Source: Athripsodes cinereus (Eukaryota > Arthropoda > Insecta > Trichoptera > Leptoceridae). Taken from it: a stretch of DNA of 64,000 nt. The notes beneath the pieces were generated by a model that was given only the letters and a program-made list of their open reading frames with translations, was not told the DNA's origin and made no database searches. Shown in pieces: positions 1 through 64,000 of the stretch (positions are counted from its first letter, which is position 1; the number at the start of each line of letters is the position of its first letter). The DNA lies in assembly GCA_947579605.1 (NCBI GenBank), contig OX388305.1, positions 29,029,542-29,093,541 on the forward strand. The letters are read 5' to 3'. The position numbers were made by a program, and so were the translations under genes.

Positions 1-59
1 TTAAATCTCCTACCTTCCTCGTGTGGGCATGGTGATTTTTTTTTATATTTTATTCGTCG

Positions 60-233
60 TCGTCGGTAGCCTGGAGGTAGATTCTCGGTCTTTAGAACAA
101 GGGGTCCGTGGTTCGATCCCTGGTGCCGGCAAAACTCCCCTTTCACGGCAAAGCTTTTAGCTTAGTGTGAAAGGTGTATAAGGTAGTATTTGGGTTTATA
201 GCAAAACCCAGATAAATCTTTCTTAAAAAAAAA
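60..233 (+). mobile_element. tRNA-derived SINE, family A, near full length
   Basis: Short retroposon with a tRNA-like RNA polymerase III head. The A box is TAGCCTGGAGG at 67-77 and the B box GGTTCGATCCC at 110-120. A body with CTCCCCTTTCACG and GTGAAAGGTGTATAAGG follows, then GGGTTTATAGCAAAACCCAG and an A-tail. The same order occurs at 15692-15865, and truncated copies lie at 4948-5080, 7903-8040 and 48480-48548. No clear target-site duplication is visible. It has no coding capacity and must borrow a LINE reverse transcriptase. Confidence 0.8.
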
Positions 234-945
234 CGATAAAAATACTTCCTCGATCGTACACAGAATATAGAAAGACATTGCCTGAACAAGAAGATTTATT
301 CCGAAAATAAAGATATTTGTTTCGATAAAAATATACCTATATTTCCCACGTTATTTATTAAGCTACAATATTTCGTGAGTCTAAAAATTCCTAAAGATGT
401 CTCCAAATAATAAGGAATATAAAATTTTATTTTTCCCGTAATCAATATAAGCATAATTATTATATTGATTAATTTACTTCTAACAAAACGTGTATCTGAT
501 CTTGAATTCATCATCTTATACGTGTTTGTTTTTGTATTCTTATAAAAATAAAAACAATGACACGGAACTCTATTCTTATTCACTAAATTTAATATTATTA
601 TCAAATGTACATACATTGAACTCATATTTAAGTTAAATATAATCAACCTACATATTAAATTATAATTACAACATGTACACGTACGTATATAATATGTGAT
701 ATATTATATTAGATATGCACCTACATATACCTATTATATTATTATATATCATCTATTTTCTATGCAATTAATTAATCTATGTATACACGCACACTATTCA
801 TATTATGCATATATAAAGTTGCCTATACATAGGTTATTTAATAATAATAATAACATGTAGGTGTAGTTAACAATACGCTATATACAGTTAAAGAGAAAAA
901 TACCGATACATATTCAACATCTGGATAATTTGAAATCGGTTAATG
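234..945. other. AT-rich stretch without recognisable genes
   Basis: I see only low-complexity AT-rich DNA, with TA-rich and ATA/AAT runs. The longest open frame (296-646, minus) is hydrophobic and low-complexity and resembles nothing I know. Confidence 0.6.
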
Positions 946-2610
946 ATAGAACTTATCTTATATTTTGAGGAGCTGTTTGAAAGTGGAGGCGAATATCCAA
1001 GCCAGAATAGTGAAAGGGAAAATGCGAATGAAGCAAGGGATGAAGAAATAACTATGGATGAGGTTAAGAATGCATTGAAGAAGGCGAAGAATGGCAAAGC
1101 GGTTGGGTATGATATGATCTCTACGGAATTCATCAGTCTGAGTGGGCTGAGGACTCTCGAATGGTGTCATGCACTCTTTAACCAGTGTTGGAGGGAAGGT
1201 TGCACGCCAGAAGACTGGCGAAAAGCTGTGATATGCCCTCTATACAAAGGAAAGGGGTCAAGACTAGAATGCGGGAGTTATCGGGCTATTAGTCTGCTGA
1301 GCTCGGTGGGGAAACTGTATGCAAGAATATTGATTGAAAGAGTTCGAAAAGTGACTGAGACGAATGTATGGGATGTGCAAGGTGCCTTTCAGAGTGGTAG
1401 AGGGTGTGTGGACCAGATCTTCTCCTTGCGAATGGTGACAGAGAAGCTCCTGGAGAAACACCAGAAGCTTTTATGCGCGTTTGTTGATCTAGAAAAGGCT
1501 TATGATAGAGTAGATCGTGAGAAAATGTGGCAAGTACTATCAATGTGTGGGGTGGGTAGTCGGCTAATTCGCGCCATTGCGTCCCTATATACAGGAAGTT
1601 CTGCGTGTGTTAGAGTGAACAATAACCTGTCGGAATGGTTCACATTGACAAAAGGAGTAAAACAAGGGTGCGTGATGTCGCCATGGCTTTTTAACCTATA
1701 CATTGATCATTGTATTCGTCCATTGAAAGAACTGAATGTAGGTGTTGATATGAATGGGATGAATGTAAGAGCGTTAATGTTTGCCGATGATTTGGTATTG
1801 ATGGCTGAAAGTGAAAGTGATCTACAGCGAATGATGACGTGTGTTTATGAAAATTGTGCGATTAATGGATTGAGAATGAATGCAAAAAAGACAAAAATCA
1901 TGGTGTTTGAAAGAGGAAGTGAGAGAACAGTATGCCAGGTAATGATTGACAACGAAGTGTTAGAGCAAGTTGACGAATGTGTGTACTTAGGTAGTTTGTT
2001 CACGAGAGATGGGAAGTGTGAAAGCGATATTGAAAGGAGAAAAGTTGCTGGCAATAAGGTAAATGGTGTAATCCGACCAATAATTGCAAATAGAAACATA
2101 TCCACCACAGCTAAAAGGTTGGTGCACTCTGCTATCTTAGTGCCAACACTTATGTATGCAAGTGAGACGTGGACATGGTTAAAAAAGGATGAAAGTGGCA
2201 TAAATGCAGTGGAAATGAGATCGTTGAGAAGGATGTGTGGCAAGAGTCTGAGAGATCGTGTGCGTAACAGTGATATACGAAAGGAATGTGGAATGAAAGT
2301 TGGTGTAATAACAAGGATGAATGTAAATAAGTTAAGATGGTTTGGGCACGTGGAAAGAATGAATGAGGACAGAATGAATAAGAAGATATATTTGGCTGAG
2401 AGGAATGGTGCTCGGAGACGCGGACGTCCGAGGATTAAATGGCAAGATCATTTAAATCAAATCCTACAGGACGGTCACGTGTTGAGCACATTGAACAGGA
2501 GATCATGCATGAGGAATTGTATGACAGTGACGGAAGCGAAAGATGTATGCAAGGATAGAAGGAAGTGGCGCTCGATCCTTTCTGCCTACCCCGCGAGGGA
2601 AGCGGCGTGA
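943..2610 (+). CDS. RTE reverse transcriptase, N-truncated (555 codons)
   Basis: Encodes the reverse transcriptase part of an RTE-type LINE polyprotein. Visible RT blocks are GKAVGYD near residues 51-57, AFVDLEKAYDRV at 179-190, QGCVMSPWLFNLY at 241-253 and the catalytic box FADD at 280-283. A basic GRPR segment follows, and the frame ends in SAYPAREAA. Arthropod annotations often call such proteins 'craniofacial development protein 2-like'. The ATG at 943 lies in the flanking TSD sequence, so the first six codons are host DNA and the real start is lost. No internal stop is present. Without an endonuclease domain this copy is unlikely to move by itself. Sister copies lie at 6987-7902, 28752-29225, 53245-53445 and 55862-55985. 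Confidence 0.88.
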   Translation: MIELILYFEELFESGGEYPSQNSERENANEARDEEITMDEVKNALKKAKNGKAVGYDMISTEFISLSGLRTLEWCHALFNQCWREGCTPEDWRKAVICPLYKGKGSRLECGSYRAISLLSSVGKLYARILIERVRKVTETNVWDVQGAFQSGRGCVDQIFSLRMVTEKLLEKHQKLLCAFVDLEKAYDRVDREKMWQVLSMCGVGSRLIRAIASLYTGSSACVRVNNNLSEWFTLTKGVKQGCVMSPWLFNLYIDHCIRPLKELNVGVDMNGMNVRALMFADDLVLMAESESDLQRMMTCVYENCAINGLRMNAKKTKIMVFERGSERTVCQVMIDNEVLEQVDECVYLGSLFTRDGKCESDIERRKVAGNKVNGVIRPIIANRNISTTAKRLVHSAILVPTLMYASETWTWLKKDESGINAVEMRSLRRMCGKSLRDRVRNSDIRKECGMKVGVITRMNVNKLRWFGHVERMNEDRMNKKIYLAERNGARRRGRPRIKWQDHLNQILQDGHVLSTLNRRSCMRNCMTVTEAKDVCKDRRKWRSILSAYPAREAA

Positions 2611-2630
2611 TGGTATGTATGTATGTATGT
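959..2630 (+). mobile_element. RTE-clade LINE, 5'-truncated, exact 13-bp TSD
   Basis: A 1672-bp non-LTR retrotransposon copy lies between two exact copies of ATAGAACTTATCT (946-958 and 2631-2643). The 5' end, including the expected APE endonuclease, is missing, as usual for incomplete target-primed reverse transcription. The 3' untranslated region is almost absent: the stop codon (2608-2610) is followed directly by a short TATG microsatellite tail. A tiny 3' UTR and a short-repeat tail are typical of the RTE clade. The open frame and perfect TSD indicate a recent insertion. Confidence 0.9.
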
Positions 2631-2775
2631 ATAGAACTTATCTGTATTTATTTTGAAATATGTAATAAATATGAAATATGTTATATATAATAAATGAATA
2701 ACTGAAACCTTGGTCGCGCGTATAATATTTTTAGTGGTATTAGTAAAGTTTTTTGACTCCAAACATTCGTAATAG

Positions 2776-2912
2776 TACTTTTCTTTTATCCAGAAGGTTT
2801 CAGGTGCCTAAGACGTCCCTCTTTCACAGCACAGCGTTCCTATGACAAAGACATCAGAGCTTTAATAAAATCGTGGAAAGAGGTGACTCGATTGAAATGG
2901 TTGGACTAAATC
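2776..2912 (+). pseudogene. LINE 3'-end fragment
   Basis: A short remnant of the C-terminal end of a LINE polyprotein. The segment ending TCGTGGAAAGAGGTGACTCG matches, in sense, the minus-strand remnant at 3210-3345 (SWEEVTQL) and the one at 43985-44105. No open frame survives. Confidence 0.45.
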
Positions 2913-3209
2913 AGTTTTTCGTGTAATAACTCATTTTACTAGTGAGAGAACTGAACAAAAAATTGAAAATAAATCAAATTCTTGTATAATTTCTACAGTG
3001 TGCTGTGATTAAGATGATCTGTGTATGACTAATGACAATGATATATGTTGCTTTACACTACTGTTGTAGCAAGGTCTAAAGCACGAAATCGTAAATCAAC
3101 TATGACTAGACATAATTATCTATTTATGTATGGACTGCATGTCGCTCTAAAAAAACAGCAGATCTATCTGTGATTAGATACGAAATATACTTGCACATTA
3201 CTTCATCTC

Positions 3210-3345
3210 GCCTTTTAACGCTCCTGTCAAGAGCACAGCGCATATCCCAGCCAACTCTCCCCAGAGCATCTCCGTCCCAATTGAGTTACCTCTTCCCACG
3301 ACATTTCTAGCGCTCTAATTTCATTGTCATAAAAACAGTGTATTG
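3210..3345 (-). pseudogene. LINE 3'-end fragment, opposite orientation
   Basis: The minus-strand translation includes EIRALEMSWEEVTQLGRR and ends ...GYALCS. This is the tail signature WxxVxxLAxDRxxW...ALCS seen at the C terminus of many arthropod endonuclease-RT LINEs. It is homologous to, and inverted relative to, 2776-2912 about 400 bp away. It is a relic and not a gene. Confidence 0.5.
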
Positions 3346-4052
3346 TGAAATAGTGGTGTCCAGACCACAATATTGATACAGAGTGTAGAATTTGGATATC
3401 ATGCTGTATCTTTTTTCCCTTGATTGTACATATACATAATAAGTAATGGTATATACGTGTATGTATATAAATAATATTATAATAATAATATATAAGCAGT
3501 GATATTATTTGAAACATAAAATTAACATGGCGCCACAGAGCGCACTGGTTTCATGATTAATAAATTAAAATTAATTATGAAACTCCGCAGTCGTGTTTTA
3601 GTACAAGGTAGGCATATAGCTAGTACCTATCTACCTACCCATAATAAATGTAGGTTGCTAAAACATAATATATGTATAACAAATAGCTGCCTATGTTCTG
3701 TGTTAAATAAAAATATTTTTATCCGTTCTTAAATGTGTACGTATGTTGGTATAGATAGGTACTTATACGTTAATATTGGAGCCCTTTAAACCATCTTTAT
3801 CTGACAAATACCTAAAAAGGGCTCAAATGCCCATAAAAACTCTTGTCTATTGAGTGGATTTCGGGATTTCAAAATTGTATATAGGTATTTTATATATTGA
3901 CAGAGCTATGTTAACTCACGGTGTGGTGCACCTAGCTGCGCAGGGTTGTCAAAAAGGGGGCATCCAGAAACCACGACTCTCAAAATTGAGGAAACATCTG
4001 AACAGAGAGGATAGTATTGATAGTGATATTACATTAATTATAAATAAAACAC
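3346..4052. other. AT-rich stretch, nothing assigned
   Basis: No coding signal or known repeat was recognised. A small open frame at 3854-4105 (plus) runs into the hairpin that follows and looks incidental. Confidence 0.5.
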
Positions 4053-4109
4053 TTATTTATAGTATATCCACAGTGACCAAGGAAGAAACTGTGGATATAC
4101 TATAAATAA
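4053..4109. repeat. Perfect 22-bp inverted repeat (hairpin)
   Basis: Arms 4053-4074 and 4088-4109 are exact reverse complements (TTATTTATAGTATATCCACA followed by GT) around a 13-bp spacer. No TSD or known element flanks it. Confidence 0.85.
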
Positions 4110-4947
4110 TTGTTCTATTTATAATTAGTTCAACATGAATTTCCACCAAGTGCCGTCGGTTAAAATATCAACTTATAAGTGATATTACAGTTTTTGTGAG
4201 ATAATGATACTAAATTTGTTAATAAATAAACATAATTAATCAAATATTTTCATTGAATTTTCTGCACATTTTACATGATATCGTGACAAATTTGTAAAAA
4301 ATAATAAATAACATTAAATGTTGCCATTTCATCATTGTTTCAAGATATAAAGATAAGTTTATCGTAATGTAATTAATACTAAAGTTTATAAAGTGTGCTA
4401 TTTAATGGTTTGACGATTATTCCCTAAGAAAAACCTGGTTTATTAAAACTAGTTTCTGAATATTTTATACCACCAACCAAACCAACCTTCTATATACCGC
4501 TATATTACGGGCACCTACTCAACCCACTTGCGAACATAACTGAAACAGCCAGCGCCAATGAAATATTAAATTAATTATTTATAGGGAAAATTTTCATAAC
4601 TTTACCACACTCTCTGTATGTACACGCTTTTGGAGAAAACTCCCCGTTTATACAACCAACAATAATATTATTCGAGCTATACGAATATTTTTGAGAAAGT
4701 TACAAGAAAACTAGAATTGAATAATAAGTGGTTATTTGTGTTTATATAATTATATTTATAAATAGACTCTTTGTAAATTAAATTCAAATAATCCCAAGTT
4801 TATAAGGTGTGATATTTATTAAGTTGACAACATAATATAGTTACCAGTTAATTTTGTGAGTATTCATTTTTAGGAGTTTTAGTTTTCACAATAAACCATT
4901 GAGGGGATATAGGTTACATTATGTTGCTATTTATAAGCCTCGAGAGC
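4110..4947. other. AT-rich stretch with one short shared motif
   Basis: Mostly featureless. At 4134-4157 it carries a sequence of the form ATGAAYTTCCACCAAG then CCGTCGGT that recurs at 45399-45424, beside a LINE ORF1-like gene. It may be a scrap of the same 5' region. Confidence 0.4.
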
Positions 4948-5080
4948 AGTGGGTCCGTGGTTCGATCCCAGGTGCCGGCAAACTCCCCTTTCACGACACA
5001 AGCTTTTAGCTTACTGTGAAAGGTGTATAAGGTTGTATTTGGGTTTATAACAAAACCCAGATATATCTTAAAAAAAAAAA
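4948..5080 (+). mobile_element. SINE family A, 5'-truncated
   Basis: Retains the B box (GGTTCGATCCC), the CTCCCCTTTCACG body and the AAAACCCAGATATATC end with an A-tail. The A box half is missing. Confidence 0.75.
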
Positions 5081-6975
5081 GTATTTTTAAATATTATCTA
5101 CTAGGTATATATATATATATATATATAAGAAAACAATAACAGAGAACTAGAAATTTAGGATGGCTTTCCACTCTGAGTTACCAAGAAAAACAAATAAGTG
5201 AAGTTTCTTTTAATTTACGGTTTTCAAAAAACGAATCTACTAGAAAGATATACCTAAAAATGTATGTAAGTCGGTGGGCATGTACCTATAGATAGTAAGC
5301 TGATGAAACTTCTTAATATATTCGGTGCTGATAGTGGATAGCTACTACCTACTAGGTATATTATGAAATCAAATCACGTCCAAAATCAAATCAAAATCAT
5401 TCTCCAAGGGACAGAACACATAACAACAACACAACACAACACCTACATCTGAGATGCCGGACACGTAATCAGCTGAAAAACTAACTCTATCCATTCGCCA
5501 ACTGATTGCTGTACCTATAATAATGTACCAACCAATCCAAGGAGAGTGATGATATGATACCTTGACAGTGTACACTCCCCAAGTCACCTAGTACCTACTC
5601 GAGTCGCTAAACTGGTGTAACCTAAAAAAACTCCTTTTCTCTCATACTCCAGAAAAAAGTATCTTTCATCATTCTTCTTTTGGTCGATCTTTCAGTGTCT
5701 GCATATAGAAAACAACAACATCCATCTATAATACCAACGGACTTCTCATTTTTTAAGTTTGTGATCACGATTGCCTACAAATTTGTAACACCGGGTCTTT
5801 TGAATACAAACCTGCCCATCTTCAATTTAGAATTGCGATACATTGGGTTGCAATCAATAACTTATTTTCTGCTAGCCTACATATTTCCATAGCTAGATAT
5901 ATTCAAGTTTAAAAGCCTATCATCCCTATCGTCCTCAAGATAAGTGAACAACTTCTTCCCTACTACATTGACTTTTCCATATGTTGAAATATTTTTATTT
6001 CTCGGATATTTCAGGAGTCCAAGGACTCCTATTTATCCGTTTAGGTGAAAATTTTAATATTTTGGACTCTCTCTAGTCTAATACAACTATGCCAGTGTTG
6101 GCATCTCCGATCCTACCACGTCAGTGGGTGGGGGACCCGGCTGACGTAGCAGATCCCATCTTGAGACCCACACATACACGAATGTCTTTTCCATAGTCTT
6201 CACTCCAGGATTCCAGGTGTCGATTTTGTTTATGTAAATACGCTGACAAGAAGAGAATAATCTAGTAAAAGATTCATTTTCTTTTCAAAAAAATATTTGT
6301 CGTATGTATTGTTTTTGATATAGGTAATTATCATATTTTTTTACATTAACAAAAAATAAATTATGCAAGATTAAAAATAATTATTCTTTCTAAAAATCAT
6401 GATCATATTTATTATACGTAAAGGAATGCCTACATTACAATAAATAATTTTACATTCCCACATTATTTTAGTCTTCTAAAAATGCTATTTTTAAACTAGT
6501 GAACGTAATAACCATCATAGTTGTGATTTATCAGTTTTTTGATAGACGTTTAATGAAAAGTAACAGTGATCGCGTAGGCGATGTATTGTATAGTATAGTA
6601 CGTACGATTATGGAGGATAGTAATTAATAGTCGGGCCACGGCATCACGATAGAGGCGGAAAATATGAAAGGAGAGAACAACAGCAAGTAGAAGATAAGAC
6701 ACCAACCAACCAACCAAACTCACAGAATAATATTACACTAGAACTACGATGTTATTATACTTACAATATAGGTACCTACCGAATAAATAATAGGACAAGT
6801 CTTGAATTAATCAACTTCATTATAAGCAACCAATTTCATATTCAATTAACACAGTATTGCTAATGTTAACTGAACCTGGAAATTTCTCCAGTAAGGTGAT
6901 ATGATATCAGGAGAATTTAATACAAGTATATAATAACAAGTATAATTTAATACATTGAGAGTATTTTTAGTCTGA
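5081..6975. other. Unassigned stretch: TA microsatellite and a GC-richer patch
   Basis: Contains a (TA)n microsatellite at about 5106-5128. A GC-richer patch at about 6090-6230 includes GACCCGGCTGACGT. I see no coherent open frame, splice-site series or known repeat. Confidence 0.45.
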
Positions 6976-6986
6976 TTTTTTTAATA

Positions 6987-7902
6987 TATCTATTCCCTCA
7001 CGCCGTATCCCAAGTGGGGTAGGCAGAGAGAACGGAACGCCAATTAGATCTGTCCTTAGGTACCTACATACTTCTTTCGCTTCCTCCACAGTCATACAAT
7101 TTCTCATGCACGCACGTCGGTTTCTTTTACTCAAAACACGGCCGTCCTTGAGAATTTGATCTACATGTTCAAGCCATGTTGTTCTCGGACGCCCGCGCTT
7201 CCTCACACCCCTCCTTTCAGCCAAGTATATCCTCTTTGTCATTCTTTCCTCTTCCATTCGTTCCACATGACCAAACCATCTCAATTTATTTACACGCGTT
7301 CTATCCACAACACTCCTCTTGCATCCACTCATTCTTCTAATATCCTCATTCCTCACTCTATCACGCAACGTTTCACCAACCATCCTCCTCAGCGATCTCA
7401 TCTCCACAGCATTTATGCCACTTTCGTCCTTCTTCAACCATGTCCACGATGATTTGGTTTTAATGGGTGAGAGTGAAAGTGATTTACAAAAGATTGTGTC
7501 AGTTGTATATGATAGTTCTAGTATGAATGGGATGAAAATGAATGAGACAAAGACGAAAGTGCTGGTTTTCGAAAGAGAGATTGATAGAACAATGTGCGAA
7601 ATAAAGGTTGAAAATAAATGTTTGGAGAAAGTGGACGAGTATGTATATTTAGGAAGTCTGTTTGCGAGGGATGGAAGATGCGACAAGGATATCGAAAGAA
7701 GAAAAGTGGCCGGTGCTAGGATTAACGGTGCTCTTCGACCCATTGTCAGCAATGACAATGTATCGAACATGGCAAAATTGCTAGTGCACAATACCATCCT
7801 GGTACCGACACTAATGTATGCAAGCGAAACGTGGACATGGTTGAAAAAGGATGAAAGTGGAATAAATGCTGTGGAGATGAGATCGCTGAGGAGGATGGTT
7901 GG
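6987..7902. mobile_element. Twin-primed RTE copy with inverted 5' half
   Basis: An RTE insertion flanked by an 11-bp TSD, TTTTTTTAATA (6976-6986 and 7903-7913). The 3' part (about 7440 to 6993) is on the minus strand and encodes WTWLKKDESG through the terminal ...TPLGIRREGI region. The 5' part (about 7445-7900) is on the plus strand and encodes DDLVLMGESESDLQ through SLRRMVG. Both halves contain the WTWLKKDESGINAVEMRS segment, so the inversion carries a short duplication. This head-to-head layout is the classic result of twin priming. The open frames crossing the junction (6967-7920 minus and 7319-8107 plus) are chimeric and not genes. Confidence 0.88.
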
Positions 7903-8040
7903 TTTTTTTAATAAACCCAAATATAACCTTATACACCTTTCACACTACGCTAAAAGCTTTTGTCGGGAAAGGGGAGTTTTGCCGACACCTGGGATCAAAC
8001 CAAAACCCCATATGCATGAGGCCGAGACTCTACCTCCAAG
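7903..8040 (-). mobile_element. SINE family A, antisense, host of the RTE insertion
   Basis: Reverse complement of the family A body: CACCTTTCACACTACG, GGGGAGTTTTGCCG, then GGGATCAAACC (a degraded B box) and GAGACTCTACCTCCAAG (A box side). Its A/T tail was split by the adjacent RTE copy, whose TSD consists of that tail. Confidence 0.75.
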
Positions 8041-9083
8041 ATATACCTACCTTTTACATCTTCCGTATAGTTGGTATGTGTTTTTATTTCGACTTAAGCT
8101 ATTGTAACAAATATAATCATTGTATTATAAACTGTCTGTCCCGTTTATTACGAAATATAATATGTATATGCAAAATAAAAAATATCAATATTTAAAACGT
8201 ATATTAAGGGTTCCAAGAGTATTTATAGATAACCTTTTCCAGGATAACGTAAAGTGAAGAAATTACATTCAAATACATATTCTTAGTGAGAAAATAATAA
8301 TAATAGTATGGATAATGCAAGTCAGTGGTTCATCACCAAATTAACTATATTATTTATTTATTTATGGCAAGCAACAGTATTAATTATATTTTTTTATTTA
8401 TTTATGGCAGTAGTCAAATATGACATGATCTTGATAAATTGATGTCAGACCAAATTTTTAAAAAGGTATAAACATAATGTGCTTCAATCCTTGAAGATTT
8501 TAGTATTGAAAAACATTTAGGGTTGATGATTTACTGGAATCAACAAAATAGAATAAACGGAAGTCATATTTAACTCATAGTCAAGAAAGTACCTACTTTT
8601 GTTATTTTATACTTTGAAAAAAAACGTTAATGGAAAAACTTACATCGAGGTCTGAGTGTCCTCCCTTGTTGCTGTATCATACAATACGTGACTTGTATAT
8701 TTGTATTGGTATACGTATGGATGTATGCGTACATACCTATACATATTTAAGAAGTCTATTAATTAGGATTTGCGGCATTGTGTAAACGAAGATCGTGATT
8801 TTCAACGATAAATAATAAAAATAATACACAACTGGCCTGAATAATAATTCAGTATTGGTGAACGTAGACAGAATAGATAGATAAACACTACACCAGCAGC
8901 AATAGACAAATCACATTTAGCGTTATGTTTTAGTTTCATTTTCAAGAAAGTGTCAACTTTCAATCGAGTATTTTTTGCATTTACAACATTGAGTATTTTC
9001 GCTAAGAAAATTTACACTTTCTCGCAACGTCGTTTATATTCGAACGTAATGCTAAATGCGTTTTATCTACGGGCCCAGTGATG
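8041..9083. other. AT-rich stretch, nothing assigned
   Basis: No coding or repeat signal was recognised apart from short TTTA runs near 8350-8400. Confidence 0.5.
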
Positions 9084-9085
9084 TA

Positions 9086-9110
9086 GGGGAGGGCGGGGCA
9101 CACGGGTCCG
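9086..9110. repeat. Left terminal inverted repeat of the pogo-like element
   Basis: A 25-bp TIR starting GGGGAGGG just inside the TA at 9084-9085. It pairs with 11912-11936. Confidence 0.93.
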
Positions 9111-9272
9111 GGGGGGTACAGAGGTCCGGCCTTGTAGAATCAGTATCACTAGTGCCATCTATCTGACAATGCATTAATTACGTTGTCTAAACATCATCTT
9201 AGTTGTATACAAGATTGAGTGCGTTGCGGGTGACAATACGGAAGGAAAAAACAACAACGAAGAAATATTAAG

Positions 9273-9637
9273 GTAATTCTCTAAAAAAATGGCTTATTAT
9301 TGCTTATATTTACCATCTATCAACTATTTAAATTCAGTCGTATTGTTTAAACCTGATTTTAAGGTTAAATTGGATATGATTTCAAAAGGTTTCGTTTTCA
9401 TTTTGTACCAACTTTTGCGTTTAATTGTGTTTGTTCTAACATTGTCTCTGCGGGGCATAGAGGTCCATATGACAACGGGGCACACAGGACCGCGGTCCTG
9501 TGTGCCCCGTCCACTTCACTTTGTTGATTCTATTTATGTAAATATTTTTTTACAATTCATAGATTTTGGTATAATTCATTAATCTGATTTACGTGAATTA
9601 GTGAAGCAAGTTCAAGTTTTTTTTATCGTTTTTCTAG
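9273..9637 (+). other. Possible 5'-UTR intron of the pogo transposase gene
   Basis: A donor-like AAG|GTAATT at 9271-9276 and an acceptor-like polypyrimidine tract ending TTTTTCTAG at 9637 would place the start codon directly at the start of exon 2. This is motif reading only. The palindrome at 9475-9510 would fall inside the intron. Confidence 0.35.
9475..9510. promoter_or_regulatory. 36-bp perfect palindrome made of two TIR-type motifs
   Basis: Two copies of ACGGGGCACACAGGACCG meet head to head with no spacer. Each half matches the internal part of the TIR (GGGGCACAC..GG.CC), so this is probably a symmetrical transposase-binding site upstream of the transposase ORF. Function is inferred. 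Confidence 0.75.
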
Positions 9638-11536
9638 ATGGTACGTAACTACAAGAAAAAAAAACCAGAACCAGGTTGGAGTACTATTGAAATGAGCATG
9701 GCAGTTTCTGCTGTACAAAAAAAAGAACTATCAGCTAGGCAGGCATCTCAAAAGTATGGAGTTCCAAAAACTTGCCTTTTGCGCAGGTTAAAAAAAGGAT
9801 CAGTTAGCGGCCCACGAAATGACAACTATAAACCGGTTTTCTCGAAAGAGCAAGAAAAAGAATTGGTTTCTCATGTTCTCGATTTAGAATCCAAATTCTA
9901 CGGCTTGACACCTCAAGATGTCAGAAGAGTAGCATTTGATCTAGCAGAAAAGTTGAAACTATCAAATAATTTCAACAAAGTAAAAGGTGTCGCTGGGAAA
10001 GACTGGCTCAATGGCTTTCGAATGAGAAATCCAGAAGTCACCATAAGAGCTCCTGAAGCTACGAGTGTATCAAGAGCTGCGGCATTCAACAAAGTGCAAA
10101 TTAAGAAGTTCTATGACATTCTGAGTTCTGTGATGGAAAAACATAATTTTGGACCAGATCAAGTGTTCAACGCCGATGAAACAGGTGTGAATACTGTACC
10201 GAAACCAAAAAAGATTATCGCCAGGACCGGCCGCAAACAAGTTGGTCGCATTGTAAGTGCCGAACGTGGATTTAACATAACGGTCACTTGCGCTATGTCA
10301 GCGACTGGTCAGTATATTCCTCCATTCTTTCTCTTCCCTCGACAGCGCATGTCACCATTATTTATGAAAGGAAGTCCTGCAGGATCAAAAGGTTTTGCGA
10401 ACAGCAGTGGTTGGATGGATTCCGAACATTTTGTCAAGTACTTAGAGCATTTCGCCGAGTTTGCTAAGCCAACCGAAAGCAAAAAAATTTTGCTGATAAT
10501 TGACAACCACGCGAGCCATAGAACTCTCGAGGCCATAACGTTTGCTCGAGAAAATAATATAATAATGATTTCTTTACCTCCACACACAAGCCATAGACTT
10601 CAGCCCTTGGATTGCACCTTCTATGGGCCATTGAAAGCACAACATTCTCACGAGTGTGATTTATGGATGACAAATCACCCAGCACAAAGAATAACAATTT
10701 ACGACATAGTCGAAATTTTTGGAAAAGCATTTGTTCGAGCAGCCACGATGGAAAAAGCAATTAAAGGTTTTAATGTGACGGGGATAATCCCGTTTGATCC
10801 GAATCATTTCACGGACGAAGACTTCCTTCCATCATTAGTAACGGAAGTGCCACTAACAACAGGCGACGAACCTCTGACCCCAATGAATGTGGAAGAAATC
10901 ACAACAGACCTTCAATCAAAAAACGCTATTCAGGTAACAGATGCTCAACTAGCTGCAAACATCCTGGAACAAGGAGAATGCCACCCTTCATCAGTCAGTT
11001 TGTATACCGCCTTACATCAGCCACCAGTTGACATCATAGAAAAAACTAGCGACCCTGCCTTAATCAATTTAAATTCCGTGCATCTGCCATCGACAAGTTT
11101 CCAAGATGCAACTGTTTTTAAAAAATGTTTGTTTCAAGTTTCTCCTAAACCCATATCTAATAGATCATCTAAGAAATCTAATAATCGAAAACAAAAAACG
11201 CAGCATGCTGAAGAACTAACTGGATCACCTTTTAAAAACCAAAAGGAAACTGAAGAGCAAGAAAAGAAAAGAAAAGCTGTAATAGCTGATTTTAAAATGA
11301 AGAAGAAAAAAGTCCAGAAAGGCACAAAGAAAGTTATCAATAATAAAAAAGCTGAGTCTTCTGACAATGACTCTGAAGAAGATACGAATCCTATGTGTAT
11401 TTACTGCTGTGGAAGATTTCTTCAATCCAAGCCTAACGAAGGGTGGATCCAATGCCAAAAATGCAAAGGGTGGGCACATGACTTATGCGCTGGTGCTGAT
11501 GAGGAAGACAATTATATAACGTGTCCAAAATGTTAA
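9638..11536 (+). CDS. Pogo/Tigger-like transposase with C-terminal PHD-like finger (632 aa)
   Basis: DNA transposase that would bind the TIRs and perform DDE/D cut-and-paste into TA sites in the nucleus. The order is: basic N terminus; psq-type helix-turn-helix at about residues 14-58 (LSARQASQKYGVPKTCLLRR); a second CENP-B-like DNA-binding region at about 70-135; and a DDE_1 catalytic core with D180 (NADETG), D289 (LLIIDNHASH) and D325 (LQPLDCTFYG), the DDD triad of pogo proteins. A lysine-rich linker at about 540-585 then leads to a C4HC3 zinc finger: CIYC, WIQCQKC, WAHDLC, YITCPKC at about 587-632. There are no internal stops. The ATG follows a TTTTTCTAG that may be a splice acceptor. It resembles jerky/Tigger-derived proteins, but the flanking TIRs and TA show a transposon and not a domesticated gene. 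Confidence 0.92.
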   Translation: MVRNYKKKKPEPGWSTIEMSMAVSAVQKKELSARQASQKYGVPKTCLLRRLKKGSVSGPRNDNYKPVFSKEQEKELVSHVLDLESKFYGLTPQDVRRVAFDLAEKLKLSNNFNKVKGVAGKDWLNGFRMRNPEVTIRAPEATSVSRAAAFNKVQIKKFYDILSSVMEKHNFGPDQVFNADETGVNTVPKPKKIIARTGRKQVGRIVSAERGFNITVTCAMSATGQYIPPFFLFPRQRMSPLFMKGSPAGSKGFANSSGWMDSEHFVKYLEHFAEFAKPTESKKILLIIDNHASHRTLEAITFARENNIIMISLPPHTSHRLQPLDCTFYGPLKAQHSHECDLWMTNHPAQRITIYDIVEIFGKAFVRAATMEKAIKGFNVTGIIPFDPNHFTDEDFLPSLVTEVPLTTGDEPLTPMNVEEITTDLQSKNAIQVTDAQLAANILEQGECHPSSVSLYTALHQPPVDIIEKTSDPALINLNSVHLPSTSFQDATVFKKCLFQVSPKPISNRSSKKSNNRKQKTQHAEELTGSPFKNQKETEEQEKKRKAVIADFKMKKKKVQKGTKKVINNKKAESSDNDSEEDTNPMCIYCCGRFLQSKPNEGWIQCQKCKGWAHDLCAGADEEDNYITCPKC

Positions 11537-11715
11537 TACTTTCTTTTTCTTTTATTGTTTTTCTATATTTTCCTGTTTCATATCATTTCTACGTTATATG
11601 GAATATAACGTGTGCAAAATGTTTATTTAATAAACCTTTCAAAACAAATTAAACATGTTTGATTTTCCATTACACACATTTATCTTACATATGGGACACA
11701 TAGGACCACACGTGA

Positions 11716-11748
11716 ACCTTTGTGCCCCACCGGATGGGGCACAAAGGT
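11716..11748. promoter_or_regulatory. 3' subterminal inverted pair of TIR-type motifs
   Basis: ACCTTTGTGCCCC (11716-11728) and GGGGCACAAAGGT (11736-11748) are exact reverse complements with a 7-bp spacer. They repeat the TIR core. A further degenerate copy (GGGACACATAGGACC) lies just upstream, near 11693. Confidence 0.75.
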
Positions 11749-11911
11749 CCATATACCATTTTTGACATTCTCGGTTTTATACAAAAAACCTATGAAACGT
11801 TGTTTAATTCAATATAATTAGTAGTAACAGCATAGCATATAAATGCTTTTTAGCAAAATGCGATTGACATAGCATCAATATATCTTAGTATATTTACCAA
11901 CAACAGTTAAG

Positions 11912-11936
11912 CGGACCCGTGTGCCCCACTCTCCCC
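11912..11936. repeat. Right terminal inverted repeat of the pogo-like element
   Basis: Ends ...CTCTCCCC immediately before the TA at 11937-11938. It is the reverse complement of 9086-9110 with two mismatches. Confidence 0.93.
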
Positions 11937-11938
11937 TA

Positions 11939-12383
11939 AATGTAGATAAGAAAATGTCTTCCTCTCTTTTCTGTAAGTTTCCAAATTTCTTGTAAAAAAA
12001 GGCATGTATTCGTGAGACATGATTTAACATCTTTAATTCGGCGATGGCCAATTACTATCCTAACGAAAGTATAAAAAAAATAAACACAAACACTGGTTAC
12101 TTTCACAAATACCCCCCACTTGACTCCCCACTCATACAACTTCTCGCCACCTCCCCTAATCTTTCCACCACGTAATATTATACTTGTTTGTTTTTGTTTA
12201 ATTCTTAAGTAAGCACTGAAGATGGTAGTCCGAAGTCCGAAAGGCCTCTATAAACTTTCACAACGTTGACACCGACAAAATAGAATCTTTATTTTATTGA
12301 CTTTTATTAACACACTGAGAACGACTTGCAATTCTTACGCTGGATACTAGTAATTGTTGGGGTTGGGAGTAGGTAATTGTTGT
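11939..12383. other. Unassigned stretch
   Basis: Non-coding. It contains GCACTGAAGATGGTAGTCCG near 12215, which reads like part of an old retroelement 3' region, but I cannot place it. Confidence 0.4.
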
Positions 12384-12520
12384 TTGGGTTAGTTGGAAGA
12401 GATCGCGCCTTTGCGATAAACTCGCCCTCTGTAGTTATATTGATTGTATTTAATTTGAATGTATGCCTTTTATGTAATTATTTTTAATCAATGTACAGTA
12501 AAGAATGATTTTTTTTTAAA
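12384..12520 (+). mobile_element. LINE-D 3' end with conserved hairpin
   Basis: A 3'-terminal fragment carrying GGTTAGTTGGAAGAG followed by the hairpin ATCGC-GCCTTT-GCGAT and AAACTCGCCC, then TGTACAGTAAAGAAT. The same arrangement recurs at about ten sites in the window, such as 22005-22200, 30985-31560 and 56296-56645. Confidence 0.65.
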
Positions 12521-12754
12521 TGGTCAATCAATAGGTAGGTTTGCCTGTGATTTTTTATTCCAAAAGTAAAAGGTGACACAAAGTAAATGCTAACCTATTT
12601 ATTTTTTATTTTACGCTTTAGTTATCATAGATTTGTATATATGCATCAATGAATAGATACAATTTTACTATATTACACTATAATATCTGTATCTGAGAGC
12701 CATTAGGACTCAAGTACATTTTTGAGCAAAATGACTTAAATGCATTTTTGTATA

Positions 12755-12850
12755 ATATTTATTTATTTATTTATTTATTTATTCATATAATAAACGGCTT
12801 TCGCCTTTAACAATGTTAAATCATTCTACAACAATTTTTATACACCTTCA
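12755..12850 (-). mobile_element. TTTA-tailed retroelement scrap
   Basis: A (TTTA)n run at 12757-12783 is followed by AATAAACGGCTTTCGCC. Antisense retroelement 3' tails elsewhere in the window look the same. Only the tail is left. Confidence 0.4.
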
Positions 12851-13736
12851 AAACTTACTCTAGTTTCACATTAAATCATTTAAGTATTCCACTGAAAACA
12901 TTTCAACAGATATAATCTGTATTTAAGACCCAGATAAAATTAAAAGTATATAATAAGCAAATAAAAGAACTAACATATCAATACAAACATTAATATACAG
13001 GCACTTGAAGCCAATACAATTTACATCCAGGCCCACGGTACTCACGCTATATACATCTACATTTTGTATGCATGTGCAATATCAATGCCGTACTTATAGT
13101 ATATATAGGTATCTTTATGTATATAATATGCACTCAAGTGGGCACAGTGTGCTGTCTATCATTTCGCGGTTATGTTCAGAAAAAATATGATACCTATATA
13201 ATAAAATATTATTAACAATTACCACCCGTTCAATACTGATATTAAAAACAAGTGACAATACCAACAGCACCTTTAACCCGAGTACAGTCGAACACCGTAA
13301 ACCTGAACGTGCAAGTTATCAATATTATTAAAAAGATTTAAAAAAGATAATAATAATCGTTAATTAATAAAAAACAATAGATAAAAATGAAATATATGTA
13401 CAGAGAAATTATTATATAATAAGCAATTAGAAATATATGTATAAATTATCCATAACAAGCCAATGTGTGAACCGTACACTCATGTCGATTTCAATTTGTA
13501 TAGTGCTCAAATTTAACAGCACAAAAGATACATTAAAAATAAAAATACATATACAATAGTATATAATAAACATTCAAATAAAAATACATATACAATAGTA
13601 TAGTATAAAAGATACATAAAAATAAAAACACATATAGGTACAATAGTATAAAAGATACATTTAAATTAAAAATAAACATATCTGAGACGAAACATATCAA
13701 ATAAAAACAATAAAATAATTATTATATTTTTATTAT
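12851..13736. repeat. AT-rich region with irregular local repeats
   Basis: At 13530-13680 a unit of the form AAAATACATATACAATAGTATA plus AAAGATACAT is repeated three to four times with variation. The rest is low-complexity and non-coding. Confidence 0.45.
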
Positions 13737-13972
13737 ACCATCACGGCACATCCCACAAGTGGGGTAGCCAGCAGATCAGCTGCATGTAAGAAACATGCAA
13801 ACCGTCCTCTGCATGCCAATATAAGATCAAGACATTCAGGATGGGTGGCAAACCTCATCGCTGAATTTAAGATGTAAAATGTCTCAATTTTTCGAACACC
13901 TGCCTTTTACAGGACACTCGAAAACTTATGCAGAAGAGTGGGAGACCAATTCTTTACCGGGTGTTCCACGGG
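13737..13972 (-). mobile_element. Family C retroposon, near full length
   Basis: An approximately 240-bp repeat. Read in sense it starts CCCGTGGAACACCCGGTAAA, contains GAGTGTCCTGTAAAAGGCAG, and ends GGCTACCCCACTTGTGGGAT then TGCCGTGATGGTATAATA. The 3' end resembles the RTE LINE 3' end. The copy at 63343-63593 has a 12-bp TSD, which shows it is a retroposon. It has no coding capacity and no obvious tRNA boxes. Confidence 0.75.
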
Positions 13973-14066
13973 ATTAATACCCGTGGTTATTATTATTTTT
14001 TATTATTATTTATTATTAACACCAATAAAATAATAATAAAAAAAAAAAAAAAAAACTACAAACACT

Positions 14067-14648
14067 TTACAACACTATGGATTCGGGTAATGCGGAGCAA
14101 ATAGGTTCTTCATGTGTCCAAACATCCATGCTTACATTAAAGATATCGATATCATTGAGATATTGGTTTCCTAATCCGTGTAAGCGGGGTATCACTGTAT
14201 GAGTGACGTAGTTCGTCGTATAATTGTCACAGTAAAACAATTCTCTACTTCTTGTACTACGCCCAGGTACACGGAAACTAATAAATTGTAATAGATCAGG
14301 GGTGTCAAAAAAATAATTTACAATTTTAAACAAAAAAATAAGATCATTAATAATTCTTCTATCTGCGAGGCTTTTCAGATTCAACAGAGATTGCAAATAC
14401 TCATAGTTTAAACTATCCTTAGGAATACCTAGTTTGTAATTAATATACCTCAGAAATCTATGCTGTACGCGTTCTATGCTGTTTATGTGTACGTTATAGC
14501 TTGGCGACCAGACTGAGGAATTGTACTCAAGGTGACTTCGTACAATGGACTTATAGAGAAGGGTAATCGCATCAATATTTTGGAATTCGTTAACTGTACG
14601 ATATGCCTGCATGTTATCTATAACCTCAAAAAGTTTTATAATATTCAT
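14067..14648 (-). pseudogene. LINE reverse transcriptase C-terminal part (194 codons)
   Basis: C-terminal end of a non-LTR retrotransposon polyprotein of the jockey/CR1-like type. Diagnostic stretches are LLYKSIVRSHLEYNSSVWSP, IERVQHRFLRYI, LNLKSLADRRIINDLIFLFK and LNDIDIFNVSM. The catalytic RT core would lie upstream and is absent, so this is a 5'-truncated copy that happens to stay open. A T-rich/A-rich tract (14040-14056) and TTA repeats border its 3' end. Fragments of family C lie on both sides. Confidence 0.8.
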
Positions 14649-14659
14649 ACCTATCTATA

Positions 14660-14692
14660 CCAACATGGCATCTCCCGCAAGTGAGATAATCA
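14660..14692 (-). mobile_element. Family C 3'-end scrap
   Basis: A short degraded copy of the family C terminal segment (CATCTCCCGCAAGTGAGATA, equivalent to CATCCCACAAGTGGGGTA). Confidence 0.4.
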
Positions 14693-14699
14693 GACTAAA

Positions 14700-15691
14700 A
14701 ACTATTTTCTAAATATTTTGAATAGTTAATATATATACCTATAGGTAGGTACCTACATACGACCAAATATTATATCCGCGTATTTATAGACCTTGATACT
14801 TTTTGTTCCATTTTCAAATTCAAGTTATGAACAAAATATGAACAGCCATTTATTTAACGTTCACACGCTCATTAAATGGAACACAACAAACAACAATAAT
14901 TCGAATTTCAAAACTTAATAATAATTTAATCTTAATAATAATAATAATATGTACGTTGGTGTAGGTGATGTATTATGTATATGTTATATTATAGAAGAGT
15001 TGTAGTAACAGTTCACAGACTAAACTTATCTTGTTAGATCCCTTTTGTTTCAACACGGTTGGTTGCAAAGGAGGTCGGGTGAAGTAGGGGCGACCCCACC
15101 AGCCAATCAGGAGGCGTGATTCACCCGCGCTCTATTGCCCACCGGCGGAGTTTCTTTGTTTTTATTGGTTGATAGGACGTTAAGACAAAGGGGATATCGT
15201 TGATTTATGTGAGAGATTGTATTTCTTCTTGTTTGATATTTTTTTCTTATGATTTTTGTATATTTTTTTACCACAACTTATAAGCAACATAGATTTTATG
15301 AGGCAGTTGAAAAACGTTTTTATTTCAAAATTAATATCAGCTTTTTATATTATGAATCAAAGTTTTGGATTATACACCTTTATTTGAATGACTGTATGAT
15401 CTAATTTTCATCACAAACGCATGTGCAACATATGCATTCCTTAAATGAAAAATCATTATATGTATTTACGCAGGAGACAGTTTGAGGTGAAAATTTTACT
15501 CCATTTCACTGTGTACAGTCGGGCAGAGACTTGGATGGCTGGAATATATTATCGCTGTAAGCAAAAGAAATTCCATGATTGTATAATACCCGATACTTTA
15601 TACAAATACCTGATTTTTACAGTACGACAGAAAACCAAAAGAAAATAATTTGAAGCCATTATATGTAAGAAAAACCTACATGTAAAATGAG
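14700..15691. other. Unassigned stretch with a GC-rich CCAAT patch
   Basis: Mostly AT-rich and non-coding. A GC-richer island at 15048-15195 has CCAAT at 15103-15107 and the reverse, ATTGG, at 15164-15168, plus an 8-bp inverted repeat CGGGTGAA / TTCACCCG (15076-15083 and 15120-15127). This could be promoter-like, but no downstream gene is visible. Confidence 0.4.
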
Positions 15692-15865
15692 TTCGTCGGT
15701 AGCCTGGAGGTAGAGTCTCGGCCTTGTGAACAAGGGGTCCGGGGTTCGATCCCAGGTGCCGGCAAACTCCCCTTTCACGACACAAGCTTTGAGCTTACTG
15801 TGAAAGGTGTATAAGGTTGTATTTGGGTTTATAACAAAACCCAGATATATCTTTAAAAAAAAAAA
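15692..15865 (+). mobile_element. tRNA-derived SINE, family A, full length
   Basis: The best-preserved family A copy. A box TAGCCTGGAGG, B box GGTTCGATCCC, body with CTCCCCTTTCACGACACAAG, 3' GGGTTTATAACAAAACCCAG and an A-tail of about 12. No exact TSD was found by eye. Confidence 0.82.
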
Positions 15866-15967
15866 GTTTTCAGAATAGTCACATACCTACGAGTTTGTTA
15901 TACGAGGGTTGCTATTTAAGTTTTGAGATAAACAAGTATAAACAAATATTTATAATCGAATATGGCT

Positions 15968-17052
15968 TTATTGTTTTGCAAAATATTTTCCATGAAGATC
16001 AATCCACTTTTCCATGCGTTTGAAGCCATCTTTGAAGCCCTTTTTCCAGTTCGATTGAGGTACCTCCAGAATACGTGATTTGAACGCATCAACCGCCTCT
16101 TCAGGCGTCATAAAACGTTGACCTCACAATGTGTTTTTGATCTGCGGGAATAAAAAGAAACATTGAGTGCTAAATCAGGGTTGTGCAGCGGATGACCCAT
16201 CAATTTGGTGTTTAAATGCTTAAAAATGCATTTATTTATTTATTTATTTATTTATTAAAAATGCATTTGTTTGAGCTGATGTGTGAGAGCTTACATTATC
16301 GTGGTGGAGAATGATTCGTCTTCTGCAATTGGTTTCCCTTATTTTTCCGAACACTTCTGGAAAACAAATGGTGGTGTACCATTCAAAATTAACCGTTCTA
16401 CATTGATCTAATGGAATGGTAGCGATATATCCAGTTATTCTGAAAAAATAGGCGACCATTTGCTTCGAAGTGCTTCGTGCGCCAACAACTTTTGTTGGAT
16501 TTGGCTCATCTTGAAAGACCCATACAGGCGATTGTTGTTTAGTTTCGGGCTCATATGCATATAGCTATGATTCGTTATCAATCACGATCTTATAAACGTC
16601 TTTTGAAGCACCACGGTTAATTTTTTTCATCATTTATTTGCAAAAATCGACACGAGCCCTTTTTTGAACGATTGCCAAACTATGCGGTATCCAACGCGAA
16701 AAAATCTTTTGACAACCAACCGTTCATGCAATATCAAATGTATGAGAGTGGAACTAATGCTCAAGCATACTTCAATCTCACGGTATGTCACATGACGATC
16801 TTGCAAAATCAGTTTACGCACAGCATGGATGTTTTCTGGTATAATAGCCGATTTTAGACGACCTTCATGAAATTCGTCCTGCAACGAAGTCTGACCACGA
16901 CTGAAATCAGAAAATCAGCGAATCATGATGGCTTGAGATGGTGCTTCATCATCTAAAGTCGCAACAAGTTGATCGGCACACCATTGTTGGTTTGATCCAC
17001 GTCGAAAGTCATAGAAAATTATCGCACGAAAATGTTCACGATTTAATTCCAT
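15968..17052 (-). pseudogene. mariner transposase pseudogene
   Basis: The start at 17052 gives MELNREHFRAIIFYDFRRG, the usual mariner N terminus. Further blocks are LQDEFHEGRLKSAIIPENI, LILQDRHVTYREIEVCLSIS, VWVFQDEPNPTKVV, EWYTTICFPEVFGKIRETN and IILHHDN.SSHTSAQT. The frame ends ..GKYFAKQ at 15968. Of the D,D34D triad, the first two aspartates are recognisable (in a region reading DNES-stop, and in HHDN). The third lies where PDLAPND should be and is frameshifted (PDLALN). In-frame stops and the TTTA insertion also break it. The residues fit mariners common in moths (cecropia-like), though the subfamily is uncertain. Confidence 0.88.
16221..16268. repeat. TTTA-only insertion with 13-bp TSD inside the mariner
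   Basis: TAAAAATGCATTT occurs at 16221-16233 and 16256-16268. Between them is only a 22-bp (ATTT)n tract. This looks like a retroelement insertion so severely 5'-truncated that only its microsatellite tail was copied. Confidence 0.7.
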
Positions 17053-17227
17053 TTTTTTAACAAAGCAAATTTTTCAAGTATGTGTAAACAATAGAAATAT
17101 CACTCGTATGACAAAATGTTCTGAGTATGTATACCATAAAATGTTTCAAACTTTACGATGACAAAGTCAGATTTGACATATTCGCACTGGTTTGCCGTAT
17201 CTCTAAACTTAAGTAGCAACCCTCGTA

Positions 17228-17394
17228 TCACATACCTACCTAAGTACTCGTATCACTAGCGCTACGAGGTTCACAGTGGATTATAAAGAAATCCTCAAGG
17301 TACCTATACTAATTTTACACAACTTAATAGCGCTATGAGAAATGCCAACTAGGTTAACTATTATAATATACAAACATATAATAATAATAAGAAC
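17228..17394. other. Short unassigned gap
   Basis: Non-coding, AT-rich; nothing recognised. Confidence 0.4.
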
Positions 17395-17470
17395 ACTTTA
17401 TTGATCAGAAAAAAAGCCTAAGCAATTGCCGAGCTTATTGCCTGGAGGCAATATCTTGATAATCATAGGT
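17395..17470 (-). mobile_element. Retroelement 3' tail, GCC/GGC hairpin type
   Basis: ACTTTATTG then GAGCTTATTGCCTGGAGGCA and ATATCTTG. Related tails occur at 26190-26260 and 35068-35145. They resemble the LINE-D end but with a GCCtggaGGC hairpin. Confidence 0.45.
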
Positions 17471-18225
17471 ATCTATCTAATAAAAACTCGGACATTTTGT
17501 GTAATGCAATTAAAAGATAGGTACCCGTTATTCGTTATATTTTATTGTTCCTATTCGCAAAACACAGGTCTGCCGCGTCGATAAGAATTAATCAAATCAA
17601 TTTGATACAATACAAACAATCATGCTTGTCTTTAAGAAAATATTCATTTTTATGATTCTAAATTTAAACACGATAAATACTAGAATAGTTAAATACTAAA
17701 ATAACTTAAAATGATCACAAACATTAGGTACACCTACGACTTGAGCGCAACTAAAATCATTAAACATTCTAAACAATTTATAAACTAACAAAGGCTAATA
17801 GTTATGTAAGTGTATATGTGTAGTTTTTAAATTAACAGCTTCTAAGACAAGAGGAAACAAAAGTACCTTCACAGTGCCAGTGAAGTGCTATCTTTGAATG
17901 CAAAAAAGCACCATATCGCATTCATGATTGCTGAACTTCTTGTATCTCACAAACATTTGATAAAACGGTATCTCGGTCCAATATAATTTCAACAAAATGA
18001 TATCTTGAACTTTTTAGTTTCTCCATCATTTTCTATTTGGACTCTACATACCCTGGATAAAAGGACATTTCAATTTCTACCTTCCTTCCTTTCTTCCTTC
18101 GTAAAAATTTTCAGACCCAACTTATATAGGTGATGGGCTTTTAGGTATAGCATGTCGTCTTGAAAGTTCTTGAAGTTTCAGCGCTCTTGCAGGTGCCGTG
18201 ATAAAGAGTGTGAACTTTATTCTTT
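17471..18225. other. Unassigned stretch
   Basis: Non-coding; a TTCC-rich tract lies near 18080. Nothing recognised. Confidence 0.4.
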
Positions 18226-18483
18226 ATGCCATCACCTGTAGAAGATTGTAATAAAAACTTCCAAGCAACTTACATCGGTCAACGTAATGTTATGCCTTAT
18301 ATTCATTGCAAATGCCTGACCATTAAATGTATAAAGTCTCGTCCCGCCATTGTAAAGTACATGCTTCCAGAAGGAGTCAAGTGTAAGACTAAACATGGCA
18401 ACACCATAGTAGGTGAGCGAGTAATAATTGGGAACCTACTCCGTGGGAGACGCAAAGAGAAGGTTGAAGCAAAAACCCATTAA
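18226..18483 (+). CDS. Unrecognised Cys-containing ORF (85 codons), doubtful
   Basis: I do not recognise this. The frame reads MPSPVEDCNKNF at the start, MPYIHCKCLTIKC in the middle and a basic GRRKEKVEAKTH end. It stands out because 18200-18620 is clearly more GC-rich than its surroundings and the composition looks protein-like. A second frame just upstream also has closely spaced cysteines (CRCRDKECELYSLC, then stop). It could be an exon, a decayed gene or part of an unrecognised element. No splice-site series supports an exon. Confidence 0.25.
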   Translation: MPSPVEDCNKNFQATYIGQRNVMPYIHCKCLTIKCIKSRPAIVKYMLPEGVKCKTKHGNTIVGERVIIGNLLRGRRKEKVEAKTH

Positions 18484-19501
18484 GTCCGTGCAAGCCGCCT
18501 TGATTAATGTGTGCATTATTCAATTAGCAGCGGCGGAGTCTTTGTCTCGTGGCTCCGTGTACGTCGCAGCCCTCCACCCTTAGAACACCCACTGAACACC
18601 ACCTTTCGCCCATCACCCTACAGACTATTCTAAATCCCTTTTCACATTCAAGAAATTTTCATCACTGACATACACCAATGAAGATTTGAATCGCTTTCCA
18701 CATTTTTGATAAAATTGTTCGCACAACTTTACACCTTATTGTTTCTCATGAGAAATGTGAAAGAATACGTCTTTTTGAATGACCTTATTTTTCCACCAAC
18801 ATAAGTTTGAGTTTCTGAGAAAAGGTTTTTCTAGATTTGCATTTGCACACACAACATAAACTGGTAGGAAAAATGCTAGTTAGAACCTTTAATTTAACAA
18901 AATAACGAGAAAATTTCTCTACGATCGCATCGGCCGAAAACTGTAATGGTCCCAGTAGAATGTGGTGTATTTTAAATAATAATAATAATAATTAGCAAAG
19001 AAGAACGTTCAAAAATAGAGTTAAAACTGTAGAGGATTTCAATATATCAGCGTAATTATAAGAATGACAATGATGTTTTCAAAAAGAAAATATGTAGGTA
19101 CATATTCTGTATCTAATACATATAAGTTGAAAGTCAATATAAAATTTGTTGTAATCGACTGATGTTTTATACAAAATTTCATAAAGTGAAAAACGTCTAA
19201 TCTTCACAGTACAGTGCTTAGTTTAATTACCTATATCGTCAACACGAGAAACTCAAGAGTAAAGATGTGATACAATACATTACCATAGTACCAATATAAC
19301 AATAAAGGTTCGCATATATCCTTAGGTGATGTGAATGCTAACGTGTAGGCAGTTTGTTATTCTCATACACACATTATTAAAATAAAGTCAATTATTGTTG
19401 AGTTAATTTCTCCTTTCACTAAATTAATATACATAAATATTAAATCTCTTTTATTAAGAACTAATAGATTTTTGAAACATGAATAAATAAATTATATACA
19501 A
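18484..19501. other. Unassigned stretch
   Basis: A GC-richer beginning (to about 18620), then AT-rich, non-coding DNA. Confidence 0.4.
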
Positions 19502-19645
19502 TATATAGTGAGTTACAATATATTGGGTTGGTTTGCGATGAGTTTGGATGTTCTTCTCCGTTCCTCCCTATTTTCAACTAGTCTCTTTAGCTGAAAATAG
19601 GGAGAAATGGAGATTGCAGACGACCAAAATTAGGTCTAGTAGTAC
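19502..19645 (-). mobile_element. LINE-B 3' scrap with internal inversion
   Basis: GAGTTACAATATATTGGGTT and onward matches the 3' end of the LINE at 31913-33638. After about 95 bp it turns back on itself: CTCCCTATTTTCA and TGAAAATAGGGAG form 13-bp arms, the second arm being an inverted copy of the same LINE segment. This is consistent with a tiny twin-primed insertion. Confidence 0.6.
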
Positions 19646-20657
19646 TTACAAGTTTTACGTAAGCATAAATTAAGTTAAAATGATGTCATTATGGACGACA
19701 CTCATGAAGGCCACGGTTGCGATTCTTTTCATGTTTAAACCTAAATGATGTCATAGTGACGTGTTTTTACTTATTCTTTTAACGGGTTAAAACTTGTACT
19801 AAGGGTAAAGTAAAGTTTTATAAAAAATATGGGGTGTTGTGTGGAAGTTCTTTCAAGAAAATTAAATTCTTTACGACGACGATTCGACGCAGCCCACACA
19901 GGTGAAGATTTACCTACACACCAAGTGAAAAAATATACGAAAAGTAAGTAAAGTGTATGTCTATGAGTAAAGTAAGTATTCTCTATGTTTTATACTTCAT
20001 TGAGTCTAGAACTATCACGATGTACTGTGATGCAGCTATACACGCGTGTTTCCTACCATATACGAAATATTTATCTCAATCTCTGTATCAAATCGCAATA
20101 AATTTGATTTGTAATCGTCAATACACGATTTTAATCTGGAAAATATAATACACACTAAATGGGTGATCTCCGAGGTCGGAAAACCGTTAATAAATCTATA
20201 GCAACTGTAAAATGAAAATATAAAGCTGCATATTTTCTTGATTTAACCAATAATTGAATTGTAATGTAAAAATAAACAGATTCTTTACAATAGTATGAAA
20301 CACGATTTTCATGAATAGGTTTGTATTCTCTAATACACATTTAGTAGTTATAATGAAATTTTATTTTATTCTTCGATTAATTTTATCAATGAATTGAAAA
20401 TTTCTATAACTGTTGATACAAAAACGATGAAATTGTTACGTTTTTTATTAGTTTCTAATAAATCGATATAAATATTTAGATTTCGGTAAACAAAAAGAGC
20501 CAATACAAAGCGTATTCTACCTATCTATATTCTAAAAAAACCATTCTGGATGTGAATATAGCCTCCAAACCCCCATTTTTAACAACACACGAAAAGTTTT
20601 CTTTCAGCTTCATTATTTTTTTTTAATTTTATTTACAAAAATAGAAAGGAGCCTGAG
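19646..20657. other. AT-rich stretch, nothing assigned
   Basis: No coding signal, known repeat or regulatory site recognised. Confidence 0.45.
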
Positions 20658-20897
20658 AACCTGGAAAGATTAATATTGAGTGGGGCTGTGGAAGGAAGGC
20701 GTGAAAGAGGCCGGGTACCAGCAAGATGGAACGACCCAATTAAGGTCACACAGAGCTGACTGCACGGGGTCCTACATATTATGGCGGAGGATCGCTCGAG
20801 GCGAAGACAGATGGTCTACACTGTAGACCCTACAGAACGAGGCATGATCGTCACGATCCTCAGAATTGACGGACCGACAGAGATGATGATGATGATT
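20658..20897 (+). pseudogene. LINE 3' end with GAT tail
   Basis: Translation gives LERLILSGAVEGRRERGR, VPARWNDPIKV, then a stop and later MAEDRSRRRQMV. This is the C-terminal signature (GRxxxRGR...RWxDxIK...DRxxWR) of arthropod endonuclease-RT LINEs. It ends in (GAT)n. The in-frame stop and short length make it a relic. Confidence 0.65.
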
Positions 20898-21378
20898 TAC
20901 AACTTAACTTCTACAAAAAATCGATATGACTAAATGTGACTTTTCTTGTAAGAAATGAAATTTACTATCTCACTAGACTTTTATCTGTTCTGAAGCAGAT
21001 AATTCAGAAAATAATAAAATTATCATCATTGGGTGTTCATCATATTAACAAATTCAATGACTGCTGTGAAATTTTATTGTCCAATTCAGTGAACTCAATT
21101 TTATCTAATAAGTTAATAGTGGTTACGTTCCCATGACTATCAAAATTGCCTGTATTTCACGAAGGAAGTACATAAATGTAAGCCTAAAATTAAACAAAAC
21201 CCATTGGCAATCACTTATCTATCATTTTATATACAATGAAGAATGAGATGTTTCATCATGATCAATAAAATTTATACATATTTGCACAAATAACTAAAAA
21301 TTTGTACAAATATGTATAAATAATAAAAAATACGAGCATATAGATCAACTGTCGTACCATTCAGATCTGTCTTTGAGT
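20898..21378. other. Unassigned stretch
   Basis: AT-rich, non-coding; nothing recognised. Confidence 0.4.
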
Positions 21379-21856
21379 CGCTATTATCTATATACATACA
21401 TATGTTGGTATTGGTATATATGTCGCAGTCGTTTTGAAGAATCCGTCCGTTTACAAACGGCGTCGTCGTTTTATAAACGGCAGGCATATTACAAAATGAC
21501 GAAAGTATAATATTCAGGCAAATTACAATACGTCTAGGCGTTTTACAATCTGACTAGTCAAATTGAAGAATTTTAGTTCCATTTCTCACCGTCTCATGGC
21601 GTTGCGCATCAAAACTAAAACTTACACGCATTCGTGTATAAGATTGCGCGGGAGATAGTCCCTTTAGTAACCACACCCTGCCAAACGAAAAACATATGTA
21701 GATATGCAAGTTATATGAGATATTATAATAAATAAAATAAGTTAGTGTAAATGCTGGTTAATCAGAAAAAAATGTGAAATATTATATCAATTCATTAGTT
21801 ATATTTCTGGTAAATTAAAAGTCATCAGATAATTTATTATTGTACTGCTAATATAC

Positions 21857-21972
21857 CATCAAGACATATCTCTCCAGTAGGGTAGCCAGCAGACCACCCC
21901 CATGTAATAAACGTGCAAGCCGTCCTTTCCGTGCCAACAAAAAATTAAGACATTCAGGATGTGCTGCATTTT
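21857..21972 (-). mobile_element. Family C, part 1 (interrupted copy)
   Basis: Starts ACCATCAAGACATATC, with GGGTAGCCAGCAGACC. The remainder of the unit resumes at 22482-22560 after LINE-D and SINE-B sequence. Confidence 0.6.
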
Positions 21973-22004
21973 GATTGTATATTGTGTTTCAAATAATTAT
22001 ATTT

Positions 22005-22200
22005 GGGTTTTATGGATTAGTTGGAAGATATCGCGCTTCTGCGATAAACTCGCCCATTGCACAAAATTTATTTGTCTAGTTTAAATTATTTATTTTCTCC
22101 TTGTATACTATTTTTGGGCAGTAAAGATTTTTATTATTATATTTTTATGTAAAATTTCTTGTAATCAACGCACAGTGAAGAATAAATAATTAATAAGAAT
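22005..22200 (+). mobile_element. LINE-D 3' end
   Basis: ATTAGTTGGAAGAT, then the hairpin ATCGC-GCTTCT-GCGAT, AAACTCGCCCATTGC and a T-rich tail. It lies inside the split family C copy. Confidence 0.6.
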
Positions 22201-22204
22201 GTAA

Positions 22205-22461
22205 AATAAGGTGGTAACGCTCTTGCCTTTGAGTCACGAGGTCCCGGGTTCGATTCCCGGCCAGGGCAAAGTGAAGAATGACCTTTTTCAAATTGTCCTG
22301 GATCTGGGTGTTATATGTAGGTGTATTTGAGTAGTGCATAGTATATGTGTGTATCGTCGCGTTAGTAAGTTAGTACCCATTATACAAGATTTATCTTAGT
22401 TTGGGACTAGCTCGATCTGTGTGAATTGTCTATGTATGCATGTTTGTCTATTTAAAAAAAA
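22205..22461 (+). mobile_element. tRNA-derived SINE, family B
   Basis: The head has TAACGCTCTTGCC and a perfect T-arm, CCGGG-TTCGATT-CCCGG, whose B box is GGTTCGATTCC. The body has TGGATCTGGGTG and TTTGGGACTAGCTCGAT, with a short A-tail. A second, more diverged copy is at 60661-60925. The head alone was captured and duplicated inside the LTR element at 37477-37935. Confidence 0.75.
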
Positions 22462-22481
22462 TGTTTTTATGTTCTGTACAA

Positions 22482-22560
22482 CTGCCTTTTACAGGACACT
22501 GAAAATTTACTGAAAAGAGTGGGAGACCAATTCATTGCTGGATGCTCTACGGAATATTGT
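22482..22560 (-). mobile_element. Family C, part 2 (interrupted copy)
   Basis: Contains CTGCCTTTTACAGGACACT and GAGTGGGAGACCAATTC, the 5' half of the family C sense unit. Confidence 0.6.
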
Positions 22561-23499
22561 TGTATTAATTTAATTTTTTTTTTGTCAAAATGGTTGATTC
22601 AGTTGTATTTTTAATTTAATTCATAAATTAACACTCTAGCTTATTACCGCCTTACAAAAATATACTACTGTTATTGGACACAAATAATTATACCGAAATA
22701 ATTTTAAATTAATTAATTATAAATTTTCATCAAAATACGTTTAAGGGTTGTCTAAACTATTACAAGACGACTTTCATTTTTTGCTCCTGATTATTGCGTA
22801 ATTTAGGAAGTATCCTTTTTTGTGCAATTGCAAAGAGATAAATTGTTTTTAACAATTCATATAAAAATATTATGTACCCAATTACTATCTGTGTACCTTA
22901 AGACTTGCAAATACAAAGCTTTATGGATTGAAAAAATAAATAAAAAATCGTTTTTCAAATACCATTGAGATAAAAAGACAATGAAGACAATTAATAAAAA
23001 GACCTGACCTAAAATAAAGAAATAAAACAAATGTTAAATTGTTAATGCAGAAGAAGGGATATTTTTTTTACTACAGTTTACAAAAAAAAAACTGTTTTGT
23101 GGTTACGCAATTTAGCATCCACCAAAAAAGTAGTTCATCTATTGTTAAAATGTAAACCAATTATAAAAAAAATATGTTTTAGCTATTTTGAAAAACAGAA
23201 GAATAGTGTACTGTTATTATTGTCTTATAGTTAAAATAGTTTTTATTATTGTTGAATTATTTATTTATCCATTATTTCTGTACATTCATTACAATACAAA
23301 CCTTTTTTAGAGTGATTTTATAGAGAAATGCATTCTTAAATACAATAAATATAAAGAAGGCAAGTTTCTTCTTCTCTTTTAAATAGCCCAAAAATTAATA
23401 AATCCCTACTATCGGTGCGGCATTAAGTGATACTCATAAGTCATAATACCTGTTAGTTTTACGGCACGTAGAAAAATAGTTGATATAAAATAGAACCAT
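22561..23499. other. AT-rich interior of the long-TIR element
   Basis: No coding frame of note. It is low-complexity A/T-rich DNA. Confidence 0.45.
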
Positions 23500-23725
23500 T
23501 ATTTTACGACTATCTCCCGCGCAACCCCATATATGTATGTTTTGATACGCAACACCATGAGACGGCGACAAAGAACTAAAATATTACAATTTGACTAGTC
23601 GTTTTGTAATATGCCGGAATGCACGTTCGTCATTTTATAATATGCCTGCCGTTTGTAAAACGACGACGCCGTTTGTAAACGGACGGATTCTTCAAAACGA
23701 CTGCGACATATAGACGATAATAGCG

Positions 23726-24165
23726 GTTCTATAATAGTCATATGGTTTGTACAATGTACATATAATGTAGTGAGTCGGCCTGACAGCTTGCACATCAATT
23801 CCAATCGTGTTTGACTCGTCACATGAGTTTATTATCATCACGCTTTTAGCCTATCATAACGGCTTCTCAATAATCTTTCTTCCTGCCCCCCTGGCCTGTG
23901 GGCCTCACCTCTCAACACCCACTCCGCCGTCGGTCGTATCCAATGACTGATGGACTTGAACGACGATTTATCTACATGTACATACATCATCGGAACTGGT
24001 TCATATACGGGATTAGTCATAATGATGATCGTGACTATGGTCATTAGTGACAATATTGGTAACGACACCGTAACAATATAATAATGTACCTAATACCGCG
24101 ATGATTGAATACAATACTGAGATGCGTGCAACTATAAACATCTAAATAATAATAATAATATTAGC
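23726..24165. other. Unassigned stretch
   Basis: A slightly GC-richer patch lies around 23880-23940. No gene or repeat recognised. Confidence 0.4.
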
Positions 24166-24515
24166 TGACCCGGCAAACGTTGTTTTGCCATAAACATTTT
24201 CCTTATACAAATATTGCTATTAAAAAATAGGGATTGATGGTAGAAGGGTGAAAATATTGGGCTGTAGGTATGTATTTTTTAATGCCTCACCATAAAAAAA
24301 TAAAAATAAAAAATGTTGTCCAAAAAATAAAATAAAAAAATCGGGGTGGACCACCCTTAACTTTTAGGAGTATGAAAAAGAGATGTTGGCCGATTCTCAG
24401 ACCTACCCGATAAACACGCAAAATTTGGTCAAAAACAAATTCGGTCTAGCCGTTTCGGAGGAGTATGATAACAAACACCGTGACACGAGAATTTTATATA
24501 TTAGATGTATATAAT
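24166..24515 (+). repeat. Common insect interspersed repeat (retroelement 3' end-like)
   Basis: Begins TAGCTGACCCGGCAAACG and ends GCCGTTTCGGAGGAGTA ... GACACGAGAATTTTATATAT. I recognise this start/end pair from interspersed repeats in many insect genomes, but I cannot name the family with certainty. No coding content. Confidence 0.55.
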
Positions 24516-25972
24516 TACATTATCGTCAACCATTGTATTAATCATATACCTACGATAAAATATATTACAAGATAAAATACATTAGATTTTAAATTTCCAA
24601 AACTATACTTTACAAGATTGTTAACTGGTGTTTGAAAAAGTAAAGTTAAAGCGATCTACTTTAAAAAATATATTATTGTTAAACAAAAGTTCGTAGGTAC
24701 AAAGTCGATTCGTTCATCTCTATTGAAGAAAAAATATTATTAAATTTCATAAAAATAAAACAGATAATTTCTAAATTTAAAAAGGTAATATTCCCAACCA
24801 AGCAGAATTATGAAAGAGTAGGTACTCCCTTTATTTTAACGAAATAAATAAAACAAGTGTTTTATTTATTTCGATATGGAATTCTACTACCTAAACACCG
24901 AATAATAATAAACGAAGTGAATACGGTGAATACCCTTTATTTTACTTTTTGTATGCCTTTAGCCTGTCTTTCGTCCACAGCGATGTCAGAGCGCTAAGAA
25001 TGCCGCTGGAAAAGTTTAAATAATTGGTGTAATGTTAGTTATTGGGCGAATGAGGACGTGATAATAATGATGTTTTTTCATCGTGAAAAGTAGAAAAGTA
25101 GTATGCTCCTTATAGTCGTCTTAAGTTATATGGTTATATTACTTCTCCCTCTTCTTTTTTGCCATTGCACCCAATATAATATGAGTGATGCTGCATGGTT
25201 ATATTACTTAAATTAACGGAATTTAGAACAATAATTGGTACCGTAAATGTTATTAAATTATTCATTACAATATGCATGAACGTCATTACAATATTCATAA
25301 TATCATATTCAGGTAAGTACCTAGCTATCATGATATACTAAGCAGATAATACATATTTTAATATGTATATTGTGTAGGTAGAGTATAACGGCAGTACCTA
25401 CTTACGCACGCATTTTCTCTACTGACAAGCAGAGAAGAGTGAAGAGAATAATGAGAAAGAGAGCGGGAGAGAGCATGAGGTAAAACAACGAAGGATCGTT
25501 TCGCATTGGTGCCTTTATAATAATAAATTTAATGAATTTTAATAACACGCTATTTTATTAACAGCAACACATGAATTGCTTGTTGTGTTTGTTTTTAATC
25601 CCCCTGTACGCAAGGGGATTACACTGATGGCTCGTGGAAAATTAATTTAAATATTTTCATTCATAATACTCATGTATATCGCATACATCTAAGATAAAGA
25701 AATATTTGGGCAAAATAATTAGAAAAACATTCGGGAATATCTCGAGTTCCCAAAAACAAATAATAAATACATAGAATAAAAATGATGACAGATAATTGCA
25801 CAGATACTTTTAAAAAAACTGGATTAATGAATGGCATTTAAGTTACATTATACAAAACTGAAATTAAAATATTATTTGAATACAATATCCATCAAGTGAC
25901 AATATTCCTAATAATGTACTTACTAACTGAGGTTTGCGAACCCATTAAGAATATATTACTTTTTGTTGGTAT
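24516..25972. other. Unassigned stretch with a GA-rich tract and a hairpin
   Basis: A GA-rich tract lies at about 25425-25485. A small perfect hairpin, TAATCCCC / GGGGATTA (25596-25603 and 25614-25621), has a 10-nt loop. No gene. Confidence 0.45.
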
Positions 25973-26050
25973 GGAGTGAACGGCTAACATGTCTACATGC
26001 AGCTGGTCTAGTGGCTACCCCTGTAGCTTGTGGGGTAGGTCGTGATGGTA
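25973..26050 (+). mobile_element. Family C 3' fragment
   Basis: CATGCAGCTGGTCTAGTGGC then GTGGGGTAGGTCGTGATGGTA, the 3' terminal part of family C. Confidence 0.55.
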
Positions 26051-26189
26051 AGTATAATAGTAATAGTAGTGCTTACATATTTTTAGATTTATTTACAGTA
26101 TGAATTGACTATACACTATATCATATTATTATCATCTAACTATTTATCTAACTTCTATTTAAATGTAACTAAATAAAAATAAATAAATA

Positions 26190-26260
26190 AAAATAATCTT
26201 TATTGTACATTTTTAAAGTAATACAAATAGCGGGCCTGCAGGCAATTTCTGACAAGTTAA
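26190..26260 (-). mobile_element. Retroelement 3' tail, GCC/GGC type
   Basis: ATCTTTATTGTACA and GCGGGCCTGCAGGCAAT. The same class of tail as 17395-17470. Confidence 0.4.
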
Positions 26261-27895
26261 TAACTAACTAATTATATTAGAATTATCTTCGATGAATAAA
26301 TAAAAAACCCACGGACTAGAGTTGATATAAAATTCAATTATGAAAATAAAAGTATAAACCATATAATTGATATAGATACGCCAACAGAGATTCAATTTTA
26401 TTTTTCCGAGTACATCATCCGCAATATTGAATAATATAAATATTATTCCGGATAAAATATATCAAAAGAACTGAGTATGTAATAACAGTGGAGAGTATAG
26501 TATAATACCTCTGGAATATTATTTCTTCACTAATGATGTTTCAATCCTTCCAGTGGACTCTCTCTATATAAAGGACATTATTACAGTACAAAATACATTA
26601 TTCAAGATCACTTACCATTCAATCATTTTTCATTTCTCTGACCACTTCCTTAGTATTGTTATTATTATTATTAAGGAAACGGTGCATCTGAAAGTAAAAA
26701 GAAAAAAGCATTAATACCTACTATAAAATAAAACTTATTTAGTGTATGTTAGCTAACAACATAAGTATCTTTTTGTACTCTTCTGTATAATTCATTGGAT
26801 GTTTTAAAATTATTTTCATCATTGCAATCACAACGTTAGTTTATATAAGAAATAAATCGATTAATATTTAGCAAGAAACGGGACACTTTACTTTAGTGAT
26901 ATTTTATATTATTTTAGTAAATGCTCAAAGAGTATAAATCATTCAAACGAACTTAATAATATTGAACATGAAATTAAATCAGTATGCTAAAATAGTAGGG
27001 TTTCTAGTATCATAATCACCCCTTTGCTGATGTGTATAGGAGCAGATAATCCTACAATCAGAATAATAATATTGTACGCCACTGTTGTAAGTAGCCACTG
27101 TTCGCTATAGGGTGGTTGTAAACCATCTATCATCTCAACACGGAAGCAAAAAAAGGGTAAGGGAGAATGTCTCAGAACAAAATATGATAAAAAGTGCATT
27201 TGCGTGCCACCGCACCGTCGAAAAAAGAGATAAGTAGCAGCAGTAAGGAAGAAGACAAGAGGGAAAAGGTGAAGAGAAGAGTTTGGGACGGGAAAGGAAG
27301 TGAGGATTTGGAAACGCGCCCTTTTGTAGCGAGCTTCCGGAAAAGCCGGCAGGTCGACGGCAGTAGCGCACTCTTTACTTATTATATTACAACATGAACT
27401 ACTGAAACATTTTAATGGGGGTCCAAAAAGCTTTAGTCATTATTATTTTTATTTTGCTAATAAATATCCAATGAGGGAGAATGTTGACAAATATTTTCAT
27501 TGTACTAAAGATGACTATACGATAATATTTAATCTGACGAGAGTAATTATTAGAATGCTGCGAAAATTACTTTAGCGTACTACGATACATTTTAACTTTT
27601 CGTGTATTTATATCATAACAGGTGCTTAATACTATTCAAAAAATTATTAAATTTCTGGACTCTCGATCAAAAATATTTCATAGCATTATACTTCATAAAT
27701 GAACAAGTATTTGTTGTGCATAAAATATATCGGAGGTAGGTATTTAGGTAGTTAGAATTTGTCAATGGAAAGTGTACATATTTTGTTAAATTCGAACGTT
27801 TCCATTATTAAATGTAAATATTTTTTTCTGAATTTCGTGATAAAATAATAAAAACATTTTATAACTGAAACATTTTTTACCGTTCAATTCACCCA
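26261..27895. other. Unassigned stretch with a GC-richer patch
   Basis: 27120-27380 is GC-richer, with AGCGAGCTTCCGGAAAAG and CCGGCAGGTCGACGGCAG. A lysine/arginine-rich open frame (27194-27397, plus) lies there but resembles no known protein. It could be a 5' untranslated exon or promoter; I cannot tell. Confidence 0.35.
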
Positions 27896-28080
27896 CTGGC
27901 CTCCTCGGGATGTGACGTTAGGGGTCGACGGTTCAATTCCAAGCCTGAGGGGGCGATGCAAGACAGACCGGAAGTTCGTCTAATGCATCCGCCAACGTCC
28001 GGAAGTGACATGGCGTCCCAAACGTTCGTGCAATTCTCCCAATTCGTTACGAGTGTCAACTGGATTTTTTCATCTTCGTA
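27896..28080 (+). repeat. Possible tRNA-like SINE relic
   Basis: A B-box match, GGTTCAATTCC, sits at about 27929-27939 in a GC-rich 150-bp block (GCATCCGCCAACGTCCGG), followed by AT-rich DNA. The A box is unconvincing and no second copy was found here. Confidence 0.35.
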
Positions 28081-28739
28081 TTTTTATTTATTCCTTTAAC
28101 TACTACTGGATAAACTAAAATATTACTAACAACTTTTAATCACATATCCTTGAAAAAATAATAAACTTCAAAAATACTTTTTTTATAGGCAAAGGCACCG
28201 TCAATCTAACTTATCAGATAATAATCTGATTGACTTAATGGTACACTTTATCATCTTGACTAACTGATTTTCCTCAAGAATTATGGATAGTTAGTTATAA
28301 ACTATTACACTTGTATCACTATTCATTAATAAACTGAAAAGTATAATCATATTCCTAGATCAAATCGAATTACGCAATAATAATATATAATTTATCTACA
28401 ATTTATCTGCACCATTATTGCAATATACATACAAACTTCATTTACGAGTATGTAAACTTTTTTCATACCATCTCGAGTATGTACTGGGTAGATGAGTATA
28501 GATAGATACCAAGTGTATGTAGAGATGCTGGTATCTGTGTTCTTGTTTACTTGTGTTGTCTAGAAAATGTAAGACTGTTTACATTTTTTATTATAATGGA
28601 ATGGTCAAAGTTAATGGTTTTCATACAAAGATTCCTAAACATTGGTTCTAGATCTTCTTATTATGTTGTACATTTTCAATGCACAGAGCCTTTAGTGTGA
28701 ATTTCTTCGTATTTAATACGATTTTTACGGATAAATATG
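28081..28739. other. AT-rich stretch, nothing assigned
   Basis: No coding or repeat signal recognised. Confidence 0.45.
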
Positions 28740-28751
28740 CGACAATATTAT

Positions 28752-29225
28752 ACTATACTATACCCTCACGCCGTGTCCCAAGTGGGGTAGGCAGAGAGAA
28801 CGGAACGCCAAACCGATCTATCTTTACACACTTCCTTCGCTTCCTCCACATTCATACAGTTCCTCATACACGCACGTCGGTTCCTCTTACTCAACACGCG
28901 GCCGTCCTTGAGAATTTGATCCACGTGATCAAGCCACGTGGTTCTCGGACGCCCGCGTTTCCTCACACCCTTTCTTTCAGATAAGTATATCCTCTTTGTC
29001 ATTCTTACCTCGTTCATTCGTTCAACATGCCCAAACCACCGTAGTTTATTCACGCGCATTCTGTCCACAACAGTCTTCTTGCATCCGCTCATTCTTCTAA
29101 TATCCTCATTCTTCACTCTATCACGCAGCGTTTTACCAACCATTCTTCTCAACGATCGCATCTCTACTGCATTTATTCCACTTTCGTCCTTCTTCAACCA
29201 CGTCCATGTCTCGCTTGCATCACAC
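28752..29225 (-). mobile_element. RTE copy, 5'-truncated, 12-bp TSD
   Basis: Flanked by CGACAATATTAT (28740-28751 and 29226-29237). It encodes KKDESGINAVEMRSLRRMVG, RVNKLRWFGHVERMNEVRM, RGRPRTTWLDHVDQILKDGR and the terminal SAYPTWDTA-stop (minus, open frame 29197-28766). The tail in sense is (TATAG)n. It belongs to the same family as 959-2630 but to a different subfamily, matching 6987-7902 better. Confidence 0.9.
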
Positions 29226-29237
29226 CGACAATATTAT

Positions 29238-30984
29238 GAGGCAGTTTAATTCGTTTAAAGGGAAATGACAGTTATGTGAAATATTCTTAAGTACCTCATT
29301 GTATGATCAACTTTTCCGATCACAAGAACCATAAATATTAATTACAACATTTGTATTTCTCTAACCAGTATTGCTTTTCCGAGTTTTAGTGTGAAATAAG
29401 TATGAACCATACTCTTACATAATATACACTATTGCAATTTGGATTTTTTTATGATCTTTTTATTGCTTTAAAACCCTCTAAGATTAATAAAACAAAATAA
29501 AATTTTGTAATTGCAATATGGAAATGTGAAAAGTTGTAGAAGTGAAGGCGTGGTTGTGCTTGTTGGTTGGGATGACCAGCGGTCGTGTAATTTCACTTCC
29601 TATGGCTGTTGTAATGGCCTGCACATTACCGCTTATTTATTCACGAGTCCATCCACCCTCACCATACTACTGCCCATACTCTCCCTACCAAGATAGATAC
29701 ATAGATAGATAGATACCTACTACGTACTACTAACGTTTCATAGAGAAGACCGTAAACTAAAAAAAAATCAGGATGAAGATATCAGTGAAAAATAAGGAAC
29801 ATTAATATAAATTGCTTACAAAATAAAGCAAAAATTTAGTATTGATAATGTCTTAGTAAAAGACGAAACAATTGTCTACTCGTTAATTAAACAAGGTGTG
29901 TATTTATAAAAAAGTTTAGTCTTTACTTCATACCAATTAGTTAAGACAAATGACAGTAAATAAAGCTTAAAATACGTAAAGGGCAAATTCAAGAAAATAA
30001 TCATGTTTCTACGAAAGTGAAATTAAAACTAAAAGTCGTGATTCAATTTTTTTTAATCAACATGAAAGTAATGAAAATATGTATTTTATTGAAAAATTTA
30101 TAGTTTTGTTATTAAAGTTTAATTTCTTTCAACACAGCAAAGTACTGATTGAAACTAAAATACTCCTGTGATCTGAAAGTAACAGTGAATGTTACTTTAG
30201 TTTGGGTCACTTATCGAGTGGACAGTTATTAGGTAGATAATAATAATATGTAGGTATGTATGGGATGGGTCACCGTTCAGGCGTTCACATAACAGGAAGG
30301 TGATCCACTAAATCTACTAAACTTTATTTTTATTGTCCGAGGAAATGAGTATGCTGTTACTGACTATACTACTGTTATTTACAACGGGAACCGGAATTTT
30401 ATTGGGACGACAATAAATTATAATACTATGCATTTTGGGTGAATCATTATTGTTACATTATGCCAAACACAAACTGTCACAACAAATTATTAAAGTGAGA
30501 TCAATGATAGTCACAGTTGCAAAATCAAGTATTTAATTCAATTGTAATCATCTAAACTATGTACGGATAATAGTTCCAAGATTACTATAGTAAGTTATAA
30601 TTTCAAACACTTTTGGGAAGATCTAAATAATGGCCATACCTAAATCGATAAGTACCTAACCTTATTTTGTAGGAGCAGAATCTTCATGCATTCATAATAA
30701 AGTTCGTCCGTCAATAAAACAGGATGAAAGGCATACCTCATTATTGACTTAAAGATGTTAAAAGTATTATTCGTGATATTTTTAGAATACCTGCATTATA
30801 CATCACACTCGAAAGCTTACAGAATGAGACACCTATTCAGACACCTATTCTTTTACGGAATTCCACGGAAAAATAATAAGTCACTGTTGCAAAATCGAGA
30901 GTTTATTTCCATTGTAATACTTGTGTCTGTAACAATTTAACTCTACATAAAATGTCCTATGAGTATTCAGAATACATTTCAGAA
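29238..30984. other. Unassigned stretch
   Basis: A GATA microsatellite lies near 29694-29715. No gene or known repeat recognised. Confidence 0.45.
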
Positions 30985-31560
30985 TTTTTATTTACTTATT
31001 TATTCATTCTTTACTGTACATTGATTACAAACAATTACATTAAAGGTAAACATTCAAATTAAATACAATCAATATACAGAGGGCGAGTTTATCGCAAAGG
31101 CGCGATATCTTCCAACTAACCCAAAAGTACTAACTTAAATTAAAACATATGAGAAAAAAAAAGCAAAAATTCTAGGCAATTTGGAAAAAAAGAGGAAAAA
31201 AACTCACAAAGTAAACATATATACAAACATACATACATACACACATATATTTAAAAAAGGAAGACACTGAGAAAAAAAGAGAAGATACAAACATTTATAT
31301 GCATACAAAGAAATGAAAAGGGGAAAAAAGGGGGGGGGGGGGTCAGGAGTGATGGATTTCAGGTTTCAGAGGCTGTGTTTGTGGAAATCATTTTCTCTTT
31401 AACGGCTAGCTTGAAAGACGTCAGACTTTGAGTCAGCCTAAATCTTGAAGGGAGATTATTCCAGCAACTAGCACCCTGAACTGCAAAAGATTTCGAGATG
31501 AAAGTTGTACCATGAGCCGGGATTGACAGAATCTTACTCTTTATTTTGTAGAACCAGATT
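30985..31560 (-). mobile_element. LINE-D 3' end, longest copy here
   Basis: Minus-strand non-LTR retrotransposon end. The residual ORF (31359 to about 31545) reads GTTFISKSFAVQGASCWNNL, PSRFRLTQSLTSFKLAVKEK, matching the conserved C terminus SFxVxGxxxWNxLPxxxRxxxSLxxFKxxLK of many LINEs. The 3' UTR then has a C-run (G-run on plus, 31330-31342) and the ATCGC/GCGAT hairpin, and ends in TTTACTGTACATTGATTAC plus a TTTA-type tail. A close copy is at 56296-56645. Confidence 0.75.
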
Positions 31561-31754
31561 ACATATGTATGTGTAAAAATACTTACAATGTGATATTTCA
31601 GGACAATTACTCTAATTTCTATACACGTGTCGATAAATGTTACAATCATGTGAGCCAGATCACAAGTCAGAGATTTTATTTGTTCATTTTTTTCATCACA
31701 TGTAACATTGTTTTGATAAAAAGTTATAAATCAATAAAAAGTGTAGTAAAATTA

Positions 31755-31832
31755 TCAGTTTTGTATTTCAATGTACAGAAGACGAGTTTATCGAAAGATT
31801 ATGATATCTTCAAACTGACCCGGTTAAATGAT
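31755..31832 (-). mobile_element. LINE-D tail scrap
   Basis: TGTACAGAAGACGAGTTTAT then TATCTTCAAACTGACCCGG, a degraded form of the conserved LINE-D terminus. Confidence 0.45.
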
Positions 31833-31912
31833 TAAAATTATGTAATAATGTACCTTTTCTTAGTAATAAAAAAGCAAGTACATCTGTAATAATATTTCAA
31901 ATTAACGAACTA

Positions 31913-33638
31913 TATATAATGAGTTACAATCCATTGGATTGGTCTGCAACGAGTTTGGTTTTTCTTCTCCATTCGTCTCTATTCTCCGCCAGTCTTTTCA
32001 GCTCTACGTATGAGCCACAGTTCATATCACTCTTCAGTTGGTCCATATATGCGTCTCTTGGTCGGCCTCTGCCATTTGTCCCCTCGGTCTTACCCTCCGC
32101 GATGGCTATGAGTAGTCCTGGGTGCCTGATGTTGTGGCCAATCCAGTTAGCTCGTTGTTGGCTGATTCTCTTAAGGAGTTGCCTTTTTTCGCCTACCCTG
32201 GTTAATACTTCTTCGTTTTCGACGTGCTCCGACCAATGGATCTTAAGCATGCGTCTGTAGCACCACATTTCAAAGGCCGCCAACCGTCCGCTTTCACTCT
32301 TGCTGATGGTCCATGTCTCACAACCATAAAGCAGAATGCTCCATACAAAGGCTTTAGTAAGGTTCTTCCTTACGCTTAAGCCGATATTTGGGGATTCCAA
32401 TATCTTCGATTTTTTGTTGAAGGCAATCCTTGCCTGGTTTATTCTGCTTACGATTTCTGCTTTGGAGCGTCCATCCTGGTTTATTCTACTGCCCAGGTAC
32501 ACGAATTCACTTACTTGTTTGATGCTCACTCCATTTATGGCAATGTTCGCAGTCGCTTCCTCTCTTCCAACGACCATACATTTTGTTTTTTCTTTATTTA
32601 TTTTCATGTTGTACTTTGACAACAGTATACTTTCCATTTTTCCTAAGGCTTCGTTCAGCTCCATCTCGGAGTCTGCGAGCAGTGCTATGTCGTCAGCATA
32701 TCTTATCATGTCGACCTTTTTCCCATTTATTTTTACTCCTGTCCAGTTCTTCATTTCTTCTCTCAGTTCATCAATGGCTCGCTGTATATAGCAGTTAAAG
32801 AGAGCTGGCGACATTGAGCATCCTTGTCTTACGCCTTGTTCGACCCTTGCTTCTGCACAGCTCTCTCCGCTTTTAATCACAGCCATTTCGTTCTTGTATA
32901 AGCTCCAGATTGCTCTTCTGTCTTTATAACTCATTCCTATCTGGTTGAGGGTGTTAAAAAGTTGTTCCCATTCTACTTTATCGAATGCTTTTTCAAGGTC
33001 GATGAATGCTATGTATGTGTTTTTATTAATTGCTATTCTCTTTTCTAGAGTAAGTCTGAGACTCAGGATTGCATCTCTTGTACCTGTCTCTTTGCGGAAT
33101 CCAAATTGATCTTCTGTAAGTGTTTCGTTTATTTTATTTTCCGCCCTTTTCATTATAATGTTGGTGAGTATCTTAGAAGCGTGTGATATCATGCTTAAGG
33201 TTCTGTGTTGTTCGCACTTTGTAGTGCCTGCTTTCTTAGGAAGCGCTCGTATCAGACATTTGGCAAAGTCCTCAGGTATCTCTCCTGTGTCATATATTTT
33301 GCAGACAAGCTTATACAATGTATCGAGCATGCCTTTTCCCGCGCATTTAAGCAGCTCTGATGGAATCAGGTCAATACCTGGTGCTTTGCCGTCTTTCAAC
33401 TTTGCTAAGGCAATATCAAATTCACTTCTTAAGATGTCATCTCCATTATTTTCTACGTCATATTCTGCTTCTAGTGCTTTGCTTTCTTGGACTATGTTCT
33501 TTCCTTTGTATAATTGTTCTAGGTATTCTTTCCATCTTTTTACGATCAATTCGTCCTCAAACAGCAGTTTGCCGTTTTTATCTTGTATAGCACATCGTGG
33601 CTGTGTTTTGTCATTGAAGAAATTCTTTACTTCAGAGT
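31913..33638 (-). mobile_element. LINE-B (endonuclease-RT type), 5'-truncated, 12-bp TSD
   Basis: A 1726-bp insertion between exact copies of ATTAACGAACTA (31901-31912 and 33639-33650). The sense strand is minus. The 5' end starts within the coding frame, so the endonuclease part is missing. The 3' UTR is very short and ends in a TA-rich tail. A 140-bp relative is at 19502-19645. The open frame and perfect TSD point to a young copy. Confidence 0.9.
31924..33549 (-). CDS. LINE-B reverse transcriptase, N-truncated (541 codons)
   Basis: Reverse transcriptase of a non-LTR retrotransposon, of the kind often annotated as 'endonuclease-reverse transcriptase'. RT blocks: APGIDLIPSELL at about 56-67, EDQFGFRKETGTRDAI at 146-161, AFIDLEKAFDKV at 181-192, VRQGCSMSPALFNCY at 240-254 and the catalytic RYADD at 283-287. 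A C-terminal YGCETWT region and GRGRPRDAYMDQLKSD follow. The frame continues about 27 codons upstream of 33549 with no ATG (...QPRCAIQDKNGKLLFEDE), so the listed first residue is not a true start. No internal stop. It is only distantly related to the RTE copies in this window. Confidence 0.88.
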   Translation of the reverse strand: MIVKRWKEYLEQLYKGKNIVQESKALEAEYDVENNGDDILRSEFDIALAKLKDGKAPGIDLIPSELLKCAGKGMLDTLYKLVCKIYDTGEIPEDFAKCLIRALPKKAGTTKCEQHRTLSMISHASKILTNIIMKRAENKINETLTEDQFGFRKETGTRDAILSLRLTLEKRIAINKNTYIAFIDLEKAFDKVEWEQLFNTLNQIGMSYKDRRAIWSLYKNEMAVIKSGESCAEARVEQGVRQGCSMSPALFNCYIQRAIDELREEMKNWTGVKINGKKVDMIRYADDIALLADSEMELNEALGKMESILLSKYNMKINKEKTKCMVVGREEATANIAINGVSIKQVSEFVYLGSRINQDGRSKAEIVSRINQARIAFNKKSKILESPNIGLSVRKNLTKAFVWSILLYGCETWTISKSESGRLAAFEMWCYRRMLKIHWSEHVENEEVLTRVGEKRQLLKRISQQRANWIGHNIRHPGLLIAIAEGKTEGTNGRGRPRDAYMDQLKSDMNCGSYVELKRLAENRDEWRRKTKLVADQSNGL

Positions 33639-33650
33639 ATTAACGAACTA

Positions 33651-34067
33651 ATCTAACAATTATATTATACCAGGCATCAAGCACTTACATTTTTCTTGAG
33701 TAAATATTTGTTTAATTTTTATTTGTTTACAATCATTTTCGCAATACTGCTTGTTATATTATTCTGTACGTAATTTCGAATACAAACAATAATTTCTTTC
33801 ATAACCAATAAAAACTTTGTTGAAAATTGACAAACAAACAAACAAATTATTATGATTTACTAATTAGTGTGAAAAGGTTAGAAATATCATTGAAAATTGA
33901 AATACTGATTAAATATTGTCCAAGTAAAAAACAGTTGTTTATCGGAACAAAACTTCACAATATCACGAAACATCAATAATATAATTCAAAGTTTTTTCAA
34001 CAAAATCACATTTAGTTCTGGGCAACACTAAATTAGTATCAAAAATACTCGTAGTTGTGAGTTGCTC
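33651..34067. other. AT-rich stretch, nothing assigned
   Basis: No coding or repeat signal recognised. Confidence 0.45.
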
Positions 34068-34137
34068 ACACAGCCGCGTCTATTAAACATGCAAGCTGTC
34101 CTCTCCATACTGACAAAAAATTGAGACATTCGGGATA
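34068..34137 (-). mobile_element. Family C copy split by the LTR element (left part)
   Basis: AAACATGCAAGCTGTCCTC and TTGAGACATTCGGGATA. The unit continues at 38749-38868 as GCAAACTTCATCGC and onward, exactly where the canonical family C reads on. Confidence 0.75.
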
Positions 34138-34142
34138 GGTAG

Positions 34143-34332
34143 TGTAGTGTATGCACATTGGTAAACTATCCACAGATTGTACATCTGTGGTGTGTGGGAC
34201 TGTCAATGTAAATTGACAGGTACATTGTCTCTGACACAGAACAGTATAAGAACTGGAGTATTGTGAAATAGCAAGCCAGTTACTGTTTGGTGTGAGCCAG
34301 AGCCAGTGATCTTCGAGGGAGCAAACAGTACA
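34143..34332 (+). repeat. 5' LTR (190 bp)
   Basis: Starts TGTAGTGTATGCACATTGG and ends GCAAACAGTACA. The only difference from the 3' LTR is an A in place of G, in CCAGTTACTG versus CCAGTTGCTG. Confidence 0.93.
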
Positions 34333-34334
34333 AG

Positions 34335-34347
34335 TGGCGACGAGGAT
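34335..34347 (+). promoter_or_regulatory. Primer-binding site, tRNA-Ser type
   Basis: TGGCGACGAGGAT begins two bases after the LTR. It is exactly complementary to ATCCTCGTCG plus CCA, the 3' end I recall for eukaryotic tRNA-Ser(GCU). The assignment rests on memory of that tRNA. Confidence 0.75.
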
Positions 34348-35067
34348 AAATTAATAGTAGGTACGAGAACTCTCCATCGGTTGGAAAAAATATAGAAGAA
34401 AGAGGAGTAAGTGATATTGCATAATGCTTTTACTTCAAAGGCAACCTGTCTTTGAATTGTGCTTCAAAATATTGGACAGAGAGTAAGTTCTTTCTTGTTG
34501 TTTTATGTTCAAATTCACAAACTTCAATTGAAACAAATTCTTATAACTGTATGTGCAAGATATACCTGCAATGATTTAACTTTCGAGTAAATTGTGTATT
34601 ATGAATCCTCAGCGATCCCGAAAGATTGGTATAAGCATGTACTTCATAATTTCGTAAGTGTTTCAAAATCCTTAAATCAGTAAATAGTCCTATTTGTGCA
34701 GGAAATTACACGAGATGCCAATCATTGATATGTTACATATTGCAAAATCATGTCTTCATATATAATGAAATTCATTATCTTTGCACGATGATGTACCTTT
34801 AAATTGAGCATTAAAAAGTTAAATTAAACAGTTAAATTGCATTGGCAAAGTGATTTATGCGAGATATGTACCTAAATCGTTGATCTTTTAATGTATTGCA
34901 CAATCATGTATTCATATATAGAATTGTATAATATGATCTGATTTAGCCCAAATAGATTATTTTACATATAGAATACATGTTTGCAGTGTTAAAGATAAAG
35001 AGGGTTTATATTGATTACATTATTATGGATCAAGGGGTTTATATCTATGATTTTACAAAATAATTAA
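34348..35067. other. LTR element interior, AT-rich leader
   Basis: No open frame of note and no gag motif. Confidence 0.5.
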
Positions 35068-35145
35068 TAATACCACTTTATTGGAAAAAACATTTGCGAG
35101 TGATTAAGAGCTTGTTGCTTGGAGGCGGTATCTTCCAGCTAACCA
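35068..35145 (-). mobile_element. Retroelement 3' tail inside the LTR element
   Basis: CCACTTTATTGG then GCTTGTTGCTTGGAGGCGG and TATCTTCCAGCTAACC. Same class as 17395-17470. Confidence 0.45.
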
Positions 35146-35624
35146 ATATAATGCATTGCCCAATTAAATGAAATTATATTAGTATTCTATTTTTCGAAAT
35201 GTGAAGTGAAGTATAGGATGCAAGGGAAGTGAAGTGAAATGATTCACCAGTGGCTTGGGCGAATATCATCTTTCCTCATTTATTTTTATGATAAATTGTC
35301 AAAATGTACTTACACCGACGGCATTGTATGTGGCAAATATGCTGTGAAGAGAGAATGAGAGAGAGAGAGAGATAGATAACCCTAAAGTATTCCGGAACCA
35401 TACAAATTGTGTCTGCATTTAAATATTGGTATAAATAGGAGTCTTAAACTTATGAAATATGCGAGTCTAAGATTGTCCCCTCCCCTGTTTATTTCTATTG
35501 GTGGTGACTCGGTTGGCCACAGTAGCTTACGATAGGGAAGGAGCTTGTTAAAAGAGCTCTGTGCTCCTGAAAAGAGCAATGAAGAGCGGACGGAGAAAAA
35601 GTGATATGTTACAAGGTAATAAAT

Positions 35625-35690
35625 TAGAGATGCAACGAATAGTATAATTGCCGAATACCGAATATTTGACGAATATTCGTTGCATCTCTA
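35625..35690. mobile_element. 66-bp hAT-type MITE with 8-bp TSD
   Basis: 17-bp perfect TIRs (TAGAGATGCAACGAATA at 35625-35641, its complement at 35674-35690). Flanked by TAATAAAT on both sides (35617-35624 and 35691-35698). The 8-bp TSD and TAGAGATGC start fit the hAT superfamily. It is inserted in the LTR element interior. Confidence 0.85.
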
Positions 35691-36568
35691 TAATAAATAT
35701 AAAGGTAATAAGTAATTAAAAATACGCTAAAAAATTATTATGAAAAATAGTGAAATTCATTAATAGAAAAAAATATATACAAGAAGAAGAAGATGAGTAG
35801 TCATTGATTGATATACAGTGAAAAAAATATATTTATTATCGTGTTATTTTTATGAACAAATTTATCAATTATTAAATCATTAGTTGATATACTGGGTTTC
35901 ACAACTTGCTTAGTGTAACTTCATGAAGTGAAGAGAGGTTGGAAGTGGTAAACTATAGATATCTCTCTCTACCTCATACTCCAAATACGGAGTGAGGAGA
36001 TATAATGTTGATAAATATTGTGCAATAATCTATGAAAATAAATAAGAAATTTGATCACCGATAAAAGTGCTATCATATTAAAATTACACAGTATTTTTTA
36101 CAAGCACAGTTGAAATTCATGAAATATCTTAAAAAATGTGGTCTTGATGTGTTCAAATTGTGCATAATCTGATAAAATTAATACAGCATAAGCTACATTA
36201 CACGAGGAAACATAATAATGTTATTCTCATCATTTAATCAATTCAATATTATATTTACCTAATACGTGGTATATTTGTAATGGAAAATTAGGAGTTTAGG
36301 TATATATGTACACTCGTATATATAATTATGTACTTCTTATATTTCCATCACAAACACAAACATATGTTTAATGAAAAAAAGTGTTATCAAATAGCCATAA
36401 TTCATTCAAAGGATGCCTTGCCAGTGAAAATGTAAAAAGTGAAATATATGTTTGCGTATTTGTCCACTGAATGAGTAATTCCAGGTGCTCTCAACAATAT
36501 TGGGAGCATTTGAGGAAAATGGGCTATATGTTTGCAAGCTCAATGTATGATTTCAGGTGGTGGTATTT

Positions 36569-37080
36569 GGCGTCAATCACCCTTATAGGTTTCTTCTTTC
36601 CTAATCCTTCCAATTGTAAGGTAGATCAAACTTTCCTGTCTTGCAGCTCAAGAGAGCTTGAATAGACGGGTGGTAGACATCTCGAGCCGCGTGGTGCATG
36701 TGGGGCATTCCTCCTTGCATCCAGTGCATTAGGCGTCAACCACCCTTGCAGGTAACCTCTTCCCAAATCCTTCCAATTGCAAGGAAAACCCAACTGCCTC
36801 AGCTTGCAGCTCAAAGGAGCTTGAATAGATGGGTGGTAGACATCTCGAGCCGCGTGGTGCATGTGGGGCATTCCTCCTTGCACCCAGTGCATTAGGCGTC
36901 AACCACCCTTGCAAGTAACCTCGTCCCTAATCCTTCCAATTGTAAGGTAGATCAAACTTTCCTGTCCTGCAGCTCATGGGAGCTTGAATAGACGGGTGGT
37001 GGACATCTCGAGCCGCGTGGTGCATGTGGGGCATTCCTCCTTGCATCCAGTGCATTAGGCGTCAACCACCCTTGTAGGTA
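36569..37080 (+). repeat. 163-bp tandem repeat, three copies plus a partial fourth
   Basis: Units start with GGCGTCAA(C/T)CACCCTT at 36569, 36732, 36895 and 37058, an exact 163-bp period. Each holds CATCTCGAGCCGCGTGGTGC and ends CCAGTGCATTA. Copies 1 and 3 are more alike than either is to copy 2, so unequal exchange acted on a two-unit block. It is GC-richer than its surroundings. Confidence 0.9.
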
Positions 37081-37183
37081 ACCCCTTTCCCAACTCAAGG
37101 ACCAGCTGCCCTTTCCTGGAGCCATGGAGACGCTGAGACATCATCGGCCTTGTGATCTGAGGGCTGTCAGCATCATCGGAAAG

Positions 37184-37490
37184 GGAGTAAATCCAGCTGC
37201 TCTCGATATAAGTTGAGGGCAGTGGTGTCCCAGGGTATAATTCCAGCTGCTCCCGATGAAATTGGGAGCAGTGGTATCCCAGTTGGTAAAAAGGGTATAA
37301 TTCCAGCTGCTCTCGATATAGGTTGAGGGCAGTGGTGTCCCAGGGTATAATTCCAGCTGCTCCCGATGAAATTGGGAGCAGTGGTGTCCCAGTTGGTAAA
37401 AAGGGTATAATTCCAGCTGCTTCCGATGAAATTGGGAGCAGTGGTGTCCCAGGGTATAATTCCAAAGAAGTGGTGTCCCAACTGGTAAAA
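37184..37490 (+). repeat. Alternating 50/60-bp tandem array
   Basis: Five to six units of AGGGTATAATTCCAGCTGCT type. Two forms alternate: one with CTCTCGATATAGGTTGAGGG, the other with CCCGATGAAATTGGGAGCAG followed by AGTTGGTAAAA. Together they make a higher-order unit of about 110 bp. The antisense open frames here (for example 37055-37534) are repeat shadows. Confidence 0.85.
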
Positions 37491-37935
37491 AAAGTTTGAA
37501 TTGAGAACAGTGGTAGAGAGCAAAGTGAGCTCATGAGACATGCATATGTACCGACGGCCGGTGTGACGTGGAGTTAACGCTCTTGCCTGCGAGTCACGAG
37601 GTCCCAGGTTCGATTCCCGGCCAGAGCGAAAAATGGTTAACAACCATGTTCTGGGTCTGGGTGTGGTACATGTATATGCATGTTATGGATATGTATAAAT
37701 ACAGTAGCCCAACTGGTAAAAAAGTTTGAATTGAGAGAAGTGGTAGAGAACAAAGTGAGCTCATGAGACATGCATTTGTACCGACGGCCGGTGTGACGTG
37801 GAGGTAACGCGCTTGCCTGCGAGTCACGAGGTCCCAGGTTCGATTCCCGGCCAGAGCGAAAAATGGTAGATTGCCATGTTCTGGGTCTGGGTGTGGTACA
37901 TCTATATGTATGTTATTATATGTATAAATATATGG
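37477..37935 (+). repeat. 231-bp tandem duplication carrying a captured SINE-B head
   Basis: Two units start CCCAACTGGTAAAA at 37477 and 37708. Each contains TAACG-CTTGCCTGCGAGTCACG and the B box GGTTCGATTCCCGGCC, the tRNA-like head of SINE family B, followed by CTGGGTCTGGGTGTGGTACA. The SINE was captured first and then duplicated together with LTR-element sequence. Confidence 0.82.
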
Positions 37936-38167
37936 CAGTTGATGATGACCGTTCAAATCAATTGGAAAAGGAATATAATGGGTATGAAGAAAGTCTAGAA
38001 TCAATCGGCAGCAGAGAGATGAGGTGATGAGGTGTATCTGAGGGAAATATAACAAGATAAAATAACATGGAAAATGAGAGAGGAGACCAGAAGTAGAAAG
38101 GAGTGAACTAAAAAGATAAGTATAACATTTACATAAATAATAACTAATAAACTTGTGCAATAAATAT

Positions 38168-38286
38168 GTGCAAAGGCGATAAACTCGCCCATTGCATAAG
38201 TTGTTCGTCTGATTTAAATTCTGCAATGTTTATTTGATAATGTTTGTTTTTGTGCAGTGAGGTTTTTGTTGTTATTATTATTATTA
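38168..38286 (+). mobile_element. LINE-D 3' scrap inside the LTR element
   Basis: AAAGGCGATAAACTCGCCC then GTGCAGTGAGGTTTTTG and an (ATT)n tail. Confidence 0.5.
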
Positions 38287-38442
38287 CATAAATGAGAGAA
38301 GGAAGGAGAGTACACAGTCATACACCACAGTGTTAGTTACAATATATAATAATACACATAAGTTCATTGTGTCAATTCAGTGTAAATCATTACAAGCATA
38401 ATATTATTAGCTAATGTGATTGTGTTGATTAACAATTATACT

Positions 38443-38500
38443 ATACTGTGCTATGCCCTCGTGCCTTGTCCCGGACGGGGTGGGCAGAGAGAACAAAAAT
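38443..38500 (-). mobile_element. RTE tail scrap inside the LTR element
   Basis: In sense it reads CTCTCTGCCCACCCCGTCC, then GGCACGAGGGC and ATAGCACAGTATAGT, the RTE 3' terminus with its short-repeat tail. Confidence 0.6.
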
Positions 38501-38543
38501 ATATTTCATACTGGTTGTAATCAAAAATTGTAATTATTTTGAT

Positions 38544-38553
38544 AAGGGAGGGA
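38544..38553 (+). promoter_or_regulatory. Polypurine tract
   Basis: AAGGGAGGGA abuts the 3' LTR start (TGTAG), the standard position for plus-strand priming. Confidence 0.85.
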
Positions 38554-38743
38554 TGTAGTGTATGCACATTGGTAAACTATCCACAGATTGTACATCTGTG
38601 GTGTGTGGGACTGTCAATGTAAATTGACAGGTACATTGTCTCTGACACAGAACAGTATAAGAACTGGAGTATTGTGAAATAGCAAGCCAGTTGCTGTTTG
38701 GTGTGAGCCAGAGCCAGTGATCTTCGAGGGAGCAAACAGTACA
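38554..38743 (+). repeat. 3' LTR (190 bp)
   Basis: 189 of 190 bases are identical to the 5' LTR, followed by the GGTAG target duplication. Confidence 0.93.
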
Positions 38744-38748
38744 GGTAG

Positions 38749-38868
38749 CAAACTTCATCGCTAACATGTATCCATTTTTCCGAACACCTTTACCTTTACA
38801 GGCCACTCGTAAACTTACGGAAGAGAGTAGGAGAGCAATTCTTTGCTGGGTGCTCCACACTTAATACA
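38749..38868 (-). mobile_element. Family C copy split by the LTR element (right part)
   Basis: GCAAACTTCATCGC through GAGTAGGAGAGCAATTC and GGGTGCTCCAC. It completes the unit begun at 34068-34137. Confidence 0.75.
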
Positions 38869-39371
38869 TACTATAACACTATTTTCACAAGTCACTTTGG
38901 TCAAATTTCGACATAGTGTAGTTTGGCTTTAACTTTTTGAGTTCACTCCATTATCAGATCTAAAGTAAACACAAAAATTAAATTAAGTATTGTTCCTCTA
39001 TCAAGTGTAAAACTATGTTCCAGTATTATTATATTGTTGCTTTGACTATTTACAGCCACATTTTATATTACAAACTGAAAAACTAATAACTGTTTTTTTA
39101 TAAACTTGTCAATAACAATATATGTAGGTAGGTATGTAGATAATTTGACATGATAGAAAAGCTAGAAAACGAAATGCAAATCTAAGTATTACGTTGCTAA
39201 CATTATGTACAAGCATACTTGAAAAACTATTATTAGATTCTATGATCATGTAGTATGTACCTACCTATCTCTATATAGACACATTCAATATTATTCTATA
39301 TTCATATGTAGTAGGGAAACTTCATTATGTCAAGTGGAAATGTATTTTTTTAGTATGGCCATTCAAAAATT
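38869..39371. other. AT-rich stretch, nothing assigned
   Basis: No coding or repeat signal recognised. Confidence 0.45.
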
Positions 39372-39500
39372 CAGCGATGAGGTTTGCCACCCATCCTGAA
39401 TGTCTTTATTTTATATTGGCACGAAGAGGACAGTTTGCATGTTTCTTACATGCAGCTGATCTGTTGGCTACCCCACTTGTGGGATATGCCGTGATGGTAT
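39372..39500 (+). mobile_element. Family C 3' half
   Basis: CAGCGATGAGGTTTGCCACC, then GGCTACCCCACTTGTGGG and ATATGCCGTGATGGTATA. The clearest view of the RTE-like 3' terminus. Confidence 0.75.
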
Positions 39501-40947
39501 AACATCATGTAGATACTTTATCAAGATGATGGATATATAGTTGAATAAATTTCTTAAGGAACCACTGAAAATGAAAATAAATAGTGCATGAAAATAACTC
39601 GAAGAACATAAAGTATGGTGCAGAGTTGATGATTCTGTTATTCATGCAATATGAACATGGAGTGTAACATGTATGTGTATTAACAATATCTTAGGTAAGA
39701 ATATAAACAGTAGAGCATATGTAAGAACATATATAGAGGCGTCTTGTACTGTTTCTAGAAGGGGTGCGACTTTCCAGGGAAGGTTTGTTGTAAGGCTGGG
39801 GTGGGTGAACGAGGTAAGAGATGTCGCCATAGCAACAGGACTCACCTGCCAGGGAGGATAGGAGGGCGCGTAGAGGAGTAAGAGGGACATCCCACCCAGT
39901 TTCCCCTGGAAACTTTTATAGCGATTGATGTTCGGGCATTATTTTTGATGTCTGAATGAATAGGCTGCGATTCGAGCAGGGGTTGCCGAGGACTGCGACG
40001 TTTCGTTAAGGTACAAGGAAAACTCCTTTACTCTCCTTTGTATTACACCTATACTACAAGTGGAGCGTATCGCTTTAGTATATTCAATAACGACATAGTT
40101 ATATGTATCACTGCATTATATCACCTGGTCTTAATAGTAAATAAACAACCCGTTGTTATAAAATTGCATTGAAATTACTTTTCTAACTTTCCCGTCTGTG
40201 CATCCGTTAACAAATCTTCCTACACTTAATTTAAATAGATAGACAGACAAAATGAATTTGAAAATAACATAATCGTGATCATATGTATCGTTAAAATTTG
40301 AAGATTTTCAAGATAAGTGGCAGCTTTCGTCAAAAAAAAACAAATATTATCCTCTTTGTACCTTTAAATCCATTTCCAATATTTAGTAATTTTGTAATAA
40401 AACAGATGTTACCAAATTGATTTCTGAAATTTTTTCGCATATGACTACCAACGAACTGAGACAAAACACGTTTTTTTGTAATTAAATTAATTACATTTTT
40501 GCTGATATTGTACATACCCGAATCTTTTGAAACTCTCAGTATATTTAAAATTCATTGAAAGATATCTTCTAATCATTCGTTGCCACTGGTACGTGACTGA
40601 GTTACCTACTGTCCTTTGAGTCTTTCAAGGAGTTGTAGGCCCCCACCAGAGCTTTGGGCGTCGTGGAGAAAAGGAGGGTGGGGGCGCATTTCACGTGACA
40701 TCAAACAAACAAGATATTGCACGTTGTCATGAGTGATCTTCCGACAGCTTCCGACTTACATGGATCGCTTCGAGGCAACACATCGCCCAAATAAAATTTC
40801 CCGCTTTATTAAATTATTATTATGAAACGAATTTTGAGGTGGTCTCTTTAGTCACTCAAAATATTACGAGCAAAAGTTTTTATTTTTAAAAATTTAACAG
40901 AATACATCAAAATAGATAAGAATCATTAAAATGTCGCATTTGCTTTT
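39501..40947. other. Unassigned stretch with two GC-rich patches
   Basis: Patches at about 39755-40010 and 40600-40790 are clearly GC-richer than the surroundings. The first contains an RFX-type X-box (see separate entry). The second has CACGTGA near 40693 and purine-rich GGAGGGTGGGGG. I could not connect either to a coding frame; both might be promoters or unspliced first exons of a gene outside the window. Confidence 0.35.
39823..39836 (+). promoter_or_regulatory. X-box (RFX-type) motif
   Basis: GTCGCCATAGCAAC fits the palindromic RFX consensus (GTnRCC, two-base spacer, RGYAAC). It sits in a GC-rich patch. Motif match only; no adjacent gene is visible. Confidence 0.4.
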
Positions 40948-41075
40948 TTATTTATTTTATTTTCATTCATTACTTGGTTACAACATCAATCGTTACAAAG
41001 TATCATAATTCAAAATTTATTGCACAGAGAGCGAGTTTATCGCTAGATTGTGATATCTTCCAAACAACCCGGTAT
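40948..41075 (-). mobile_element. LINE-D 3' end
   Basis: TTTATTTTATTTTCATTCAT tail, then GCGAGTTTATCGC ... TATCTTCCAAACAACCCGG. The hairpin is degraded by one base. Confidence 0.55.
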
Positions 41076-41708
41076 TCATCATATATTATTATAAAATATT
41101 TTAGATCTTCGAATCAGCGATCAGGCATACGTAGGGGAGAGGGGGCATGAAGGGGCCACTTTTTTTATTTGCATCATATTTTTATTGTCAGTAGGAATTT
41201 AATGCACTTAGGTGCAGTATTTTAAAGTGTAGTCCTTTAGCATTAAAATTGAATTAAAAATTGTCATATTTGCTAATAGGAACTGGAACTTTTTTTAGTT
41301 CCAACAATATTCAAAAATTGGCCCTTTCATAGCTAGGTAGTATTGAAAGGGCCATAGGAGGTGTTGAAGGGGCCGGTGTAATAATCAAAAGATTATAGTA
41401 TACTTAAGGCATTTTATTTAACAAAAGTGGTTTACAATAAACATATTTGATAAAAAAAACAGCACAAACTCCTGGTAATATCAATGTACCAAAACATAGT
41501 TAAAATTTTTAGCATCATCTTATAAGAAAATAAAAAAATATATAATAACATTTGGAAAATTTTAGAAAATATTCTTAGTTCTAATAATATAAAAAATAAT
41601 AACAAAACATAAACCCCAACCAACTCAACGTAACAAACACATAAATAAAATTGATATTTAAAAATTTGGAAAGGAACTGAAAAGAAACATGGACTCATAC
41701 CAACCAAC

Positions 41709-42727
41709 TCAAAAACATTTTGAGCAAAAGAAGTTGTAAAGACCTTTCTTTCCACATGACTCATGGGCCCACATTTGTACTTTTTTTACTTTTTATATTA
41801 TTGACATACTTTACATTTCATCCAATCCACAGCACTTTGTGAATAGTCCTCATTACATTCTGGACAAGAATTATTTTCAGTTATCTTATCCGCATTCTTT
41901 ACAGGTATTGCCATGGTTCTTTTTCTTTTTCGAGGTATTACGATTTCTTCACCAGAACTGGTATCTAAAGAATCCGAATCGTGTAAAGAAGTTCTTTCCT
42001 CTAGACAAGTTTCGGAATCATTATCGGCATACAGTTGTCTTTTTGTGCTTTTAGCAGTTTTTCTTTGGTTTTTATTTTCTGAATTTCTTTTTGTTTTTCC
42101 TTTACGTTTTCGTTCCATTTCCAAGAGCTTGTCTTTTTCGGGGGTAATCCGTAATTATCGATGTCCTTCCTTTGCGTTTGTTAGGTTGGCCTGTTTTTCT
42201 TGCACCAGCTTTTGGAAAAGGTCGTACATCCTCGGGAGATTTTAAGCGCCTGGGCGACAGAGAAGAAGTTGTAGATTGTACTTCTTAAAGATCTGGAGAT
42301 GTTAAGAGCCTGGGCGACTGTGAAGATGTTGTAGGTCGTATCTCAGAAGGATCTTGTCTATCAGTAACATTTGAGCATTAAAATCCTCTTGAGTGAAATT
42401 ATTTCGGTTAAAGGGATATATCCCAGTTTTACGGAATCCACTTGTGATATTTTGTATGTTGAATGCTGCCATAAAGGCATCGTTAGCCAACTGTGCTACC
42501 TGGTATATTGTTACGGTTTTGCTGGGATTTGATAAAATCCAGTCGTTCATGGAAACTCTATATCGAGATTTAATTTTTATAATAATTCTTCCTAAGTATG
42601 TCCTTCCTATGTTAAAAGACAAAGCTGCAGATCTAACTCTTACTTTTTTCACTAAAACTTCTTTGACAGCATTCTCTATATCACATTTGGACGGACGAAT
42701 TCTTTTAGATTTGGTTGAATTATTCAT
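41709..42727 (-). pseudogene. Deleted pogo transposase: HTH joined to C terminus
   Basis: The minus-strand frame from 42727 starts MNNSTKSKRIRPS and has a psq-like helix-turn-helix (VRVRSAALSFNIGRTYLGRI). It then jumps directly to NDWILSNPSKTVTIYQVAQL and GFRKTGIYPFNRNNFTQEDF. In the intact element these correspond to residues near 50 and near 342-396, so about 290 residues including all three catalytic aspartates are gone. A later frame (42124-41798) has the acidic/basic linker and CPEC...WMKCKVC; after a stop and frame change the finger ends WAHESC...FCSKCF (stop near 41709). So the PHD-like finger is present but broken. It cannot be catalytically active. Confidence 0.82.
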
Positions 42728-42840
42728 TGTTTTGGTAAGTAAGTACAAATCTGCAAAAAACCACAAGAAATAAATGAAATCAAGTTTAAAATAAAAAGAT
42801 CACTTCTACATAAGAACGTCGTGATGAAAGGGCCATGCAT

Positions 42841-42860
42841 TGAAAGGGCCGGCCCTTCCA
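42841..42860. promoter_or_regulatory. Head-to-head TGAAAGGGCC motif pair
   Basis: TGAAAGGGCCGGCCCTTCCA is nearly palindromic (one pair mismatched) and joins two copies of the TIR core without spacer, as at 9475-9510 in the other pogo-like element. Confidence 0.65.
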
Positions 42861-43257
42861 TCACTACATACACTGGCCCTTTCATACCATTGCTTATCAA
42901 AATAAAATAACCTCAATATCCACCTACTTATATTATGATATTACACAGAACTTAATCAAATAATTGAAGCAAAGGCTGTATATATTGCACTGAATCATAA
43001 GATATTTTATACAAATCATTAACATCAGAGTGAAAAAAATAATTAATAAATGTAAAAAACTTACTTTTCTGGTGAGAAAACAACAAGCGCAGACAATCCG
43101 TTTACACTGTGTCGCCGAACTGTCAACTAATAGCGGGAAAGAGACATCCATTGTTGCCACCAAAACAAATAAAAGAATGCGTAGTAATCATATCGCAAGA
43201 TAATCCGACAGCGATTGGCCCTTTCAAAACCTGGCCCTTTCATGCCACTTCTCCCTA

Positions 43258-43765
43258 CCTACCGTTCATTCTGAATATCATGATGAAGGCGACTATAAAA
43301 ATGGCCACCTTACACCCAAACATCAGAAGGCAGGCATTTCTAATTATCTGTAATCTAACCTCTAACCAAACCAAAGATTGTATTTACACTCTATTTTTCA
43401 ATAGACCATTATAAAAGTCAACAACCTATAGGCAGATAAAAGTCAAACTAGTTATTAACATTGAAAATTGATTAATAATTACCTGAACAACATTTCTAAC
43501 GACAGCACTGTATTCCGTCAGAACATTTCCATCGCGTTTGACTTCCTTATGCCTCTCGTCATACTCGCCGCCAGCCCATTGCTTCAGTTTCCTTTGAACA
43601 GTTTGAACCTCTATTTCAATAATAACTACTCACACAAATATTTTAACCCGTAATTTTGCATATATATCTTTACATATCCCCCGTATCTCAAAAGGTTCTT
43701 CTGGTTCGTGTTGAAAGGTTAGGTTCTTGGTAACTTTGCAGTTGATATTCCGATGATGGGGCATG
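43258..43765. other. Unassigned stretch
   Basis: Non-coding; nothing recognised. Confidence 0.4.
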
Positions 43766-43965
43766 CTACAAGACGAATCCGGAGCGTGACTGTGGTGCAG
43801 CACAGACCATGCCACACATGTTGGAGTGTCCATTATACCCTGTCACATGCACTATGGAGGGAATTTTTGACGCATCTCCACTTGCAGTGCGTTTTGCACA
43901 GTACTGGAGATTAGTTTGATCGGTTTTTTTCTGGATTTCGACACGATAAATAAATAAATAATAAT
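43766..43965 (+). pseudogene. LINE 3' end (zinc-knuckle-like tail) with TAAA tail
   Basis: Translation gives NPERDCGAAQTMPHMLECPL, then GIFDASPLAVRFAQYWRLV and a stop. The C-x-CG...H...C spacing and the terminal position resemble the C-terminal finger of jockey/R1-type LINE polyproteins. The 3' UTR is short and ends (ATAA)n near 43950. Confidence 0.6.
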
Positions 43966-43984
43966 ATGCATCCTCCGTAGACAC

Positions 43985-44107
43985 CTCTTAGGGTTCTGAC
44001 AGTCTGGGTGTGCCTCTTCGCACTTCCAATGAAATCGACTTCAGATAACTAGGAATGTCGTGAAAAGAGGAGACACAATTGGCCTAAAGACAATGCCTGA
44101 TGATGAT
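43985..44107 (+). pseudogene. LINE 3' scrap with GAT tail
   Basis: ATGTCGTGAAAAGAGGAGAC is homologous to the two fragments at 2776-2912 and 3210-3345. Ends CCTGATGATGATAG. Confidence 0.5.
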
Positions 44108-44623
44108 AGACACCTCAATACATAATATTCAAAAATTGTATATACTTAATTAATGAAAATCGTAACTTGAATATTATCAAATACTCATTTTTGAACCAAA
44201 TTAATCACAATTCTATAAAAATATACTAACTCGTTATCAAAGTGCTTCCATTTTTAAATACCTACAGTTTACCAATTTCCCCAGGTGAAGAAAGTTAAAA
44301 GCTAGTATTAGGTATACAATATATTAATGTATAATAGGGAAGATTGCAGAGTGCCTGTCGTTTGTAATGCGTAATACATAACCACTGCTATCATCGGAAA
44401 GAGAATATTATAATATCATACAGTATATTATAATGTATGTATAATATTTAATTTCAATGTTATTAAGATCTTTCATGTTATGATAAATCGACAAATCGGA
44501 TCATCAAAATGATCGTTATTACTTTACGTTACTTTACGCGGCATTTAAATAAAATATTATATAATGAATTTTTCAGTGTAATGTATTTTATCTTCTTCTT
44601 CTTCTCTATGTGTTAATAATTTT
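44108..44623. other. AT-rich stretch, nothing assigned
   Basis: No coding or repeat signal recognised. Confidence 0.4.
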
Positions 44624-44730
44624 TAAAATGAAACACGATATATAGTTATTCCACTATTGACTTTAATTATTTAATTTAATCAAATAAATAAAGGCAATAG
44701 TGGAATAACTATATATCGTGTTTCATTTTA
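44624..44730. repeat. Perfect 36-bp inverted repeat
   Basis: Arms 44624-44659 and 44695-44730 are exact reverse complements (core CGATATATAGTTATTCCACT) with a 35-bp AT-rich spacer. The right arm runs straight into the TTTA tail of the adjacent retroelement. Confidence 0.9.
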
Positions 44731-45290
44731 TTTATTTATTTATTTATTTATTCTTTTTGCACATCATCATTACATAACAGTGTTAACAAAATAATATAAA
44801 ATTTTAGAAACTAGGACGATGTGCAGTGCTTTTTCTTTTCCATACATCGGCCTTGTGTTCATATGTTTTGAATTTTATTAATATAGGTCTTGGCTTATCT
44901 GACCTTTTTCCTATTCTGTGCATGTCTCCAATACAACCTGGGTCTATTGCGAGGGGTGTCTCTTGTAGTGCAGCTTCCACAGTTAGGTCTTCTGGGGCGC
45001 CGTGCAGTAAGAGAAATTTTCTGCGTCGATATCTATCCATTTCCTCCAGCCGAGAGTCCACGTCATCTACCCTTTGCTCGAGAGCCTCAACCTTCTTCGT
45101 TAACGTATCCCGGAAGGCCCGGAACTCAGCCAAAAGATCAACGGGCTGTTGTTGAACGACTAACTTCTCCTGCAGATCCTTCATTTGCTGCCTCTGCTTC
45201 ACAAGTTTCTCCTCGAGATCCCTCATCTGTCGTGTAAAAAACGCCTTTACTGATTTGATGTCGTTAGATTCCATTTCTTCCTATTTGCGC
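44731..45290 (-). mobile_element. Non-autonomous LINE derivative with ORF1-like gene
   Basis: The ORF1-like frame (45274-44804) is followed directly by a short 3' UTR and a (TAAA)n tail, with no RT. It is a deletion derivative or a short non-autonomous family. The 5' boundary is not clear. Confidence 0.55.
44804..45274 (-). CDS. LINE ORF1-like coiled-coil protein (156 aa)
   Basis: Probably the nucleic-acid-binding ORF1 protein of a non-LTR retrotransposon. The ATG is followed by ESNDIKSVKAFFTRQMRDLE and a heptad-rich coiled coil to about residue 95 (LEEKLVKQRQQMKDLQEKLV, VEALEQRVDDVDSRLEEMDR). An RRM-like start follows: KFLLLHGAPEDLT, then DMHRIGKRSDKPRPILIKFK. The order coiled coil, short RRM-like segment and HRxGK..kPRPIlvkF is typical of L1-type ORF1 proteins (transposase_22 family). 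The frame ends early after KADVWKRKSTAHRPSF, so the C-terminal domain is missing. Confidence 0.7.
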   Translation of the reverse strand: MESNDIKSVKAFFTRQMRDLEEKLVKQRQQMKDLQEKLVVQQQPVDLLAEFRAFRDTLTKKVEALEQRVDDVDSRLEEMDRYRRRKFLLLHGAPEDLTVEAALQETPLAIDPGCIGDMHRIGKRSDKPRPILIKFKTYEHKADVWKRKSTAHRPSF

Positions 45291-45443
45291 GAAAAATACC
45301 GGGATAATTTTATATAAATTATAATTTCATACGAGCGACGAAAAAAGTTGTAGTATTCGCGCCAAAACGTGACGTATAACATTTTAAAAATTATTAAAAT
45401 GAACTTCCACCAAGAACCGTCGGTCGATAAATTAAACTTTCTC

Positions 45444-45645
45444 TATGTGTCTTGTCGGGTACCCCCGACGTTGACGACCACCTGAGAGAAATCCTTCCTG
45501 TTCTGGACAGCACGAAACAGCTCCTCCACACCTCTCATCCCGGTCCACTCTTGAATGTCCTGGAGCCAGGAAAGCAACCCCTCTACAGCCCTCAATCTTT
45601 CCTTCTATGACCAGTTTTAGGATGGCATATTTAATGTATTTAATA
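45444..45645 (-). pseudogene. LINE 3' end, frameshifted
   Basis: One frame gives ILKLVIEGKIEG. The next gives SWLQDIQEWTGM, RGVEELFRAVQNRKDF and VVVNVGGTRQDT-stop. This is the C-terminal signature GKIEGxRGxGR...WLxDIxxWTG...LFRxAxxR of arthropod endonuclease-RT LINEs, broken by a frameshift. Confidence 0.7.
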
Positions 45646-45647
45646 GT

Positions 45648-45815
45648 AAAGATTTATTTAATTTTATTTTACATATTATTTATTCTTGAATTCTACACGC
45701 ATTGAAAACAAACATTTATACACAAAAAATCATTCATATGAAATACAAATATCTAATAGGTAGTATACCTATTCGAAGATTGCAAAGGCGCGATATGTTC
45801 CGACTAACAATATAG
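45648..45815 (-). mobile_element. LINE-D 3' end, degraded
   Basis: Tail ATTTATTTAATTTTATTTTA, then GCAAAGGCGCGATATGTTCC, a diverged version of the terminal hairpin. Confidence 0.45.
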
Positions 45816-46904
45816 ATGAATTACCTATAATATAACGATTTACCTTTGTAGTATTCTTTTAAATATCTTTACTTCAGCAACGAAGCATGCCATCGATCGT
45901 GAATATCATATTTATTGTGACACAAAAAGGATGATATATTTTTTGATAATTTTGATTTAATTGGAAAAAAACACAATCAACGCCACTCTTTCAATTCCGC
46001 AAACATATAACTTTAAAAAATACACGGTAACCTTCATCTATTTAATATTTCTGTTGTTTTTTAATAGCGCATAATATAAATATACCAAAATTTCAAAAAT
46101 GGTGATTCTCGAATATTATTTCTACTTGTTGACTTATGGAGCAGCACAATCGATGTATATTATAAATGAATCTCTCTTATTTATTTATTTATTCAGAAAT
46201 TCACGGCCAAAGCCTTTTACATGTAAAAATTTAGTAACTATGCATACAATCATGTATACAAAAAGTAATATTTTTTAAGCAAGACACAAAACAATTAGTT
46301 TGATACAAAACAAGAGAACTTTAAAGTAAAAAATATTTTAAACAAAAAATGTAACAAATATTGTGGTGTAGCTAAAAGGTATATTTAATACCTAATAGTA
46401 CCTTACATCATCTCGGGGTAACCAATGAAACACAACAATGTCAATATGTATTTACTCTTGGATCAGCACATGGGTAAGAGAAACCCTTCACATTATTGTC
46501 ATTTAGCGGACAAGGGATAAATCCCCACTTGAAATTCGTCTAGTCATTAAATAATTGGAAACCATAACTGATGGTAGATACTTTATATGGCTTCGAATCC
46601 AAGTAAATACTATACCTACATAATTGGCAACAGAGAAAATCAGATGAAAACTAATAACAATACTATCTTCTATTACAAATACAATAATGATTGAACGACA
46701 TTCAAAGAAATATTACTTTCACCTAGAAATCTGTGACTGTGACATCTCTGGGTAGGCGTAGTGCACGTAGTAAACATAATAAACTCTTCGCGCCAGTAAA
46801 AAGTAAAAAAATAATGATTGTTTCATTGGCTCCATTGTGACATCGAATCCTATCTCCACGTACGGTACGAGGTTAATGGTAGACGCTTCCTTAAATCTAA
46901 TGGG
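45816..46904. other. AT-rich stretch with one TTTA tail
   Basis: A (TTTA)n-tailed antisense scrap lies at about 46175-46250 (ATTCACGGCCAAAGCC). Otherwise nothing recognised. Confidence 0.4.
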
Positions 46905-46978
46905 TGGCATACTTCATCGTTGTATTGAAAATATCAAAAGTTTTGAACATTGCCTTTTACACAGCACTTGAAAGCATG
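46905..46978 (-). mobile_element. Family C fragment
   Basis: GGTGGCATACTTCATCG and CATTGCCTTTTACACAGCAC, the central part of the unit. Confidence 0.5.
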
Positions 46979-47022
46979 TACAAAAAAAATCAATATTTCT
47001 ATTCTATGTACTCTAAAATTAG

Positions 47023-47150
47023 TTAGAAGATATCGCACTACAGGGATAAGTTCACCCTCTACATGATGAATTGTAATTTTTTAATTTTATTATATTTTAT
47101 TGATTTATCTTTAAACCAATATGCAGTGAGAAATAAAATAAATAAATGTT
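47023..47150 (+). mobile_element. LINE-D 3' end
   Basis: TTAGTTAGAAGATATCGC then GGGATAAGTTCACCCTC and an AATAAATAAAT tail. Confidence 0.5.
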
Positions 47151-47250
47151 TGTTTTTACTTATTTTAAATTTAATAACAAAGTTTGTTTTTTATAGCCGT
47201 TCATTGTATAAATAAATAAATAGTTATTGATACGGCGTGTTCATGTATAA

Positions 47251-47997
47251 CAATGCTCCGCAACCTTTTCTCGGAACTATATGAGATGGTAGGCCCCACT
47301 GTTGTCAAACGTCAGATTTCATAGAAAAGTGATATTCACGAAATTGTTGCCATATGTAGAATTATTTATTGGTCTTCACTTTAAATTATTTTTGGGCACC
47401 AAGTTCTTCGACACCGGCAAAAATTACATTCGAGTTAGATTTTATTTTTGCCGGCAAAAATAAAATAATCAAAAATAAAATAAAACCGGCAAAAATAAAA
47501 TCTAATCCGAATACAAATTTCCTAAAGTTTATATTCGAGGTAGATTTTATTTTTGCCTAAAATGTACTTCGTAATAAAATCTACTTCGAATACAAATTTC
47601 CCAAATTCATATTTGAGTTAGATTTTATTTTTGCCGGTTTTGTTTTATTTTTGCTAATAATAAAAGAAAAAAATATTTTGCCAAAAAATTCAAATAATAT
47701 TTTCGTAGCAACAATTTTCCTCCATAGAAAATTATATTTGATAGATATCTGACATTGGGGCCTACCAACTCAATGAGTTCCCTTTTCTCATGTACGGCAC
47801 ACCAAAATTCTTCCTAGAAATCCGCGGCATACCAAAAGCTCAAATATATAGGTATTAAATTGATACACAAAATTTTACAATAATTTTTTCTGTGATTTTT
47901 TTTTAATATAGTAATAATTATTCTATACAATATTTTGAAAAATAATTTGTCACTGTGTATGAAATACATAATGAGGCACACCGGTTGCGGAGCACTG
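47251..47997. mobile_element. hAT-like MITE (outer), split by a second MITE
   Basis: TIRs CAATGCTCCGCAACC (47251-47265) and GGTTGCGGAGCACTG (47983-47997). Flanks ATGTATAA and ATATAAAA match at six of eight bases, an aged 8-bp TSD. Internal GTACGGCACACC and GAGGCACACCGG are typical of this MITE type. The net length without the insert is about 230 bp. Confidence 0.7.
47273..47781. mobile_element. Palindromic MITE (inner) with 8-bp TSD
   Basis: Ends GGAACT...AGTTCC with arms sharing TGGTAGGCCCCA, flanked by exact CTTTTCTC (47265-47272 and 47782-47789). Removing it restores a continuous outer MITE. The interior has several copies of TTTTATTTTTGCCGG in both orientations, including a 28-bp perfect palindrome at 47439-47466. 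Open frames here are repeat shadows. Confidence 0.75.
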
Positions 47998-48005
47998 ATA
48001 TAAAA

Positions 48006-48479
48006 GGTAATGTGAATAATCTTGAAATATATTTTGCCCATTTTATTATTTCTAGTAACCACGAATGTGAACATATATTTCAACTAAATTCGGATGCACA
48101 TTGTAAAGTGCGAATATCCCACACACCAGGAAGTGTCATGAAATGTATGCAACGGCAATAGATCCTACATAACGTAAGAAAGATTGCGAACAATCTAAAA
48201 ATAAAATAAGCCAATGAGGAACAAAGTGTGGAGTAATCCATATCACTCCGGGAGACTAGGGAAATATAGAAGGAAGGGAGAGATTCACTGAAGTCACGAG
48301 GAAGGTTTTCTCAGAAGGAAGATTATAAATATTACATATCATTTTTAAACAGTGGTGTCAAAACCTTGCCGAATTTATTTTTGCAGTAAATATGCCAAAA
48401 AAAAACAGATTGATGTTCTTGTTCTATCATAGATTGTTCCTCTTTAAAGCATTCTAAATCAATATATATTTTATAATTA
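48006..48479. other. Unassigned stretch
   Basis: Non-coding; nothing recognised. Confidence 0.4.
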
Positions 48480-48548
48480 GATCCCAGGTGCCGAAAAAAT
48501 CTCCATTCACGACACAACCTTTAGCTTGCTGTGAAAAGTGTGTAATTT
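48480..48548 (+). mobile_element. SINE family A fragment
   Basis: GATCCCAGGTGCCG, TTCACGACACAACCTTTAGC, then TGTGAAAAGTGTGTAA. Confidence 0.6.
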
Positions 48549-51351
48549 TTTTTTGTATACCTACTTAATTTTTTTTTTCTTGGTTGCGTTTTTAGATTAG
48601 TTGAAGAGACTCTACAATCTTTAACATCGGTTTACACAAAAATTAAGGGTTAAATTAACATATGATTTTTCAGACTGATCATAATTACATCTATTGGTTT
48701 GCAACAAACGCAACATTCTTTTCACGCTGTTTTTTATAACCTAAGAATTTGTTGTCAAATATTAAAATTTAGGTGTTATATGAAACCTACGTGAGAGATC
48801 ACTGTTTGGAAACTCTTGGAAAATGTTAACAAAAATGGTACTGGATAAAATCTGTCTCAATTTTAAAAACAAATTCATGTGAAAAAGAAAGAGACAAAAC
48901 ACATCGTAGGTTTGTTCCAGGATGATTGTAAGAACGAGTAGTTATTCAAAAGAGAGAAGAAAGGTAGAAGTTGAAATGAAGGAGAGATAGGTGTAAGGAG
49001 ATGTGAAAACACACGCTGTAAATCATATTTATAATTCTACTGAGAGTGCAGAGTATAGAGGATCTGGTTGGGTGGAAGGTATCTACATTACAGAGTATTA
49101 GCTAAGACGAAGAAGAAGAGATGTTCTATAAAAAGAAAATATACAAGGGGAAATCCGGGTAGAGGTAATTGAAATTATTTTTCCTTTTTTCATTTTGAAG
49201 AATGATATCACAAAGTCTTTGTACTCAAGTGTCGTTATAATTATTATTATCATCATATTATAATTGATTCATACAATTATTATTTTATACCAGAAGAAAA
49301 ATGTGTATTTTTAGTATCTAATTTTACTTCCAAATTCTAGTAACATTTTTTTTATAATATAAATTATTCAAATATTAATATTAACCTCACAATTCAGGAG
49401 ATTGAAAAAACTTCTTTGGGGAAAAACAGAAACTAGACTTCACGCCTACGAATTGGCTTCAGTTAGTTTGATTCGTAACCGCTGACACACCTTTAAAGAT
49501 TCTGTAATAATTTTATTTCTGTTGGATGATTTTCTCACTCATCAACTCACTACATAAGATACTGAGACTAAAAATAGACGCGTTTAAAAAATATTTCATT
49601 AAAAATATAATTTCCAAAGTGTTTCAAGAAAATATAACATTAAAATCTCTATCCATTATTTTTCTTCCCTCAAATCTTTCTTTCAAGTTTCTCACCCTAT
49701 AGTCTTCTCGACCACCCCATGGCCCACTACATAAAGTAGAACTTTCAGTAGTAGATACATTCTAGGTACTTACTAATAACGCAGAGAGAAATTTCCACAG
49801 CATTTGGCTAAATTTATCACTGTGATTTATTGTCCCTGGCAGTTTAGATTGTTACATAGGTATATTTTTTGGTAGAGGCACGACTTTTTCAGAATATATT
49901 CCAGAGGTTACATTTCCCACGAATCCAATGGATGCTGTATTCCATTTACTACTACATGTAGAGTACAAATTGAAATTAATATAAATTATGTACGTACACC
50001 TACTTATATATTTTTAAATGAAATCCAAGTCTAAAACACATCAAAGTCAATAAAGAGGTAGAACAAAGTATCATCAAGATGTCTGACTGACTGTGTCATC
50101 TGCACCCAAATCCGATTCAACAATATAAAAAGTAGTAAATATTCTAAACATAGTATTATCATTTAACAATCATAATTTTTCTTTTTTCGGAATCACTACG
50201 TAAAAGTAAACATGCACTCAAAGGATTAATGTGCAAACTGAATTTATTACTTCTATGACATATTATTAACAGTGATATAAAAAGATAGTATATTGGGATA
50301 GGGTTTGATACATCATTATGCCTACTGCCAATCAAATATTCAATAACGAAAGAATATATAAGATTGAAAACGAGCAGCAAACTAAATCGACCACTCCTAA
50401 TACTTAATATATTTTGTTATCATATTCACGGCCCACTGTAAATTTTAGAAGAGTTCTGAAAGAAAATCATTTTCTTTCTCCTGAGTTTATTTACGGAGGA
50501 ACTCATGTTTGTTTTGCTTAATTTTTTGTGTTCGGTCTAAATATTTCAACTCCAGTGGGTGGCGATAAATACATAAACACCACCTAGTCCTCGCTTAGAA
50601 TGAACTCATAAAGAGTAGGAACACCAGGTTTTTGACCTTAAATTAATAATACGAAAGACAAGCTAATCAATTAGCCGCTACATACGTTAACAATTTAGTC
50701 AATGAAGTAGTAAATGTTTGGATATGACACAGTTCTCCTATTGTTCATACAACTTGTGCTGTATTGTATGACACCACAGCATAATGGGTTTAGAAGATAA
50801 AGCATCAGACACTATGAAGATTCAATGCCAATGTCACCATTCTGAATAACAACAATGCATATAAATAACAACCACGTGCATCAACATACTTGCAGAGGAA
50901 TTCCTATTGTAGTCAAATGTGTTTCAAGGTTCGTATTCGTGTGCAGTTATCAATGTGTTGAATAGAACCCTTTTGATGGTTGGAGAAAGAGAAACTCCAA
51001 TACAATGAACAGACAATGGGCACCACGGAAAATGGTTTTGGATATCAAAAGCGCATGCGCATTTAACATTATCACAACAACATCGGGTCAAGTGTATACC
51101 TATTGTTGTTATGGATATTGTTAGCCTTACTCACAAATACGGAATAACTGTCATTCCAGTTTTTATTTTTGTCCAAGTAATACCTCACTCACAGATATTA
51201 ACGCTGTTCCAACTTTATGGCAGACTAAAGTAAAATTATTTATTATTATTTAGAAATTTATGTTTTCAGCGTATACTAATCTTAGAACAAGTGTTGTCAT
51301 TAGAAAAATTATAAAATGGAACTATATGGAACAATTTGTAAAGGATCCATT
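48549..51351. other. Long AT-rich stretch, nothing assigned
   Basis: About 2.8 kb with no recognised gene, repeat or regulatory feature. All open frames are short and low-complexity. It may be intronic or intergenic host DNA. Confidence 0.5.
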
Positions 51352-51432
51352 CGTACCATCATAATATTCCCACAAACGGCGTAGCCAACGGACTAACTAA
51401 GTGTATGCAAATCTCTTAATGCCAACAAAATA
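51352..51432 (-). mobile_element. Family C fragment
   Basis: GTACCATCATAATATTCCCA then GGCGTAGCCAACGGAC and CTTAATGCCAAC, a diverged 3' half. Confidence 0.45.
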
Positions 51433-51523
51433 TATACATACATATGTGTGTGTATCATAAAAAATTGCATAATGAGTTTTTGATTTAATCAGGAATAACA
51501 AACAGTATTTTTTCCGATTTTTT

Positions 51524-51590
51524 TTTAAATTTAATCAGAGTTAATTATAGATAGGTAACCTATCTATAATTAACTCTGATTAAATTTAAA
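51524..51590. repeat. Perfect 67-bp palindrome (33-bp arms, 1-nt spacer)
   Basis: Centre at 51557. The arms contain TTAATCAGAGTTAATTATAG and its exact complement. No TSD or known element flanks it. Perfect arms imply recent origin or ongoing correction, or an assembly fold-back artefact. Confidence 0.9.
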
Positions 51591-53244
51591 CAGGTCTAAC
51601 TTTGCATTTTCTTTGTGTATACAGGAGCACTTTGTTATTGCTGTATTTATATACGTACATAGGTGAGTGCCTACCCGTTATTATTACTTATTATATTGTA
51701 TGTATTGAAGAGTAATATCACAACGAGGTGAATGATCTGGACCAAAGGTACGCAGGCCCTAGTAGGTATATACTTGCGAAGCGACGAGACGGGTCCATAA
51801 TAAAATATAAAATACCTACATACATACAACAAAAGGTTTACAATTCCAGTAAAACAATGATATACTCGTATAGCCATTAGGAGGTTTTATTTTTGATCAA
51901 AAGTTTTCCTGCCTTATAATACAATGTCCATATGGCAGTTATATTTATTAATATCAAAGCGTTATAAATGTTGTTAAAAATGTTCGATTAATCGACAAAA
52001 ATCGCTCCTCTGATTTAAGAAGGCTTAGCAGTTGTTTCAACTTTGTGTTTCCAAAAGCAACATTGAATAACTCAAAGCTTCACGTCTCAACTTAACTGAA
52101 ATATCTCAAAATAAAGATTGATTTTAATATTCCAGGTTAAGACAAACACATATATTTGTAAAAGGGAGTAATGCATTCAGGATTTTCTCGGGAAAAGGGG
52201 GCTGCTTCCCACTTTGATAACTATTTTCCACACTTTTTCCATACTTAAATACTATGTTTTCTTTTTTACTACTAATGTATACACGTCACGAAATGCATAT
52301 GACTAGTATCAATGAAAATTTCAGTCTGATTTTTTCTTAAGGTATTTTACGAAGATTAATTTAGATTATTTATTTATAAAATACTGCTTTAGACTTAACA
52401 AAGTATTAAGTAGTAGATTTATATTTCTAATTTGAAATAAAATACAATTTTTTTATCAACCATATAGATTTTTATTAAGAGAAAATCTTTCCTCTTTCAA
52501 TAACATTGCCAAAACATTTGTTTTTAATTCATTATTGAATTCTGACCTAAACACCGACAGTAAACGAATTTCACATTTACTTAGCAAACTTACAAAGCAA
52601 TTGAACAACAAGTAATATTTACAATAATATAATTCCAGCAATAATAGTTATATAACTTTGTATTTTTATCAACTAATTTTAAACCTAACTCTAGTATTGA
52701 AAAATGCAATCAACACTTATTTGTACACATCATGCAGTTCGATGGGTAGGTACCTAATCAATTGTTTTTGTAAATAATTTACAGTAGGATATGAATGATA
52801 CAAACACAACAAGTATGTACTAAATAACTGCGTATAAGTAGTTCGATGATTTAATGCAACTGTTACATACTAAAAATACATTGAATGGGTGTCGCAGTAC
52901 AAAACAAGAATATTAACTTGTTTAATGTGGAGTTGAATGGGAGTCGGTAGCTGCTTCTGTATAAGTGAGAAGGAGTGAACCTTCTAAAACTCGGAGAATC
53001 ACAATGAATTATTCATGGATTACAATGAAATTATCCTCCGAAGGTATATTCCAATATAAAGAAGGGGAAGGTTATTTCGACATTCTAGTGTTGTGAACCA
53101 AATACCTATGTACTCATCAATATAGCTGAATACTAGAAAGTATTAGCAACAGTTGCCTAGAGTTTATGAAAACTTTTTGGGAAATGCGACATTCTGACAC
53201 TAGATGGCAGGTCAGACATTTACTGAATAGGTACTGATGATGTG
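51591..53244. other. AT-rich stretch, nothing assigned
   Basis: No coding or repeat signal recognised. Confidence 0.45.
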
Positions 53245-53445
53245 AAGAGATGGAAGTGTGTTTGCGAGGAATGGAAATTTGTTTGCGAGAGATGGAAGAT
53301 GCTACAGAGTTATCGAAAGAAGAAAAGTGGATGGTGCTAGGATGAACGGTGCACTTCGACCCATGATGGCAAAAATGATGTTGCATTCTTGCATTCAATA
53401 CTATTCTGATACCGATTTTTATGTATGCAAGCGAAACGCGAACAT
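53245..53445 (+). pseudogene. RTE internal fragment
   Basis: Reads NLFARDGRCYRVIERRKVDG, ARMNGALRPMMAK and YASET-like codons. These match SLFARDGRCDKDIERRKVAG... of the RTE copy at 7445-7900. The first approximately 20 bases (TTTGCGAG.GATGGAA) are duplicated locally. The terminal region is missing. Confidence 0.65.
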
Positions 53446-55861
53446 GCCGAAAGAGCGACAATAGAAACACAATAAAAATCAATATCATTCTAATCTTGTA
53501 ACTCCAATGTTTACCAATTTTCCTTTCAATTTCTAGTCTATACAATATAAGTTGATGTCCGCAAAGGCGATTAAGTCGAAATCAGTGACTAAAAGAAATA
53601 CATCCACTACTTAAGTAAGCAGCTTTTTAAGCTTATACTTACCCAATTTTCAGAATTCAGTCACGTTTTACAGTAATGGTTCAGATCCATAGATTTACCC
53701 ATGTGTTTATGCATATTATAGAATATAAGAGAATTCAAGCACATGAAGTATTCTGAAGGCCAAATAACCCGCCTTTTCCTTAAGAATTCATACACTAACA
53801 TATTTTCACAATCTACACACTTAAAATAGTAGGTAGATGATCTTTTCTTACATCGTGGAAAAGCTACATAATGAGTTTTCAAATAAGTAAATTTTAAGTA
53901 AAAGTATGGAAATTTTAATGTAAGGTTTATAAAAAAGAAAGTAGGCTTTGGAAGTAGTAGGTATCATAATGAATTTTAGGATAAATTGAATTTTTCCATA
54001 ACATAAAACTATATTATACATTTCTTCTAACCTTGTCAATATACCTACGCGTGCCAAAATCCAATTTCAAGCTTTTGGTATTCATTTTCATTAACAAAGA
54101 TCTTGCATTTTAGTTCATTTAGATAAACTGCCAATTAACTATCTTCCTTTTCTCACAGAAACGAGATTGAATTAAACCTAAATATGTCACAAATACCTCA
54201 ATAAAAGCAGTTCGTTGTATCATGAAAGTGGACTAATTCAGCAGCAACAGTATTCGAGCCCGGGATCACTTGGCTGAAAGGCAGAAACTCAACCATCGAA
54301 CTGCAGATCATCTCGTTTAAAAAAGACAATATTTAAAAACAGTCGCCTGAGTTTGGTGACTTGCTATACAGACAAGACCGTGTTACAATGAAAGTCTTAA
54401 GATCGAAAACTACAATAAGTCGTCAATGAACTAACAACACTAGTTAAGGCTTAACTGTCTTATTAGAAATATATACTGTTTACCTCTTGAATTATTTAGT
54501 CTCTGCCCCTAAGGAATAACATATTGTGTTCTAACAAGCCTTGCTAATATACTTATAATATTATAGTTTGTAACATGTAAATTTGCTAGTCCAACAGCAG
54601 TTGGATAGTTCTCCTATACAATCAATACCATATATGGACTAGGTGTGTTGTGCATATTATAGATATGATAATATGTTTGGAAACTGAAACATGTTCTTTG
54701 TTCTGCATAATATTATTGGGAGACTTGTCGCTCTACAGAATACTCAATATTGACAACGATATAATAATTACATACAATATTGACAACGATATAATAATTA
54801 CATACAAAGTGTCTATAAACTATGTACATTTACAACACAGTCACTAGAAACGACATACACCCATACCTACACTATGAATAAAAATTGAAATAAAATCAAA
54901 TTGATATCAATTTACAACCTCATTTCAAATAAAGTGAAAAATTAAACAAATAAATATATTTGAAGTAAGGAATTGACTACATGATTTGGAAATAATAAAA
55001 AGATTTTCATGTATATTAATTTCAGTAAATTATACTCACTTTTATCGTGGAATGTGTATTCCAAAAGTAGGTATGGAGATTATTTTTGAGTTTAGGTAAA
55101 AAAAGCTCATAGTTGTTAATATCCGAGAATACCTGTTCAATGTACACATCAGTTAATTAAACTATGTCGGTATGTTATTTCACTACTCAAAGGTTTGAAA
55201 CCAACCTCATCCTGATTATCCTTTCTAATATAATACCTACCTGTTTAATTCCTAAACGCAAACAGCCATTCATGTCCGTATACCGCACTATCGAATTCGT
55301 AGGCAGGAATACTAATTTCATGGCCAGAAAATGGAATCTCCATATTCGTGTGTACATAATATGTACAGATAAATTGACAAGCCAATTTTGAAGCAAACAT
55401 TTATGTAAGTACAAACAGTTGCTTACCCAGAAGTAATATAGTACAAAACTATCTGAGTATATTAGTGTACTGTACCATGACCGCAAGCTATTTTGATCTC
55501 CAATTAGGTTCCTGGTACTATATATCTACTATGCTGTCGCATGGATTCAATTTTCTTAATGGAATAATAAATTCGTTTGATAATAAAAGATTCAACCGGC
55601 TATATTCTACCCATTTTATATGCATACCGTTTAGGTACATAGATTCTACATATCCTAATAAAAATATAATAAGTACTAACATACACGTGGGGACAATTTT
55701 AGGTAATTTGTTTTATGTAGAATCACTTGATTCTAATTTACAAGTTTAATATAATATCATATCAATACAATATTCTTCTTTAAACTCTAAAGCATTATGA
55801 GGCTTAATTATTCATAAACGTTTTTCTAAAATACCTCTAAAAGATATACATAACATATTCT
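53446..55861. other. AT-rich stretch with a 30-bp tandem duplication
   Basis: CAATATTGACAACGATATAA and the following 10 bases are exactly duplicated at 54745-54774 and 54775-54804. A possible antisense tRNA-like scrap (TTCGAGCCCGGGATC) lies near 54252. No gene recognised. Confidence 0.45.
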
Positions 55862-55985
55862 ATGCTATACTATACCCTCGCGTCTTACCCCAAATGCGAT
55901 TGGCAGAGAGAACGAGATGCTATATTGCTCTATCTTTACACACTTCTTTCACTTCTCCACATTCGTGAAAAATCTCATATATTCA
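55862..55985 (-). pseudogene. RTE 3'-end fragment
   Basis: In sense it ends GGTAAGACGCGAGGGTATAG, with the upstream CTCTCTGCCAATCGC region. The last approximately 120 bases of the RTE ORF are recognisable but mutated. The tail is (TATAG)n-like. Confidence 0.65.
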
Positions 55986-56295
55986 CTTCAATTTTTCTGA
56001 ATCAATACGCAATGATTGGAATCAATCTGAATCACGTAGTTTATAAAATATCTTAGTGAATAAAAATGAGAAAATAAATTTATCAAATTTATATGTATAT
56101 ATGTTCACTGTGTCCTTGTTTAGGTGGATTGAACTCCATAATGAAAATTAATCTAAATAATATTATAAAGAATATTATAAATTTAAAGAATATTATATTA
56201 TAAAGCATATTATAAAGAAATTGACAAAATCCTTAAAGACGAAAGAGGTCTTTCTCAATAAAGAAAACAGTGGTAAAAAGTTGTTTTTATTTCAT
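55986..56295. other. Short unassigned gap
   Basis: Local ATAAAGAATATTAT-type duplications at 56155-56215; otherwise nothing. Confidence 0.4.
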
Positions 56296-56645
56296 TAGTT
56301 ATTTATTTTATTTATTTATTTATTTATTCTTTACTGTACATTGATAAAATACAATTACATAAAAGGTATACATCAAAATTACATACAATCAATATACAGA
56401 GGGCGAGTTTATCGCAAAGGCGCGATCTCTTCCAACTAACCCAAAAGTATTAACTTTAAGAGAAAAAAAAAAAAAAAAAAATAACATATGATAAAAATAT
56501 AATTAAACATTATATATAAGAAAGGAAAAAGGGGGGGGTTAGGGGGGGGGGGTTAGGGGGGGGGGTTAGGAGTGATGGGTTACAGAGGCTGTGTTTGTGG
56601 AAATCATTTTCTCCTTAACGGCTCGCTTGAAAGACGTCAGACTTT
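56296..56645 (-). mobile_element. LINE-D 3' end with expanded G-runs
   Basis: (TTTA)n tail, TTTACTGTACATTGAT, the ATCGC/GCGAT hairpin, then an A-run and a tract of G-runs separated by TTA (56531-56570). The residual coding end CTGTGTTTGTGGAAATCATT ... GCTTGAAAGACGTCAGACTT matches 31360-31430. Confidence 0.72.
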
Positions 56646-58187
56646 ATATGTAATATTACTTTTATTTGTACGAACATAGACATTCCCTTACTACATGATT
56701 TGGAATAAAAGCTATAACTTAAGAAATAGGTATTAGCGTAGTATTAAATATCATACTCTAAACTCATAGTTTCACTGCAAACATCATATACATTATTAGT
56801 ACCTATATGTATGCAAAAATAATCACAATAGATTCCTAGTACATAACGTAGGTACCATTTCAAAATATGTATATACATACATACATACTGCATAGAGATA
56901 TATGTAGTTATATAGAAATATGAGGAGTGCAAGAGTAAAAAAGCACTTGTTGAAGAGCACAAGAGTACTCTCAAATGAGAGAGTATGAATGTTGTTTTTC
57001 CATATAGGTTGTTGTGAAACAGCCCTAGTGTGGAGTGGCCAGCTGTCTGTATAGAGAACACACACTGCATAATACCTACATATAGGTAGGCAATATCACA
57101 ATCGTAATAAATAATAATATATGGTTGATAAATAAAGCAACAATGGTCATGTATCATGTTTTGCAATGGAAGTAAAATGATATTTAGATAGATAATAATA
57201 ATTAGACAATTTATACATGGCGCTGCTTAATGATCCGTGACCATCTCAAGAATTAATAGCGTTTTCAACTTGAAAATATGTATCTTCCAGGCAGTAAGCG
57301 CGGTGACTCTAAAGCTCTTTCCTGGAAATTTGGAGGTATTCGCCCTATTGGATATAGTATATGCGAGTACGTACATGATAATTATCGATTTATTTTCGTG
57401 AATGTTAAAAATGTTAAATTATATAAGTAGGACATTACTCAAATGATGTTGATTGTAAACAATTATTAACTGTTATAAAATCAGCCCACCCTTCTACATG
57501 GGTAGGTACTAGACAAAGATAAACATTACGTAATTATTATTGTTTGTTTTCTTAAAGGCACTCAAAACTGTCATTCAATAGTAGTTGTTGCAGTACAACA
57601 TCGTCTCACACAATATATTAGGTATGTAAAATGTTTGTTTAAACCCGAAACAGACCGAACTGTGCGGCTAAAGTACTAATGTTTTGTCAAATTACCATTA
57701 TAAGAGGTCAATATATTTCTCCAGCTACAAACGATATCCCAAATCTGTTAATTATAATACTACAATAATATAGTTTGCCAAATGTAATAAATGACAAACT
57801 TGTGGGCTTGGTATTATATAGCAAGGAGTTGGATAATGAGTGCGGGTTGAGTAGGATAATGCACTGTCTTTGATTTGTGATTGTGTGTATTATTTCTGTC
57901 CGTGTATTTAAAAAAAAAAAAAAAAATTTTGGTATCAAAAATGAATATAAATAACTTCATCTCAAGGATTTTGTATTTTTGTTGTTGTTTAAATCACAAT
58001 TTTACTATATTTTATATGTTTGATCACCAGATAAATTATCACAGGTTCAGTAGGTAGGTACTACAGATTTTAATAGTTTAGCAAGGCTTCGCATTCATTT
58101 AAAAATGTAACCCCATTTTGAATGTCCTATTTTCAAAGGCAAGTGTTTGTAAAATATTAAGTATAGGACTATTAACATATACAAGTC
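56646..58187. other. AT-rich stretch, nothing assigned
   Basis: An A-run at 57909-57926; otherwise nothing recognised. Confidence 0.45.
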
Positions 58188-58288
58188 AGCGATGAGGCAT
58201 GCCACCTGTCCAGAATATTTTATTTTTTGTTGGAACTGAGAGGAAAATATGCATGTTTAGCCACTGGTGGAAAGTGACATGATGGTAT
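58188..58288 (+). mobile_element. Family C fragment
   Basis: CAGCGATGAGGCATGCCACC, then GTGACATGATGGTATAA. The middle of the 3' half is deleted. Confidence 0.5.
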
Positions 58289-59143
58289 AAATGAATGGAT
58301 GAATTAATTAATCAATCAAAAATACAACCGCAACTGTACATTAATTCGGTTTTTGGACGGCCAAATGATAATTTCGGGATTTATTTCCCCTAAATATAGA
58401 GAGTAAATATAAAGATAGGCATACGTCAGAGAACGCTACCACATACTTGTAGTTGACATGAGTAATGTATTGGGTGCATAATATAGTATAATCATGTCAG
58501 ATGTACTGTACAATATAGATACTCTACATACATACAGTTTTACATAACAATTAATAGAGTATCTACATGGCATACCATACAGTACACTAACTATGTAGTA
58601 TGGCCACATTGTGCTGACAACGTGATGACAATGTGAGGCATAAGATGCAACGTGTTTCAATTCGCTGTAAATTACGTGATAGCCACAATTTTGTTCCATA
58701 TACTAGCATACCATAAACTGCCATTCATCTACGAATTAAGTTATTAGAGGCTAATGCCGTTTCCAAGTAAATAAACATATCAGAATACCCATATAATTTA
58801 CATCTTTAACGATAATTGTTAATAAAATTTGTAGATAACGCAAGATTGCCTACCTGGGTCATATTTCGCGAGGGAATAAGTATGAAATCCTCCAACTCGT
58901 ATTAATGTGAAAGAAAAGGACGATGTAGTCCTAGCAGAAGACAGACCTCATGACTGTTCTATATAAGATACTGAACCAAAGTGGGACTTGTGGAAGAACT
59001 CTTTTGATTGGCACGGGATAGAGACGCCTTTACAGTGGTGATAGGCAATGTGGGAGAAACCTAGTAAGGCACGAGAAGAAGTAGATAACACAATTTAACT
59101 TTTTTTTAATCAAGAAGTATTTCCTATTACAACATAAATTTAT
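58289..59143. other. Unassigned stretch
   Basis: AT-rich, non-coding; nothing recognised. Confidence 0.4.
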
Positions 59144-59340
59144 ACCATCACAGCATATCCCTCTAGAGGGGTGGCCAGCAAGCCAACTACATGTAATAAA
59201 CACATAGGTCATCCTCTTGGTGCCATTAAAAATAGTCTCTCTAGATGTTTGGCGTTACTCATTGATAAATTGAAGATATTCGTATGTTTTTCGATTGTCG
59301 GCCTTTATTTAGAGAACACTGAAAAATTTACATGTGTGAT
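59144..59340 (-). mobile_element. Family C, degraded near full-length copy
   Basis: ACCATCACAGCATATCCC, GGGGTGGCCAGCAAGCC, GTAATAAACACATAGGTC and a weak remainder of the 5' half. Confidence 0.55.
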
Positions 59341-60660
59341 AGTATCATTCAATTACTCTACGGCGAATAACTCAAGAAGTATTTTATAAAATAAGTGTGA
59401 TATAAATTTCATTATTTTTATTACTTATTTGTCATTGCACAAGGTTGACATATATAATTGTTGATTATATGTTATCAGTGAAATTTGACGGTTGTACCCC
59501 TAACATTTACTTGGACCTAATAAAAACATAATGTATGTTAGTAGGTAGCTAGCTAGGTAGGCATGTTTATTGAAGGGTAATGACAGGTTTACATACACAG
59601 ATTAGAATCTTATAAATTAGGCACCCCTATATTAATGCACAATGAACACAAATATTGACCCAATATTACAAATGTACTACGTGTATGTAAACTCATTAGT
59701 AGAAAAACGTAGCGGTCCTTTATCGCAGTGGAAATCGAGCATGGAAAATGTTTATATTAAAAAAGTAGTGAAAGTATCTATTATATAAAACATTTTCTGT
59801 ATTGAGGACTTTTAAATCTGGGACACCATAAATTTCTCATACTTGCTTCCTTATTTTAACTATCCAGGCAAATTCTTATTTTTTTTTCTCTATATTTTGT
59901 CAAAAATATTAACAGTTTTTGCAGTCAACATTTTAATTTTCCCCAAGCGATATTTAATAAATCGTTGCATATTTGGAACAAAATGAGTTCTTCTTCTGTT
60001 GTGTATAAGTTTTAGAGTGTCCAGTAAGTATAAAACATTACATTTCCAGTTCAACAATGTGACACAACTGCCATCCAATAATTTTATTTTGTTTAATGAA
60101 CTGAAGAGATATTATGGATAATGATATGCTCTTGTAAATAGGAAGTATATAAAAACTAATTTTGATTAGGAACATGTGTACTGAATGGTATTTTATTTGA
60201 GTATTAACTTTAGTAAACAGTACGTAGAAATACATACCTGAATTATGATTATACCTGAAGGTACATATTATGTAAATTAATGATGTACTATGAATGGGAT
60301 ATCTGAGTACCTACTTTTTACTGATGTAGTGATGTTCAGGCAGGTGGTTAGGTAGGTAGGTACTTACACATTAGACCTAAACTCGTAGGTAGACGTTACT
60401 TTGCAATGACGTCACAGAATACTCTCCGCATGGTCCATTAGCTGATGAGAGAAGCTGTAGGTATACAGTTGCCGACATCCCCGTTTTTGCAGTAGGTACT
60501 ATACTCTTATATTTCTCTCAGTACATAGGTAGGTACCACCTACAAACATTTATTTGGCAATATTTTGTATGTTACATATCTTCCAGTACTTTATAAAAGC
60601 CTACTACATATTACAAAGCATTTTTTAGAGCTTATTATTTATAATGTGTACCTGACAGCC
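59341..60660. other. AT-rich stretch, nothing assigned
   Basis: Several GGTAGGTA-type runs; no gene or repeat family recognised. Confidence 0.45.
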
Positions 60661-60925
60661 ATTGTAACGCGAAGGCATTGCTCTTGCCTTTAAGTTAAGA
60701 GGTCCTTGGTTCAATTTCCGAACACGGCAAAACAAACAAGGACCTTTTCAAAATTGTGCTGGGTCTGCGTGATACATATAATATGTGTTGTTTGCGTTAT
60801 CTATATAATTATTATTTTTATCGTCGCGTAAGTACGTACTCATAATACAAAATTCATATCTAGATTTGGGACTAGCTCGATAAATGTGAATTGTTTATGC
60901 ATGTCATGTTATGTTATGTAACATG
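60661..60925 (+). mobile_element. SINE family B, diverged copy
   Basis: GCTCTTGCCTTTAAGTTAAG, a decayed B box (GGTTCAATTTCC), CTGGGTCTGCGTGATACA, TTTGGGACTAGCTCGATAAA and TTGTTTATGCATG. Same order as 22205-22461. Confidence 0.7.
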
Positions 60926-61998
60926 GAAACCTTATTACATTAGGTAGGTACTATATACTAGCATATAAATACCTAATTACTTCCCGGATAAATAGAAACG
61001 TGAAGGATCAAAACAAAAACTATTGACTAATATTGCTTGAAAAATAAAACAAATAACAAAAAAATTAAGCAAACTCAAATGACAAATGAAGCAAATTCAA
61101 CGAAATATATTTATGAAGCGCACCCAAATAGTCTCGTCTATCAGGAACTACTCGAAAGTTTACATTGCTTTTTGAAAACATTTTGAAAATTGATTGTTCC
61201 CGTAGGGTAATGGGACATATAAATAATTACACAATCTGAAATAGGTATAACAACCCCTCAGTCAAATTGAATAGACACTAAATTATGCAATATTCAATAT
61301 TGGCCGGGGGTGGAGCGGCACGTGGGGTGGAATCATTCAGGGGCTGGAAGTGAGAGAGACAGAAGGGTAGGTTTTGCAGAGGAAATACAACCGTTCTGCT
61401 TATCTTACAAATGCAGCAAGGAAAGCTTAAATTTTCACTTTTGGTTTAGAAACGGATTAAAATGGCACGGAATTAAAAAGAGCTCACCAAGTCCGATGAC
61501 TTTGAAATTGAAACCATTTGAGTGATATTTTAATAATCTGCTTTGATACTAAGAATGACATTTCGATTTTAATTCAATCTAAAACTTTAGTTTATATTGT
61601 TTTCGTTATTCTTCTAATCTTTCTTTTGTGTCTTTTCAGTGAGCAAGCAGGTGCGAAAAAAATGTGAAAATAAATAAATTTTTGTTCTTTTTTTATTCAT
61701 ACCAAAACTATCAAGATAATATAAATTTCGTTGCACTATGTCAAATCTAGTTCAATTTTCATGGTAAAATATTCAATGTTTATAGGTGCGATGAACGAAA
61801 ACTGAAAACCTGTTAGAATCAAAGGGGTACAGTACACGAGTGGTACCAATTAAAAATCAAAACAATATTAAATTAGTTACTTTACTTAATTAAATAAGTA
61901 AATTCAGTTGTACTTACATAAAAATCAAGAACAACAAGTAGTCGGCAATATACGAAGCTCTCCCTATGTACAGAGAGAGAAAATCCATTATGCAAGTA
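60926..61998. other. Unassigned stretch
   Basis: A GC-richer short tract at 61300-61370 (GGCCGGGGGTGGAGCGGCAC) begins a 71-codon frame (61310-61525, plus) with no ATG that I cannot relate to any protein. Confidence 0.35.
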
Positions 61999-62383
61999 AA
62001 CACAGCGGTGTAACAAGCGTAGTCAAACCTGTAATGCTTATCAGGACGTAAGATCACCCTTCTGTCTGTGTGATGATGAAGGCATCAAGGTCTCCCTCAT
62101 TTGGGAGACCATCCAACCATCTGGAGAAGGGTGGCGTCCATTGCAGGAGATACTACAACATCTCATGGAGGAGTATCTATCTATCTTGGATTCTCATCTT
62201 GTTCACGAAATGATTGTGATTGTTGTCTCATTGTTTGAGTGTAGGGGAAAAACAACAAGATCTTACAATTTGTTTGATGTTTTTTTACAGATTTTTAGCA
62301 AACACAATGGTAACTGGGTACTTACCTTATACTTTAATATGTTTTTATTCTACGCCTTAATGATATCGATGGCTATCTACTGA
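61999..62383 (+). CDS. Unrecognised open frame, possible exon
   Basis: I do not recognise the product. The frame is open from about 61999, without a starting ATG, to the stop at 62381-62383. It reads QTCNAYQDVRSPFCLCDDEG, then WETIQPSGEGWRPLQEIL and HLMEEYLSILDSHLVHEM. From 62040 to 62230 the composition is GC-richer and protein-like; beyond about 62270 it becomes hydrophobic and AT-rich, like run-on. It may be a single exon or a chance frame. No convincing acceptor or donor was found. Confidence 0.25.
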
Positions 62384-62529
62384 AATCGTTTTTGAAATAA
62401 ATTAATGCAAAGATCTTTGTTGTAATAAAAAATATACAGAAGTGCAGAAAATTTATAAATTGAAGATTAACGTTCAATTTTACATGAATTAGCATATTTT
62501 CTAGTTTCACTCTATCTCTTTTATAATTT
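62384..62529. other. Short unassigned gap
   Basis: AT-rich; nothing recognised. Confidence 0.4.
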
Positions 62530-62605
62530 CAATTATGAGATTTGCCACTTTTCCAGAATGTCTTATTATCTAACGTCTTGAGGAGAACTAGCTGTTTGTT
62601 CAATA
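62530..62605 (+). mobile_element. Family C fragment
   Basis: ATTATGAGATTTGCCACTTT, CCAGAATGTCTTATTAT and GAGGAGAACTAGC, a diverged central part. Confidence 0.45.
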
Positions 62606-63330
62606 CACACAGTTTGTGCACTAACTATGTACTTTACTTGTGAGTGATACTTTACTAAAAACAAATATTATTTCTTCGATTTTGTTTATAATCAAGTCCA
62701 TAAAAAAACTTATATATTGTATCGATGTTGAAACATTATGCACAGCATGTAATTTAAGAAGAATATTGTCACGTGAGTGTTTCTAATTGCGACCCCTATC
62801 ATCATTTTACATTTCTCTGGAATGAGGAGCAGCCAACATAATAATCAGCATGACGAGCTGATAGACACATAGGTACATGACAGCTGATGGGGAAGATGCT
62901 TCATTGTGATAAACGGAAGAAAATACGAGAGACAGTCACAGAAAAGGATGACTATTCCATCTACTAGAAACATTCAATAACAATATAAAAAATAATAATG
63001 TTTTCCACACAAAGAGAAATCAATGAAAATTTATCCAACATTTTTATATTTGTATTTCATTCAAACATAATATGTCCGTGTCGTAATTTTATGTAAATTT
63101 AAGCCCAACCCTAAGTTTTTGTAATATTTACAAATGTTAGTTTGTTTAGAAGTCTGTAGCTTGGTGGTTATAATCTGGAGATCTGAGATACGTTTTCCTC
63201 TATCGACTTATTTCACGACAAAACATACTGCGAGAGTATTCTACAATAAATTCTGATTCTTTTTTTAGGAATGGTATAGATTGAAGATCATTGCTTTCTT
63301 GTTCATACAAGTATCACATTTAGTCAGAAT
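62606..63330. other. Unassigned stretch
   Basis: Near 63155 TAGCTTGGTGGTTATAA resembles a tRNA A box, but no B box follows at the right distance. Otherwise nothing. Confidence 0.4.
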
Positions 63331-63342
63331 ATAAATTTATAA

Positions 63343-63593
63343 TATCCCGTGGAGCACCCGGTAAAGAATTGGTCTCCCACTCTTATTCGTAAGTTTTCGA
63401 GTGTCCTGTAAAAGGCAGGTGTTCGAAAAAATAAGACATTTTACATCTTAAATTCAGCGATGAGGCTTGCCATCCATCCTGAATGTCTTGATTTTATATT
63501 GGCACGGAGAGGACAGCTTGCATGTTTATTATATGCAGCTGGTCTGCTGGCTACCCCACTTGTGGGATGATGGTATAGTAGTAGTATTAGTAG
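63343..63593 (+). mobile_element. Family C retroposon, full length with 12-bp TSD
   Basis: Flanked by exact ATAAATTTATAA (63331-63342 and 63594-63605). The sense unit runs from CCCGTGGAGCACCCGGTAAA through GAGTGTCCTGTAAAAGGCAG and CAGCGATGAGGCTTGCC to GGCTACCCCACTTGTGGGAT, then GATGGTATAGTAGTAG. The short-repeat (TAG)n tail and variable TSD show target-primed reverse transcription. It has no ORF and depends on a LINE in trans. Confidence 0.85.
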
Positions 63594-63605
63594 ATAAATT
63601 TATAA

Positions 63606-64000
63606 AATAAAATAATATAATTCATTTTTTCGAAATTTGCGAGAGAAACTTTGTGGAACGTCATTTTATAAAATAATAAAATTAATGTAAAACAGTGTTC
63701 TGTAATACATTAATTTTATTATTTTAATATAATTCATTTTGGAAATTTCGATATGGATATCAATATTGACATAATAACATTAATTCACTCATAGACAACA
63801 CCATAAAAGGCCATAAATCGTAGTACTAATTGAAGATGAATAATATTATCAACAAGTAGGTACCTTTATGTATTATAGGGAGGTACCCAGTGATTTACCA
63901 ACATAATAATAATAGGTGGGGGTACTATTGTAACATTAGGTCTAATGGTTTTATAAGTACCTCGTATCGATACCCGGATATTTTCTCTGTATATTGCTTA
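63606..64000. other. AT-rich end of window
   Basis: Local inverted AT-rich sequence (AAAATAATAAAATTAATGTA and its complement near 63670-63725); no gene. Confidence 0.4.

What the first reader, a model, noticed from the sequence alone, without database searches (positions are those of the whole stretch)
9086..11936. Structurally intact pogo-like transposon encoding a DDD transposase with a PHD-like finger
Seen: TA-flanked 25-bp TIRs with two mismatches, one uninterrupted 632-codon frame, D180/D289/D325, an N-terminal psq-type HTH and a C4HC3 finger at the extreme C terminus. Known: pogo/Tigger transposases combine HTH and DDE_1 domains, and PHD fingers often read histone tails. Inferred: the finger may steer integration or binding to a chromatin state, and the copy may be active. 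Every other DNA transposon in the window is broken or non-autonomous.
Basis: partly seen in the sequence, partly recalled or inferred. Interest (0 to 1): 0.75.

Follow-up and report, generated by a model that had tools for sequence, protein, structure and literature searches.

The report
Recently mobile pogo-like transposon with PHD finger
This is a jumping gene, probably mobile until recently, whose cutting enzyme ends in a finger of the kind that reads histone marks, and whose DNA ends carry likely enzyme-docking sites at fixed distances that related families in the same genome share although their docking sequences differ.

Summary
Window 9086-11936 is a 2851-bp TA-flanked element with 25-bp TIRs (2 mismatches) and one 632-codon DD35D transposase: HTH_psq, HTH_Tnp_Tc5, DDE_1 and a C-terminal C4HC3 finger. 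The finger is a PHD finger by profile and predicted fold, with aromatic residues at three of the four recalled BPTF cage positions. It is a clade trait: 170 of 192 listed relatives of at least 570 aa carry it. The 716-Mb host genome holds four full-length copies (98.8-100% identical, three open), one deleted copy and one fragment: a mobile family, not a domesticated gene.

New here: ten PHD-pogo families of this genome repeat their own TIR core at the same distances from the ends (left ~10, 28, 367, 390, 410; right ~23, 201, 221); 54 of 70 sites against 0.4 in shuffles, while the cores differ. I read this as a fixed transposase-binding scaffold, possibly nucleosome-sized. Chromatin steering by the finger remains inference. 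A variant of a known superfamily, not described in the papers I searched.

The parts
9086..11936 (+). complete transposon, 2851 bp
   Evidence: TIRs, TA flanks and near-identical copies elsewhere that end at the same bases
9084..9085 (.). TA target-site duplication, left
11937..11938 (.). TA target-site duplication, right
9086..9110 (+). left TIR, 25 bp
   Evidence: I1: 92% complementary
11912..11936 (-). right TIR, 25 bp
   Evidence: I1
9095..9109 (+). outer core site 1 (L10)
9113..9127 (+). outer core site 2 (L28)
   Evidence: at L26-29 in 8 of 10 families
9452..9466 (+). inner core site (L367)
   Evidence: at L364-371 in 9 of 10 families
9477..9491 (+). inner core site (L392), first arm of the palindrome
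   Evidence: at L380-397 in 7 of 10 families
9494..9508 (-). inner inverted core site (L410), second arm of the palindrome
   Evidence: at L384-416 in 9 of 10 families
9475..9510 (.). perfect 36-bp palindrome
   Evidence: I4
11693..11707 (+). weak inner core site (R244, 4 mismatches)
11714..11728 (-). inner core site (R222)
   Evidence: at R218-226 in 10 of 10 families
11736..11750 (+). inner core site (R201)
   Evidence: at R198-205 in 6 of 10 families
11713..11751 (.). imperfect palindrome of two core sites
   Evidence: I8
11913..11927 (-). outer core site of the right end (R23)
9638..11536 (+). transposase ORF, 632 aa, no stop inside
9689..9799 (+). HTH_psq, residues 18-54
   Evidence: 7.3e-9
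9845..10036 (+). HTH_Tnp_Tc5-like, residues 70-133
   Evidence: 4.6e-4, just under the cut-off; helices in the model
10175..10612 (+). DDD catalytic residues D180 (10175-10177), D289 (10502-10504), D325 (10610-10612) and the stretch between
   Evidence: DDE_1 4.2e-19 over residues 216-374; invariant; Mos1 and SETMAR fold match
11396..11533 (+). PHD finger, residues 587-632; cage-position residues F594, W603, W612
9130..9445 (.). left spacer (element positions 45-360): length kept, hardly any shared sequence between families
11752..11906 (.). right spacer (R185-R31): length kept

Best explanation
An autonomous cut-and-paste DNA transposon of the pogo superfamily (DD35D, Fot-like by domain make-up) that moved recently in this genome. 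SHOWN from sequence: TA-flanked near-identical copies; an intact transposase with two HTH domains, an RNase-H-like DDD core and a PHD finger resembling H3K4me readers; an array of TIR-core sites whose distances from the ends are kept across ten families while the core itself changes from family to family. INFERRED: the HTH domains bind the core sites; several subunits on outer and inner sites bring the ends together with ~325 bp (left) and ~164 bp (right) of DNA folded or wrapped between them; the DDD core cuts at the TIRs and inserts at TA; the PHD finger, on a basic flexible linker, contacts an H3 tail, most likely unmodified or K4-methylated, tethering the complex to chromatin. Whether the tether acts on the donor or on the target cannot be told here.
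For: Anatomy. Copies: four full-length counting the window's (100, 99.75, 99.68, 98.8% identical), one deleted, one 113-bp fragment; all 15 first-look candidates scored; the 11 TIR hits in the genome all belong to these six places, reversed-pattern control 0. PHD: a profile of 61 fingers finds PHD chains of the PDB, best 3.4e-7; 60 of 61 fingers match PF00628 at 0.01 or better; the 50 rows shown by Foldseek and by VIA-align are, by title or recalled content, PHD-containing chains, led by AL3, TAF3, BPTF, MLL1 and Pygo entries on methylated H3. Cage positions in the 176 fingers of 238 listed relatives: W at Cys4+3 in 176, aromatic at Cys3-3 in 175, aromatic at Cys2+3/+4 in 168, all three in 167. 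Finger net charge below zero in 158 of 176, mean -4.7. Layout: 54 of 70 family-by-site cells filled, 200 shuffles mean 0.37 and maximum 3; randomly displaced windows mean 3.6, maximum 9; cores of other families fill 38 of 630. Where found, L367, R221 and R201 have sd 1.8, 1.9 and 1.8 bp, against 62 for the ATG position and 181 for the stop-to-end distance. The ten families are scattered among relatives from beetles, a wasp, an aphid, a spider, a tunicate and Lepidoptera.
Confidence: 0.72

Rival explanations
1. The PHD-like finger is a DNA-binding part that helps recognise the transposon ends, as the cysteine-rich domain of piggyBac does, and does not read histones.
For: piggyBac's CRD has a PHD-like cross-brace fold and binds a repeated motif at the transposon ends (PMC8086355, passages seen); here too the ends carry a repeated motif. 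The window's own finger is nearly neutral (net -1) and follows a basic linker.
Against: Mean net charge of 176 fingers is -4.7 (158 negative); the cage positions are kept in 167 of 176, which DNA binding would not require; the closest folds are H3K4me readers.
Confidence: 0.2
2. The inner sites are an operator or promoter array for self-regulation of the transposase gene, not part of the cutting complex.
For: On the left they lie about 130-186 bp upstream of the ATG, and palindromic pairs suit dimer binding.
Against: The right end carries a matching inner array downstream of the gene (R201, R221). Distances are kept to the ends (sd about 1.9 bp where found) and not to the ATG (sd 62 bp).
Confidence: 0.15
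3. The shared layout is only shared ancestry of the end sequence, without function of the spacing.
For: The families are related (38-47% protein identity to the window's); spacer identity is slightly above shuffled (left 0.309 against 0.284, right 0.355 against 0.323).
Against: The core motifs differ (mean 5.7 of 14 bases shared; 38 of 630 cross matches, 16 of them within the two sister pairs) and the spacers hardly align, yet their lengths stay within a few bp while other non-coding lengths drift by tens to hundreds of bp.
Confidence: 0.1
4. A domesticated host gene, no longer a transposon.
For: The reading frame is intact.
Against: TIRs and TA flanks, and three open copies at unrelated sites in one genome.
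Confidence: 0.02

Closest known systems
Fot/Fot-like family of the pogo superfamily (Gao et al. 2020, PMC7386202; section 8 read, otherwise passages)
   Same: DD35D, HTH_psq plus HTH_Tnp_Tc5, TA duplication among the allowed types
   Different: 'PHD' occurs 0 times in that main text and section 8 describes no inner site array; most Fot-like TIRs are given as 40-60 bp, here 25 bp; supplements not seen
Passer and Tigger families of pogo (PMC9976928, passages; PMC7386202)
   Same: TA duplication, HTH plus DDE domain, short TIRs and DD35D in Passer
   Different: 'PHD' occurs 0 times in the main text of PMC9976928; the one finger-less Tigger-like family checked here has its repeats mostly within ~135 bp of the ends, with only weaker hits further in (L331-343, R242-246, R369), so it is not a clean contrast
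Rehavkus (outgroup to Mutator elements; PMC6446971, passages)
   Same: transposase with a PHD finger
   Different: another superfamily, 9-bp duplication, minisatellite, per that paper
piggyBac, PiggyMac and Tpb2 cysteine-rich domains (PMC8086355, passages)
   Same: C-terminal cross-brace zinc finger in a transposase; binds end repeats (piggyBac) or the H3 tail (PiggyMac weakly, Tpb2)
   Different: piggyBac-type transposase (TTAA target recalled); PiggyMac's domain is not a canonical PHD per that paper
RAG1-RAG2 / TransibVDJ (PMC4411706, passages)
   Same: a DDE-type recombinase working with a PHD finger
   Different: the finger sits on the partner protein RAG2, here on the transposase itself; RAG2's H3K4me3 reading is recalled, from no call
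Sleeping Beauty IR/DR ends (PMC7827188, passages)
   Same: outer and inner transposase sites at each end, all four needed for transposition
   Different: there ~220-bp TIRs with two sites per end; here 25-bp TIRs, up to five sites on the left at about double the right-end distance, inverted inner pairs

Membership tests
pogo superfamily | DDxD catalytic triad in a DDE_1 domain | tested here: met
   DDE_1 4.2e-19; D180, D289, D325 invariant in 77 rows
pogo superfamily | N-terminal HTH DNA-binding domain(s) | tested here: met
   HTH_psq 7.3e-9; Tc5-type 20.6 bits, just under the cut-off
pogo superfamily | TIRs with TA-type duplication | tested here: met
   TA also flanks the copy read of each of the ten families (my cut is off by one base in F578 and two in F626 at the right end)
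Fot-like family | DD35D with HTH_psq and/or HTH_Tnp_Tc5 | tested here: met
   criteria as in PMC7386202 section 8
Fot-like family | place in the transposase tree with described Fot-like elements | not tested
   no described Fot-like references were included in the tree
Fot-like family | TIR of 40-60 bp (said of most, so not strictly defining) | tested here: inconclusive
   25 bp here
PHD finger | C4HC3 ligands with PHD spacing | tested here: met
   C587 C590 C606 C609 H614 C617 C629 C632, invariant in the finger-selected alignment; Cys4-His gap is 4 in 94 of 94 fingers
PHD finger | PHD fold | tested here: met
PHD finger | profile score over Pfam's curated cut-off (a curator's line, not a defining feature; the finger is still filed as PHD on ligands, fold and profile) | tested here: not met
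   13.1 bits whole protein, 22.7 finger alone, cut-off 24; 60 of 61 fingers match at E 0.01 or better
H3K4me3-reading PHD | aromatic cage | tested here: inconclusive
   three of four BPTF positions (recalled) aromatic by alignment; side-chain geometry not examined
H3K4me3-reading PHD | binding to H3K4me3 peptide | not testable with these tools
   needs a binding assay
domesticated transposase gene | single-copy gene without transposon ends | tested here: not met
   four full-length copies with ends

The most novel reading that the evidence does not exclude
The spacers are nucleosome-sized: ~164 bp of free DNA between outer and first inner site on the right (in the six families with the R201 site; ~184 in the other four) and ~325 bp, 1.98 times as much, on the left. 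The transposase may assemble over one wrapped nucleosome at the right end and two at the left, with its PHD fingers sampling the H3 tails of those very nucleosomes, so that excision is licensed by the chromatin state of the donor element (for instance K4-methylated, not silenced) and not only aimed at a target. A 10.25-bp A/T-dinucleotide rhythm in the left spacers (0 of 200 shuffles as strong; 0.8% of random sets of ten genomic pieces; 7 of 200 with AA/TT/TA alone) fits; the right spacers do not show it (99 of 200; 20 of 200 with AA/TT/TA) and not every family does.
Probability: 0.14. Interest if true: 0.88.

Novelty: new variant of a known kind. Interest (0 to 1): 0.62.

Why it matters
A clade of animal cut-and-paste transposons seems to carry its own histone-reader module, a one-protein parallel to RAG1 plus RAG2. 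Near-identical copies with open frames make activity testable at once. The end layout, kept in families whose binding motifs differ, separates spacing from sequence and gives a natural series for asking whether transposon ends are built around nucleosomes. As at least ten such families coexist, with near-identical copies, the host is also a good system for comparing insertion sites.

Full report
What is there. The element runs from 9086 to 11936 (2851 bp) between TA dinucleotides; its 25-bp ends differ at two positions. One frame of 632 codons (9638-11536) is open. Pfam finds HTH_psq, a borderline HTH_Tnp_Tc5 and DDE_1; D180, D289 and D325 are invariant among 77 aligned proteins, with 35 residues between the last two. 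The predicted structure is confident over both HTH regions, most of the catalytic core and the finger, and not over 413-487 and 567-580; its best fold matches are Mos1 and SETMAR transposase structures.

How common the finger is. Two protein searches found 369 and 475 relatives and listed the best 120 each, 238 different proteins. 176 of 238 have the C4HC3 pattern, 170 of 192 among those of at least 570 aa. Of the 22 long exceptions six break off or are mis-modelled inside the finger (P0030, P0056, P0059, P0065, P0211, P0214), three stop before it (P0084, P0179, P0233), three have deviant cysteine patterns (P0093, P0106, P0237) and ten end in other tails (my reading of the tails printed). In the finger-selected alignment the linker 400-489 has 0.16 mean column identity against 0.48 for the finger and 0.59 for the core.

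Copies in the genome. The window lies in a 716-Mb, 160-contig genome. With the element as query all 15 candidates were scored: four full-length copies, one deleted copy with an insertion, and a 113-bp right end. Identities to the window copy are 99.75, 99.68 and 98.8%. Three have open 632-codon frames, one is broken. Flanks differ and carry TA; one copy is best read as having lost a G from its left TIR. The 11 TIR matches in the genome all belong to these six places. So the element moved recently, and no MITEs of it were found. No empty site was shown.

A radiation. The same genome holds further PHD-pogo families at 38-47% protein identity to the window's (70 of 1342 candidates scored). I read copies of nine; in each a second copy is at least 99.1% identical over the stretch compared. 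The 626-aa family has 43 of the 150 scored DDE_1 rows (801 candidates). In a tree of 34 transposases (first 430 residues, one outgroup row) the ten families fall among relatives from beetles, a wasp, an aphid, a spider, a tunicate and Lepidoptera; 8 changes of the label 'own' are needed, 7 forced by starred branches, no more clustered than shuffled labels; 11 of 31 inner branches are open.

The end layout. The window element carries its TIR core nine times, only outside the ORF (8 within 1 mismatch of a degenerate motif, 0.02 expected in the window). I took one copy of each of ten families, cut at copy boundaries, and searched each with its own 14-base core, up to 4 mismatches. Besides the outer site at L10 that defines the core, sites recur at L26-29 (8 of 10), L364-371 (9 of 10), L380-397 (7 of 10) and, inverted, L384-416 (9 of 10), and from the right end at 198-205 (6 of 10), 218-226 (10 of 10) and 238-248 (5 of 10): 54 of 70 cells, against a mean of 0.37 and a maximum of 3 in 200 shuffles, and a mean of 3.6 and a maximum of 9 with displaced windows. 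The outer right site is found at R22-25 in 9 of 10. Cores of other families fill 38 of 630 cells, 16 of these within the two sister pairs F578/F606 and F637/F618. The layout was first seen in six families and then met in four more (F619 3, F578 3, F626 7 and F606 6 of 7 sites), though the exact windows were set after all ten were seen. Where found, L367 (9 families), R221 (10) and R201 (6) have standard deviations of 1.8, 1.9 and 1.8 bp as cut, while the ATG position and stop-to-end distance vary by 62 and 181. Spacers hardly align (left identity 0.309 against 0.284 shuffled, right 0.355 against 0.323). One finger-less Tigger-like family of the same genome has its repeats mostly near its ends, but weaker hits lie further in; it is a thin and unclean control, so whether the array goes with the finger is open. 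This did not change my odds, which rest on the ten families.

Reading. Distances are kept while sequence differs, so I infer selection on geometry and a synaptic complex with several transposase subunits per end, like Sleeping Beauty's IR/DR in principle (PMC7827188, passages), but asymmetric. Free DNA between sites is 325 bp on the left (position 42 to 366) and 164 bp on the right (R24 to R187, in the six families with R201), a ratio of 1.98, close to two and one nucleosomes. The left spacers show a 10.25-bp A/T rhythm, the right ones do not. Together with a histone-reader finger this makes a nucleosome-built complex a testable but unproven idea.

Standing. As an element it is a new member of the pogo superfamily, Fot-like by domains; its place in a tree with described Fot-like elements was not tested. 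The PHD finger and the layout make it a variant that I found in no paper searched; automatic annotation already labels some relatives as PHD-type, and a PHD finger in a transposase has a precedent in Rehavkus (PMC6446971, passages).

Noticed in passing
window 42302-42766, minus strand: A 154-aa frame looks by eye like a pogo-type HTH start joined to the C-terminal part of a DDE_1 domain, as if the catalytic core were deleted; Pfam finds no support.
   Followed up: partly
window about 8966-9079: The left flank of the element belongs to a palindromic repeat with dozens of diverged copies in the genome.
   Followed up: no
L004, corresponding to window 9478-9503: The deleted copy on C14 has lost 26 bp inside the 36-bp palindrome, as expected of an unstable hairpin, besides other losses and a 188-bp insertion.
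   Followed up: no
own genome, rows: A finger-less Tigger-like family (513 aa from ATG) has 28 rows with a 521-aa frame and nearly equal scores; two copies compared are 99.97% identical over 2817 bp.
   Followed up: partly
L044, L045 (626-aa family): Its protein is 99% identical to the protein of an unnamed assembled contig and 67% to one of Spodoptera frugiperda; horizontal transfer was not tested.
   Followed up: no
L006 and L020: One copy of the 619-aa family carries an insertion of about 1 kb in its left non-coding part, with a frame that looks by eye like part of a reverse transcriptase.
   Followed up: no
window 943-2610 plus and 31924-33549 minus: Two long open frames (555 and 541 aa) that look by eye like LINE reverse transcriptases.
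   Followed up: no
ten families, element positions 45-360: A/T dinucleotides repeat with a period of about 10.25 bp in the left spacers but not in the right ones.
   Followed up: partly
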